In this document: piece after piece, positions 1-49,226 of the stretch
Position numbering within the stretch: position 1 is the stretch's first letter
Layout of the letters: each line of letters opens with the position of its first letter
Origin: a bacterium
GTDB lineage: Bacteria > CLD3 > SB21
Direction of reading: 5' to 3'
Length of the DNA: 49,226 bases
Assembly (NCBI GenBank): GCA_016787925.1
Contig: JAEUSK010000047.1
Coordinates: forward strand, 1 to 49,226
The notes under the pieces: model-generated
Told to the model about the DNA's origin: nothing
Database searches by the model: none
The model's input: the letters and a program-made list of their open reading frames with translations, nothing else
Program-made: the position numbers and the translations under genes

Positions 1-1
1 T

Positions 2-2925
2 TTTCAATATGCGCCCCAAGACAGTGTGGGAATATTAAGGGACACATTAGTTGCGTCAGGGGTCGGGATTACAATGAGTGTTGCTTCAATTCCCGTCGGC
101 GGGACTGCCAAAAGTTATCAATGGCTTAAGGACGGCGTTACAATTTCCGGAGCCACTAATGCGGATTATAGTATTGCCGCCGTTATGAGTTTGGATGCCG
201 GCCCTTACGTTTGCAGGATTACCGATGCGAATGTGCCGGGACTGGAATTGTATTCACGCGTTTTTACGCTTAACGTGATCAATCCGCCGCTGGTCGCTAC
301 CGATTCTCTCGCTCTTGTTGCCTTATACGACAGTCTTGGCGGAACGAATTGGACGAATCAGAACAACTGGAAATCAAGTAATCCTGTTTCGCAATGGTTT
401 GGAATTACTGTAACGCCGTACGCAGCAGTCAGCCGTGTAACCGCAATCAACTTGTACAATAACAATCTTACTGGACGTATGCCTGCCGCTATCGGCAATC
501 TCGACAGTTTGGAATCCCTTGATTTGTCATATAATAAACTGAATGGTACAATACCGGATCAGATCACAAACCTAAAAGCGCTATCGCACCTTAATCTGTA
601 CGGTCAGACCTATGTTGATTATCAAATAGGCGGACTAACGGGCTCAATTCCTGTAAACATAGGCCAGATGACATCACTTGAATTGTTGTATCTGCAAGGT
701 AACAAACTGACAGGCTCTATACCGGCCGGTTTAGGAAACCTGTCCCGCCTGACATCTCTCAGTTTAGCATCCAATCAGCTGACGGGCGCCATTCCGATTG
801 AAATATGGAATTTGGCCAATCTGATATACCTGGATTTATCATGGAATAATGGCCTATCCGTTGGAGCCTTGCCGGCATCGATAACCAATTTGACAAGTTT
901 GAACGATCTTTATCTTTATCAATGCGGTATAACGAGTTTACCGAATATGTCTTCAATGACAAACCTGCGGACACTAGGTCTTGGGTATAATCAATTGACC
1001 GGCGCTATTCCCAGTTGGATAGGAAGCCTGTCCCAATTGACCGGTCTAAACTTGTCGTCTAACCAATTCTCACCGGCTCCGTTTCCGAGCTTTTTCACGA
1101 CTATGACTTCGCTGACTAATCTCGAACTATTCAGTGATTCCATCACCGGCAGTATCCCAAACTTGTCAGCATTGACCAATCTATATTATCTGAACTTACA
1201 GAATAATCAGATCGTTGATTTTCCTGATCTGAGCAGTATGACCACTCTCAATAATTTGCATCTTACCGGTAATCGTTTGAACTTTGCAGACATTCAGCCC
1301 AATATTATTCCCGGGCGATACATACAATATGGAAATCAGGCCGCCGTTGGCACGGCGAAAGATACAACACTCCAGCCTTCCGACACTTATGTCATGTCGG
1401 TCAGCGGAATTGATGTTGGCGGTACTGCCAACCAATATCAGTGGGCAAAGAATTTTAACGATATTATTGGAGCAACCGGAAGTGACTACACGATTATTTC
1501 GGCAACGCCCGCCGATAACGGATCCTACGTTTGTAAAATTACGGACGACAATGTGCCCGGCCTGACACTTGAGACTTTGCCTATTAATGTCACGGTCATT
1601 TCACCGGTCGCGCATCTCGGCGATTCGCTTGCGCTGGTTGCATTCTATGACAGCTTAGGCGGTAACAACTGGTTCAATAGGACAAATTGGAAAACCAGCG
1701 CCCCGATCGGCCAGTGGTTCGGAGTTTCAATTGCATCGAGCGCGACTCTGACAAGAGTCAGCGGCATCGCATTGCCGAATAATAATCTGCAAGGCCGTAT
1801 CCCGTCTGCTCTTGGCAGAATGGACAGCCTGAAAACGCTGAATCTTCTCGAAACGTCCTTTTCCGGAACTATCCCGGACAGTATCTATGCTTTGCGGGAA
1901 CTGACGCAGCTAACGCTGAGAACAACCCAAGCCGGGCGTCTGACAGGTACTTTGTCCCCCAAAGTCGGAAGATTAACGAAGCTGACTAACTTAAGTCTTA
2001 GCGGCAATTTGTTGGCTGGAAATATCCCGGACTCGGTTTATACATTAACCGGACTGACAAATTTGAGTCTTGCCGACAACCAATTTACAGGAACGGTATC
2101 CACATTGTTGGGGAATTTGGTTAATTTAACTGCTCTTCGGCTCGGAGGAAACCAACTTTCGGGTTCGGTTCCGACGCAAATTAGCAATATGACCGGCCTT
2201 CAGACTCTTACAATTAATGCAAATCAATTCACCGGCGCTTTTCCGGATTTTGTATGGAACATGACTTCGCTCCGCACTTTAGACTTGTCTAACAATCGAT
2301 TTATTCCCGGACCGCTTTCTGCATCGGTTCAGAATTTGACGAGTCTGCAAACGCTGATCCTTTATGGCGATTCACTTACCGGAACGATTCCCGGATTGAT
2401 CGGTAACCTGGCTTCACTGTCCTACGTGGATCTTGGCGGTAACTTATTCACCGGGGCTGTGCCGACAGAGTTTGCCGCAATGCCACTCTTAGGTTATTTG
2501 CTGATACACAATAACAGGTTCGACAGTATGCCGGATTTGTCTGCGCTTAATCTTAATTATTTCGACGTGTCAGGTAATAAATTTGATTTTGGCGATTTGA
2601 TCCCGAATATCGGCGCAGTGAATGCAGCCAACCCGCCACTCAGTAATTTTATTTACAGTCCGCAGGACAGTATCTCCGGCAACCCACATATCGCGGTGAA
2701 TGCCGGCGCATCCTTTGGCGTAACCGTGCAAACGTATAACAACGGGAACAATACATTTCAGTGGTATCGAAACAAGATATCCCTCATCGGGGCCAGCGGA
2801 TCAAGCTATTCTGTGTCCTCGGCGTCGTCATCCAATACCGGCGGATTCTACTGCCGCGTGACCAATCCTGCACTGCCGTTACTGAACCTTTACACAAACA
2901 CAACCAGGGTAACGCTTGAAGCACC
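2..2925 (+). repeat. Tandem Ig+LRR supermodule, period about 1.32 kb
   Basis: Two copies of an Ig domain plus capped LRR block occupy 2-1321 and 1322-2647, followed by an Ig domain alone at 2648-2925. Each unit begins with a related linker (FQYAPQDS at base 2, IQYGNQAA near 1322, FIYSPQDS near 2648). The LRR caps near 300 and 1620 are closely similar (DSLALVAxYDSLGGxNW). Similarity is at protein level with clear divergence, so this is an old internal duplication. Confidence 0.85.
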
Positions 2926-5900
2926 GCCTGCGATCCCCCAGTTAACCAGCCTGGTTCCCGGCAACGGCACCGCAACGCTAACCTGGCGGAAAAGCAGCGA
3001 TCCCGATGTGAGGGCTTATTATCTTTATGCGGGACAGACGCTAAACCCGACAACCGCTGTTGATTCAACGCTTTCAATTTCTGATACGACCAGAACCATC
3101 TACAACCTGGCTATAGGGCAGAGATACTATTTTAGAATCAAAGCAATTGACACAGTGGGCTTGGCGAGTTCGTACTCAAATGAGCTGAGTGATATTATTA
3201 AAGACGCTACACCGCCGGCACAGCCCACCGGATTTACAGCGTATGCAGGAAATGAAGAGGTCAAACTTTTCTGGGATCCGGTGCCGGACGCTGATCTGGC
3301 ATATTACATTCTTTACCGCAGTACCACGCCGGGCTTTACGCCAATGGCCTCAGACAGCGTTGGTTTGGTGAATTTTCCCGCAAATTCAAATGCGTCGGCG
3401 CTGCTTACTTCTCATTTTGATGTGACCGTGAGCAACGGAACAGCTTACTATTACAAATTAGCCGCGGTAGACAGTTCGGGCAATCTGAGTACCTTGGCAT
3501 CGCAGTCCGCGATAACGCCTTCGACGAGCATTCCAACCTGGATCAGCCAGTCGGCTCCCACGGATTATGGGCTTTTCTGGAGTGCAAAATTCATTAATCC
3601 TCGAGTCGGCTATATTGCCGCAACGGGCGGTTTACTAAAATCAACGGACGGCGGTGCAAATTGGACGCCGCAATTCCCCGGCTTTATTACTAATTTCCGG
3701 CATATCGAATACAAAGATTCCATGACCTTTTGGGCTGGAGGTGGAAGTTCTTTCATAGCTTACTCCAATAATGGCGGCAATACTTTTGTTCAACAGAATG
3801 CCTCATCCGGTGTTAGAAACATGAAGTTTGTTGATGCGACCCACGGCTGGGTCGCCGGCAACGGCGTAAGGTATACTACAGACGGAGGAACTATATGGGC
3901 TCTACCCGTGACCAATGTACCTAGCGCTCAGTATAGAGGTATCACGTTCGTGGATACGTTAAACGGATGGGTTGCGAAGTATGGAATTGGCGCACCTCCT
4001 TCCGCGCTCATCTACCACACTATAGACGGCGGGGTCAATTGGACTCTACAGGCCGACCTGAGTGCCGCCAACGGATACGCGGGCGGGTTATACAATATGC
4101 AGATGATTAACGCAACAACGGGGTATGCCGTCGGCGGAGACAGATTGCAGGCAGGCACTCAAGGCGCTGCGGTATTTAAGACAACGGACGGAGGTTCGAC
4201 ATGGAACGATGTGTCGCCGAATTGCCCCGAAGACGTGTATGGCATCGATTTCAAGGATGCTAATAATGGATGGATATCCACGACGCACGGATTTGTATTT
4301 CATACCACCAATGGAGGAGTAAGCTGGGAGTTTCAGTCAACACGTAACACGGGGACTCTTTTTAGCATAAATGTCTTGGACCCTCAGGGCTTGGGTTGGG
4401 TTACTGACTTTAATGCATCAGTAGTATACAAACTAAATACACTGCCCGGGGGAGGCGGGACGAACCAGGCTCCAACCATTACACTAAATTCTCCGGATAT
4501 ATTTAATGGCGACACATTGTGGGGAGGCCGCCCTGCTTTGATCAGATGGAGCGCTAATGACGACAACGGCGTGGCCAAGATTGTGGTAGAATATGCGAAA
4601 AACGGTTCGACATTTTCTGTACTCACGCAAGCTTTTGCAGCTAACGGAACCTATAATTGGGCCGTACCGGATGACGAATCTACTTTGACCGGCGCAATCC
4701 GCGTAACGGCGTATGACCAGCAGGGACTGAGCGCTTCATCACAGACGTTTGCGCCTGTTGTCATTCTGCCCAACGCCAGCTATACCCATGCAACGACACA
4801 AGCCGCGCTGACCATACAGAATAACGGCGAGATAGGAACCGGTAATTACGGGCTGAACAAGCCTTCTTTCCAGTACCCTTTAGGAACTGCAAACGATCAA
4901 TTACACAGCGGAATATTTTATCTTGGATTTGTACGTGGAATTGGTGATACAGTTGGCGTGGCAAATCCTTTTAATACCAATTATTATGAACCGCTCACGT
5001 CTATTACGACGACGGATTACGGCACTTATGAGCAAAGCGTCACAACCTACAAAGATAATTTTGGCGCAGGGCTCGAAGTTCAGCAGACTACGGTGTCAAA
5101 AAATGACGGGAAATTCTTTATCACTGAATATGCGGTGACCAATAAAAGTGGATCGCAGATCAACGATCTGTTCTTAGGCCAGTGGTTTGATTTTGACGTC
5201 AAGCCCAATCCCGGAACCAACCTGAGCGGTTTTGATTTTTCACAGCTTCTAGCCTATATTTATGATGCCAATAATCCAAGCGGTTCTTATGTGGGCATGA
5301 AAGTGCTGGATACCGACCCGTCCACATTCCGAAGATTCACCAGCGCCCAGGTAGCTGCGCTCAATACACCGGGGAAAACGTATTCTCAGTTTTCAGCCGG
5401 CGTAGACAATCCGGCAGGCGATCCGTCGGGCGATTATAATGTGGAATTCGGGCGCGGCCCGTATTTTATCAGCAACAATCAAACTGAAAAATTGGCTTTT
5501 GTGATCTGTGCGGGAACAGGTTTGGCCGATCTTCAGTCAGTTGCTGTAGAAGCCCAAGCATTCTGGACCGCGATCCGCACTGCACCGGTCACTCCTACCG
5601 GAGTTGTTGCAACACCGCAGTCCGCATCAGAAATCAGTTTGTCCTGGAATGTCGTGGGTAACGCATCGCTGTACCGCATCTATCGTTCTACCGTAAGCAA
5701 TAGCGGATACGTACAGGTTGATTCCGTTATCGCACCGACAACCACGTATTTGGATGATAATCTCCAGCCCGTGACGACGTATTTTTATAAGATCTATGCA
5801 GTGAATAACGTCGGTATTTCTCCGGCTTCATCAATTGGATTTACGACGACCAGTGCCCCGGCCGCGCCCGCTGCGCCTACCGGCCTAAGCGCCTCGGCAC

Positions 5901-7756
5901 TTTCGGCGACGTCTATCCGTCTTAACTGGACGGCCAGCGCATCAGGAAATCCGACGATTTATAAAATTTTCCGGGCACTGGGAACTCCGGTAACATTTAC
6001 ACAAATTGATTCGGTAAATGCTTCGGCTACGACCTACGACAATACTGGGTTGCTGGAAAATTCGACATATTACTATATAGTGTATGCGGCGCATCCGTGG
6101 GGTGTATCGCAGGCGTCGGGTCAGACCAGCGCAACTACAAGTTTAGTGGCTCCTGTAATAACGGGCGCTCAAGCTCAGCACACGCCAACTACACCGTCGG
6201 AGAATCAGGCGGTCACGATCTCGGTTCCTGTGGCCGGCAGCGGACTCACGGTTAGAATTTTCACCGGCGCAGGTTATCAAATTCTCGGCGATTCGACGGA
6301 TATGACATTATCGGGCGGGAATACGTATTCGTATACTGTACCTGCAAATCGGGTCAGCTATCTGGGATTATGGTACCGCATCAAAGCGATCAACGCCGCC
6401 GGCGTGGATATTTACCCGGCAACCGGAAGAACAGAGATTGCCATTACCGCAAATCCAGGATCCGTTGCTACGATCATAACGAGTGGGGCCTATTCAAGCG
6501 GTATCGCAGCCGACGGATATTCGACCATTTCGCTGCCGCTCAATACGTCCTTAAACCTGGTTCCGATACTTGGCGCTCAGGAGTTTGACGGAAATAATGT
6601 GCCCACAAATTGGCGTGCGGTTACTTACGATCCGACTAGTACTACATTCAGCAACGTGACGTCGCTGGTAAATAACACGGCGTATTTTCTCTATATCAGA
6701 GGAGATGATCCGGTAGCCGTTTTTAGCGGCATGCCGGCCGGAAGTACAAATCCAAAACTATTATTTGATGCGTACGTTCTGAAGCCGGGCTGGAATCTGG
6801 TTCCATGGCCGTTTGCATTTGGGGCAACCATATCTGTCACTGACCCTGCGAAAGTCGACGCGGCCATTTGGCAGATGGCTGCAGGCGATTGGAGCCAAGT
6901 CACGCAGGTCAAAGCATTCGGCGGATATGCGATTAAGAATAAGACAGCAGGGAACGTAATTTTGGGAACGGCGGTTAACTGGACAACCGTTGCAGGGAAA
7001 CATCTGGCCGATGCCGACTGGACGATTCGCATCAAAGCGGAATCGTCTAAACGGCATGATTATTTTAATTATATCGGCGTTTCATCGTTGTCAACAGATC
7101 TTTATGACTTGTTAGATGTATCCGAACCGATGAGCATGGGCAATGATGTGAGCCTGTATTTTGCCGCTAAAAACGAATTGGATCAGGTCGAGAAACTCGC
7201 GAGCGATGTTCGTTCCAATCAGGTGGATGGAAATGTCTGGGAGATGAACGTCGCGAATAATGTAAATGAGAAATCGTTGACATTGAATTGGGAATTACCT
7301 GCCATGCCGCCTAATCACAAGATGATGATTGTGGATGTGAATAATAACGAATTCCTCGATATGGAACAGATTGCGACGTATCATTTCCGCGCGAAAAAGG
7401 ACAACAAGTTTAAAATCGTTGTCGGCAAGAACGAATTCGTCGATCAGGCCATCGAGAAGATCCGTGCGGAACTTCCGCGGGAGTTTGGTATTGCTCAAAA
7501 CTATCCGAATCCGTTCAATCCGTCCACAACGATCCAATTTGACGTGGCGCGCTCCGGTAACGTGAAAGTCAAGGTGTACAACGTTCTCGGACAAGAAGTC
7601 GCGACATTGGTGGACGGCTACTTTGAAACCGGCAAGCAATCGGTGCAGTGGAACGGAAAAGATGCGCTGGGCAGGCAGGTTGCCAGCGGCGTGTATATGT
7701 ACCGACTCGAAGCAGGCAAGATCGCGAAAACGAAAAAGATGATGCTGATCAAGTAA
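2..7756 (+). CDS. Giant modular surface/secreted protein (Ig, LRR, FnIII, propeller), 5' partial, C-terminal sorting domain
   Basis: The reading frame is open from base 2, so the gene starts upstream; the GTG at 26 is internal. By nucleotide position the modules are: Ig-like (2-290), plant-type leucine-rich repeats with a SLALVALYDSLGG-type cap (300-1320), Ig (1322-1600), second capped LRR block (1620-2645), third Ig (2648-2925), two FnIII domains (2930-3530), BNR/YCF48-like propeller repeats with STDGGxxW motifs (3530-4460), an Ig-like domain (about 4465-4770), an unrecognised beta-rich domain (4780-5590), two more FnIII (5590-6140), further unrecognised sequence, then a FlgD-like C-terminal domain (7485-7753) with NYPNPFNP, GQEVATL and ASGVYMYRL motifs. 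That last domain is the type IX secretion sorting signature, so export to the cell surface or medium is inferred. The role is probably adhesion or carbohydrate/protein binding; the ligand is unknown. No signal peptide is visible because the N-terminus lies outside the window. Confidence 0.88.
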   Translation, partial: FQYAPQDSVGILRDTLVASGVGITMSVASIPVGGTAKSYQWLKDGVTISGATNADYSIAAVMSLDAGPYVCRITDANVPGLELYSRVFTLNVINPPLVATDSLALVALYDSLGGTNWTNQNNWKSSNPVSQWFGITVTPYAAVSRVTAINLYNNNLTGRMPAAIGNLDSLESLDLSYNKLNGTIPDQITNLKALSHLNLYGQTYVDYQIGGLTGSIPVNIGQMTSLELLYLQGNKLTGSIPAGLGNLSRLTSLSLASNQLTGAIPIEIWNLANLIYLDLSWNNGLSVGALPASITNLTSLNDLYLYQCGITSLPNMSSMTNLRTLGLGYNQLTGAIPSWIGSLSQLTGLNLSSNQFSPAPFPSFFTTMTSLTNLELFSDSITGSIPNLSALTNLYYLNLQNNQIVDFPDLSSMTTLNNLHLTGNRLNFADIQPNIIPGRYIQYGNQAAVGTAKDTTLQPSDTYVMSVSGIDVGGTANQYQWAKNFNDIIGATGSDYTIISATPADNGSYVCKITDDNVPGLTLETLPINVTVISPVAHLGDSLALVAFYDSLGGNNWFNRTNWKTSAPIGQWFGVSIASSATLTRVSGIALPNNNLQGRIPSALGRMDSLKTLNLLETSFSGTIPDSIYALRELTQLTLRTTQAGRLTGTLSPKVGRLTKLTNLSLSGNLLAGNIPDSVYTLTGLTNLSLADNQFTGTVSTLLGNLVNLTALRLGGNQLSGSVPTQISNMTGLQTLTINANQFTGAFPDFVWNMTSLRTLDLSNNRFIPGPLSASVQNLTSLQTLILYGDSLTGTIPGLIGNLASLSYVDLGGNLFTGAVPTEFAAMPLLGYLLIHNNRFDSMPDLSALNLNYFDVSGNKFDFGDLIPNIGAVNAANPPLSNFIYSPQDSISGNPHIAVNAGASFGVTVQTYNNGNNTFQWYRNKISLIGASGSSYSVSSASSSNTGGFYCRVTNPALPLLNLYTNTTRVTLEAPPAIPQLTSLVPGNGTATLTWRKSSDPDVRAYYLYAGQTLNPTTAVDSTLSISDTTRTIYNLAIGQRYYFRIKAIDTVGLASSYSNELSDIIKDATPPAQPTGFTAYAGNEEVKLFWDPVPDADLAYYILYRSTTPGFTPMASDSVGLVNFPANSNASALLTSHFDVTVSNGTAYYYKLAAVDSSGNLSTLASQSAITPSTSIPTWISQSAPTDYGLFWSAKFINPRVGYIAATGGLLKSTDGGANWTPQFPGFITNFRHIEYKDSMTFWAGGGSSFIAYSNNGGNTFVQQNASSGVRNMKFVDATHGWVAGNGVRYTTDGGTIWALPVTNVPSAQYRGITFVDTLNGWVAKYGIGAPPSALIYHTIDGGVNWTLQADLSAANGYAGGLYNMQMINATTGYAVGGDRLQAGTQGAAVFKTTDGGSTWNDVSPNCPEDVYGIDFKDANNGWISTTHGFVFHTTNGGVSWEFQSTRNTGTLFSINVLDPQGLGWVTDFNASVVYKLNTLPGGGGTNQAPTITLNSPDIFNGDTLWGGRPALIRWSANDDNGVAKIVVEYAKNGSTFSVLTQAFAANGTYNWAVPDDESTLTGAIRVTAYDQQGLSASSQTFAPVVILPNASYTHATTQAALTIQNNGEIGTGNYGLNKPSFQYPLGTANDQLHSGIFYLGFVRGIGDTVGVANPFNTNYYEPLTSITTTDYGTYEQSVTTYKDNFGAGLEVQQTTVSKNDGKFFITEYAVTNKSGSQINDLFLGQWFDFDVKPNPGTNLSGFDFSQLLAYIYDANNPSGSYVGMKVLDTDPSTFRRFTSAQVAALNTPGKTYSQFSAGVDNPAGDPSGDYNVEFGRGPYFISNNQTEKLAFVICAGTGLADLQSVAVEAQAFWTAIRTAPVTPTGVVATPQSASEISLSWNVVGNASLYRIYRSTVSNSGYVQVDSVIAPTTTYLDDNLQPVTTYFYKIYAVNNVGISPASSIGFTTTSAPAAPAAPTGLSASALSATSIRLNWTASASGNPTIYKIFRALGTPVTFTQIDSVNASATTYDNTGLLENSTYYYIVYAAHPWGVSQASGQTSATTSLVAPVITGAQAQHTPTTPSENQAVTISVPVAGSGLTVRIFTGAGYQILGDSTDMTLSGGNTYSYTVPANRVSYLGLWYRIKAINAAGVDIYPATGRTEIAITANPGSVATIITSGAYSSGIAADGYSTISLPLNTSLNLVPILGAQEFDGNNVPTNWRAVTYDPTSTTFSNVTSLVNNTAYFLYIRGDDPVAVFSGMPAGSTNPKLLFDAYVLKPGWNLVPWPFAFGATISVTDPAKVDAAIWQMAAGDWSQVTQVKAFGGYAIKNKTAGNVILGTAVNWTTVAGKHLADADWTIRIKAESSKRHDYFNYIGVSSLSTDLYDLLDVSEPMSMGNDVSLYFAAKNELDQVEKLASDVRSNQVDGNVWEMNVANNVNEKSLTLNWELPAMPPNHKMMIVDVNNNEFLDMEQIATYHFRAKKDNKFKIVVGKNEFVDQAIEKIRAELPREFGIAQNYPNPFNPSTTIQFDVARSGNVKVKVYNVLGQEVATLVDGYFETGKQSVQWNGKDALGRQVASGVYMYRLEAGKIAKTKKMMLIK

Positions 7757-7833
7757 AGTATACGCAATAATCATGTTTAAAAAGATATGAAACGCGGGTG
7801 AAGTAAAAAAATAAAATATATGCGCTCCTCTAG

Positions 7834-7871
7834 ATCCCTTGCCGGAACCAACGGCAAGGGATTTATTTTTT
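7834..7871 (+). terminator. Rho-independent terminator after the giant surface-protein gene
   Basis: A perfect 11-bp stem (ATCCCTTGCCG at 7834-7844 pairing with CGGCAAGGGAT at 7852-7862) closes a 7-nt loop and is followed by TTATTTTTT. It lies 78 bp after the stop codon at 7756. Confidence 0.9.
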
Positions 7872-7876
7872 CATGT

Positions 7877-7904
7877 TTGATTTAAGTTGAGCAAATGATA
7901 TATT
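7877..7904 (+). promoter_or_regulatory. Candidate sigma70-type promoter for the enoyl-CoA hydratase gene
   Basis: TTGATT (7877-7882), a 16-nt spacer and TATATT (7899-7904) resemble -35 and -10 elements. They lie directly after the upstream terminator and about 40 bp before the start codon at 7945. Promoter consensus for this lineage is not known to me, so this is tentative. Confidence 0.4.
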
Positions 7905-7944
7905 TTGACTGATTAAGCCATTTATCACAGAAAGGAGTTTTCAC

Positions 7945-8724
7945 ATGTCCTATGAATTCCTGCAGCTCGAGATTGCCGATAAGATCGCGGTCGTGTCTCT
8001 TAATAATCCGCCCGGCAATAGCCTGAAAATGCCACTGCTTCAGGAACTGGATAAGATGCTGGATGAACTTCATGCTAATGCAGCCGTTAAGGTAATTATT
8101 ATAACCGGCGCCGGAAAAATGTTTGCCAGCGGCGCGGACATTGACGAAATATCAAAACTCACCTCAAAGGATCTGGCAAAAGAAATGTCGGCATTCGGAC
8201 AAAAAGTTTTTCTGAAATTAGAACGCGGGCCCAAGCCTGTGATCGCCGCGATCAACGGGTTTTGCCTTGGCGGTGGATTGGAATTGGCGATGAGTTGTCA
8301 CATGCGCATCGCGTCCGATCGTGCCTTGATGGGGTTGCCGGAGATCGCGTTGGGAATTATTCCCGGTTTCGGCGGCACTCAACGTCTTCCGCGCATTGTC
8401 GGTATGAGTAAGGCCACTGAAATGATTTTAAGCGCCGATCAGGTTCGCGCCGAAGAGGCTCTGGCGATCCGGTTGGTAAATAAAGTTGTTTCCAAGGATA
8501 CCTTACTCGAAGATGCGAAGAAAGTTGCCATGAAAATGGTTTCTAAAAGCGGCATGGCTATGTCGCGCGCGTTGAAGTCCATTGGAAATGGAAGCCAGGT
8601 TGATATCGTTAAGGCTATGGATGTCGAGTCGACGTGTTTTGGCGAATTATACGGAACGCACGACATGAAGGAAGGCGTATCGGCATTTCTTGAAAAGAGA
8701 AAAGCCGATTTTCAGGACAAATAA
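7945..8724 (+). CDS. Enoyl-CoA hydratase/isomerase (crotonase family)
   Basis: A 259-residue crotonase-fold enzyme that should hydrate trans-2-enoyl-CoA to 3-hydroxyacyl-CoA in the cytoplasm. The oxyanion-hole segment SGADIDEI (62-69) and the CLGGGLELAM segment (107-116) are present. The two catalytic glutamates of true hydratases fall at Glu113 and Glu133 ([14 protein letters not shown]), which supports hydratase rather than isomerase activity. Length is normal for the family. The start is supported by AAAGGAG about 8 bases upstream of ATG. It is the first gene of a same-strand run leading to trmB and adk, but shares no obvious pathway with them. A second crotonase domain lies in the FadB-like protein at 39958-42093. 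The exact acyl chain specificity cannot be told from sequence. Confidence 0.9.
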   Translation: MSYEFLQLEIADKIAVVSLNNPPGNSLKMPLLQELDKMLDELHANAAVKVIIITGAGKMFASGADIDEISKLTSKDLAKEMSAFGQKVFLKLERGPKPVIAAINGFCLGGGLELAMSCHMRIASDRALMGLPEIALGIIPGFGGTQRLPRIVGMSKATEMILSADQVRAEEALAIRLVNKVVSKDTLLEDAKKVAMKMVSKSGMAMSRALKSIGNGSQVDIVKAMDVESTCFGELYGTHDMKEGVSAFLEKRKADFQDK

Positions 8725-8754
8725 TATATTTATCATACGAAGTAGTTTTTATAA

Positions 8755-9474
8755 TTGAATACCTATATCATTGACTGGCATAAAGCGGAAGTAAACCGCC
8801 TCATTCGTGAAGGCGTTCCTGTTCTTTGGCAAGATGTATTTGAAAACACGAATCCGCTGGATCTTGAAATTGGAATCGGTAACGGAAGTTTTTTAGTTCC
8901 TTTTGCAAAGGACCACCCTGACCGAAACATGATCGGCATTGAGATCGAGGGCGTCTATCTGAAAAAGGCGAACAAAAAGCTGGTCAAACAAGCTGTTGCA
9001 AATGCACGCTTGCTTATCGGAGACGCAAAATTCCTCACGTGGAAATTGTTTGCCGACGAAAGTATTGAAGATGTGTATATAAATTATCCCGATCCGTGGT
9101 TTAAAAAACGGCACAAAAAGCGCCGTCTGATCAATCCGATCTCTTTGCGTATGCTTGCATTAAAAATGCGTTCCATTCTGACTATTGCAACCGATGATGA
9201 AGAATACCGGGATTGGGTGATCGCAAGTATTAAAGAGACGCAGTGTTTTGAACCGATGCTTCCGAAAATATTTGTAACCGATTTGGAAAATTATTATCCG
9301 ACGAAGTATGAAAAGAAATGGAAAGATCAGGGAAAACCGGTTTTTTATATGAAGTTCAGAAAAAAACGAAACCCTGAAATGGATTGGTCAGAATATATCG
9401 AAACACAAAACTTACAATTTACGCTCAATAAAGCCATGGGTCATCATCATAAGATGAAATCTGCGAAGAGCTAA
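8755..9474 (+). CDS. trmB: tRNA (guanine-N7-)-methyltransferase
   Basis: A 239-residue Rossmann-fold SAM-dependent methyltransferase that forms m7G46 in tRNA variable loops. The SAM-binding motif LEIGIGNGSF lies near residues 37-46 and the acidic IGIEIE motif about 20 residues later. The TrmB signature NYPDPWFKKRHKKRR is near residues 103-117. The C-terminal region YYPTKYEKKWKDQGKPVFYMKF is typical of the family. The start is a TTG with only a weak purine-rich stretch (GAAG) upstream, and no better start lies before the conserved fold. It sits 30 bp after the crotonase gene and 20 bp before adk, so co-transcription is likely. Confidence 0.93.
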   Translation: MNTYIIDWHKAEVNRLIREGVPVLWQDVFENTNPLDLEIGIGNGSFLVPFAKDHPDRNMIGIEIEGVYLKKANKKLVKQAVANARLLIGDAKFLTWKLFADESIEDVYINYPDPWFKKRHKKRRLINPISLRMLALKMRSILTIATDDEEYRDWVIASIKETQCFEPMLPKIFVTDLENYYPTKYEKKWKDQGKPVFYMKFRKKRNPEMDWSEYIETQNLQFTLNKAMGHHHKMKSAKS

Positions 9475-9494
9475 TTTGAATAGGAGACAGGATC

Positions 9495-10148
9495 ATGCGT
9501 CTATTACTACTGGGAGCGCCGGGAGTGGGAAAAGGGACTCAGGCCAGAAAGCTGGTCGACACTTTTAATATTCCTCAAATATCAACGGGAGATATGCTGC
9601 GTGAAGCGATAAAGAAAAACAGCCCGCTGGGTATAGAGGCAAAAACTTACATGGACGACGGCCGGCTCGTTCCGGACGGACTGATTATCTCGCTTGTTGA
9701 AGAGAGGCTTAAAGCAGGCGATGCTCAGAAAGGCTTTATATTGGACGGTTTCCCGCGAACATTGCCTCAGGCCGAGGCGCTTGAGAATTCGCTGCACAAG
9801 ATGCAAATCAAACTGGATGCCGTGATTGATTTTAATGTGCCATACAAGAATCTCGTAGAGCGGCTAGCCAACCGTCTTGTGTGCAGGAGTTGCGGAACGG
9901 TGTATAACGTGGTTACCCATCCTCCAAAAAAAGAAAAAATCTGCGACGTATGCGCAGGAGAGATATATCAACGTTCCGACGATACGCGAGAGGCGATAGA
10001 AAACCGTTTAAAAGTTTATGAGCATGAAACGGCGCCTTTGCGGAATTTTTATAAATCGCTCGGTAAACTAACGTACCTTAACGGGGAGCGCTCGGAAGAA
10101 CAGGTTTATGACGATATCATGGCAATTATTCGCCCTCCAAAGAAATAA
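9495..10148 (+). CDS. adk: Adenylate kinase, zinc-binding long form
   Basis: A 217-residue cytoplasmic kinase interconverting AMP plus ATP and two ADP. The P-loop GAPGVGKGT is at residues 7-15, the AMP-binding STGDMLR at 30-36, and the DGFPRT motif at 84-89. The LID domain carries four cysteines (130, 133, 150, 153) as CxxC...CxxC, the zinc-binding arrangement of many bacterial long-form enzymes. The start ATG is preceded by TAGGAGACAGG. It follows trmB by 20 bp. Confidence 0.96.
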   Translation: MRLLLLGAPGVGKGTQARKLVDTFNIPQISTGDMLREAIKKNSPLGIEAKTYMDDGRLVPDGLIISLVEERLKAGDAQKGFILDGFPRTLPQAEALENSLHKMQIKLDAVIDFNVPYKNLVERLANRLVCRSCGTVYNVVTHPPKKEKICDVCAGEIYQRSDDTREAIENRLKVYEHETAPLRNFYKSLGKLTYLNGERSEEQVYDDIMAIIRPPKK

Positions 10149-10186
10149 ATGGTAACCCCCTCATAAATTGAAGCCGGGATGTCATC

Positions 10187-10612
10187 ATGATCCAGCGTGA
10201 TTATATAATGCGTATGGCTGAGATGGTTGCCAAAGCGCTTGCAAAAGTTTTGCATCTTAAAGAAGAAAAACGTTACGATGAGGCATTGGAGGAAATTAAT
10301 CTCGCCGGAAAAGAGTTGTTGGGTGATGATTTTAAAATCTTAAAGAATTTATCCGATGTCGACATCATCAAATGGTTGTTTTCAGGCGGAAATTTTGATT
10401 CCAAAAAATGCGTATCATTATCTAAATTGTTAATGGCGGAGGGAGAGGTTTTCGAGTTGATGGGTGACTATAAACGCGGCCTCATTCGTTACTTGCAATC
10501 ATTGAATTTGCTAAATGAAGCTGTAACTCAGAACGACCAAAATGGAAGCGCAGAAAATTTAGAGATGATGAAATACCTTATGAACAAAACAGCCAACGAA
10601 AGGACAAAGTAA
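10187..10612 (+). CDS. Small all-helical protein of unknown function
   Basis: A 141-residue protein with no signal peptide or membrane segment. It starts MIQRDYIMRMAEMVAKALAKVL and is predicted from composition to be almost entirely helical. The middle region (about 85-125) reads like a TPR-type helical hairpin (LMAEGEVFELMGDYKRGLIRYLQSLNLL). The opening resembles, from memory only, small proteins annotated DUF6483; I could not verify this. The stop codon overlaps the start of the CDGSH gene by one base (TAATG), indicating translational coupling. No function is assigned. Confidence 0.75.
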   Translation: MIQRDYIMRMAEMVAKALAKVLHLKEEKRYDEALEEINLAGKELLGDDFKILKNLSDVDIIKWLFSGGNFDSKKCVSLSKLLMAEGEVFELMGDYKRGLIRYLQSLNLLNEAVTQNDQNGSAENLEMMKYLMNKTANERTK

Positions 10613-10803
10613 TGTCAGAAAATAAAGTTGAAATAAAGTTTGCTAAAAATGGCCCCATCTTGGTAAAAGGCAATTGTGAAATGGTTGATTCGGAAGGAAA
10701 AGCAATTGCGGCCAAAGAATCTTTCGCGTTATGCCGCTGCGGAGGTTCCAAAAATAAGCCATTTTGCGACGGCACTCACAAGACAAACGGATTTCAGGGG
10801 TGA
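10612..10803 (+). CDS. CDGSH-type iron-sulfur protein (single domain)
   Basis: A 63-residue protein with one complete CDGSH motif: Cys41, Cys43, Cys52 and His56 in the order C-x-C-x2-S-x3-P-x-C-D-G-x-H. These residues bind a redox-active 2Fe-2S cluster in the mitoNEET-like family. There is no membrane anchor, so it should be cytoplasmic. The start ATG shares a base with the stop of the preceding gene, so the two proteins are probably made together. The biological role of small bacterial CDGSH proteins is poorly defined; electron transfer or cluster transfer are possibilities. Confidence 0.92.
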   Translation: MSENKVEIKFAKNGPILVKGNCEMVDSEGKAIAAKESFALCRCGGSKNKPFCDGTHKTNGFQG

Positions 10804-10876
10804 GGCGGATTGGTATTTGATCCTTAAGGGTACTCTGGTCAGGTTTTCGTTATTAGTGCGAATCCGCTCTCTATTC

Positions 10877-12484
10877 TTAAGCGACGAGCAGATTGTCTTT
10901 GTAGGAAAGTTTTGAAAGTGGAATTGTGGGGTTTTTTTCCATGAAGTAATTACATGACCATTCATCCCCGAACAAAATAGCCGTTTGATGGGAAGTGTCT
11001 TCAGCCAATACTGCACCGGTGGGTAAATAAAGTTTTGCTAACGCTTCATCGCTGATTTCGGGTGAAACCCAGCGCACCAGTTTCCAGTTGGTTGGTTCCA
11101 GTCTGCATTCCGCCCCGTATTCACTTTCCAAACGAAATTGTACAACTTCAAATTGCAGCGGTCCGACTGCGGCCAAAAGGGGAGTCTTTTCATAAGAGTT
11201 CTTGATATAAAAACTCTGGACCACGCCTTCCTGAAGCAATTGATCCAAACCCTCGCGGAACCGCTTAAATTTAGACGAATTCGGATTGTGCAGAAATACA
11301 AAACTTTCGGGCGGAAATCGAGGAATTTCCATATAAACGATAGCCGGATCTTCCGTTAACGTATCCCCTATGCCAAAATCGGAATGTCCTACGAGACCGA
11401 CGATATCTCCGGGAAACGCGTCGTCTACGGTTTCGCGTTGCTGCCCGAAAAGTTTGGTAGAATTAGAAAGACGCACTTTCTTCTTTGTCCGTGAATGAGT
11501 GACCAGCATATCTCGTGTAAATCGGCCGGAGCATATTCGCATAAACGCTATACGATCACGGTGCCGGGGATCCATATTCGCCTGAATCTTGAAAATGAAA
11601 CCCGAGAAAATTTCATTTTCCGGTTCGATAGTCATCGAACCTGCACTGCGCGGAGCTGGAGAACCTGCATGCGCAAGAAAACCGTCGAGCAGAAGTTGCA
11701 CACCAAAATTGTTCGCTGCGCTGCCAAAATAAACGGGCGTTTGATTACCGGTCAGAACCCCGGCTGCATCAAAAGAATGCCCCGCGGTATCCAGCATCTC
11801 CAATTCCTCGGCAACGGTGGCATATGTATTTACATTCATCTGGTTTTTCACCAGTGGATCTGAAAAATCAAATACGGAAACCGGCGCCTGATAAGCCCCG
11901 CCGATAGTCCGCTCGAATACATGAATTTCTTTTTTTTGCCTATCGAGTACACCGCGGAAATCAATACCCGTACCTAGCGGCCAATTCATCGGGTATGCGC
12001 CGATTCCTAAAACATTTTCCAAATCGTCTATCAAGGCCAGCGGGTCTAAAGTCGGGCGGTCTAGTTTATTCATGAAGGTGAATATCGGTATGGCTCTGCG
12101 ACGGCACACCTCGAAGAGTTTTCTAGTTTGAGTTTCGATACCTTTGGCAGCATCGATAACCATAACTACAGCATCCACGGCCGTTAAAACACGGTAAGTA
12201 TCTTCGGAAAAATCCTGATGGCCCGGCGTATCAAGCAGATTGATCTTATAACTCTGATAGTCAAATTGCAGTACGGTAGAACTAATCGAAATGCCGCGCT
12301 GCTTTTCCAGTTCCATCCAGTCAGATCGCGAAGACCGCTGGTTTTTCCTTGCAGTGACCGAGCCTGCTAATTGAACGGCGCCCCCGTACAAAAGAAATTT
12401 TTCAGTAAGCGTCGTTTTGCCGGCGTCAGGATGCGAGATAATTGCAAAAGTTCGCCGTCGTTTTATTTCATCGCTTGTTTTCAT
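10877..12484 (-). CDS. prfC: Peptide chain release factor 3 (RF3) GTPase
   Basis: A 535-residue translational GTPase that recycles RF1/RF2 from the ribosome. G-domain motifs are clear: P-loop SHPDAGKTT (17-25), the G2 region with RGISISSTV, DTPGHQDF and NKLD. The insert MELEKQRG and the C-terminal RF3 domain (FPPESFVFLHNPNSSKFKRFREGL and VGPLQFEVVQFRLESEYG) separate it from EF-G. Length is normal. It is transcribed convergently to the CDGSH gene with a 73-bp gap. Its start is separated by 167 bp from the divergent phosphodiesterase gene. Confidence 0.95.
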   Translation of the reverse strand: MKTSDEIKRRRTFAIISHPDAGKTTLTEKFLLYGGAVQLAGSVTARKNQRSSRSDWMELEKQRGISISSTVLQFDYQSYKINLLDTPGHQDFSEDTYRVLTAVDAVVMVIDAAKGIETQTRKLFEVCRRRAIPIFTFMNKLDRPTLDPLALIDDLENVLGIGAYPMNWPLGTGIDFRGVLDRQKKEIHVFERTIGGAYQAPVSVFDFSDPLVKNQMNVNTYATVAEELEMLDTAGHSFDAAGVLTGNQTPVYFGSAANNFGVQLLLDGFLAHAGSPAPRSAGSMTIEPENEIFSGFIFKIQANMDPRHRDRIAFMRICSGRFTRDMLVTHSRTKKKVRLSNSTKLFGQQRETVDDAFPGDIVGLVGHSDFGIGDTLTEDPAIVYMEIPRFPPESFVFLHNPNSSKFKRFREGLDQLLQEGVVQSFYIKNSYEKTPLLAAVGPLQFEVVQFRLESEYGAECRLEPTNWKLVRWVSPEISDEALAKLYLPTGAVLAEDTSHQTAILFGDEWSCNYFMEKNPTIPLSKLSYKDNLLVA

Positions 12485-12651
12485 TTACTTCTCTTATAAA
12501 ACATGTCCATAACAATGGGCGCAATTATACATAAAAACACGGAATGAATCAAATTGTAAATTATACAAAATAAATCTTGTGTAATTTTTTGTAAAAAGTG
12601 TACATTAGAGTCATCAGGACATATACTACAAATCAATAAGGAACAAATATT
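12485..12651. promoter_or_regulatory. Divergent prfC/phosphodiesterase intergenic region with a TTGTA-N5-TACAA palindrome
   Basis: This 167-bp AT-rich spacer between divergent genes must hold both promoters. It contains a perfect inverted repeat TTGTA-AATTA-TACAA at 12554-12568, and related TTGT/GTACA pieces follow downstream. AAGGAAC sits about 8 bases before the GTG start at 12652. No convincing -35/-10 pair was found; the palindrome is only a candidate operator. Confidence 0.35.
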
Positions 12652-13881
12652 GTGAAACTTCGAATGTTCATTTTGTTTTTTGTTTATTTCGGCTGCGCTT
12701 CAGTACCGTCATCTAAAACGACTAATGCGGACAGCAAACCCACCGTCATCCTCATTTCATTTGACGGGTTTCGTTGGGATTATATGGAGAAAACCGATAC
12801 GCCCAATTTACACTATCTTGCCGCGAATGGAGTCCGAGCAAAAAGAATGATTCCGTCTTTTCCTTCAAAAACATTTCCGAATCATTACACGCTCGTGACG
12901 GGATTATACCCTGAAAATCACGGCATTGTCTCTAACCGTATGTGGGATCCGAATCTCAATAAATCATTCATATACAAAGATAGCCTCAATAATCTTGAAA
13001 GTGTTTGGTGGGGAGGCGAGCCAATCTGGTCGACAGCCGTTAAGCAGGGACAGCTTAGTGCAACTTTTTTTTGGCCCGGATCCGAAGCGGAAATTGGCAG
13101 CACGCGGCCGACTTATTTTAGACCGTATGACGGAAAAGCGCCTGATTCGTCGCGCGTTGACCAGGTTCTTCAGTGGCTTGATTTGCCAGAAGGACAGCGC
13201 CCGACTGTGATTACACTATATTTCAGCCTCACCGATGACATAGGGCATAAATACGGTCCTGAATCAAAAGAGATTTTACCGGCAATCCGCGCGATGGATT
13301 CGGTGACGGGGCGGCTCATTGCCGGTTTGAAAGCGCGCAGTCTGTTTAACAAGGTTAATATGATCGTTACGGCCGACCATGGTTTTGCAACAGTCAGTGC
13401 GGACAGTCTCATATTTCTGGATGATTACATCGACATGAATAGCGTTAACGCCATCATGGAATCTCCCGTGGTAGGCTTGCGCAGCAAGGACGGGGATAAT
13501 CAGAAACTACTTGATATCATGGCTGACGCACATGCGCATATGCGCGCATACAATAAAGATAACATGCCTCCCCGTTTCCATTATTCCAAGAATGACCGAA
13601 TTTCTCCGGTGGTTTTAGTAGCCGACGAAGGATGGTCGATCACGACAAAAAGTTATCTCAGTAAATACAAAAATTATCAATTCGGCGGAAACCACGGCTT
13701 TGATAATGAATTACTATGCATGGGTGCTGTGTTTGTTGCCCATGGTCCTGCCTTCAGGAAAGGGTATGTGGCCGAACCATTTCAGAATATTCACGTCTAT
13801 GAACTCATGGCTCATATTCTCGGATTGAAACCTGCACCGAATGACGGATCGATCGAGGCTGTCAAAATTATGTTAAAGTAA
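12652..13881 (+). CDS. Alkaline-phosphatase-superfamily nucleotide pyrophosphatase/phosphodiesterase (ENPP-like), probable lipoprotein
   Basis: A 409-residue type I phosphodiesterase/nucleotide pyrophosphatase. The metal ligand Asp38 is in ISFDGFRWDY and the nucleophile Thr74 is in PSKTFPNH, exactly the ENPP arrangement. Further metal-site motifs are SLTDDIGHKYG, TADHG and GNHGFDN. A hydrophobic N-terminus ends at Cys15 (YFGCAS), a weak lipobox, so it is probably exported and lipid-anchored. Substrates may be nucleotides or phosphodiester head groups; this is inference. The start is GTG with AAGGAA eight bases upstream. The stop at 13881 is followed after 4 bp by a putative exported deacetylase gene, suggesting a two-gene envelope operon. 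Confidence 0.88.
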   Translation: MKLRMFILFFVYFGCASVPSSKTTNADSKPTVILISFDGFRWDYMEKTDTPNLHYLAANGVRAKRMIPSFPSKTFPNHYTLVTGLYPENHGIVSNRMWDPNLNKSFIYKDSLNNLESVWWGGEPIWSTAVKQGQLSATFFWPGSEAEIGSTRPTYFRPYDGKAPDSSRVDQVLQWLDLPEGQRPTVITLYFSLTDDIGHKYGPESKEILPAIRAMDSVTGRLIAGLKARSLFNKVNMIVTADHGFATVSADSLIFLDDYIDMNSVNAIMESPVVGLRSKDGDNQKLLDIMADAHAHMRAYNKDNMPPRFHYSKNDRISPVVLVADEGWSITTKSYLSKYKNYQFGGNHGFDNELLCMGAVFVAHGPAFRKGYVAEPFQNIHVYELMAHILGLKPAPNDGSIEAVKIMLK

Positions 13882-13885
13882 AAGC

Positions 13886-14716
13886 ATGAGATTGAGTGAG
13901 GTATTTAAGTATTATTTTGTTTTAATTTTGTTTCTTAGCGCCGGATGTATTCAACAAAAAGAAACCAACGATTTTTTTCCTCACATGATGAGCGAATGCA
14001 AGGATCGTATTGTAGGTCAGTACGATATTGCAACATTCAGCGAGGTGGACTTTCCCGCACCACGGCTGCTGCTGAAAAAATTACCTCCGCGTGACGCGCA
14101 AGAACCCATTGAAATTCATAATGGCGATCGGTTAACCAGAAAAGTAGCACTGACTTTTGATGCTTGTTCCACGCTTCAGCCAAGCCGGTTTGACAGCGCC
14201 GTTGCGGAAATTCTTATTGCTACACAAACGCCCGCCACAATTTTTCTGGGCGGCAAGTGGGTTCTCGATCGTCCGAAGGATGCCAAATTTCTTGCGTCAA
14301 TACCGTTTTTTGAGATTGGGAACCATGCCTATCTCCATGGGCACTTAACTAAAGTTTCCGAGGATCGTTTGAAGCGCGAGATCTTGTGGACGCAGGAAAT
14401 TATCTATACAGTTACCGGGAGGATTCCCAAGGTATTTCGACCACCTTATTTGGAGAACAATGTTCAGGTTACTGAGGCCGCAGCACTATTGGGGTTAGAA
14501 ACTATTTGCGGGGACTTGCCGTCCGGCGACCCGTATGAACACGCCACGAAACTTCGGCTCATTGAGGGCATAAGATACCAAGTTCAAAACGGTTCAATCA
14601 TTATCATGCATATTAATAAAGGCGGGAAACACACAGCCAAAGCGCTTCCGAATATCATTCAAATGTTAAAAGAAATGGGATATAAACTGGTTACGGTCAG
14701 TCAATTGCTTGACTAG
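13886..14716 (+). CDS. Polysaccharide deacetylase (NodB/CE4 family), probable lipoprotein
   Basis: A 276-residue protein with an N-terminal hydrophobic segment ending in LSAGC (lipobox-like, Cys21), so probably anchored at the envelope. NodB motifs: VALTFDACST (motif 1), GNHAYLHGHL (motif 2, the NHxxxH metal histidines), FRPPYLE (motif 3) and SIIIMHIN near the C-terminus. Motif 1 has Ala where canonical enzymes carry the metal-binding second Asp (TFDDG), so metal binding may differ. Likely substrates are acetylated glycans such as peptidoglycan or exopolysaccharide; not determinable here. It follows the phosphodiesterase gene by 4 bp. Its stop overlaps that of the convergent histidine kinase within a CTAG palindrome. 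Confidence 0.85.
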   Translation: MRLSEVFKYYFVLILFLSAGCIQQKETNDFFPHMMSECKDRIVGQYDIATFSEVDFPAPRLLLKKLPPRDAQEPIEIHNGDRLTRKVALTFDACSTLQPSRFDSAVAEILIATQTPATIFLGGKWVLDRPKDAKFLASIPFFEIGNHAYLHGHLTKVSEDRLKREILWTQEIIYTVTGRIPKVFRPPYLENNVQVTEAAALLGLETICGDLPSGDPYEHATKLRLIEGIRYQVQNGSIIIMHINKGGKHTAKALPNIIQMLKEMGYKLVTVSQLLD

Positions 14717-16263
14717 ATTTGTTTTTGTTTGGGCAGCGCAAAATAGAACGTCGTTCCGAATCCCGGTTTACTCTTGAACCAAATCTGGCCCCCATGCAAT
14801 TCTATTATATATTTGGCGGTATATAAACCTAAACCACTTCCGGATGCCGTATCTGAATTGACTTGCCTTGCGTATTTTTGAAAAATTTGAGGCTGAAGTT
14901 CGTGAGGAATTCCTCCTCCGCTGTCTTTGATTCGCACTTGTGTCTTATCATTTTGATCTTCAAGTTCAATCGAAATGGTCGAATCTGATGGTGAAAATCT
15001 AATCGCATTGCTTAGGAGATTGTCCATAACGCGGCGAATCTTAAGCGCATCACAGTTGATCTGAAAATCCGCATCAGTAAATTTCATGAAAAAATTGATA
15101 TTTTTTCTAATCGCCGTTGGCCGTTGAAGCTGTATACGCTCTTTGATCAACTCCCTGAGGTCGGTTAACTGGAACGTAAGAGAGGATTGGCCCGCTATCA
15201 ATTTTGATTCTTCCAGTTGGTTCTGCACCATATTTCTAAGCTCACCCGCGCTTCTTTGAATTATATCGACAAACTTTTCTTGTTGTGTTGTGAGCGTCGC
15301 GCCGGCTGTATCCTTCGCAAGGACAGCACACGACTGTTTAATATTATCAAGCGGGCTTTTGAAGTCATGCACCAGTTTATTAAAAAAGTCAGATTTTAGT
15401 TTTTCAACTTCTTCCAGTTGCCGTGTCATGCGGTTAAAGGCATTCCCGAGATTATTCAATTCCGCAAAATTTCTGATTTCCAGTTTTCGGTCAAACGTAC
15501 CCGATCCGACGCTCTGCGCAGCAGCGGTGATTTGCTCTACACTTTTCATAATTTTACGAATATCAAATATTGCTGCGATAACCAATACAGTCAAAAACAA
15601 AAAAATAACATAAGTGAAAAGTGAAAAGATCACGCTCAATCCGCCGAGAGCTTCAGTTTTAGCCCGAGTGTGAATATCGGCTGCTTTTTCAAATTGGACT
15701 AATTCATGCCGTATGGAGTCGATCAACGGAATGATTTCTTCATTTATAAATGATTTGGCATCTCTTCTTCTAGGATCAATTCTCATAGAGAGAACAGTAG
15801 TCTTTTGCCGTATCACATCGATAAGCTGAGTTTCTCTTTCATAAGGGATTGGTTCAAAATATTTGGGGTCTATAATTCCAGCTCCTGCGGCAATTGTGGC
15901 GAAAAACCGTATAGTCCCATTCTCCAGTAACTTCGGAGTAAGTTCAAATTGACTGATGTAGGTAAGAGCAGCCAAACTGTCAATATCACGGCCTATGACT
16001 AAAATTTCTCTGGCTGCTAGGTCAGTATCTCGGATCAGTTTTTCACGTTCCGACATTGTGTTAAGCAATAGCCCTTTGTTTTGCAGATGGTCAAAACTTG
16101 CTTCAAGCTTTTCGACGTAGTGAGTCTTTGCGTAATCAGTTTTTGAGATGGAATCCAGAAGGTTGTTGCGCAGTGCCGTTTGATAGAAAATGTAAGCGGC
16201 CGCGACGATGCACAAAAGAAGCGCAACAATGTATCCGCCGTATATCTTTGTGCGGAGGGTCAT
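14713..16263 (-). CDS. Membrane-bound sensor histidine kinase, orphan
   Basis: A 516-residue two-component sensor. One transmembrane helix lies near 8-28 and a second near 210-233, framing a roughly 180-residue periplasmic helical sensor region. A HAMP-like linker (235-287) leads to the HisKA helix with phospho-acceptor His299 in VHDFKSPLDN. The HATPase domain shows N-box NLLSNAIRFSP, G1 KDSGGGIP and G2 GSGLGLYTAKYI. No response regulator is in the window, so its partner is elsewhere. It is the third gene of an efp-accB-kinase run (32 bp after accB). That is the position where accC is often found in other bacteria. The signal sensed is unknown. Confidence 0.92.
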   Translation of the reverse strand: MTLRTKIYGGYIVALLLCIVAAAYIFYQTALRNNLLDSISKTDYAKTHYVEKLEASFDHLQNKGLLLNTMSEREKLIRDTDLAAREILVIGRDIDSLAALTYISQFELTPKLLENGTIRFFATIAAGAGIIDPKYFEPIPYERETQLIDVIRQKTTVLSMRIDPRRRDAKSFINEEIIPLIDSIRHELVQFEKAADIHTRAKTEALGGLSVIFSLFTYVIFLFLTVLVIAAIFDIRKIMKSVEQITAAAQSVGSGTFDRKLEIRNFAELNNLGNAFNRMTRQLEEVEKLKSDFFNKLVHDFKSPLDNIKQSCAVLAKDTAGATLTTQQEKFVDIIQRSAGELRNMVQNQLEESKLIAGQSSLTFQLTDLRELIKERIQLQRPTAIRKNINFFMKFTDADFQINCDALKIRRVMDNLLSNAIRFSPSDSTISIELEDQNDKTQVRIKDSGGGIPHELQPQIFQKYARQVNSDTASGSGLGLYTAKYIIELHGGQIWFKSKPGFGTTFYFALPKQKQI

Positions 16264-16295
16264 GAAAAGGGGCCTTGGGGGGATGGGTCAGGAAA

Positions 16296-16823
16296 CTATG
16301 CTTTATCTAGTAAGAATAACGTCTGGTTATATTCGACCGGCTGTCCAATCTCAACAAGAATCTTAACCACCTTGCCTGTTACTTCACTTTCGATTTCGTT
16401 CATGATCTTCATGGCCTCAATAATGCAGAGAGTTTGTCCTGGTTTTACTGATGAACCGATTTCCACATAGGGATCCGCATCAGGGGCGGGGGAGCGGTAG
16501 AAGGTTCCGACAATGGGCGACTTGATCTCTATAAAATTGCCCGATTCCACAAAGTCTTTGGGACGCTCTGCGTGGGACTTTTCTATTGTTTCTTTGCTTT
16601 CGAACTGCACGGATTGGGGAATCTGAGCCGGTTGTGATTGTGTATACGGAACCGGTTGGTGTTGTGACTGCGGAACGAATGCCATCGCCGTCATGCCGTT
16701 ATTCTTGCTGATTCGGATTTTGAGGCGGCCTTTTGTTTTACTCTGATCTTGTTCAATCTCTATTTCGTTGACGTTGCTCTCATCAACCATTTTGATAAGG
16801 CTTTTAAGATCTTTTAGGTCCAT
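16296..16823 (-). CDS. accB: Biotin carboxyl carrier protein of acetyl-CoA carboxylase
   Basis: A 175-residue BCCP. The N-terminal about 40 residues are the usual AccB start ([24 protein letters not shown]), followed by a Gln/Pro-rich linker (about 50-75) and the biotinyl domain (97-175). The biotinylated lysine is Lys139 in EAMKIMNEI; the residue after the acceptor is Ile rather than the usual Met, a common variant. It carries carboxylated biotin between the AccC and AccA/D active sites in fatty-acid synthesis. It sits 35 bp after efp, a conserved neighbour, but accC does not follow; a histidine kinase does. Confidence 0.95.
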
Positions 16824-16858
16824 TATGTCCGCTCTCCATCTAATGGGTTAAAACAAAT

Positions 16859-17422
16859 TTATTTAGTCACCCGTTCAAGATAATCGCCCGTTCGGGTGTC
16901 GATCTTGACCATGTCGCCTTCATTTATGAAAAAAGGCACGTTGACCGTTGCGCCGCTTTCAAGTTCCGCCGGTTTCGACCCGCCGGTTACAGTGTCGCCT
17001 CTGACTCCGGGAGCTGTACTGACAACTTTTAATTCGACCGTGATGGGCATTTCAATGCTTACCGCGTTACCTTCATAAAATAATATTTTTGGCGTAATGC
17101 CTTCTTTCATGTAATTGGCCGCTTCACCAACAGTCTCATTTGGAATTCCAACCTGTTCAAATGACTGGTTGTCCATAAAATGCATCATGCTTCCGTCATT
17201 GTAAAGGAACTGCATTTCTTTGCTTTCGGCGCGAACCTCTTCCAATTTATCGTGAGAACGAAACGTCTTTTCAATCACTCTGCCTGTCTTGACGTTCTTT
17301 AGTTTGGCGACAACAAATGCGCGCCAATTGCCGGGGTTGCGATGCTGAAATTCCGTAACAACATACAAATTCCCATCCATAAGAATGGTCATACCCGTTC
17401 TGAAATCTGAAACACCTGCCAT
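16859..17422 (-). CDS. efp: Translation elongation factor P with a non-lysine tip
   Basis: A 187-residue EF-P of normal length with the KOW-like N-terminal domain and two OB domains ending in the EF-P signature region (ELKVVSTAPGVRGDTVTGGSKPA and VDTRTGDYLERV). It relieves ribosome stalling at polyproline. The exposed loop that carries the modified lysine in E. coli (PGKG, Lys34) reads PGNW here, putting Asn32 at the tip (codon at 17327-17329). No lysine sits there for beta-lysylation, and the arginine-type (rhamnosylated) loop is also not apparent. It heads an efp-accB-kinase operon. Confidence 0.95.
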   Translation of the reverse strand: MAGVSDFRTGMTILMDGNLYVVTEFQHRNPGNWRAFVVAKLKNVKTGRVIEKTFRSHDKLEEVRAESKEMQFLYNDGSMMHFMDNQSFEQVGIPNETVGEAANYMKEGITPKILFYEGNAVSIEMPITVELKVVSTAPGVRGDTVTGGSKPAELESGATVNVPFFINEGDMVKIDTRTGDYLERVTK

Positions 17423-17551
17423 CTAAATTACACAATCCTTCATGTGATAAAATATGATTATTTAGTCCTGAAAAGGTTTGGCAAGTTAGAAATTCCGTCC
17501 AATAAAGTCAAGTTTTTTTAAAGTTACAATGGCTTTGTGACCAGAATACCG

Positions 17552-17580
17552 TTGTGTATCGCTTTTTTTTTTACTATAAT
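17552..17580 (+). promoter_or_regulatory. Sigma70-type promoter of the CBM48 gene
   Basis: A perfect -10 box TATAAT (17575-17580) lies 17 bp after TTGTGT (17552-17557), whose first three bases match the -35 consensus. The expected transcription start near 17587 precedes a strong AAAGGAGGG ribosome site (17594-17602) and the ATG at 17611. This placement argues against the in-frame GTG at 17554, which falls inside the promoter. Confidence 0.6.
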
Positions 17581-17610
17581 AATATATTACTCAAAAGGAG
17601 GGATTTCGAC

Positions 17611-17943
17611 ATGTTCACATTTAATGCTAAAACAAGAAAAGCTGTGTTTCAATTAGAGTTGCCTGAAGCACATTCGATCAGCCTTTTAGGCGATTTTAAT
17701 GAGTGGGATCATACGAAAAACGCCATGAAGAAAAGCAAAAACGGAATTTGGACGGCGGAAATTAAACTTGCGCCCGGGGAATACCAGTTTTTGTATTTTG
17801 TAGATGAAAATAGATGGTTAACGGATGATCAATGCCCCCGTACTACGAGCGAGGTAGGAACGGAAAATTCAATCGCGGTGATCGTTGCACCAAAACCTGC
17901 TAAAACAGCGCCTAAGAAAGTTCGCGCCACAAAAAAGAAATAG
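17611..17943 (+). CDS. Stand-alone CBM48/AMPK-beta-like glycogen-binding protein with basic tail
   Basis: A 110-residue protein consisting of one early-set beta-sandwich of the CBM48 (isoamylase-N/AMPK glycogen-binding) type. Typical features are LLGDFNEWD (about 27-35), a short NGIWTAEIKLAPGEYQFLYFVD segment, and conserved Trp residues likely to stack on sugar. It ends in a lysine/alanine/proline tail (about 90-110, KPAKTAPKKVRATKKK) that looks like a nucleic-acid or polyanion binding tail. ATG at 17611 is chosen because AAAGGAGGG precedes it by 8 bases. Proteins of this size are known as putative glycogen-binding regulators, but no catalytic domain is attached and no glycogen genes are nearby. 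The gene converges on the next minus-strand gene with a 1-bp gap. Confidence 0.85.
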   Translation: MFTFNAKTRKAVFQLELPEAHSISLLGDFNEWDHTKNAMKKSKNGIWTAEIKLAPGEYQFLYFVDENRWLTDDQCPRTTSEVGTENSIAVIVAPKPAKTAPKKVRATKKK

Positions 17944-17944
17944 T

Positions 17945-18232
17945 TCATTGATTAACGTATTGCCGGAAGGTCTTCCTGAAATTCTCTGGAGTGGGAAGTT
18001 GTGTGATCGGAGACCGCGTGCTGAGTTTAGATATGGATTTAGCTCCTTCGGTGTCAATCGCGTAACGGTTCCCCGATTTGAATGCCTTCTTTCTGTTGAC
18101 CAGCCTTTCAAGTTCATTCTTCAAAATATCAAGATTTCGGTCAGTTTCTGAAATGCCGATTCGTTTGGCGATGATGTTTAAAGAAGCCGGTGCGTAATTT
18201 AGGCCGTATTTTAATACCATATATTCAATCAA
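17945..18232 (-). CDS. Small putative winged-helix protein, last gene of the sigma-factor operon
   Basis: A 95-residue protein I do not recognise. Residues about 15-55 (ASLNIIAKRIGISETDRNLDILKNELERLVNRKKAFKSGNRYAID) read like a winged helix-turn-helix: recognition-type helices followed by a two-strand wing. The C-terminal 25 residues are polar and perhaps disordered. The start is TTG at 18232, favoured by GAGGGG six bases upstream; the ATG at 18220 has no ribosome site at proper spacing. It lies 69 bp after the AgmX-domain gene and may be a small transcription regulator. Homologues were not checked. Confidence 0.6.
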   Translation of the reverse strand: MIEYMVLKYGLNYAPASLNIIAKRIGISETDRNLDILKNELERLVNRKKAFKSGNRYAIDTEGAKSISKLSTRSPITQLPTPENFRKTFRQYVNQ

Positions 18233-18301
18233 TGTTTTCCCCTCAATTTGTTATAAATTAGATAACGCGGCTTCTAATCACCTGAGTCATAACTCGACTA
18301 C

Positions 18302-19408
18302 TTAAAAATAAAAAGTATGGTATACGGTTTGATCTCCTAATCTAGATTCAATTTCACCAAATCGAACGGTTTTAATCTGGAGCATGACTCTCTCAGCCAA
18401 AGCTTCATTGAAGCTATTGTAAGTTATCTTAACATCCTTGACCATGCCTTTGGATGAAATTTGAAATTTCATGGAAATTCGGCCGTTCTTTTTCTGGCTA
18501 TTCTTCTTATAAACATTGAAGCAATTGTAGATGCGATGGTCATTTTGCGCAATAATGCGCTGAACATCGCCGATTGGCCTAAGTTCACCGCCATATCGGC
18601 TCACACTGAGCCGGCTTTGATCCGAGTTAACGGCCGCAGGGGTGTGCTGAATGATTCTTCGCTGTAAGTCCACATATACCGTCTGAGATGCTTTGTCATC
18701 ATGAGATATGCTTGTATTCATCGCTGCGGAACTCGGTTTCACTTTAGTTGCAGCGACAATTTTTTTCTCATTGACGGCATCATTGGATTTTATGACGTTT
18801 TGAGTCAAGTTAGCGAAATCCTCATCAGAATATTTTCTTACCGTCTTTAAAGCCTTCAGCAATTCCGAGCTGTTATTATCAGTCTGAACGGTCTCCACAC
18901 GGCTTTTTTTATCGAGTTTCATAGCATGTAGCTCCATTACCTCCACGGAAGCAAGGTAAGGCGGGTGAACTGCAATGGAGTAAGTGAGAACTGTATTTGC
19001 GATTACCGGCTCAACGGTTGTTTTAACAAATTTCACAGGTTTCAAGATCGCCCAATTTAGGATAAATCCGGCATACTTGGCAGCATTCTCAAAATGCCTC
19101 TTCAGTGCATCTTTGATCTTATTGTGAATATTTTTTTCCAGTTCCGCGCTTAATGCTAACCGCTCTTCAGCAAGTGCATAATTGAACTTCGCGGATAAGA
19201 GAACCTGTATATTTTCCCGCAATTCCAGTTTTTCTTCAAAACTACTGCATTGTTCCAAAAAGTGATCCACCATAGGCTCGATCTTTAGCGGATCCAGTTT
19301 TTTCACGATTCCATTGCTGGACTGCTCATCCATTTCGCGAACAAACTCGGAAAAGAGTTTTTCGGGCTTATCGCATGCAGATATATTTTTTCCCTGATTG
19401 TTACTCAT
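18302..19408 (-). CDS. AgmX/PglI-type (TonB-C-like) domain protein in sigma-factor operon
   Basis: A 368-residue protein. The C-terminal 80 residues (IYNCFNVYKKNSQKKNGRISMKFQISSKGMVKDVKI...AERVMLQIKTVRFG) match the AgmX/PglI C-terminal fold, related to TonB C-terminal domains that usually work in the periplasm. The N-terminal half is helical (about 1-120), followed by a moderately hydrophobic stretch (110-155) that is not a clear transmembrane helix. Residues 170-280 are low in hydrophobicity and probably linker. No signal peptide is apparent, which is odd for this domain. AAAGGA precedes the ATG by about 9 bases. It follows the sigma factor gene by 36 bp, the position where anti-sigma factors usually sit, but it does not resemble a known anti-sigma domain. 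Confidence 0.75.
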   Translation of the reverse strand: MSNNQGKNISACDKPEKLFSEFVREMDEQSSNGIVKKLDPLKIEPMVDHFLEQCSSFEEKLELRENIQVLLSAKFNYALAEERLALSAELEKNIHNKIKDALKRHFENAAKYAGFILNWAILKPVKFVKTTVEPVIANTVLTYSIAVHPPYLASVEVMELHAMKLDKKSRVETVQTDNNSSELLKALKTVRKYSDEDFANLTQNVIKSNDAVNEKKIVAATKVKPSSAAMNTSISHDDKASQTVYVDLQRRIIQHTPAAVNSDQSRLSVSRYGGELRPIGDVQRIIAQNDHRIYNCFNVYKKNSQKKNGRISMKFQISSKGMVKDVKITYNSFNEALAERVMLQIKTVRFGEIESRLGDQTVYHTFYF

Positions 19409-19444
19409 CGTGTGAGTCCTTTGTTATCATTACCAGTGAGACGC

Positions 19445-20194
19445 CTAATTGACCGACACCCTGATATTTAAGTTTTTTATCTGAGACAAGGTGGTTGAAT
19501 TCAAGTATTCAGGATATTGTTTATTCAAAAATTTCTTGAAACTCTTTATCGTCCGATTTAGCCTGGCTCTTACAGCGTCCTGAGTATTGCCCAGCAAATT
19601 TGCAATGTTTTTTGTATGCAAGTTCTGTAAATACAACAAAAAAACTTCCTTGTCCTCTTTAGTCTTAAGGGATTGTACAAAAAATATCACAATACGTTCA
19701 AATTCTTTTAGTTCAAATTCTATATCCGGTTCACGGCAATCTGAACTAAGAGAATAGGATTCAGCTGTATCGTCAAAGCCGAGGGTCCTGCCGTTATACT
19801 TTTGGGTTTCTCGGACATAACGGACGAAATGCTTGTTGGTGATATTATAAATCCAGGTGGAAACTTCGAACTTTGGGTTGTATTCTTTTAAATTTTCGAT
19901 AACATCACAAAACGTATTTTGAATGATGTCTTCGATAATATACTTTTCTTGCTCTTCACCGGCGTATCTGTTCTTATTAAGTTTATATTTTACATATAAA
20001 TAAAGTCTTTTTTTGTAACGGTTCCATAACTCGACTATTGATTTTTCGGCAAGCCGCTGATCACTCAAAGCAAAACGAACCAATTCTCTTTCCGATGTTG
20101 CACTCATTGCGATGGCAATGGTGGAACCTTTTTGTGACAGTGAATGTTTGATCAATGATCTGGATTCGCTATTCTTTGATTTTGTAAGAGCCAT
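19445..20194 (-). CDS. ECF-like sigma-70 family RNA polymerase sigma factor
   Basis: A 249-residue sigma factor with region 2 (about 60-135: RLYLYVKYKLN...DIIQNTFCDVIENLKEYNP...STWIYNITNKHFVRY) and region 4 (about 190-235: KEDKEVFLLYLQNLHTKNIANLLGNTQDAVRARLNRTIKSFKKFL). No region 1.1 or 3 is visible, so it is ECF-type. It is longer than most ECF factors owing to a Ser/Lys-rich N-terminal extension of about 45 residues. It directs transcription of an unknown regulon and is likely co-transcribed with the two downstream minus-strand genes. No strong ribosome site precedes the ATG. A Crp-like palindrome lies 82 bp upstream. Confidence 0.9.
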   Translation of the reverse strand: MALTKSKNSESRSLIKHSLSQKGSTIAIAMSATSERELVRFALSDQRLAEKSIVELWNRYKKRLYLYVKYKLNKNRYAGEEQEKYIIEDIIQNTFCDVIENLKEYNPKFEVSTWIYNITNKHFVRYVRETQKYNGRTLGFDDTAESYSLSSDCREPDIEFELKEFERIVIFFVQSLKTKEDKEVFLLYLQNLHTKNIANLLGNTQDAVRARLNRTIKSFKKFLNKQYPEYLNSTTLSQIKNLNIRVSVN

Positions 20195-20275
20195 ACTATA
20201 CTAAGAATTAGAGTTACTAATCGTATTAGACCGGGCAGAATATCATGCAAACTACAAAATAAATGACAGAGTCGC

Positions 20276-20291
20276 TGTGACGTATATCACA
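20276..20291. promoter_or_regulatory. Crp/Fnr-type operator between the sigma factor and quinone oxidoreductase genes
   Basis: TGTGA-CGTATA-TCACA is a perfect match to the TGTGA-N6-TCACA half-site arrangement bound by Crp-family regulators. It lies in the 237-bp divergent spacer, 82 bp from the sigma-factor start and 141 bp from the oxidoreductase start. A second partial element, TGTGAATTTCAC, follows at 20298-20309. No Crp/Fnr regulator gene is in the window. Confidence 0.55.
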
Positions 20292-20431
20292 TACTGATGT
20301 GAATTTCACTATGAAAAGGGACAGGTTATTGATTGATAACAAAATTTACAATTTTTTAGGTCTGAATCAACAAAAAATTTCCTTTAAAAAAGCCGGTGAT
20401 TTCCCTAAATTCGAGAAAAAGGAATTAACAG

Positions 20432-21421
20432 TTGAAAGCAATAATAATCAAGAATGCAGGCAAAAGCAGCTATTTGGAATGGACAGAAGTTCCGATGGTT
20501 AATCGCAAAGCCGGTGAAGTTATCGTAAAGGTACGTTCAACGGCTGTGAACCGGGCCGATTTGCTGCAACGCCTCGGTCTATACCCGCCACCGGATGGCG
20601 AATCACAGATAATGGGGCTTGAATGTGCCGGAGAAATTGTGGAAACGGGACCGGAAGTCATGAATTGCAAAGTTGGAGATCGAGTGTGCGCATTGCTGGC
20701 AGGAGGCGGGTATGCGGATTACGTCAACATTCACCGGGCTATGATATTACCAATTCCGCTAAGTCTGTCGTTTGATGAGGCTGCGGCTATTCCGGAAGCG
20801 TATTATACTGCGTACGTAAATTTGTTAGACATCGGTGAACTAAAGGCAGGTGAAACGTGCCTGATCTATGCCGGCGGGAGCGGGGTTGGAACTGCCGCGA
20901 TTCAAATTGCAAAATTTGTCAAAGCAACTGTTCTTGCAACAGCAGGAAGCCAGGAAAAAATGAGAAGGTGTATAGAGCTTGGTGCAGATCATGTTTTTGA
21001 TCATAAAGAAGATCAATTCATAAGCAAAATCCAACAATTGACCAAAGTCACCGGCATCGATCTCATTTTGGACACCATCGGTGCGAAACATTTTGCAAAT
21101 AACATCGATTTATTGTCGTATCGTGGGCGCTTGATCTTAATTGGGCTTTTGAGTGGTTCAATGGCAGAAGTAGATTTGGGTCAAGTTTTGAAGAAAAATA
21201 TTTTGATGCGGGGCAGTACTTTGCGCAACCTACCGATTCAGGAAAAGATTTTACTAACTCAGAAAATAAAATCCTTTGTTTTACCTCTATTCGAGGACCG
21301 AGTTTTAAAGCCGGTAATTGATTCCGTTTACCCGATCCAGCAGATCGAAAATGCGCATCAGCGTATGTTGGGAAATAGGAATTTCGGCAAGATCGTTATT
21401 TCCATGGTTCAGCAAAAATAA
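20432..21421 (+). CDS. NAD(P)H:quinone oxidoreductase, zinc-independent MDR family (QOR/PIG3-like)
   Basis: A 329-residue medium-chain dehydrogenase/reductase without the structural-zinc cysteine cluster. The GroES-like domain contains NRADLLQRLGLYPPPDG (about 37-53), a signature of the PIG3/QOR branch, and the Rossmann domain contains YAGGSGVGTAAIQIAK (about 147-162). It is expected to reduce quinones or enones using NADPH. The start is TTG at 20432, supported by AAAGGAA eight bases upstream; nothing conserved lies before it. It is monocistronic and divergent from the sigma-factor operon. Confidence 0.9.
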   Translation: MKAIIIKNAGKSSYLEWTEVPMVNRKAGEVIVKVRSTAVNRADLLQRLGLYPPPDGESQIMGLECAGEIVETGPEVMNCKVGDRVCALLAGGGYADYVNIHRAMILPIPLSLSFDEAAAIPEAYYTAYVNLLDIGELKAGETCLIYAGGSGVGTAAIQIAKFVKATVLATAGSQEKMRRCIELGADHVFDHKEDQFISKIQQLTKVTGIDLILDTIGAKHFANNIDLLSYRGRLILIGLLSGSMAEVDLGQVLKKNILMRGSTLRNLPIQEKILLTQKIKSFVLPLFEDRVLKPVIDSVYPIQQIENAHQRMLGNRNFGKIVISMVQQK

Positions 21422-21583
21422 CAGGATTACGATTTTTTGCCAATCGGCCTGCCGGCAACGAAGCTAAATGTAAACTTGTTTACTGAAGAATTCGGGAAAC
21501 TAATTTTCATTATATCTCATTCGGATAGATATTCCAAAAGATTTATTGTTATATTGCAGTAATTGTTAATTCACCAATGTACA

Positions 21584-22426
21584 ATGATTCGAAAAAACAG
21601 AACATTGCCGGTTGTTATTTTTACTGATTTAGACGGGACATTGCTAAATCATGATGACTATTCCTATCGTGATGCGCTGCCGATAATAGCTCATATTCGC
21701 GAGCAATCGATCCCCCTCATTATCTGCACCAGTAAAACCCGATACGAAGTTCTTGATTTTCGAAAAGAATTAAGCATATACGATCCGTTTATCACCGAAA
21801 ACGGCGGCGGTATTTTTTTTCAACAAAACCAGGAGCATAAGGTTTTCAACGAGAGTGAGTACCACGACGGTTATCGGCTGATACGGCTGGGTAAATATTA
21901 TTCGGAAATCCGTGCGTTTTTTATGGAGCTAAAAAAGCGTTTTGCAATCACCGGTTTTGGCGATATGGACGTGAGCGCCATTCAAAGTTTGACCGGTTTA
22001 TCAATGGACCAAGCGACCAAAGCGAAACGCAGAGAGTTTACCGAACCGTTTATTTTTGAGTCCGAACAAGACATTTTTCTGGTAGATCAAATGGCCGGAC
22101 AAAGAGGATTTAAAATCGTTCAAGGTGGACGATTTTATCACTTGATCAGTTCTGGACAGGACAAAAGTATCGCAGTCAGGCGCGTCATTCAGATCTACGA
22201 GAATATGCTTCAGTCGAAGATCATATCGATCGGCGCGGGCGACAGCATGAACGACTACGGCATGCTCAAGGTCGTTCATTATCCGGTATTAATTCCGCAT
22301 CCGGATGGAAAATATGAACCGATGGATATTCCCAATCTTATCAAAGCGCCCTTTGCCGGCAGTAAAGGTTGGTATGCGGCAATCGAGAAAATTTTAGATA
22401 CGCATGATAAAACAAACTGCACATGA
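21584..22426 (+). CDS. HAD-IIB phosphatase of the mannosyl/glucosyl-3-phosphoglycerate phosphatase family
   Basis: A 280-residue HAD hydrolase. The catalytic Asp15 and Asp17 are in IFTDLDGTLL, the motif II region is IICTSKTR, and motif IV is GAGDSMNDYGML. The segment DPFITENGGGIFF is characteristic of the mannosyl-3-phosphoglycerate phosphatase (MPGP) subfamily. It should remove phosphate from a glycosyl-3-phosphoglycerate to give the osmolyte. With a GpgS-like gene in the same block, glucosyl-3-phosphoglycerate is the likely substrate (inference). ATG at 21584 is chosen; a TTG at 21563 would add 7 residues, and neither has a good ribosome site. Glycerate kinase follows 24 bp later. Confidence 0.85.
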   Translation: MIRKNRTLPVVIFTDLDGTLLNHDDYSYRDALPIIAHIREQSIPLIICTSKTRYEVLDFRKELSIYDPFITENGGGIFFQQNQEHKVFNESEYHDGYRLIRLGKYYSEIRAFFMELKKRFAITGFGDMDVSAIQSLTGLSMDQATKAKRREFTEPFIFESEQDIFLVDQMAGQRGFKIVQGGRFYHLISSGQDKSIAVRRVIQIYENMLQSKIISIGAGDSMNDYGMLKVVHYPVLIPHPDGKYEPMDIPNLIKAPFAGSKGWYAAIEKILDTHDKTNCT

Positions 22427-22450
22427 ACTCTAAAAGCGCAGAATAACCAG

Positions 22451-23758
22451 ATGAATTATAAAAACACAGCCAGAGAGATATTCAACGCAGCTCTTCAGGC
22501 GGTATTACCTGCACAACTTATTAATGAATCCGTTCGTTTTGATGGACAATTACTGCGCATTCAAGACCATGAATATCTGATACCGGCGCAAAGCCGTATT
22601 TTTATATTTGGCAGCGGCAAAGCATCAGTAGCCATGGCCAATGTGCTTTATCAAATTCTAAGCGACCGCATTGCCGGAGGCATGGTGTTGGCCAGCAATC
22701 CCGGAAGGGATATTGGACCCATCCGTGTTTTAGAAAGTTCACATCCTGTTCCGACACAAAAAACACTAGACGCGACCAATCAATTGATAGTTGCCATGTC
22801 TGAGTTGAATAACAATGATTTTTTTGTTTATCTATTATCCGGTGGAAGCTCGTCGATTGTTGAAAAACCAATTCTTCCTATTGCATTGGACGATTTTCAA
22901 CAGACAACATCTTTGCTATTGCGTTCAGGCGCCCGTATTGACGAAATGAACGTTGTTCGCAAACACCTGTCTATGGTCAAAGGCGGGCGTCTGGGGCAAT
23001 TATCGCGCGGTACCGGGCTTGTGCTCGTTTTATCAGACGTAATCGGAGACGACCTATCTACCATTGGTTCGGCGCTTTTATATAAAGATGATTCAACGTA
23101 TCAGGATGTTGTTACGATTTTGAATAAATATAATCTGATGCATGATGTTCCGGCCAATGTATTGGCGGTGATCAATCAAGGAGTTACACGGCAAATTCCA
23201 GAAACACCTAAAACAACAAATTCCAACATTGCGCATCATATGATAGGCAATAATTATACAGCGCTGGTTCGTGCACAAGAGAAGGCAAATCAATTGGGTT
23301 TGCAGGCGCATATTATGACTTCCCGGTTAGACGGCGAGGCACGCGAGGCCGCCAAGGCCATCATAGCGATAGGAAAAGAAATTCACCTATCCGGAAATCC
23401 ATTTTCTCCACCGGTCTGCCTCATATTCGGCGGGGAAACAACCGTAACAGTGCGTGGAAACGGACAAGGCGGCCGGAATCAAGAATTATGTTTATCCGCC
23501 CTCAATGCATTTCGTGCGATGCCTTACATTACGGTCTTAAGCGCCGGTACGGATGGTATTGACGGCCAATCCGATGCAGCAGGAACAGTAGTTGACTGCG
23601 AGACGTTTCGAAAAGCGAAAGAACTTCAGCTCAATATCGACGGGTATTTATCGGCTAATGATTCGTACAATTTTTTTAAGAAGACCAATGATCTAATTAT
23701 GACCGGGGCTACGGGAACGAATGTCGGAGATGTAACGCTTATGATCATTCATGAATAA
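22451..23758 (+). CDS. Glycerate 2-kinase (MOFRL/GckA-TtuD type)
   Basis: A 435-residue class II glycerate kinase. The N-terminal DUF4147 domain has FIFGSGKASVAMA (about 50-62), SSHPVPT and LLSGGSSS. The C-terminal MOFRL domain has GGETTVTVRGNGQGGRNQELCL and SAGTDGIDGQSDAAG. The family makes 2-phosphoglycerate from D-glycerate and ATP in the cytoplasm. It lies 24 bp after the MPGP-family phosphatase, so a role in recycling glycerate released when glucosylglycerate is broken down is plausible. It converges on the membrane-protein gene with a 42-bp gap. Confidence 0.92.
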   Translation: MNYKNTAREIFNAALQAVLPAQLINESVRFDGQLLRIQDHEYLIPAQSRIFIFGSGKASVAMANVLYQILSDRIAGGMVLASNPGRDIGPIRVLESSHPVPTQKTLDATNQLIVAMSELNNNDFFVYLLSGGSSSIVEKPILPIALDDFQQTTSLLLRSGARIDEMNVVRKHLSMVKGGRLGQLSRGTGLVLVLSDVIGDDLSTIGSALLYKDDSTYQDVVTILNKYNLMHDVPANVLAVINQGVTRQIPETPKTTNSNIAHHMIGNNYTALVRAQEKANQLGLQAHIMTSRLDGEAREAAKAIIAIGKEIHLSGNPFSPPVCLIFGGETTVTVRGNGQGGRNQELCLSALNAFRAMPYITVLSAGTDGIDGQSDAAGTVVDCETFRKAKELQLNIDGYLSANDSYNFFKKTNDLIMTGATGTNVGDVTLMIIHE

Positions 23759-23800
23759 AATTGTTCACCAAGCCTTTGAAACGCGCGCTTTACCGGCAAG

Positions 23801-24490
23801 TCATAAATAATCGATTTCGTCTTTTTCGCCGTTGAGTCTTTTTTCCATGAATTCCTTTGCGATATCTTTACCCCCCAGCCCGAATGATATAGCCAAAGCA
23901 AGCACCACTCCGCCAAATGTAATTGCAAATGTTACCAGTACTGTATCTTTTCCAATTCCCAGTTGTTCGAGCGCAACGGACAACGCAAAGAAAAATATCG
24001 CATACTTGGCGAAGCGGCTGATAATACCGGCCGTCTTAATTCCTGCATTGACAGATGTAATTAGCACGGCGCGTCCTATAAAATTACCAAGCAAATAACC
24101 GAATAGCATTATCAATAAAGCCGTAAATATATACGGAAGGTACAAAACCAAACGTTCTACTAATAATTCTAACGGCTTAAGCTTCATGGCCTGGAGAGAA
24201 ATCAAAGTGAACAAAATGAACAAAGTCCAGCCGAAAATCTTTCCAATAATACCCGATAAGGTTTCTTTAATCCCTCCTTTAAGAAGCGCTTCGGGTATAT
24301 TTAATTTCTGTGACACTCGATCTAATTTGCTGAATCTCAGAATTCTGGACAATAGTTTCGATAAGAGAACACTGACAATAATGCCAAGTATGAAAATGAT
24401 CACAGCGGACGTCAGTGTCGGTAAATACAAAAGAAAATTATTAAAATAAACCTCTATAGGCTCTATGATTAAATCATTCAACCAATCCAT
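23801..24490 (-). CDS. MscS-related conserved-TM-helix membrane protein (CmpX-like)
   Basis: A 229-residue inner-membrane protein with about five hydrophobic helices (about 18-46, 75-100, 112-140, 155-178, 183-207). The repeated pattern (GIIVSVLLSKLLSRILRFSKLDRVSQKLNI, FGYLLGNFIGRAVLITS, FGLGGKDIAKEFME) is the conserved-TM-helix module found in small MscS-like channels. The MscS beta domain is missing. Strong GGAGGTG precedes the ATG by 5 bases. It lies 18 bp downstream of a glycosyltransferase gene in the same direction. In this osmolyte-type block it could be a stress-gated release channel (inference). Confidence 0.82.
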   Translation of the reverse strand: MDWLNDLIIEPIEVYFNNFLLYLPTLTSAVIIFILGIIVSVLLSKLLSRILRFSKLDRVSQKLNIPEALLKGGIKETLSGIIGKIFGWTLFILFTLISLQAMKLKPLELLVERLVLYLPYIFTALLIMLFGYLLGNFIGRAVLITSVNAGIKTAGIISRFAKYAIFFFALSVALEQLGIGKDTVLVTFAITFGGVVLALAISFGLGGKDIAKEFMEKRLNGEKDEIDYL

Positions 24491-24508
24491 CTCGCACCTC
24501 CGATTAGG

Positions 24509-25768
24509 TTATGACCAGTGGTCGATAATATTTAATTTTTCCTTTTCAAAAGCCAAACAAAGTTGTTCCAGTCGCTGTTCCACTTCATCGGCATTGCTAT
24601 CCCAGACTTCCATGATAAATGAAGCCGTCCTGCCCAAGTATAAGGGTGTTAACGACTTTAATAAGTGTTCGCGGTGAATCACTTTTTTCTTAAATGCTAA
24701 GGCGAAGTTGAAGACGATTTTTACCCAGACTTCATCTGAAAAATGAAAATCATTCTTCGATGCATGTTGCAGGCGGCTTAGAGTTGCCAATATATCGCCC
24801 GGTAAAAACATCTCCCAAATTGGCTTGAGGTCTTTGACGCCCATGTTATATTTTTCGATCAGTCGGTCAACGTTGACAGCGATTGGCTCAAGACCGACAG
24901 CGTATTGAAAACCGAAAGTCGGCACCGGTTTTGATTCGGTAACATTGTGCCAAACCGGTATGTACTGGGCCATCAATTCAAACGTCGAATCAACTACTTG
25001 GAACAGCATATTGCTCAGATCGACGCCGGGATCTTTGGCGTCGTGTATTTTTGCTCCCAGAAAGGACTGACATACTTTGAACGAGTTGGCTATCGCCGTG
25101 GTCGTCATCCAGATATCGATTCCGAACCGAGCCACGTCGCTTTCCCAAACATCCTGTTTGAGGAAAAATTTTGCTAATGAACCGGAAAAACCAAATTCGC
25201 CGCCGATGGGTTGGCGAATCCGCTGTCCGTACAACGCGCGTGTTAGCGGATATACGATGCCATTGGTAATCGTGCCGTCAAATTTATGACGAAGATACAT
25301 CGGTGCGACATAGTCAAAATTTGACTCCAGTACCGGTTTTAGCAATAACTCTATCCACTCAGGGGTAATGCTTCGCAAATCAGAATCGACCACGCAGCAC
25401 GCTTTGACATTTAATCGTTTTGCCGTCTCAAATATCGTCCGGAATGCGCTTCCCTTTCCGGGAATTCCGTGATAAGGCGTTGTTATTTTAAGAAAGGTTT
25501 TTGAAGAATGCGTGATTAATAGCGTATCTGAGGTCTCGATGTTCGTGTTTCTAACCACATCCATCGTCTGATCGTTTGAACCTCCGTCGGAATTTAGCAG
25601 TACCGCTTTATAGTTCGGGAAATACTTTGCCAACCCGGCCTGCGTGGCGCGTGTAACATGTCCAATCGTTCCGGCGTTGTTGTAACTCGGAATGCCGACT
25701 AATATATCGGCAGAACCAATTCTCTCAACCTGCTCAACCAACGCCTTTTCTAATGAAATTTCTTTCAT
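24509..25768 (-). CDS. GT-A glycosyltransferase, candidate second enzyme of glycosylglycerate synthesis
   Basis: A 419-residue family 2/81-like glycosyltransferase. The nucleotide-sugar region has GIPSYNNAGTIGHV (25-38) and LNSDGGSNDQT (58-68). The metal-binding DSD triad is at 128-130. A PGKG motif (103-106) and PIGGEFGFSG (about 203-212) are followed by FGIDIWMTTTAIA. PGKG and the G-G/S-G-E-F/L motif also occur in the neighbouring GpgS-like protein and, from memory, in Rhodothermus mannosylglycerate synthase. The acceptor and donor are not determinable. In context it may add a second sugar to glucosylglycerate or its phosphate. It is divergent from the GpgS-like gene across a palindrome-rich spacer and co-oriented with the MscS-like gene. 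Confidence 0.8.
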   Translation of the reverse strand: MKEISLEKALVEQVERIGSADILVGIPSYNNAGTIGHVTRATQAGLAKYFPNYKAVLLNSDGGSNDQTMDVVRNTNIETSDTLLITHSSKTFLKITTPYHGIPGKGSAFRTIFETAKRLNVKACCVVDSDLRSITPEWIELLLKPVLESNFDYVAPMYLRHKFDGTITNGIVYPLTRALYGQRIRQPIGGEFGFSGSLAKFFLKQDVWESDVARFGIDIWMTTTAIANSFKVCQSFLGAKIHDAKDPGVDLSNMLFQVVDSTFELMAQYIPVWHNVTESKPVPTFGFQYAVGLEPIAVNVDRLIEKYNMGVKDLKPIWEMFLPGDILATLSRLQHASKNDFHFSDEVWVKIVFNFALAFKKKVIHREHLLKSLTPLYLGRTASFIMEVWDSNADEVEQRLEQLCLAFEKEKLNIIDHWS

Positions 25769-25824
25769 AACTTATCTGTTTTGAACATAAAAAATAAGCT
25801 GTCAAACATATTTACATGAAAATA

Positions 25825-25838
25825 ATCATTTGAATGAT
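25825..25838. promoter_or_regulatory. Perfect palindrome ATCATT-TG-AATGAT in divergent osmolyte-gene control region
   Basis: Six-bp perfect arms with a 2-nt spacer lie in the 186-bp gap between the two divergent glycosyltransferase genes. The geometry (short arms, 2-nt spacer) matches the neighbouring palindrome at 25868-25885, but the sequence differs. It is 57 bp from the start of the minus-strand gene. Candidate operator only. Confidence 0.4.
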
Positions 25839-25867
25839 CTTGATAAATTTACTTAAAATTAAATTGC

Positions 25868-25885
25868 ATTGCAATGTATTGCAAT
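25868..25885. promoter_or_regulatory. Perfect palindrome ATTGCAAT-GT-ATTGCAAT upstream of the GpgS-like gene
   Basis: Eight-bp perfect arms with a 2-nt spacer, immediately preceded by one more ATTGCA half-site at 25863-25868. The site is about 70 bp before the ATG at 25955 in an otherwise AT-rich spacer. This looks like a dimeric regulator operator controlling one or both divergent glycosyltransferase genes. Confidence 0.55.
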
Positions 25886-25954
25886 AATTATCTTGATTAT
25901 TTAACTTAACAGTGCAAATTGAATTCAAGTATTCAAGAAAATATAAAATACAAC

Positions 25955-27163
25955 ATGGCTGATTTTTTTCAAAATGGCAGCGTAACGACTTTACAAAAGC
26001 TGACGGATCGACCGATCGAGGCGATTGAGGAGGAGCTCCGTAACTTTGCCAAGAAAAAAAATGTGGTTTTATTGCTCCCGTCCCTATATTCGGAATTTGA
26101 AGGTCCCGCAATGCCGCACATCGTCGAGGAATTGCGTCATGCCGATTATTTATTCCAGATCGTGTTATCGCTGGATAGTGCCGATGACCGGCAGTTTCAA
26201 AAAGTAAAATCGATTTTCGCCGATTTCCCGTCCAAAGTAAAAATCATCTGGCATGATGGTCCGAAAATGTCCGAGATGTATCATAAGTTGAAGGCAAGCG
26301 GTTTTGATATCAGTACGCCGGGCAAAGGACGCTCTGTTTGGGTCACATTGTTATATATCCTGGCAGATAACGATGTGGACGTCATTGCGCTCCACGATTG
26401 TGATATCGTGAATTACAAACGGGAGTTGCCGGCACGTTTGATCTATCCCCTGGTTCATCCGGCGCTTCATTATGAATTCAGTAAAGGGTATTATGCGCGC
26501 GTGACTCACAAACTATACGGCCGCGTTACACGCTTATTCTATACGCCGATCATACGCGCATTAAAAAAAATAATCGGGTTAAACTCTTTTCTTGAATATC
26601 TGGACAGTTTCCGTTATCCGCTTTCCGGAGAATTTGCCTTTGTTCGGACATTGGCTAAAGGAATCCGCATCTCCCCGACGTGGGGACTTGAAGTATCAAT
26701 GTTGAGCGAGGTATATCAGAATGCATCCGTTAACCGGATCTGTCAGGTTGAAATTCAGGAAACCTATGAGCACAAACACCAGGAGCTGAAAAAAGACAAG
26801 CCAAACGAAGGATTGGTCCGCATGGCCAACGACATTTCCCTAACTCTATTCCGGGTATTGAGTCAGGACGGGATAGTCATGTCAAGCGCTTTCTTTTCAA
26901 CATTGCTCACCACCTACATTCAGGAATCCCGGAAAGCTATAGACATATTTAATGCAGTCTCCGTGATCAACGGATTAACATATGACCGTAACAATGAGCT
27001 TGAAGCCGTTGAAGCCTTTGTAAACGCTCTGAAATCTGCCGTGCAGGAGTTCACACAGGATCCGGTAGGCGTGCGAATGCTCCCGGCGTTTGTACGAATT
27101 GTAGCTGCGCTCCCCGAATTCACCAATCAGTTGGTCGAGCATGTCAATCATGATAATGCGTGA
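25955..27163 (+). CDS. gpgS: Glucosyl-3-phosphoglycerate synthase (GT81-like)
   Basis: A 402-residue retaining glycosyltransferase predicted to join NDP-glucose and 3-phosphoglycerate. Family-typical segments: MADFFQNGSVTTLQKL at the N-terminus, LLPSLYSEFEGPAMPHIVEEL (about 40-60), IIWHDGP, PGKGRSVW (122-129), the metal triad DCD at 148-150, EFSKGYYARV, and FRYPLSGEFAFVRTLAKGIRI...WGLEVSML. These match what I recall of bacterial and archaeal GpgS. ATG at 25955 is chosen over TTG at 25919 because the family begins near this methionine; neither has a clear ribosome site. It sits in a block with an MPGP-family phosphatase and glycerate kinase, which supports the role. Confidence 0.85.
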   Translation: MADFFQNGSVTTLQKLTDRPIEAIEEELRNFAKKKNVVLLLPSLYSEFEGPAMPHIVEELRHADYLFQIVLSLDSADDRQFQKVKSIFADFPSKVKIIWHDGPKMSEMYHKLKASGFDISTPGKGRSVWVTLLYILADNDVDVIALHDCDIVNYKRELPARLIYPLVHPALHYEFSKGYYARVTHKLYGRVTRLFYTPIIRALKKIIGLNSFLEYLDSFRYPLSGEFAFVRTLAKGIRISPTWGLEVSMLSEVYQNASVNRICQVEIQETYEHKHQELKKDKPNEGLVRMANDISLTLFRVLSQDGIVMSSAFFSTLLTTYIQESRKAIDIFNAVSVINGLTYDRNNELEAVEAFVNALKSAVQEFTQDPVGVRMLPAFVRIVAALPEFTNQLVEHVNHDNA

Positions 27164-27353
27164 TTGACCCGTCCATCTTCATCGTATATTTGTTTTCACT
27201 TTAATAATCCACTCAATTATATTAACTGACAAATATTGATCAGCTGAGATTTTTATTCCATCGAATTTATTGGAATTCATCTCAATGAGTTTTACACCTT
27301 AATAAATTTCGGGCGATAGATTTTGACGCGGCCTTTAATTTGACGGCAAACCT
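27164..27353. other. Intergenic spacer between GpgS-like and symporter genes
   Basis: This 190-bp AT-rich gap has no ORF and no hairpin terminator. Short inverted pieces (TGAGAT...ATCTCA and GAATT...AATTC near 27245-27290) have long loops and are not convincing. It may hold a promoter for the symporter. Confidence 0.3.
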
Positions 27354-28970
27354 ATGCAACAAATAGACTGGCTCATCGTTTTCGGCTACATCGTATTGAT
27401 TATTGGAATCAGTATAATAATTGGGCGTCGCCAAAAAACGCAGGAGGACTATTATCTGGCGGGGCGCTCGATGGGCGCCTGGAAAATCGCCATGTCCATT
27501 GTAGCCACGCAGGTCAGTGCGATAAGTTTGATAGGCGTTCCGGCTTTTGTTGCCGCAAATCCGGGTGGCGGCTTAGTATGGCTTCAATACGAATTTGCCG
27601 TACCTATTGCGATGATTCTGATTATGACCGTCTTATTGCCTGTCTATCATCGTCTGCGGGTAATTAGTATTTATGAGTATCTTGAAAAGCGCTTTGGCCG
27701 TGAGGTCCGGTTATTGTTGAGTATGGTCTTTCTGATCAGCCGCGGACTGGGAAGCGGCGTGATGCTTCTCGCCACATCAATTTTGACCGCCGCCTGCCTC
27801 GACCTTGATATTGTTACAACTATTGTGATCATGGGAGTCGTATCTATTATCTATACATCCGTCGGCGGAATCACGGCAGACATCTACAGCGACATTATCC
27901 AGTTAGCCGTTCTCTGGATTAGCACGATTATCCTGTTTGGGATTGTCTTATCCCTGATAAATTTTGACACATGGAGCTTGACGGCCATTGAACAACAGCG
28001 GCTAAATATTTTCGATTTTCAATCCACGGGTTTGGGTGATGGGCAGACCTTTGGGTTTTGGCCCATGCTTTTCGGCGGCTTATTTTTATATTTCTCATAT
28101 TACGGGTGTGATCAAAGTCAGGCGCAGCGATTCTTAACGACCCCGACAGTTCAGGAAGCCCGAAAATCCTTATTCCTCAACGGTCTGTTACGATTTCCAT
28201 TGGTGATGACCTATTGTGCCTTTGGCGTATTGTTAATTCCTTTTTTAATTCAAAACCCCGCTATGGCGGAAGAAATCAAAGGTGTCGGGCCTGATTATTT
28301 GGTACCCTATTTTCTGCTGGAGTACGTACCTAAGGGTTTTCTGGGGCTTGTTGTTTCCGGCATTTTCGCCGCTTCCATGTCCAGTTTAGACAGCTCGTTA
28401 AATTCGTTAAGCGCTTCGACTTGGCGGGATATTATTTTGAATTACTATCGCTCTGCATTGAATTGGACTCCCCGAAATTCTGTACTGATTTCCAGAGTTT
28501 TGACGGTTGTTTGGGGAGTCATTTGCACCGGATTCGCCGTATTGCTTACCCGTAGTTCTGATACCGTCATCGAATTGATTAATAAAATCGGTTCCGTTTT
28601 TTACGGGCCGGTCGCCGCTATCTTCGTTTTAGGTATCCTAATTCGATCTGCCAATCAAACCGGCGCAATTGTCGGGTTAGCGGCGGGAGTCAGCGCCAAC
28701 ATAGGATTGTGGTTTTTTGCCGGACAATCTGTCTCCTGGCTCTGGTGGAACCCCACCGGCTTTCTTATTTCATTCTTCACCGGCATTGTTCTCGCGAGGA
28801 TAACAGGATTGAATGACTACGTTGCCGATGACGGATCGGCCCGAATCAAAAAGAGTGATTTTTACTCTGATAAGATGGTGTTTTATTCAACAGCCTTAAT
28901 CGTTGGATTTGTTTTTATACTTATGATCTGCCTGCTGATTGAATCCTTTCTGCAGAAATTCTTCACGTAG
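27354..28970 (+). CDS. Sodium:solute symporter (SSS family)
   Basis: A 538-residue LeuT-fold transporter with about 13 hydrophobic helices. Family motifs: the first helix, then EDYYLAGRSMGAWKIAMSIVATQVSAISLIGVPAF (TM2), VGGITADIYSDIIQ, and the sodium-site helix IFAASMSSLDSSLNSLSASTW (TM9). Substrate cannot be read from sequence; the family carries sugars, inositol, amino acids, betaine-like and carboxylate solutes. It follows the GpgS-like gene by 190 bp on the same strand, so uptake of an osmolyte or its precursor is a reasonable inference. Confidence 0.9.
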   Translation: MQQIDWLIVFGYIVLIIGISIIIGRRQKTQEDYYLAGRSMGAWKIAMSIVATQVSAISLIGVPAFVAANPGGGLVWLQYEFAVPIAMILIMTVLLPVYHRLRVISIYEYLEKRFGREVRLLLSMVFLISRGLGSGVMLLATSILTAACLDLDIVTTIVIMGVVSIIYTSVGGITADIYSDIIQLAVLWISTIILFGIVLSLINFDTWSLTAIEQQRLNIFDFQSTGLGDGQTFGFWPMLFGGLFLYFSYYGCDQSQAQRFLTTPTVQEARKSLFLNGLLRFPLVMTYCAFGVLLIPFLIQNPAMAEEIKGVGPDYLVPYFLLEYVPKGFLGLVVSGIFAASMSSLDSSLNSLSASTWRDIILNYYRSALNWTPRNSVLISRVLTVVWGVICTGFAVLLTRSSDTVIELINKIGSVFYGPVAAIFVLGILIRSANQTGAIVGLAAGVSANIGLWFFAGQSVSWLWWNPTGFLISFFTGIVLARITGLNDYVADDGSARIKKSDFYSDKMVFYSTALIVGFVFILMICLLIESFLQKFFT

Positions 28971-29114
28971 TTTAACATTTTGTAGCGAATTTTTTCCAAC
29001 TACTTCTCGCTTCTCCGGCCCGATTTTGATGCCTTTCACCCATACGATGTATTCATGCTTGAATGTGACTTTTTGTTTATCTACTTTTCTAAATTAATGA
29101 GAAACATAAATTTC

Positions 29115-29132
29115 GATTATTCGTAGATAATC
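29115..29132. promoter_or_regulatory. Inverted repeat GATTAT-N6-ATAATC upstream of the SpoIIE phosphatase gene
   Basis: Perfect 6-bp arms separated by TCGTAG end 39 bp before the ATG at 29172. The 201-bp gap (28971-29171) otherwise holds no ORF that I would support. Possible operator for the partner-switching module. Confidence 0.35.
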
Positions 29133-29171
29133 TCCAGAAGCGATCACTGAAAGTTTTGAAATACTATTCGG

Positions 29172-31436
29172 ATGGAAAATCCCTCCAAAATATTACGGCT
29201 GAATATCGTTTTCATTATTTTATTGTTCCTTACGGGACTTGGTATCAGTTCATTTCTTTTTTATGCGCGTATCCGTTTTACTCTTGGAGTTGTGCTCAAT
29301 GAAGCCGTAATCATTGGTGTTTTAGTGCTCGTTCTATACACTGTATTTACCAATGGCCGGCTTGATGAAATGAGTATTACCCGCAAACTCAGATCAGGCC
29401 TCTTGCTTATGTTGGCAATTTATACTGTGGGGTTCGTGATAGCTTTTATGCTGCAGCCGGAGTATAAACCGCCAAGATATGCCGGCGGTAATGTGATGGA
29501 ACCCAACTCTTTATCGGCCGTGCTTGTGGCGCATGTGATCGGCATTGTAGCTGTCGTTTGTCTCTCGATTATGCTGAGGCTGATACAATCGCTTATTTTT
29601 CACCGTCGGAAAAAGAACACACAAAATCACTTTTTTGTGTTTGTTCTCCTTGCCGGACTCACCATTCTATCAACTGCCTTGACGGGCAAACCATTGCGGT
29701 ATGATCCTTCCGCCAACCATGTTGTCACGTTCATATTGCTTATTCTGACGACCATTTTCATGTCATTGAATGTGGTACGGGTCGGCTGGGTCACGGTACT
29801 AAACCGGCGGCAAAAATTATTTACATTTCTTGGTGGCATTATCTTCACTGTTGTGGCATCAGGCCTCTTAGGCGCGCCGATTGGTGCAGGGATTACGTTC
29901 TCAGACATAGTTGAGTCATACAGCCTGTCGGCCGGCTCATTCTTGTTCATCGTGGCGATTTTCGTTTTTTTCTACAGTATTACAACGACTGTTAATACGT
30001 TGATGCATTTGCCGACCGCTGCAATTTATGACAAGAAAGTTCGCGAGATTAATTCCATCTACAGCCTCAGCCGAACGATCAATTCCCTTTTTGATTTTGA
30101 CAAGATTGTTGTTGCCGTTACTGATCTGGTTTGCGAAGCCACGAACGCGCAGGCATCGTGGCTTGAGATGGCGAATGCGAAAAATCCGTCATTCCGCGGC
30201 CAGTTTGATTTTGTAGCCTTAAAGACTAAAGACAATTTTCATGTTCCCTTTTTGGAACTGAGTTCAAAAAAACATTTTTCAAAGAGCGGGGTTACCCAGT
30301 TATTACCGTCAAACGACCTTGATTATTTGCATTATTTAGTTCAGCCGGTTGAAACGATTTTACAGACAAAGAAACCGATAGTCATTAATCAGGTCAAGAA
30401 AGATAAGACGACTAAGGATTTGAATCGTACGCCGATGGAGTCTCTTGTCGGTGTTCCTCTAATATCCAATGATGAAATTGTAGGCATACTCTATGCTGCG
30501 AAAGCTCAGCAATTTGGTTTTGACCAGGACGATCTTGCGATTATATCTGCATTTGCAAATCAGACTACCGTTGCTTTGGAGAATACAAGACTTGTCAAAG
30601 AATCCTTGGAAAAAGAACGGTTGGAACAGGAATTACGTATTGCACACGAAGTGCAGATGAGGCTGATCCCGCAACAAATTCCCATGATCAGAAACGAAAC
30701 CGGAACAACAGCCCTCGATATAGGCGCAATGACGCTTCCCGCAAATGAAGTCGGCGGGGATTATTACGATTTTGTAAAGTTGGCAGATTGGCGTTTGGGT
30801 ATTGTGGTTGCGGACGTCTCCGGCAAAGGCACTTCGGCTGCATTTTATATGGCGGAAATCAAGGGCATTATTCAGGCATTAGCGGGAATTTATTCCGCAC
30901 CAAAAGACCTGATGATAGCGGTTAATGATGTTTTATATGGAAGCATGGATCGAAAATCTTTTATTACCGTTCTCTATGTTGACTTTGATATTTCAAAAAA
31001 CGAATTGCGTTTTGCGCGCGCAGGACATTGTCCGCTGCTGCACGTGTGCGGTGAAGAAAATACATTTGTTCGTCCTGACGGTATCGGACTCGGGTTGGAC
31101 AACGGGTTGCTGTTTCGCAACTCAATGGAGGAACACGTAATTAAAGTTCAAAATGATGATATTTTTGTAATGTATTCTGACGGATTGATTGAGGCGCGAA
31201 ATCCAACCGGCGAAGAGTTTGGCGAGGACAGATTATGCGCTGCTGTCCAATCAGTTCGCAATCTCGACGCTCAGACGATCAAAGATAAGATCATTCAGGA
31301 TGTCAGTTTTTTTGAAAACGGGTCTAAGGCGCACGACGATTTGACTTGTGTTGTATTAAAATTGAAAAAGCTTTCGGTTGATGCGGAATCGCCGGTTTCA
31401 TCGCCGCGCAAAGATGCCGCGCTTATACAGGGTTGA
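29172..31436 (+). CDS. Membrane GAF-SpoIIE (PP2C) serine phosphatase, RsbU-like
   Basis: A 754-residue signalling phosphatase. Residues 1-285 hold about eight hydrophobic helices, a putative 7TM/8TM sensor. A GAF domain spans about 300-480 (SLVGVPLISNDEIVGILYAAKAQQFGFDQDDLAIISAFANQ), a coiled linker about 480-500 (KERLEQELRIAHEVQMRLIPQQIP), and the SpoIIE/PP2C catalytic domain about 510-740 with NEVGGDYYDF, ADVSGKGTSAAFYM, RAGHCPLL, YSDGLIEARNPTGEEFG and DDLTCVVLKL carrying the metal aspartates. It should dephosphorylate the STAS protein encoded 115 bp downstream, which would in turn release an effector from the kinase at 31960. Confidence 0.93.
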   Translation: MENPSKILRLNIVFIILLFLTGLGISSFLFYARIRFTLGVVLNEAVIIGVLVLVLYTVFTNGRLDEMSITRKLRSGLLLMLAIYTVGFVIAFMLQPEYKPPRYAGGNVMEPNSLSAVLVAHVIGIVAVVCLSIMLRLIQSLIFHRRKKNTQNHFFVFVLLAGLTILSTALTGKPLRYDPSANHVVTFILLILTTIFMSLNVVRVGWVTVLNRRQKLFTFLGGIIFTVVASGLLGAPIGAGITFSDIVESYSLSAGSFLFIVAIFVFFYSITTTVNTLMHLPTAAIYDKKVREINSIYSLSRTINSLFDFDKIVVAVTDLVCEATNAQASWLEMANAKNPSFRGQFDFVALKTKDNFHVPFLELSSKKHFSKSGVTQLLPSNDLDYLHYLVQPVETILQTKKPIVINQVKKDKTTKDLNRTPMESLVGVPLISNDEIVGILYAAKAQQFGFDQDDLAIISAFANQTTVALENTRLVKESLEKERLEQELRIAHEVQMRLIPQQIPMIRNETGTTALDIGAMTLPANEVGGDYYDFVKLADWRLGIVVADVSGKGTSAAFYMAEIKGIIQALAGIYSAPKDLMIAVNDVLYGSMDRKSFITVLYVDFDISKNELRFARAGHCPLLHVCGEENTFVRPDGIGLGLDNGLLFRNSMEEHVIKVQNDDIFVMYSDGLIEARNPTGEEFGEDRLCAAVQSVRNLDAQTIKDKIIQDVSFFENGSKAHDDLTCVVLKLKKLSVDAESPVSSPRKDAALIQG

Positions 31437-31474
31437 CATGACGGCCATGGGTTTAACTTTCGGCTTGAATTAAA

Positions 31475-31524
31475 TGAAAAATAGGATTACAATACGCATA
31501 CTCTAAAACGTATTCTATTTTTCA
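31475..31524 (+). promoter_or_regulatory. Long bipartite stem-loop between phosphatase and STAS genes
   Basis: TGAAAAATAG (31475-31484) pairs perfectly with CTATTTTTCA (31515-31524). Inside it AATACG (31491-31496) pairs with CGTATT (31509-31514), leaving a 6-nt bulge on the left and a 12-nt loop. It lies within the 115-bp gap and no T-tract follows, so it is more likely an mRNA processing or attenuation element, or an operator, than a simple terminator. Confidence 0.5.
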
Positions 31525-31551
31525 TCCATTAACTAACGCAGGAATGGTTCA

Positions 31552-31917
31552 ATGAGCGGATTCGAAGTCTTTCGAAAAGACAACCAGGACGTTTCAGTGC
31601 TCTACTTAAAAGGGTATCTGGATGCCCATACGTATCCTAATTTTGAAGCAGAGCTTCAAAAACTTGTTGATGAAAAGCGATATAAAATTATCGTTGACTT
31701 CAATGACCTGAGCTACATTTCTAGTGCGGGGCTGGGCGTTTTCATGGGCTTTATCGAAACGGTCCGTGATAATTCCGGCGACATCAAGCTGTGCTCCATG
31801 TCGAGCAAGGTGTTTAAAGTTTTTGATTTGCTGGGTTTCCCGACCATCTATCAGATTTTGAAAGACTCGGAAGAAGCTCATAACAAATTTAAAGATACGG
31901 GCAGTGTATCGGGATAA
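31552..31917 (+). CDS. STAS-domain anti-anti-sigma factor (RsbV/SpoIIAA-like)
   Basis: A 121-residue single STAS domain. The conserved loop YISSAGLGVF (55-64) contains the serine pair Ser57-Ser58, which includes the expected phospho-acceptor. The preceding strand KIIVDFNDL is typical. In the known systems the unphosphorylated form binds the kinase (here 31960-32391) and frees its target; a SpoIIE phosphatase (here 29172-31436) reactivates it. AGGAATGG lies about 4-11 bases before the ATG. The three-gene order phosphatase-STAS-kinase is a complete partner-switching set. Confidence 0.93.
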   Translation: MSGFEVFRKDNQDVSVLYLKGYLDAHTYPNFEAELQKLVDEKRYKIIVDFNDLSYISSAGLGVFMGFIETVRDNSGDIKLCSMSSKVFKVFDLLGFPTIYQILKDSEEAHNKFKDTGSVSG

Positions 31918-31959
31918 TGCTCAAACGTGCAATAAAGGGTGAATTGAAGAGGTTTTAGA

Positions 31960-32391
31960 GTGAAAAAGAAATCGGCAAATATTTTTACGCTGAATATACC
32001 CAGTCGAACGGATAATCTGGAGATTATCAGGGAGTTTATCATCGGGATTGCAAAAAAATTCGGATTTGATGATGAAGGCATCAGTGAAATAGAACTGGCT
32101 GTCGATGAGGCCTGCGCCAACGTGATCAAACACGCCTATAATTACGATGAAAACAAAAAAATAGATATTACCGTAGAAACCAATTTGTCTAAACTCACCA
32201 TTACGATAAGCGATCAGGGCCGAGGATTTGATCCCGGCAAATTGGAAAGCCCGGAACAACGCTTACAAAAACACGCACGAGGAGGATTGGGTATCGCGCT
32301 TATCAAGAAGGTCATGGATGAAGTGAGTTTCGATCTTCATCCCGGCAGTAACCACGTTAAAATGGTAAAATATATTTCTAATTCTAATTAA
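31960..32391 (+). CDS. Anti-sigma regulatory factor / serine kinase (RsbW-SpoIIAB-like HATPase)
   Basis: A 143-residue HATPase_c domain of the GHKL type. The N-box is ELAVDEACANVIKHAY (about 47-62), G1 is ISDQGRGFDPG (about 84-94), and G2 GGLGIALIKKVMDEV (about 109-123). It should phosphorylate the STAS partner encoded 42 bp upstream. In classic systems it also sequesters a sigma factor, but no sigmaB/sigmaF-like gene is adjacent; targets could also be non-sigma outputs. The start is GTG preceded by a moderate GAAGAGG. Confidence 0.92.
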   Translation: MKKKSANIFTLNIPSRTDNLEIIREFIIGIAKKFGFDDEGISEIELAVDEACANVIKHAYNYDENKKIDITVETNLSKLTITISDQGRGFDPGKLESPEQRLQKHARGGLGIALIKKVMDEVSFDLHPGSNHVKMVKYISNSN

Positions 32392-32468
32392 TTCCTTCCT
32401 TGCATTTCTTTTAATTCCCGCTCTATATTAATCATGATTTTCGCACATAACGAAAAGTAATCGTAACC

Positions 32469-34085
32469 ATGACTTTCGCTTTGTCAGATATTATAACCTA
32501 CCTGAGTCCTGTGGTGTTTTTGTATCCGGAAATTCATTATGTTTTTAAGTGGTTCCCATTCAGCCGTTATCGCATGGACGAACCGGAGATAATCGCAGAC
32601 GCTCCCTACCGCGTCGAACCGAATCGTGATTTACCCGTTCTAGTTTTGATTAAAGATGCAGATAAACACCCGGTCAGGCTTACTAGAGCCGTGATAACTT
32701 TGTGCGGAGGGTCGAATACAGCCATTCATGAAATAGAGATCAATGACCTGGCGGACTCGCCCTGGTGGCGGAAGATTTTTAGCGTAAAAATCCCACCGGA
32801 CTGGCGTGGTCAGGTTTTGTCGGTCGACGTTCAAATTGATTATCAAATTGGGGGAAATAATAAAACACTCAATAATGATAACTGCTTTGGATTGAGCCAT
32901 GATCCCTTGAAAGTCGTAGCTGCAAGAGATTCGGCGCCGGCATTTGAAAACTGGTTTCAGGGTGATCTGCATTTCCACACGGATTATACGAGCGATCAGG
33001 TCGAGTTCGGAGCGCCGATGGATGCGTCAGTAGAAATGGCCTACGCTCTTGGATTGAGTTTTTTTGCGGCAACAGATCATTCCTATGATCTGGATGACTA
33101 TGAAGATAATTATTTGCTGAATGATCCGGTGTTAAGAAAATGGAAGAAATCGCGAGAAGAAATTATAACACTTAATAAAGTTAACAAAGATCGGATGGTC
33201 ATCATTCCCGGGGAAGAAGTGTCCTGTTCAAATGAAGAAGGGCGAAATGTGCACTTCCTGGTGCTTAATCATGATGATTTTCTCCCGGGCTCGGGAGACA
33301 GTGCTGAGCGCTGGTTCAGGACGGATGCCGAGCTAACCATTACTGACGTTGCAAAAAAGGCCAGTTTGTCCGGACTACTGATAGCCGCCCATCCGAAAGA
33401 TCCGGTGCCGTTATTAGAAAAGATTCTTATTCGCCGGGGACAATGGACAGATGGGGATTGCCGGACTCACGGGATTAGCGGACTACAAATATTAAATGGA
33501 CTTGATAACGGCGCGTTTGCAGATGGATTAGCGCAATGGGTTCGGCTATTACGGGACGGAGGCCGTAGCTACATTTTTGCGGGAAATGACGCACATGGAA
33601 ATTTTAATCGGTATCGACAAGTCGGAATACCCATGTTTCTGCTGAATGAAATTGAAAACCATCATGCTTTTGGGTGGGCAAGGACCGTGGTATGGTTGGG
33701 TCAAGATGTTTTAACGGTAGAAAATATCATAAAGCATTTACGATGCGGCCACGGAGTGATCAGTAACGGCCCGCTCACTGTTTTTACCGTTCAAAATGAA
33801 CATGGCGATATATTCCAGATCGGAGAAACAGCAAACGGAAACAGTTTAAAACTCATGCTTCGATGTAAGACTAATGCCGCATTGGGTAATTTTGCAGAAA
33901 TAAGAATTATTGCCGGGCAAATTGGAAAATCTGAAGTCGTAGTTGACAGTTTCCAGTCCCTGAGCCATTTCGTAGAACGCGATATCACAATACGCTCTGC
34001 GGCATACAGCTATTTACGATGTGAAGCAAGAACCTCTGAGAATTTATTCTGCTACACCAATCCAGTTTGGATTGACAGGACATGA
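32469..34085 (+). CDS. PHP-domain metallohydrolase, CehA/McbA family
   Basis: A 538-residue protein. The N-terminal 150 residues are a beta-rich domain. The PHP domain begins near residue 160 with GDLHFHTDYTSDQ (metal His pair) and continues with FFAATDHSYDLDDY, VIIPGEEVS, LIAAHPKDP and FAGNDAHGNFNRY, covering the usual PHP metal ligands. CehA/McbA members hydrolyse ester or phosphoester substrates, but the specificity here is unknown. A C-terminal beta domain (about 440-538) follows. No signal peptide is seen. It lies 77 bp after the anti-sigma kinase gene and may be on the same transcript. Confidence 0.85.
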   Translation: MTFALSDIITYLSPVVFLYPEIHYVFKWFPFSRYRMDEPEIIADAPYRVEPNRDLPVLVLIKDADKHPVRLTRAVITLCGGSNTAIHEIEINDLADSPWWRKIFSVKIPPDWRGQVLSVDVQIDYQIGGNNKTLNNDNCFGLSHDPLKVVAARDSAPAFENWFQGDLHFHTDYTSDQVEFGAPMDASVEMAYALGLSFFAATDHSYDLDDYEDNYLLNDPVLRKWKKSREEIITLNKVNKDRMVIIPGEEVSCSNEEGRNVHFLVLNHDDFLPGSGDSAERWFRTDAELTITDVAKKASLSGLLIAAHPKDPVPLLEKILIRRGQWTDGDCRTHGISGLQILNGLDNGAFADGLAQWVRLLRDGGRSYIFAGNDAHGNFNRYRQVGIPMFLLNEIENHHAFGWARTVVWLGQDVLTVENIIKHLRCGHGVISNGPLTVFTVQNEHGDIFQIGETANGNSLKLMLRCKTNAALGNFAEIRIIAGQIGKSEVVVDSFQSLSHFVERDITIRSAAYSYLRCEARTSENLFCYTNPVWIDRT

Positions 34086-34172
34086 GGAAACTTTTGGCTT
34101 CCAAAATCACATTGCTTTTATGTGTTATCTTTTTTAAGTTTTTACAAATAATTTTCCATAAAAATCAATTTG

Positions 34173-35486
34173 ATGCGACCATCTGATATTCATTGTTCAA
34201 ACGGTATTTACATCGATAAGGAACTTCCGGGCGACAAATCGATCTCGCACCGTGCTGCAATCATTGCGGCGATCGCGGACGGAGAATCGGTTATACAAAA
34301 CTCGGCAACCGGCGATGATCTTGTATCAACTCTGCAATGTCTATCTCAATTAGGCGTGGAAATTGAAACCTCGGCGACGGAAATACGGGTTAAAGGTCAA
34401 GGGCTAAACGGGCTGCGAAAACCCGACCGCCACTTGGACTGCGGCAATTCAGGAACCACGGCGCGTTTATTGGCGGGCGTTCTTGCGGGACAACCATTTG
34501 AATCGGTTCTTATAGGCGATGAGTCGCTTTCCAGAAGACCGATGGGACGCATCGCGATTCCATTGAGACGGATGGGAGCCGGAATCAAAATATCTGACAA
34601 CGGGACACTGCCGATGACAATTTCCGGATCTACATTAATGGGATTAAGTCATACACTGGAAGTTGCAAGCGCGCAGGTAAAATCCTGTTTGCTCCTTGCC
34701 GGTCTATGTGCTGAAGGGGAGACCGCTATATTCGAAACAATTCCAACCCGTGACCATACGGAAAGGTTATTGCCCTTTATCCGGAAGGAGATTTTACATG
34801 ACGGGCATAAATTGACCGTTCATGGCAGATGTAGCATATCCCCGTTCAATCTGACCGTTCCGGGAGATTTTTCATCAGCGGCATTTCTCATTGCAGCGGG
34901 AATACTGATTCCCGATTCACATATTCGATTACGGCGCGTGGGATTAAATCCGACGCGCACCGGATTGTTGGATGTATTGGGAGAGATGGGAGCGCGTGTT
35001 ACGATAGAGAATCATGTTGAGGATGCTATTGAGCCGTATGGAGACCTAGTTGTTTCTTATCATGGCGAGACGCTGCAAGGATGTTTGCTGGATGAAAAAA
35101 TAATTCCAAGTCTTATTGATGAAATTCCGATTCTTGCGGTAATTGGAACCCGGACCAATTCGGGTTTAGAAATTAGATATGCATCTGAACTTCGATATAA
35201 AGAATGTGACCGCATCATGGCGCTTGTGTATAATTTACGTCAGATGGGAGCTGAAGTTGACGAATTTGAAGACGGTTTATTTGTTCATCCATCTTCTTTG
35301 AGGCCAGCTGGCATAAAGACATTCGGTGATCACAGGATTGCGATGGCCTTTGTCATTGCTGCAATGGCGGCTGGCGGCGTATCGACCATAGATGATAGCG
35401 AATGTATCGAAATCTCTTTCCCCGGGTTTATGAAGTATATGGGTATTGAACCAACTGAATGTCATCGGGAATTTTTATCGTGTTAA
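34173..35486 (+). CDS. aroA: 3-phosphoshikimate 1-carboxyvinyltransferase (EPSP synthase)
   Basis: A 437-residue enzyme of the shikimate pathway that transfers enolpyruvate from PEP to shikimate-3-phosphate. Motifs: LPGDKSISHRA (shikimate-3-P binding, near residue 18), LDCGNSGTTARLLAG (PEP site), RPMGRIAIPLRRMGA, SAQVKSCLLLAG, and FGDHRIAMAFVIAA near the C-terminus. Length is normal. ATG at 34173 is chosen; the TTG immediately before it would add only one residue. It sits 87 bp after the PHP gene and 37 bp before the oxidoreductase gene. No other aromatic genes are in the window. Confidence 0.95.
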   Translation: MRPSDIHCSNGIYIDKELPGDKSISHRAAIIAAIADGESVIQNSATGDDLVSTLQCLSQLGVEIETSATEIRVKGQGLNGLRKPDRHLDCGNSGTTARLLAGVLAGQPFESVLIGDESLSRRPMGRIAIPLRRMGAGIKISDNGTLPMTISGSTLMGLSHTLEVASAQVKSCLLLAGLCAEGETAIFETIPTRDHTERLLPFIRKEILHDGHKLTVHGRCSISPFNLTVPGDFSSAAFLIAAGILIPDSHIRLRRVGLNPTRTGLLDVLGEMGARVTIENHVEDAIEPYGDLVVSYHGETLQGCLLDEKIIPSLIDEIPILAVIGTRTNSGLEIRYASELRYKECDRIMALVYNLRQMGAEVDEFEDGLFVHPSSLRPAGIKTFGDHRIAMAFVIAAMAAGGVSTIDDSECIEISFPGFMKYMGIEPTECHREFLSC

Positions 35487-35523
35487 AAGTTTGAACAGAA
35501 TCCTGTAACATAGCGGAGGAATT

Positions 35524-36558
35524 ATGGCCAAGGAAAAAGCGAAAAATGGAAAAATAAGAGTTGGTGTTATTGGTTGCGGCGCCATTACGCAGATAATTCA
35601 TTTCCCTATTCTGTCTAAAATGGAAGACGTTGAGATTGTGGCCATTGCCGATATAGATAAAACCAAAGTTGCGGCGCTCGGAGAAAAATACCACATAGAA
35701 AACAATTTTACCGATCATGCCAAGCTGCTGGAACTGGATGATATTGACGCGGTACATATTTGCACGCCGAACAGTATGCATGCGGAGATGACCATTGATG
35801 CTTTAGCTGCCGGAAAACACGTGATGGTTGAAAAGCCTATTGCGCGCACGTACGAAGAAGCAAAAAGGATGGCAGATGAGGCTCGGAAACGTAAAATGAA
35901 ATTAATGGTTGGGATGAATCACCGATTCAGGCCGGATGCGATGATCCTGAAGAACTTTGTTAAAGGTAAAGAACTTGGAAAGATCTTTTATACAAAAGCG
36001 GGCTGGCTGCGCCGGCGCGGCAGTTGGAATGAAACCGAATGGGCGAAGAAAAAACAAATGGCCGGCGGCGGAGTGTTTATGGATCTTGGAATCCCGATGC
36101 TGGACCTGTCGTTATGGCTTATGGACAATCCAAAAGTGAAAAGCGTATATAGCGCTATGTACAATCATTATCAAAAAGAAGGTATTGAGGATTCGGCAAC
36201 AGTGTTGATTCGTTTTGAAAATGACGCGATTCTGAGTCTTGAAGTGAGCTGGACGCTCTTGATGGAAAATGATTTTATGTACACCAATTTATTCGGCACG
36301 TTAGGCGGGGCTTTGCTCAATCCGCTCCGGATTCACAAAGAAATGCACGGCAATTTAGTCAATGTGACGCCGACGAAGATGGAGCGTCCTGAAAATAATT
36401 ACAAAAAATCTTATGAATATGAAATAAAACATTTTGTCGAATGCGTCAAGCACGACCGGCCTGTATTATCCAGCGCGGATGAGGCGGCGGAGGTCATGCG
36501 TATTTCCGAGGCCATTTACCAGTCGGCCAGAGAGAAAAGAGAAATTGTAATGAAATAG
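35524..36558 (+). CDS. Gfo/Idh/MocA-family NAD(P)-dependent oxidoreductase
   Basis: A 344-residue sugar-type dehydrogenase. The N-terminal Rossmann motif is GVIGCGAITQIIHFP (about 14-28), and the family EKP motif is VEKPIARTYEEAKRM (about 102-116). The C-terminal alpha/beta domain begins at MNHRFRP and includes GGGVFMDLGIPMLDLSLWLM, in which Asp and nearby residues line the active site. Substrate is unknown; family members oxidise inositol, glucose-6-P, or nucleotide sugars. GCGGAGGAATT precedes ATG. It converges on the CNNM-type gene with a 10-bp gap. Confidence 0.9.
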   Translation: MAKEKAKNGKIRVGVIGCGAITQIIHFPILSKMEDVEIVAIADIDKTKVAALGEKYHIENNFTDHAKLLELDDIDAVHICTPNSMHAEMTIDALAAGKHVMVEKPIARTYEEAKRMADEARKRKMKLMVGMNHRFRPDAMILKNFVKGKELGKIFYTKAGWLRRRGSWNETEWAKKKQMAGGGVFMDLGIPMLDLSLWLMDNPKVKSVYSAMYNHYQKEGIEDSATVLIRFENDAILSLEVSWTLLMENDFMYTNLFGTLGGALLNPLRIHKEMHGNLVNVTPTKMERPENNYKKSYEYEIKHFVECVKHDRPVLSSADEAAEVMRISEAIYQSAREKREIVMK

Positions 36559-36568
36559 GATCCAAGCA

Positions 36569-37861
36569 TCAGGATTTATTTAGTCGAACAATCCTGACTT
36601 GCTGAATTTGTTTCGGCGACTTTTTGGTTATTTTGAATAAAATATTGCCGTGCCATATTTCCTCGGATAAATTTGGAATATGGCCGGCTTTTTCATTTAA
36701 AAAACCCGCCAGTGTTTCATAATCCCTATCGGCAGGAATATCCGAATGAAACTGATCATTGAACGCGTCTATACGCATTTTTGCGTCTACGGTGAAGCTT
36801 CCATCCGCGTGAGCTTCGAACTCTTTCTTTTCATCGTCGTATTCATCCTGAATTTGCCCCACAATTTTCTCCAGAATATTTTCAAGAGTGATGAGCCCGC
36901 TCGTCCCGCCAAATTCATCAATCACTATACCGATGTGAATCTTTTGCAGTTGAAAATCGTGCATCAGCCGGCTAATACTCGTTGTTTCCGGCGCAAAATA
37001 GACCGGCCTTAAGATTTTTGTAAGATCATGTTCACTTGACCTGTCAATTTTGAAAAGGTCTTTGACATATAGAATGCCGATCAACGTATCAACCGTTTCC
37101 CTGAAAACGGGGATACGGGTAAAGCCGCTGTCTACAGCCATCTTGAAGTTCTCATCAAAACTGCGATCTATGTCCAGAGCAAACATCTGAGTGCGGGGCA
37201 CCATGATTTCCTTGACGGTGGTCTCAGTAAAATCAAAAATATTCTCAATTAGTTTAAACTCCGTTGCATCAATCACTCCGCTTTTGCGCCCATCGGCTAT
37301 TAGTAATCGGATTTCCGCTTCAGAGTGGCTTAGTTCGTGCTCTCCGACAGGCTGTATCCCAATGACGCGCAACATTAGATTGGCGCTGCCATTTAAGAAA
37401 AAAATAAACGGCTTGAAGATAATATAGAAAACGCGTAACGGATAGGAGACCCAAAGAGTTGTTGCTTTCGGGTATTGAATGGCTGCGGACTTGGGCGCGA
37501 GTTCTCCCAGGGTGATGTGCATAAATGTTATAACCGAAAATCCGATGACAAATGAGACGGCATGAATAATCTGCGGATTGACAATTCCAAAAAAATCGAT
37601 CAATGGCGCAATCATGCGCGAAATCGCCGGTTCACCGAACCATCCAAGGCCGATGCTGGCGATAGTAATCCCAAGCTGTGTTGCCGATAAATAGGCGTCA
37701 AGATGGGTAATCACTTCTTTTGCAATTTTAGCCCTGGCGTTTTTTTCATGTAACATCGTTTCTATTTGCGTGGACCGGACTTTTACAATTGCAAATTCTG
37801 CAGCTACAAAAAAGCCGTTTGCCAGAACGAGGAGAAAAATTGCAAACATTTCAAAAACCAC
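36569..37861 (-). CDS. CNNM/HlyC-CorC family membrane protein (DUF21-CBS-CBS-CorC_HlyC)
   Basis: A 430-residue protein. DUF21 (about 1-195) has three to four transmembrane helices including GFFVAAEFAIVKVR and ATQLGITIASIGLGWFGEPA. It is followed by two CBS motifs (about 210-330; MVPRTQMFALD, IPVFRETVDTLIGILYVKDLF, IDEFGGTSGLITLENILEKIVG) and a C-terminal CorC_HlyC domain (about 345-430). The family is linked to magnesium/cobalt efflux or homeostasis; older hemolysin annotations are misleading. The start is GTG at 37861, with AAGGAG four bases upstream. A terminator separates it from the aldehyde dehydrogenase gene. Confidence 0.92.
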   Translation of the reverse strand: MVFEMFAIFLLVLANGFFVAAEFAIVKVRSTQIETMLHEKNARAKIAKEVITHLDAYLSATQLGITIASIGLGWFGEPAISRMIAPLIDFFGIVNPQIIHAVSFVIGFSVITFMHITLGELAPKSAAIQYPKATTLWVSYPLRVFYIIFKPFIFFLNGSANLMLRVIGIQPVGEHELSHSEAEIRLLIADGRKSGVIDATEFKLIENIFDFTETTVKEIMVPRTQMFALDIDRSFDENFKMAVDSGFTRIPVFRETVDTLIGILYVKDLFKIDRSSEHDLTKILRPVYFAPETTSISRLMHDFQLQKIHIGIVIDEFGGTSGLITLENILEKIVGQIQDEYDDEKKEFEAHADGSFTVDAKMRIDAFNDQFHSDIPADRDYETLAGFLNEKAGHIPNLSEEIWHGNILFKITKKSPKQIQQVRIVRLNKS

Positions 37862-37875
37862 GTGACTCCTTGAAT

Positions 37876-37918
37876 AAATAAAAAGAAAAGGTAATTCTGC
37901 AGACGAGCGGAATTACCT
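37876..37918 (-). terminator. Rho-independent terminator after the aldehyde dehydrogenase gene
   Basis: On the minus strand AGGTAATTC and GAATTACCT (37889-37918) form a 9-bp stem with a 12-nt loop, followed by TTTCTTTTTATT. It lies 29 bp past the dehydrogenase stop and just before the CNNM ribosome site. Confidence 0.8.
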
Positions 37919-37946
37919 CTAAAATATGTTGATGCGGCAGACGACG

Positions 37947-39506
37947 CTATTTTCTACTCTTGATAAATTCATCCACAATTCTGTCGATTTCTGTTTCTTT
38001 TAATGCTGATGAACCATAGGTGCGTTCCCCTGAACCTGACGGAATCCGCATTTCCGATTTTTGCTTTTTGGGGCGTGAGTCAAAGGCCGGCTGTTCGTAT
38101 TTAGCGTCGGCACCTGAAGACTCGTTTGGCGAAGCGGCCGTTTGGTTTACCAGTGTCGACCTGAACGGACGAATTTCAAACGCCAACCTCTTGACATTGA
38201 TCAAGTGCGTTGGCATGATGTTGTCCGTAGTGATTGATCCTCCGAGTGTTCCGGGTCCCAGCGTCATCGACGGCGCAAGCCCTGTTGTGTATCCAACCGC
38301 TCCCAGTGTCGAGACCGTATTTACGCAAATACGAAAGGCCGGTTTTTCGAGGCCAAAACGCATGATCACATCATGATCGTTGGAGTGAATAGACATCGTG
38401 TGCCCAATACCGCCAAAGTTCAGGATTTTAACCGCGAGATCGCATCCGGCTTCCCAGCCGTCCACATAAAATAAGGACAAAACCGGGGACAATTTTTCTG
38501 CGGACAACGGTTCCTGTTTACCAACTTCCTTACATGGCGCAACAAGTATCGTTGTATTTGCAGGAACGGAAAACCCGGCTTTCTCTGCAATGACAGATGC
38601 CGGCATGCCGATAATTTCCGTATTGAGTCTTCCTCGGCCAAACATGAGTTTTTCCAGTTTAGTTTTTTCGTCATCTGAACAGAGGTGCGCGCGATTATTC
38701 TTTAATTCCGCCAATGCCTGTTCTTTCAGAGAGATATCCACGATCATGGAATTTTCGGACGAGCAAAGAAGTCCGTAATCAAAACATTTACCGGCAACGA
38801 TATCCGCCACGGCTTTCTTGACATTTGCCGTTTTTTCAATAAATGCCGGCGCGTTGCCGGATCCTACCCCGTAGGCGGGTTTTCCGGAGCTGTATGCCGC
38901 ATGAACAATTCCGTGGCCGCCCGTGGCAAGTATCACGGCAATTTCGGGACACTGCATCAGCGCCTGAGTCCCCTCGATCGTCGGCGTTTGTATACAGCCG
39001 ACCAGTCCTTTTGGAGCGCCGTGTTTTTCCGCCGCCTTTCTGAGAATTTCAGCCGCCTCGAACGTACACTTTGCTGCCCGCGGGTGAGGCGCGACAGCGA
39101 CGCCGTTACCGGCTTTGAGCGAGATCAGTATTTTATACATCACAGTTGACGTCGGGTTGGTCGTCGGAATGATAGCGGCAACGACACCCATCGGCCAGCC
39201 GATTTCATAAATTTTTTTCTTTTCGTCGTGGCGGATAACGCCGACGGTTTTCATATCCTTGATATAGTCGTATACATCTCTTGTGCCAAACTGATTCTTG
39301 ACAATCTTGTCCTCATAACGGCCCATACGTGTTTCTTCATATGCCAATTTTGCAAGACGTTCGGCGGCTTCAAATCCTGCATCCGCCATTGCTTTGACAA
39401 TTGCGTCAACCTGAGTTTGTGAGAACTTCGCAAACTCTTTTTGAGCGGCGGCTGCTAAACGCGCCACGTCGCGAGCTTCCTGCACTGAAATAAGATCTTT
39501 GTCCAT
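37947..39506 (-). CDS. CoA-acylating aldehyde dehydrogenase (EutE/AdhE-N type) with C-terminal extension
   Basis: A 519-residue enzyme interconverting an aldehyde, CoA and NAD+ with acyl-CoA. The catalytic Cys248 is in FDYGLLCSSEN, as in AdhE and EutE aldehyde domains. Also present are VVAAIIPTTNPTS (109-121), VAPHPRAAKCT, and LGPGTLGGSITTDNIMPTHLIN near residue 420. The dehydrogenase domain ends near 445. A tail of about 74 residues follows: a Ser/Pro/Lys-rich linker, then an amphipathic helix (last 18 residues, ALKETEIDRIVDEFIKSRK). This resembles encapsulation peptides of bacterial microcompartments, but no shell gene is in view. ATG at 39506 is preferred over TTG at 39542. AdhE is excluded because the alcohol dehydrogenase half is missing. 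Confidence 0.88.
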   Translation of the reverse strand: MDKDLISVQEARDVARLAAAAQKEFAKFSQTQVDAIVKAMADAGFEAAERLAKLAYEETRMGRYEDKIVKNQFGTRDVYDYIKDMKTVGVIRHDEKKKIYEIGWPMGVVAAIIPTTNPTSTVMYKILISLKAGNGVAVAPHPRAAKCTFEAAEILRKAAEKHGAPKGLVGCIQTPTIEGTQALMQCPEIAVILATGGHGIVHAAYSSGKPAYGVGSGNAPAFIEKTANVKKAVADIVAGKCFDYGLLCSSENSMIVDISLKEQALAELKNNRAHLCSDDEKTKLEKLMFGRGRLNTEIIGMPASVIAEKAGFSVPANTTILVAPCKEVGKQEPLSAEKLSPVLSLFYVDGWEAGCDLAVKILNFGGIGHTMSIHSNDHDVIMRFGLEKPAFRICVNTVSTLGAVGYTTGLAPSMTLGPGTLGGSITTDNIMPTHLINVKRLAFEIRPFRSTLVNQTAASPNESSGADAKYEQPAFDSRPKKQKSEMRIPSGSGERTYGSSALKETEIDRIVDEFIKSRK

Positions 39507-39702
39507 AAAGCATATCGTTCGAGTTGTTTCGATAGAAATCAATTAAAAAAAATATAGAGATTATAGAAACGACTTTCAAGGAATATGTACCAAAAATAAT
39601 GAATAGTCCTTGATAAAATGTGAAGACTTCCAACAGCGACCGCAAAGAACAAGAAAAGTCCAATCCGCTGCCGGACTGAACTTTCATTGCCTTCGAAAGG
39701 AA

Positions 39703-39858
39703 TTATTTCAGAGCGGCATCAATTTGAGCGGCAGTACAAAAACCTTTAGCCACTAAAACTTCGCCTATTTTTTTACCGCTGGCGGCCTGATCCTTCAAAG
39801 CTTCATCAAGCTGTGCCTGCGTAATGACGCCCTGACTGACTAATTTGTCACCTAACAT
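39703..39858 (-). CDS. 51-residue MshEN/GspE-N-like mini-protein
   Basis: A short gene of 51 codons beginning MLGDKLVSQGVITQAQLDEAL and containing SGKKIGEVLVAKGF, then AAQIDAAL. This is the signature helical pair of the T2SS/pilus ATPase N-terminal (MshEN/GspE-N) domain: LGxxLvxxgxIxxxQLxxAL followed by xxGxxLGExLvxxGxx. In larger proteins that fold binds cyclic di-GMP or acts as a docking domain. AAGGAA lies eight bases before the ATG. There is no ATPase domain, signal peptide or membrane segment. It stands alone between the fadB-like terminator and the aldehyde dehydrogenase gene. Coding is supported by the family match and ribosome site. Confidence 0.75.
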   Translation of the reverse strand: MLGDKLVSQGVITQAQLDEALKDQAASGKKIGEVLVAKGFCTAAQIDAALK

Positions 39859-39928
39859 GTTTTTGTTCCTTTCTTGGTGTAATTATGTGAATAACCGCTA
39901 ATTCAATAAGTTATCAAGATACCGGTAT

Positions 39929-39952
39929 TAAAAAAACGGAGCCCATTGCTCC
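39929..39952 (-). terminator. Rho-independent terminator after the FadB-like gene
   Basis: On the minus strand GGAGC-AATGG-GCTCC is followed directly by GTTTTTTT. It begins 6 bp beyond the stop at 39958 and separates that transcript from the mini-protein gene. Confidence 0.8.
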
Positions 39953-39957
39953 TACCG

Positions 39958-42093
39958 CTAGTTATAGAACTTCTTGCCTGATTTCTTCATGTCAAGAAGG
40001 AAATCGCACGGTTTAAATCTGGCGCCGAATTTTTGCGTATAGGTTTCCAGAACATTAACTATTTTTTCAATTCCTTCCGAATCGGCATACCTCATCAGGC
40101 CGCCGCGGAATGGAGGGAAACCCGTTCCGAAAATCATTCCGATTTCAATGTCGTCTACCGAATTGACTATCCCTTCCGCAAGGCACATGGCGGCTTCGTT
40201 GATCATGGGATAGGTCATGCGTTGCACCATTTCTTCTTTGCTGACGGAACCGTCGCCTTTAATATCAATGAGTGCATATACTTTTTCATCAACCACGGCG
40301 CGTTTGTCGCCATGTATATAAAAACCCAACTTTCCTTTCTTTCCGAGCCGTTTATCGGCATTGAGTTTTTCAAGCGCATGGGAGCCTTGCACACGCGCGC
40401 CGAATGCGTTTTCGAAAATTTTTCCGACTTTATAGGCGACGTCAATTCCGACTTCGTCGATCAGCAGGGCCGGCCCCATCGGCATGCCGAAATCCGTCAT
40501 GACCTTATCCATCGCTTCTATTTTTACACCCTCTTCGAGCAAAAAGCCGGCTTCATTCAGATACGGCATTAAAAGGCGGTTAACTAGAAATCCGGCTCCG
40601 TCATTTACAACGATCGGTGTTTTGCCTAATTTCTTGGAAAACGAATATATCGCCGCTACGGAACGGTCGGACGTTTTCTTGCCGCGGATAATTTCCACGA
40701 GCGGCATACGATGAACCGGGTTAAAGAAATGCATACCGACGAAATTCTCAGGTCTCTTGTAAGCCGTGGCCATTTCTGTTATTGATAATGACGACGTATT
40801 GGAAGCTACGATGCATTCGTCGTTAACATGTTTTGATATTTCGGCGATCACTTGTTTCTTGATGTCCATGTTTTCTACAATCGCTTCGACGATAAGTTCA
40901 GTTCTTCCGAATCCTTGATAATCCAAAGTGCCGGTAATATACGCCATTTTTCTTTTCAGTTGCATTTTGGTTAGGCGCCGTTGTTTCAATTTTCGTTCGT
41001 ATAACTTTCTTGATGCATCTAAGCCTAAGCCGATGGCCTGATGATTGATATCCTTCAGGCGCACTTCTACATTATTATCCGAAAACAGATATGCAATACC
41101 GCCGCCCATGACGCCTGCGCCCAAAACGCCGGAGTAACGTATCTGCGGTACAGTAATTTTTTTATCGGCGACGCCCGTGCTCTTTTTGATATCTTCCGTG
41201 AGGCGGAAAATTCGGATGAGATTTTTCGAAATGGGCGTTACGATCATTTCACCCAGGTATTTTGCTTCGATCTTCAAGCCTTCATCGAGGGGTTTTGAAA
41301 AACCTTCCTTAACTGACTGCAAGGCGCGCAGCGGCGCCGGGTAATGTCCCTTAGTTTCTTTCAGCACACTTTTTCTTGCCTGACTGTATATTATGCCTTT
41401 CCCGACGGTTTCCAATAGAACATTAACCAGGCCTTTAACTTTTCTGCGTTCGGTATACTTTTTCGACTTGCCGTTGAGAATTTCCGTAACGAATTCTTGT
41501 GCGTATTTTTCGTAAAAGTTTGCCGGTATGACCTTATCAACCATGCAAGTTTTATAGGCACGTACGGCATCCAATGTTTTCCCTGACAGAATAAGAGGTA
41601 AGGATCGCTGCAAACCGATCAATCGCGGCAAACGTTGGGTTCCTCCAAAACCGGGTATAATGCCGAGCATGACTTCGGGTAACCCGATTTTTGTTTTAGG
41701 ACTGTCTGTCGCAAGCCGGTAATGACAGGCAAGCGAGAGTTCGGTTCCGCCTCCCATACATGCGCCGTCGATGACACAGACGACAGGGAAGGGCAGCTTT
41801 TCCAGCTTACTGAAAATCGCCTGCCCGGCGGCGGCGCCTTGCTCGCCTAATTTGGCATCAGTGATGTTCTTGATCTCATCGATGTCTGCCCCAACAATAA
41901 AAATACCGTCTTTTGCGCTCGAAATAATACATGCTTTAATGGTTGAAGCATTATTATTCATCCAATCGATCGCGCGATTCAGTGACTCCATGACAGGCGT
42001 GGAGAGTTTATTAAATTTTTCATTCGGGAAATCAAAAACCAGATAAGCAACCTGGTCTCTGACGCTGAGCGTGAGTCCAAAATATGTTTCCAT
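39958..42093 (-). CDS. Bifunctional enoyl-CoA hydratase / 3-hydroxyacyl-CoA dehydrogenase (FadB/FadJ type)
   Basis: A 711-residue fatty-acid beta-oxidation enzyme. The N-terminal crotonase domain (1-190) has [26 protein letters not shown] and [21 protein letters not shown] with both catalytic glutamates. The NAD-binding 3-hydroxyacyl-CoA dehydrogenase domain starts near residue 322 ([17 protein letters not shown]) and contains SNTSSLSI and [17 protein letters not shown] with the catalytic His. Two C-terminal HAD domains follow (about 500-600 and 620-705). It should carry out the hydration and second oxidation steps. No thiolase or acyl-CoA dehydrogenase is adjacent. The upstream gap of 137 bp to moxR probably holds its promoter. 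Confidence 0.95.
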
Positions 42094-42230
42094 AGGAACC
42101 TGTTAGATTTTTGTGAAATTAATTGCCAAAAATTCAATAAACCTAAAATGCTAAATAAGAATAAAAAAGTGTTTGTCCATCATCATTGACTTCTTTACAT
42201 CATTTTTCAGTTTACTGATTCTTGATTTAG

Positions 42231-43217
42231 TTAAGGCACTTCTATCTTATTAATGATCTGAGTCACAACTTCTTCACTTGTCAGCTCCTCTGCCTCGGCC
42301 TCATACGTGAGAATAACCCTGTGTCGAAAAACTTCCATGGCGATCGCGCGAACGTCCTCCGGAATGACATATCCGCGGCGTTTGATGAACGCGTATGCTT
42401 TGGATGCAAGAATCAGATTGATTGATGCGCGCGGCGAGGCTCCGAATGAGATCAGGGGTTTAAGTTCCGGTAATCCGTATTTTTCTGGCTGACGCGTCGC
42501 AAAAACCAAATCGACAATATAGTTTTCAATCTTTTCATCCAGATAAATATCATTAACCGTTTTACGGGCCTGCAGGATCTGCTGAGGATTTATCACGGCG
42601 TTGACACCCGTCGTTCCTGTTGTTTTTGCCATGCGCCGGATGATCTCGAGTTCTTCTTCGCGTGAGGGATAACCGATCTTAAGTTTAAGCATAAATCGAT
42701 CCACCTGCGCTTCCGGCAAAGGGTAGGTTCCTTCCTGCTCAATCGGATTCTGCGTAGCCAGAACGAGAAACGGTTCATCCAGCTTATGCGTTGTATCGCT
42801 GATAGTAACTTGCCTTTCCTGCATCGCCTCGAGCAGAGCGCTTTGAACCTTGGCGGGAGAACGGTTGATTTCATCGGCCAGAATCAGATTAGAAAAAATC
42901 GGGCCTTTTCGCGTGAAAAAATTGCCCTCTTTTTGGTTGTAGATTAATGTCCCGAGAAGGTCCGCCGGCAAGAGGTCGGGCGTAAACTGGATACGCTGAA
43001 ATTTGGTCTGCACGGTTTCCGCCAGCGTTTTGATTGCCAACGTCTTAGCCAATCCGGGCACGCCTTCCAGCAACACATGTCCGTTGGAAAATAGCGCGAC
43101 CATCAACCGTTCAACCATATACTTTTGACCGACAATGACGCGCCCGATTTCCTTGATGATGCCGTCAACAAAAGCGCTCTCGAGGTGAATTCGTTCATTG
43201 AGTTCACGAATGTCCAT
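42231..43217 (-). CDS. MoxR-family AAA+ ATPase
   Basis: A 328-residue AAA+ protein. Walker A is GVPGLAKTLAIKTLA (about 55-69), Walker B is NLILADEINRSPAKVQSALLEAMQERQVT, sensor 1 is LATQNPIEQEGTYPLPEAQVDRFMLKL, and the C-terminal lid is ASPRASINLILASKAYA. MoxR proteins act as chaperones that mature or insert metal into partner proteins, usually with VWA and DUF58 partners. Here neither follows; the downstream gene is FadB-like. The ribosome site GGAG lies in the last codons of the upstream phosphatase gene, 3 bp away, indicating translational coupling. Confidence 0.93.
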   Translation of the reverse strand: MDIRELNERIHLESAFVDGIIKEIGRVIVGQKYMVERLMVALFSNGHVLLEGVPGLAKTLAIKTLAETVQTKFQRIQFTPDLLPADLLGTLIYNQKEGNFFTRKGPIFSNLILADEINRSPAKVQSALLEAMQERQVTISDTTHKLDEPFLVLATQNPIEQEGTYPLPEAQVDRFMLKLKIGYPSREEELEIIRRMAKTTGTTGVNAVINPQQILQARKTVNDIYLDEKIENYIVDLVFATRQPEKYGLPELKPLISFGASPRASINLILASKAYAFIKRRGYVIPEDVRAIAMEVFRHRVILTYEAEAEELTSEEVVTQIINKIEVP

Positions 43218-43220
43218 AAT

Positions 43221-45188
43221 CTAACTCCATGGGGTTTGCTGTTCAACTTTAATCACGACGAGCGTGATATCATCTTGTTGTTCCGTATCCGGCGCAAAAT
43301 TCCGCACATGTTCGATGATATGATTTTGAATTTCTTTTGCGGATAGATGCGCATGTTCCGAAATGATTTTCTTCAAACGGTCGTCGCCGAATAATTCGTC
43401 GCGGTCATTAAATACTTCCGTGACGCCATCGGTGTAAAGCACAATAATGTCGCCGTGGTCGATCAATTTTGTCATCTGGCGGTATTCCTGATCCGGAAGA
43501 AAACCTAAAACAACGCCGCCTTCGCGAAGACTTATCCAGTCGCCGGATTTTTTCATGATCAGCGGAGGGTTGTGTCCGGCATTTGTGTAATACATAACCA
43601 GGCGTTCAAAATCAAGAGTGCAATAGAAAAAAGTTGCAAACCGCCCTTCCGCCGTATTGATACACAAAATATTATTAAGCGAGGAAACCATTTCTGCGGT
43701 GGTTTTGTATTCAAAAACTTTTCCCCGAAAGCTGGTGTATAAAACCGACATCATGATGGCGCCCGGAACCCCTTTTCCTGAAACGTCGCCGATGCAAATG
43801 CCAATTTGAGAATCATTAAGCTTCAGAATGTCAAAAAAGTCGCCGCCGACGGCTTGACAGGGAATGCTTTTGCCTGCTATGTCCAGATTTTCAATATGCG
43901 GAAATTCATGCGGGAGAATCGCTTGTTGTATTTTTCCTGCGATTTCCATCTCCTTGTGCAGTTCCTCACTCTTGATGGCCGCTTCATTGAGTTGGGCATT
44001 TTTGATAGCAATGCCGGCTTCGCTTGCGAGTGCAACCAGGATGTCCAAAAATCCCTCATGGTAGGTGCCTAAAGTATCGCTCTCCAGGTTGAGAACGCCA
44101 ATGACACGATCACCGTGGCTGATGGGAATCGTGATTTCCGACTGCGTATCCTCGCGAACTGCAACATAATGTTCGTCAAAACTCACGTCTTTCACAATAA
44201 CCGGCTTGGCAATTTTGGCAACATGACCGATCAGACCTTGTCCCACATTCATTTTAATATCTTCAAGCACCTGTTCGTCATAACCTCGAATGACGGCGCT
44301 TTCGATTTCCTGGTTATCTTCATTCACGAGGAATATTCCGGCAGCATCGTACGGGACGATCGTTTTGATCGAATCGAGGATCATGTCGAGTAATTTTTCG
44401 AGGTGAATGGTGGAGTTGAACGTCTTCGCAATACTTAGAACCAGTTCTTTTTCGGTAGCGCTTTTTTTCAGCTGCGCATATAATCTGGCATTCTCGAGCG
44501 TATGACCTACGCGCTGCAGCGACGTCCACAGGATCTTTTTATCTTCGCCGGTCAATTCGTAACGGGAACTCGTTTCTCTGCTCAGCGCAATGATCCCCGT
44601 CAATCCTTCTTTTTTCAGCATCGGAACGATATACTGATGTCCTTCGTATTTCAGGACGTCAAGCTTGAACTCCGGCTCATTACCGTTTTGGAAAGCGAGA
44701 AGTTCATCAACGTCAAAAACTTTGCGCACACCCATCATTTTAATGTCGTATAAAAGGTCCGTTCTTATTTTTTTTGAAATCAATCCGTCGCCGCCGGTTG
44801 AACTGATGAGTGAAAACATCTCAGGTCCGCGAAAGTATAACGACACTTGCTGAACATTGAGAATCTTTCGTAATTTGGACGTGACTTTGTCCGCTAATTC
44901 TTTGTAGGAAGAGCTCGCGGATAAGGCGGAATCCAGGCTCCTGATGCGTTCCTGACGGACGTAATAATAGTTGTAAAGTATTTTCTTAATATACAGTTCG
45001 ATCAGTTTACGAAGCGGTTCATAAATGATCACTATAAGCGCAGCTTCGATGGTATAGGCGGAGAAATCGTTGACGCGGGGAAAAAAGCTATTAAACACAT
45101 GCTCGCTAACCAGAAAAATAATAATAAAAATAAAAGCAAGGAGCGTGTATAGTATAAAATTATTGAATTGTCGGAAAAACTTGAGCAT
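43221..45188 (-). CDS. Membrane GAF-GAF-SpoIIE (PP2C) phosphatase
   Basis: A 655-residue protein. Two hydrophobic helices (about 10-33 and 42-60) anchor it. A degenerate GAF domain (about 85-225) and a canonical GAF domain (about 245-405, with IVPYDAAGIFLV, GQGLIGHVAKIAKPVIVKDV and VIGVLNLES) precede the SpoIIE catalytic domain (about 425-650), with AVGGDFFDIL, IGDVSGKGVPGAIMM, NAGHNPPLI, LYTDGVTEVFN and DDITLVVIKV holding the metal aspartates. It should dephosphorylate STAS proteins and may feed the module at 29172-32391. It is coupled to moxR 3 bp downstream. Confidence 0.92.
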   Translation of the reverse strand: MLKFFRQFNNFILYTLLAFIFIIIFLVSEHVFNSFFPRVNDFSAYTIEAALIVIIYEPLRKLIELYIKKILYNYYYVRQERIRSLDSALSASSSYKELADKVTSKLRKILNVQQVSLYFRGPEMFSLISSTGGDGLISKKIRTDLLYDIKMMGVRKVFDVDELLAFQNGNEPEFKLDVLKYEGHQYIVPMLKKEGLTGIIALSRETSSRYELTGEDKKILWTSLQRVGHTLENARLYAQLKKSATEKELVLSIAKTFNSTIHLEKLLDMILDSIKTIVPYDAAGIFLVNEDNQEIESAVIRGYDEQVLEDIKMNVGQGLIGHVAKIAKPVIVKDVSFDEHYVAVREDTQSEITIPISHGDRVIGVLNLESDTLGTYHEGFLDILVALASEAGIAIKNAQLNEAAIKSEELHKEMEIAGKIQQAILPHEFPHIENLDIAGKSIPCQAVGGDFFDILKLNDSQIGICIGDVSGKGVPGAIMMSVLYTSFRGKVFEYKTTAEMVSSLNNILCINTAEGRFATFFYCTLDFERLVMYYTNAGHNPPLIMKKSGDWISLREGGVVLGFLPDQEYRQMTKLIDHGDIIVLYTDGVTEVFNDRDELFGDDRLKKIISEHAHLSAKEIQNHIIEHVRNFAPDTEQQDDITLVVIKVEQQTPWS

Positions 45189-45261
45189 GAACGTGTTGGG
45201 AAAAATGTGTCTGATAAAAACGGCATAATATAACCGCCGTCACGCTAAAATTCAAGCACAG

Positions 45262-45298
45262 ACGTAAATGAAAAGTCTCCGCACTTGGCGGAGACTTT
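45262..45298 (-). terminator. Terminator of the inositol-lipid operon
   Basis: A perfect 11-bp stem (AAAGTCTCCGC with GCGGAGACTTT, 45272-45298) closes a 5-nt loop. On the minus strand it is followed by TTCATTT, a weak T-tract, 34 bp after the ino1 stop codon. Confidence 0.75.
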
Positions 45299-45331
45299 GT
45301 GACGACGCTTGATAGAAGTTTAGAAAACGGA

Positions 45332-46648
45332 TTAATCGTAGTAATCCAAACCCAAGTGCGTTATGAGATCTTCGCCCTTCATCCAGCGGAGAGTGTTTTT
45401 CATTTTCATCAATTGGATAAAAAGGTCGTGTTCAGGATACACCGAAGAAGCGTGCTGGGGGCTCTTCCAATAAAATGAAAGCCATTCCTGAATGCCTTTG
45501 AAGCCGACGCGTGATGCGAGGTCCAGGAAAATCGCCAGATCCAATACGATTGGCGCGGCAAGAATCGAATCGCGGCAGAGAAAATTCACTTTGATCTGCA
45601 TCGGATAACCAAGCCAGCCGAAAATATCGATATTATCCCATCCTTCCTTGTTATCCCCGCGGGGCGGATAATAGTTAATTCGCACTACATGTGAAATATT
45701 GCCGTACAAGTCGGGATACAATTCCGGTTGAAGAATATGTTCCAATACGGAAAGTTTACTTTCTTCTTTGGTCTTAAATGACTCCGGATCGTCCAGAACT
45801 TCTCCGTCGCGATTGCCAAGGATATTCGTTGAATACCAGCCATTGACTCCCAAAAGCCGCGCCTTAAATCCCGGCGCCAGAATAGTTTTCATCAGCGTTT
45901 GCCCCGTCTTAAAATCTTTACCGCAGATTGGAACATTCTTATCCTGGGCAAGCTGCATCAAAGCAGGAATGTCCGCTGATAAGTTAGGTGCGCCGTTGGC
46001 ATACGGAACGCCTTCCATGATCGCAGCATAGGCGTAAATCATGCTGGAAGGGATGTTCGGATCATTTTCACGCATGCCTTTTTCCAGGCTGTCAACGGTG
46101 TTGTGAACGTCGGAGGGCTTGATAAATATTTCCGTAGAGCCGCACCACACCATCACCAGGCGGTCGCAACCGTTGTTTTTCTTGAAATCCTGTATATCCT
46201 TCCGAAGTTGGTCAGCAAGGTCCATCTTGTTCTTACCGGTCTTGACATTCGGCCCGGTCAGGCGTTTCACATATTTCTGATCGAAAACGGCCTTCATCGG
46301 TTTGATTTTTTCCATTTCGGGCCGAATTTGGTTCAGTAAATTTTTTTCAAGCACGCCGGCCTTCATGGCAGCCTGATACATATTGTCTTCGAAAATATCC
46401 CAACCTCCGAAGACAATTTGATCCAATTCTGCCAAAGGAACAAAGTCTTTGATCTTGGGAGTTCGTTTCTCAGTTCGTTTCCCTAGGCGGATCGTGCCCA
46501 TTTGTGTCAGAGAACCAAATGGCTGGCCGAGGCCTTTGCGCGAAGCAATGACGCCCGCCACCATGGTCGTTGCTACGGCTCCCATTCCCGGAAGCAGAAT
46601 TCCCAATATTCCCTTTGCATCTTTTATTTCAACTGTTTTCTTTTCCAA
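45332..46648 (-). CDS. ino1: Myo-inositol-1-phosphate synthase
   Basis: A 438-residue NAD-dependent isomerase of the actinobacterial/archaeal-bacterial MIPS type, converting glucose-6-phosphate to 1L-myo-inositol-1-phosphate. Features are GILLPGMGAVATTMVAGV near the NAD site, FGGWDIFEDNMYQAA, CGKDFKTGQTLMKTILAPGFKARLLGVNGWYSTNILGNRDGEVL in the catalytic domain, and KVNFLCRDSILAAPIVLDLAIFLDLA. The start is TTG at 46648, with AAAGGAG seven bases upstream. It sits 18 bp after a CDP-alcohol phosphotransferase gene, which strongly suggests phosphatidylinositol-type lipid synthesis. Confidence 0.94.
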   Translation of the reverse strand: MEKKTVEIKDAKGILGILLPGMGAVATTMVAGVIASRKGLGQPFGSLTQMGTIRLGKRTEKRTPKIKDFVPLAELDQIVFGGWDIFEDNMYQAAMKAGVLEKNLLNQIRPEMEKIKPMKAVFDQKYVKRLTGPNVKTGKNKMDLADQLRKDIQDFKKNNGCDRLVMVWCGSTEIFIKPSDVHNTVDSLEKGMRENDPNIPSSMIYAYAAIMEGVPYANGAPNLSADIPALMQLAQDKNVPICGKDFKTGQTLMKTILAPGFKARLLGVNGWYSTNILGNRDGEVLDDPESFKTKEESKLSVLEHILQPELYPDLYGNISHVVRINYYPPRGDNKEGWDNIDIFGWLGYPMQIKVNFLCRDSILAAPIVLDLAIFLDLASRVGFKGIQEWLSFYWKSPQHASSVYPEHDLFIQLMKMKNTLRWMKGEDLITHLGLDYYD

Positions 46649-46666
46649 GAGAGAGTTCTCCTTTGC

Positions 46667-47407
46667 TTAGCGTACTTCTTCTTTTTTTAATGATGTTTTT
46701 TCATGCTGTATTTCCATCGCTAATCCGGCCTTGTAGCTGTGAACCATGCGTTGGACGGACGTGTAATTGGATAAGACTGCAACAACGGCCAGAGGGAAAG
46801 TGAAAATGTAAATAGGTTTAAAAAACTCAATACCGTTGTAGATAAATACAAAACTCGGGTCTATGAACCACACCGACATTCCGCAGAACATGGAGCCCGC
46901 TCCAAGCCAGACGATGCGTTCCTCCCGTTTCATCAGTCCAACTTTACATTCGATGTTCAGGCTTTCCGAACGCGCACGGATGTAACTGACCATGGTGGAA
47001 CCGCCGAGCGCAACAAAACAAAACACGGAAGAATACAGATAATCCTGTGCGACGAGATAGTATCCCATACCGAGAAACATAATTACTTCGCTGTACCTGT
47101 CCAGAACTGAGTCATACAGGGCGCCAAAGCGCGTGCTGAGCCCCGCTGCCCTGGCTACTTTTCCGTCGAGTATATCGCATACTCCGCCTATGAGAACAAA
47201 AAAGCCGCCCCATCCGACGTATTCCAGATCTGCACGCGTACCAAACTTTGCCCCAAAAGCAAATGACCCTGCGGCAACTAGATTCAGTGCCAGGCCTAAG
47301 GTGGTAAACCAATTTGGATTTACTTTGGTTCTGCTAAATAAGCTGATTAATGGTTGGATAAGTTTTGTAAATCCGGTTTGTATGGGCCGGGGCAACATTA
47401 AACTCAA
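46667..47407 (-). CDS. CDP-alcohol phosphatidyltransferase, candidate phosphatidylinositol(-phosphate) synthase
   Basis: A 246-residue integral membrane enzyme with about six helices. The complete family motif D-G-x2-A-R-x8-G-x3-D-x3-D occurs as DGKVARAAGLSTRFGALYDSVLD. It would transfer a phosphatidyl group from CDP-diacylglycerol to an alcohol or phospho-alcohol. Because it precedes ino1 by 18 bp, inositol-1-phosphate is the likely acceptor, giving phosphatidylinositol phosphate (inference). The start is TTG at 47407, favoured by AAGGA about 7 bases upstream; the ATG at 47398 is worse spaced. Confidence 0.9.
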   Translation of the reverse strand: MSLMLPRPIQTGFTKLIQPLISLFSRTKVNPNWFTTLGLALNLVAAGSFAFGAKFGTRADLEYVGWGGFFVLIGGVCDILDGKVARAAGLSTRFGALYDSVLDRYSEVIMFLGMGYYLVAQDYLYSSVFCFVALGGSTMVSYIRARSESLNIECKVGLMKREERIVWLGAGSMFCGMSVWFIDPSFVFIYNGIEFFKPIYIFTFPLAVVAVLSNYTSVQRMVHSYKAGLAMEIQHEKTSLKKEEVR

Positions 47408-47502
47408 AATAAAATCCTTGTGAATTTGTGATAAGACGTAAAAAAAAACCAGGATTGACCTCTATCATAAGGGCGAATTTAAAAATTGAGCAACTAATAA
47501 GC

Positions 47503-47541
47503 AAGGTATTTCTTGACAAAGAAAGCATTAATGAATACCTT
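47503..47541 (+). promoter_or_regulatory. Cation-efflux gene promoter embedded in nested palindromes
   Basis: TTGACA (47513-47518), 17 bp, then TACCTT (47536-47541) form a sigma70-like promoter ending 36 bp before the ATG at 47577. Perfect 8-bp arms AAGGTATT (47503-47510) and AATACCTT (47534-47541) bracket it. A second inverted repeat, TTTCTT-GACA-AAGAAA (47509-47524), overlaps the -35. A repressor binding here would block polymerase. Confidence 0.5.
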
Positions 47542-47576
47542 TTTCGAAAAAATATGAAAACTCTCGTGAGCAGGGT

Positions 47577-48968
47577 ATGACGTTTAATCAGGACATGCAT
47601 GCAGACAAGAAACGGGTCGCTTTAACGTCGGTTTTTGCGGCTGTCTTTTTGACAGGATTTAAGTTAATTGTCGGTTTCAACACCGGAAGTCTTGGTATAT
47701 TGTCCGAAGCTGTTCATTCGGCGCTTGATTTGGGTGCGGCTTTTTTGACCTATATTGCAGTTAGGATATCGGACAAACCGGCGGATGCAGACCACCCGTA
47801 CGGACACGGAAAGATTGAAAATATTTCAGCTTTGCTTCAAACCGTGATCCTTATCGGCACTTGTTTCTTTATCATCAAGCTGGGTGTTGAGAGAATAATT
47901 GACGATAATGCCGAAGTTGAGGTTACATTCTGGAGTTTCGCCGTAATGGGAATTTCAATTTTGGTAGATTATACACGTTCCCGGGCGCTTTTACGCACGG
48001 CTAAAGTCTATCGAAGCCAGGCTCTGGAAGCCGATGCTATACATTTTTCAACGGATATCTGGAGCTCGATGGTCGTCATTTTCGGGCTCGTATTGACCTT
48101 GGCCGGATTCAAACACGGCGACTCGCTTGCGGCGATCGGCGTTGCCGTTTTCGTTCTGTATGTGGGCGGTAATTTGCTGAAGAAAACCATCGACGCTTTG
48201 ACCGACAGCATTCCGAAAGATATTGAAGAAAAAATACGGCAGGTCATGAAGACCATCGAAGGAATTTACAGTTACCGTTATCTGCGAGTGCGTCAATCGG
48301 GATCGAAAATATTCGTTGATATGTATGTTCACATCAACCGCACCGTTCCATTCGAATTGGCGCATCATGTGACGGATGAGGTTGAAAGCAAGATCTCCGA
48401 GATCGTACCAAATGCGGACATCCTCATTCACATGGAACCTTACGAAAATGAGAACGAGAGTATTATCGATAAGATCAGGATGATCGTGACGGAACAAGGA
48501 TTAACCTGCCACAATATCCGCGCTCAGAAGACTTCAAACGGGTATGTCGTGGACTTTCATTTGGAATGCAATAACCAGATGCCGTTTGCCGATGCGCACG
48601 AGGCCTCGACACGCATTGAAAGAAAACTTAAGCAGAAAATTGACGAAATAAAGAACGTGAAAGTCCATATCGAAGATGCGCGCGACCGTGAGATTCTGGC
48701 GGAAGATATTACGAAACGTTCGGCGGCGTTGATCGAACAAGTGAGGAATATGGCTTCAGAAGACGGCGCGATTCTCGGATGCGATGATTTTATTGTAATA
48801 AAAGTGGAAGGACACAAAAAACTCATGTTCGACTGCCACATCAAACCCGGGTTGTCGCTGGACGAGGTACACACCATGATGACTTCATTTGAAAATCGAA
48901 TTAATAAAAGAATTCCTGAAATCAAACAGATCGTAATTCATCCGGAAACTCTTGACGCCGTATCATAG
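47577..48968 (+). CDS. Cation diffusion facilitator transporter with three tandem cytoplasmic domains
   Basis: A 463-residue CDF-family metal/proton antiporter. The membrane domain (about 12-205) has the TM2 metal site HSALD, the ADHPYGHGKIE loop typical of Fe/Zn-type CDFs, and the TM5 site HFSTD. Most CDF proteins have one cytoplasmic dimerisation domain of about 80 residues. Here three related copies can be aligned (about 212-282, 290-362, 378-455), each ending in a strand such as ADILIHMEP, VKVHIED or IKQIVIHPE. Likely exports Zn, Fe, Mn or Co. The start ATG follows AGCAGGGT. The YfiH-family gene starts 2 bp after the stop, so the two are co-transcribed. Confidence 0.93.
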   Translation: MTFNQDMHADKKRVALTSVFAAVFLTGFKLIVGFNTGSLGILSEAVHSALDLGAAFLTYIAVRISDKPADADHPYGHGKIENISALLQTVILIGTCFFIIKLGVERIIDDNAEVEVTFWSFAVMGISILVDYTRSRALLRTAKVYRSQALEADAIHFSTDIWSSMVVIFGLVLTLAGFKHGDSLAAIGVAVFVLYVGGNLLKKTIDALTDSIPKDIEEKIRQVMKTIEGIYSYRYLRVRQSGSKIFVDMYVHINRTVPFELAHHVTDEVESKISEIVPNADILIHMEPYENENESIIDKIRMIVTEQGLTCHNIRAQKTSNGYVVDFHLECNNQMPFADAHEASTRIERKLKQKIDEIKNVKVHIEDARDREILAEDITKRSAALIEQVRNMASEDGAILGCDDFIVIKVEGHKKLMFDCHIKPGLSLDEVHTMMTSFENRINKRIPEIKQIVIHPETLDAVS

Positions 48969-48970
48969 CC

Positions 48971-49226
48971 ATGACGATGTATTTTACTGAAAAAGATTCT
49001 CTTCGTTACGGAAAATTCACATGTTTTGATACATTCCCATTTGTCAAAGCCGTTTTTTCGACACGAATTGGCGGTGTGAGCGATGCGCCGTTTGACCAAT
49101 TGAATATGGGCATTACGACGGATGACAAAAAGGAAAATATTGAGGAAAACAGAAGACGTTTTTTTGAGGCAGTTGGAATTGATAAGAATTTGGTTGTAAT
49201 ACAGAAACAAGTTCACGAAACGCGAT
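48971..49226 (+). CDS. pgeF: YfiH/PgeF (laccase-domain) family protein, 3' partial
   Basis: The first 85 codons are present; the gene runs off the window. The sequence FSTRIGGVSDAPFDQLNMG (about 29-47) and IQKQVHETR (about 77-85, including the conserved QVH metal histidine) identify the multicopper-polyphenol-oxidase-like YfiH family. Members are reported as purine nucleoside phosphorylases/adenosine deaminases or as editors of peptidoglycan precursors. The start is the ATG at 48971; a second ATG two codons later is possible. It follows the CDF stop by 2 bp. Confidence 0.88.
   Translation, partial: MTMYFTEKDSLRYGKFTCFDTFPFVKAVFSTRIGGVSDAPFDQLNMGITTDDKKENIEENRRRFFEAVGIDKNLVVIQKQVHETR

Follow-up and report, generated by a model that had tools for sequence, protein, structure and literature searches.

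Is a single MshEN domain ever a gene of its own? Such domains have been described as parts built into longer proteins, ATPases and glycosyltransferases among them. The question is raised by a 51-codon open reading frame in the window, here the whole 49,226-nt stretch of bacterial DNA that was analysed (assembly GCA_016787925.1, contig JAEUSK010000047.1). With its stop codon the frame fills exactly positions 39703–39858 on the minus strand, begins at an ATG at 39858, and translates as MLGDKLVSQGVITQAQLDEALKDQAASGKKIGEVLVAKGFCTAAQIDAALK. We propose, with a probability of about 0.6, that this mini gene encodes a free-standing MshEN_N domain that would act as a soluble, single-domain c-di-GMP receptor or adaptor. 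The features on which the argument draws are as follows.

39958–42093, minus strand: gene for a FadJ-type multifunctional fatty-acid oxidation alpha subunit, 711 residues, upstream of the mini gene (context)
39938–39952, minus strand: weak terminator-like hairpin of 5 pairs with a T-run, in the gap from fadJ to the mini gene (terminator scan)
39867–39872, minus strand: Shine-Dalgarno-like AAAGGA, ending 8 nt before the ATG (sequence)
39703–39858, minus strand: gene for the 51-residue free-standing MshEN_N (c-di-GMP motif) protein, stop included (open reading frame, profile match, conservation, predicted fold)
39787–39858, minus strand: motif 1, residues 1–24, M1 L2 G3 ... L17 ... L21 ... Q24 (sequence; mapped onto MshE)
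39772–39786, minus strand: spacer AASGK, residues 25–29, its five-residue length as in MshE (sequence)
39706–39771, minus strand: motif 2, residues 30–51, K30 I31 G32 ... I46 ... L50, stopping before the consensus final Gln (sequence)
39654–39685, minus strand: intrinsic-terminator-like hairpin just 3′ of the stop, 14 pairs of which 5 are G-C, with a T-rich tail
37947–39506, minus strand: gene for an aldehyde dehydrogenase of the CoA-acylating kind, 519 residues from its ATG, downstream (context)

Upstream of the ATG the frame stays open for only 8 codons (LHQERNKN), without any ATG, GTG or TTG. The good ribosome site described in the initial annotation is indeed present, as AAAGGA at 39872–39867, 8 nt from the ATG. 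The same annotation placed a terminator on one side of the gene and the aldehyde dehydrogenase on the other; both in fact lie downstream (hairpin at 39685–39654, dehydrogenase ATG at 39506), and the upstream side is occupied by the fadJ-type gene, which ends at 39958, 99 bp away. The 63-nt segment 39640–39702, which holds the 3′ hairpin, has a folding energy of −27.1 kcal/mol (z −4.5), and the whole 99-nt gap between fadJ and the mini gene folds barely more stably than shuffles (z −1.7). Terminator-like sites in 39400–40100 number 4, against 0.9 (s.d. 1.0) in shuffled sequence. Scanning revealed no sigma-70-like promoter between fadJ and the mini gene, and Rfam at gathering scores returned no RNA element in the window, hence no known c-di-GMP riboswitch nearby.

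Genes this small are easily overlooked or left nameless in annotation. A short frame could also be a chance one, or a pilus ATPase gene reduced to an intergenic remnant, the more so as MshEN usually lies within longer proteins and the start falls exactly at the start of the motif. We therefore turn to the relatives of the window's genome, nine genomes of the phylum in all, seven from the window's family and two from a sister family. The mini gene is present with its frame intact in 7/7 family genomes, spread over four genera; the protein is identical in the three genomes of the window's genus and 72–78% identical to it in the three other genera, and the motif part is 51–52 residues long in every case. 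In one genus (two genomes) translation could also start at an in-frame ATG two codons upstream, giving a product extended by MA. The congeneric pair G000/G001 differs by 12 synonymous and 0 nonsynonymous changes (neutral P 1.6e-8), and the pair G005/G006 by 22 synonymous and 1 nonsynonymous (neutral P 1.2e-13), so that the mini protein is under purifying selection in both pairs. According to the initial annotation, a frame disrupted in close relatives, or homology only to an intergenic remnant, would have told against a gene; the conservation and substitution comparison that it had called for gave the opposite picture. The frame is real, neither remnant nor chance product: intactness in 7/7 genomes across four genera and the 12:0 and 22:1 ratios rule that origin out, leaving it a negligible probability. 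Each genome carries one copy; a second short match in G003, 57 codons ending at the contig end, was taken as a cut ATPase. In the two sister-family genomes the motif occurs only inside a frame of 575–581 codons, and no mini gene or match to a full-length fused FadJ turned up in them.

The identity of the product was assessed with NF053729 (c-di-GMP_motif, NCBIfam), which matches residues 2–50 along model positions 2–50 of 53 with 69.7 bits (E 1.3e-19), above the curated cut-off of 38 bits. The best phmmer matches among PDB sequences are Thermus PilF (6.6e-9) and MshE (5htl, 2.9e-7). As judged from these comparisons, the similarity to MshEN is far above chance, and with the exact open reading frame it upholds the earlier description of a free-standing 51-residue MshEN-like protein. 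The profile search proposed there, with MshEN and T2SSE_N models, was answered by NF053729 only: Pfam (maximum E 10, with HMMER filters that drop most weak matches) listed neither model, and its best entries for the mini protein were the sub-threshold FumaraseC_C and DUF4388. Nor is the protein a member of the MshE/GspE/PilB-type ATPases, as the ATPase domain and MshEN_C are absent and the chain ends at residue 51.

The protein was at first taken to be one motif unit. It is instead a tandem pair, two 24-residue motifs joined by a five-residue spacer, with motif 2 two residues short and the chain thus ending two residues before the 53rd. A 53-residue tandem-motif unit is reported to hold one c-di-GMP (Wang 2016, PMC5013675). 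In motif 1 the LG pair and the Leu residues of LxxxL are present in 7/7 sequences (L2, G3, L17, L21); the motif 2 counterparts are I/L31, G32, I46 and L50, with Ile at two Leu positions. The residue that starts motif 1 is Met, large and hydrophobic though outside the R/K/L list, and that of motif 2 is Lys, within the extended R/K/L consensus; both are invariant in all seven. Of the Gln residues that end the motifs, Q24 is kept and that of motif 2 is absent in 7/7, so the consensus is not perfect. Membership in NF053729 accordingly rests on score and architecture, and the absence of the final Gln lowers the claim of binding.

AlphaFold2, run on three sequences (two of them distinct), predicts helices at 2–8, 14–27, 31–38 and 43–50 with a mean pLDDT of 92.9, that is, a four-helix bundle as in MshEN_N. 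For this model the best structural match is c-di-GMP-bound MshE (5htl_B, TMq 0.93, r.m.s.d. 0.7 Å), to which VIA-align gave Z 10.3 over 51 residues (chain residues 9–59), and GSPII-B of PilF is also among the best matches to the predicted structure. Foldseek E-values are modest, 5.5e-3 at best. Further matches include the N-domain of Xanthomonas citri PilB (Z 8.7), the C-termini of fumarases (Z 7.5) and the non-binding GSPII-A domain of PilF (9g1w, TMq 0.83); for helical bundles, the tool warns, Z under ~13 can mean a common arrangement. Because other bundles, among them a non-binding one, also match and Z is under that value, the predicted fold backs the sequence result and cannot stand alone. 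Identity as FumaraseC_C (PF10415) was rejected, with 23.6 bits against a gathering score of 32.5 and a structural Z of at most 7.5 against 10.3 for MshE.

Whether the domain can still hold its ligand depends on the contact residues. Like MshEN_N of Vibrio cholerae MshE (5HTL), the mini protein has the two 24-residue motifs, the 5-residue spacer, the core Leu and Gly residues and the first Gln; unlike it, it stands alone, without MshEN_C and ATPase, its M1 occupies the position of Arg9, residue 30 is Lys in place of Arg38, and Gln61 has no counterpart, these three differences recurring in 7/7. The MshE contacts Leu10, Gly11, Asp12, Leu25, Leu29, Gln32, Gly40 and Leu58 are kept in all seven sequences; across the seven, Leu39 is replaced by Ile or stays Leu, Leu54 by Ile and Asp41 by Glu. 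Invariant among the seven are 12/13 ligand-contact positions against 17/37 others (P 0.003, or P 0.005 when Met1 is left out; both values are indicative only, given the relatedness of the sequences). The conservation of M1 is uninformative in 5/7, where it is the start residue.

Published substitutions help in reading these changes. The isolated MshEN_N, residues 1–62, is reported to bind c-di-GMP with a KD of 0.35 μM, and changes at Arg9, Asp12 or Gln32 of MshE to cost at most about fivefold (Wang 2016, PMC5013675). GSPII-B of PilF, with Lys and Leu at the two motif Arg positions, is given a KD of 6 nM (Neissner 2024, PMC11731258), and a hydrophobic first motif residue is described there as raising affinity (K167L, KD 2 nM versus 6 nM for wild type). 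As the published Arg replacements still bind, Met1 and Lys30 are compatible with c-di-GMP binding. Ile at both LxxxL positions of a PilF construct reportedly costs 2.4-fold (Neissner 2025, PMC12002112), and in the same report a repaired GSPII-A trimmed near the motif start outbound a longer construct. For the second Gln, PilF Q218E is reported to retain a KD of 460 nM (Neissner 2024, PMC11731258); the double Gln mutant of GSPII-B showed no binding, and full-length PilF Q218E was undetected in cells, according to the same source. In engineered GSPII-A the Gln at the second position is listed among three changes required for measurable binding (PMC12002112), and for this reason the missing last Gln is the chief ground for doubting binding by the mini protein.

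That doubt could be taken further, to a helical-bundle adaptor that has lost c-di-GMP binding and makes protein contacts only, for example as a competitive inhibitor at the docking site of a PilB/GspE-type ATPase on its platform. Both end contacts are altered in every family sequence (Met for Arg, and no final Gln), MshEN domains reported as non-binding exist (XpsE and PilF GSPII-A), and the window's own genome has a pilus/secretion-type ATPase in a pilus-like cluster. Against this, the loss of binding in XpsE is reported to go with loss of core contacts, including those at G11, L29, G40, L54 and L58 (PMC5013675), whereas the mini protein has identical counterparts of L10, G11, D12, L25, L29, Q32, G40 and L58 in 7/7 and conserves its ligand positions more than the others. 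We consider such a ligand-free adaptor unlikely. From its sequence, the mini protein is predicted to bind c-di-GMP, perhaps in weakened form; we infer this from the fit of motif, predicted fold, most contact residues and genome context.

As for that context, the window's own genome (95% complete) has 9 GGDEF and 6 HD_5 matches, the latter model covering HD-GYP-type domains. No PilZ match was found in the nine phylum genomes at E ≤ 1e-3, and no EAL match at E ≤ 1e-5. Two proteins of the own genome pass the MshEN cut-off, the mini protein and a 568-residue ATPase of the pilus/secretion (PilB/GspE) type, so that the mini protein is, on profile scores, one of two recognizable MshEN candidates there, beside which receptors of other kinds may occur. 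GGDEF and HD_5 domains occur in all nine genomes. The ATPase, with a divergent MshEN, lies in the pilus-like cluster (L088, 1724–10740; contig C141 of G000), where by reading we also noted PilC-type and prepilin-like proteins, a response regulator, a histidine kinase and a GAF-GGDEF protein in which an RxxD precedes the GGEEF motif by five residues.

The suggestion of a soluble second-messenger sensor, made at the outset, thus stands as the best-supported reading on motif, predicted fold, contacts and context, with the reservation that one conserved Gln contact is missing. On the receptor reading, the product of about 5 kDa would fold into the four-helix cradle in which MshE-type pilus and secretion ATPases hold c-di-GMP. 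Diguanylate cyclases would raise c-di-GMP, and each half of the tandem motif would then hold one guanine. In Thermus PilF the first helical turn is reported to unwind on c-di-GMP binding; a similar rearrangement in the mini protein would provide a ready switch, and the altered surface of the loaded (or empty) domain would bind or release a partner. Partner and output are speculative. Our guess is the pilus/secretion ATPase or its platform, or a partner shared with the ATPase, since the ATPase is the only other MshEN user found in the genome. More tentatively still, and with somewhat less than even odds, the 51-residue cradle alone may be a natural c-di-GMP receptor, close to the smallest size at which a protein can bind this ligand; it would work in trans, in a phylum whose nine genomes gave no PilZ or EAL match, with an Arg-free site in which the initiator Met would stack on a guanine.

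A partner might be dispensable if this small protein were abundant and bound enough c-di-GMP to reduce the free pool, which would set the threshold of the pilus ATPase. It has its own Shine-Dalgarno-like site and terminator and no output domain, and in its own genus the gap to fadJ is 92–99 bp, with the weak hairpin there in the window. One copy per genome and gaps of 12–46 bp to fadJ in three of the four genera do not suggest unusually high expression, however, and we regard such a buffer as improbable. The short gaps make co-transcription with fadJ likely in those other genera.

The initial annotation placed the gene in a lipid/aldehyde metabolism region, and its neighbours are fadJ and the aldehyde dehydrogenase gene. 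Taken as a functional link, this setting would make the mini protein a small subunit that regulates either the FadJ-type enzyme or the dehydrogenase, tying fatty-acid or aldehyde metabolism to c-di-GMP. In keeping with this, fadJ is directly upstream in 7/7 family genomes (12–99 bp), the dehydrogenase is downstream in the six with a complete copy and its start is visible in the seventh, and searches of both sister-family genomes brought up neither the mini gene nor such a full-length fused FadJ. The neighbours, however, belong to a longer conserved block. In tblastn comparisons of 16 window proteins with stretches from G002, G004, G005 and G006 (four of the six other family genomes), the order GAF-SpoIIE, MoxR, fadJ, mini gene, dehydrogenase, CNNM was kept in 4/4 over the stretches reached, the contigs of G005 and G006 ending inside the block. 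Adjacency therefore says little about a partner or a metabolic link, and a terminator-like hairpin lies between the mini gene and the dehydrogenase. The functional part of the claim is accordingly weak, and an enzyme subunit is a remote prospect.

The best model for the aldehyde dehydrogenase, TIGR02518, scores 578 bits, below its cut-off of 620. The C-terminal ~70 residues of this protein consist of a variable linker and then a helix-like tail, L-x-E-x-x-I-x-x-I-V-x-E-F-I-x-S-R, conserved in 6/6 complete family copies and, by eye, resembling a bacterial-microcompartment encapsulation peptide. Matches to microcompartment shell domains occur in 9/9 phylum genomes; those of the window's own genome lie on a different contig, and a microcompartment system with dispersed genes may exist. 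Elsewhere in the window, at 29172–32391, genes named from sequence reading as SpoIIE-type phosphatase, STAS-domain and HATPase-type stand in a row, with the look of partner switching.

Among known systems, the GSPII-B domain of Thermus thermophilus PilF (8PDK, 8PE0, 9GLG) is reported to bind c-di-GMP although, like the mini protein, it lacks an Arg at the motif starts. It is one of three such domains in a large ATPase (913-residue chain, 6f8l), and its C-terminal subdomain, for which the mini protein has no equivalent, is described as adding a contact that helps affinity.

MapZ and DgrA are small single-domain PilZ receptors of c-di-GMP; such small PilZ proteins are longer than the mini protein, and their fold is unrelated to MshEN_N. 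If the receptor reading is true, the logic would be the same, a soluble one-domain receptor signalling to a partner. A conserved cradle-only gene would then mean that the MshEN module, like PilZ, can also act in trans. Sensors for c-di-GMP could then be built on the mini protein as a very small natural scaffold, and its natural lack of both Arg contacts and the last Gln would test which motif positions matter.

Fold and ligand site are already known, and the new element, as far as our sequence searches reach, would be the arrangement, a whole gene for the cradle only. The literature searched, in titles and abstract openings, yielded no free-standing natural MshEN protein, which does not in itself show absence from print. 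Among 290 genomes, 239 had a match at 1e-6, and outside the family every match listed lay in a frame open for 156 codons or more; two of the seven family copies score below the listed matches, and lower-scoring short genes may exist elsewhere. A phage and plasmid search at E ≤ 0.01 gave one record from a phage collection (unverified, human faeces) and five plasmid records. The phage record is probably bacterial DNA, as its motif stands at the head of an ATPase-like frame that is 585 or more codons long. One of the five plasmid matches is free-standing (Pseudanabaena), the Vibrio match lies within a frame of 103 codons, after which comes another ATPase-like frame, and for the remaining three the annotation reads ATPase or glycosyl transferase.

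With a Planktothrix case from a follow-up search, two cyanobacterial plasmids carry relatives of the cradle-only gene, which is therefore not unique. Both encode a free-standing MshEN protein of 65 residues annotated 'hypothetical protein' (Pseudanabaena WP_126391037.1 and Planktothrix WP_254175310.1), scoring 53.5 and 58.4 bits with NF053729. They differ from the mini protein in their neighbours and in a longer C-terminus, which in the Pseudanabaena protein includes the final Gln. Over 50 residues the latter shares 42% identity with the mini protein, and at this distance it is probably an independent case. The two are 55% identical to each other and lie at 1495–1692 (Pseudanabaena plasmid L090) and 1501–1698 (Planktothrix plasmid L099), the Planktothrix gene being followed by one for a sigma-70 family factor.
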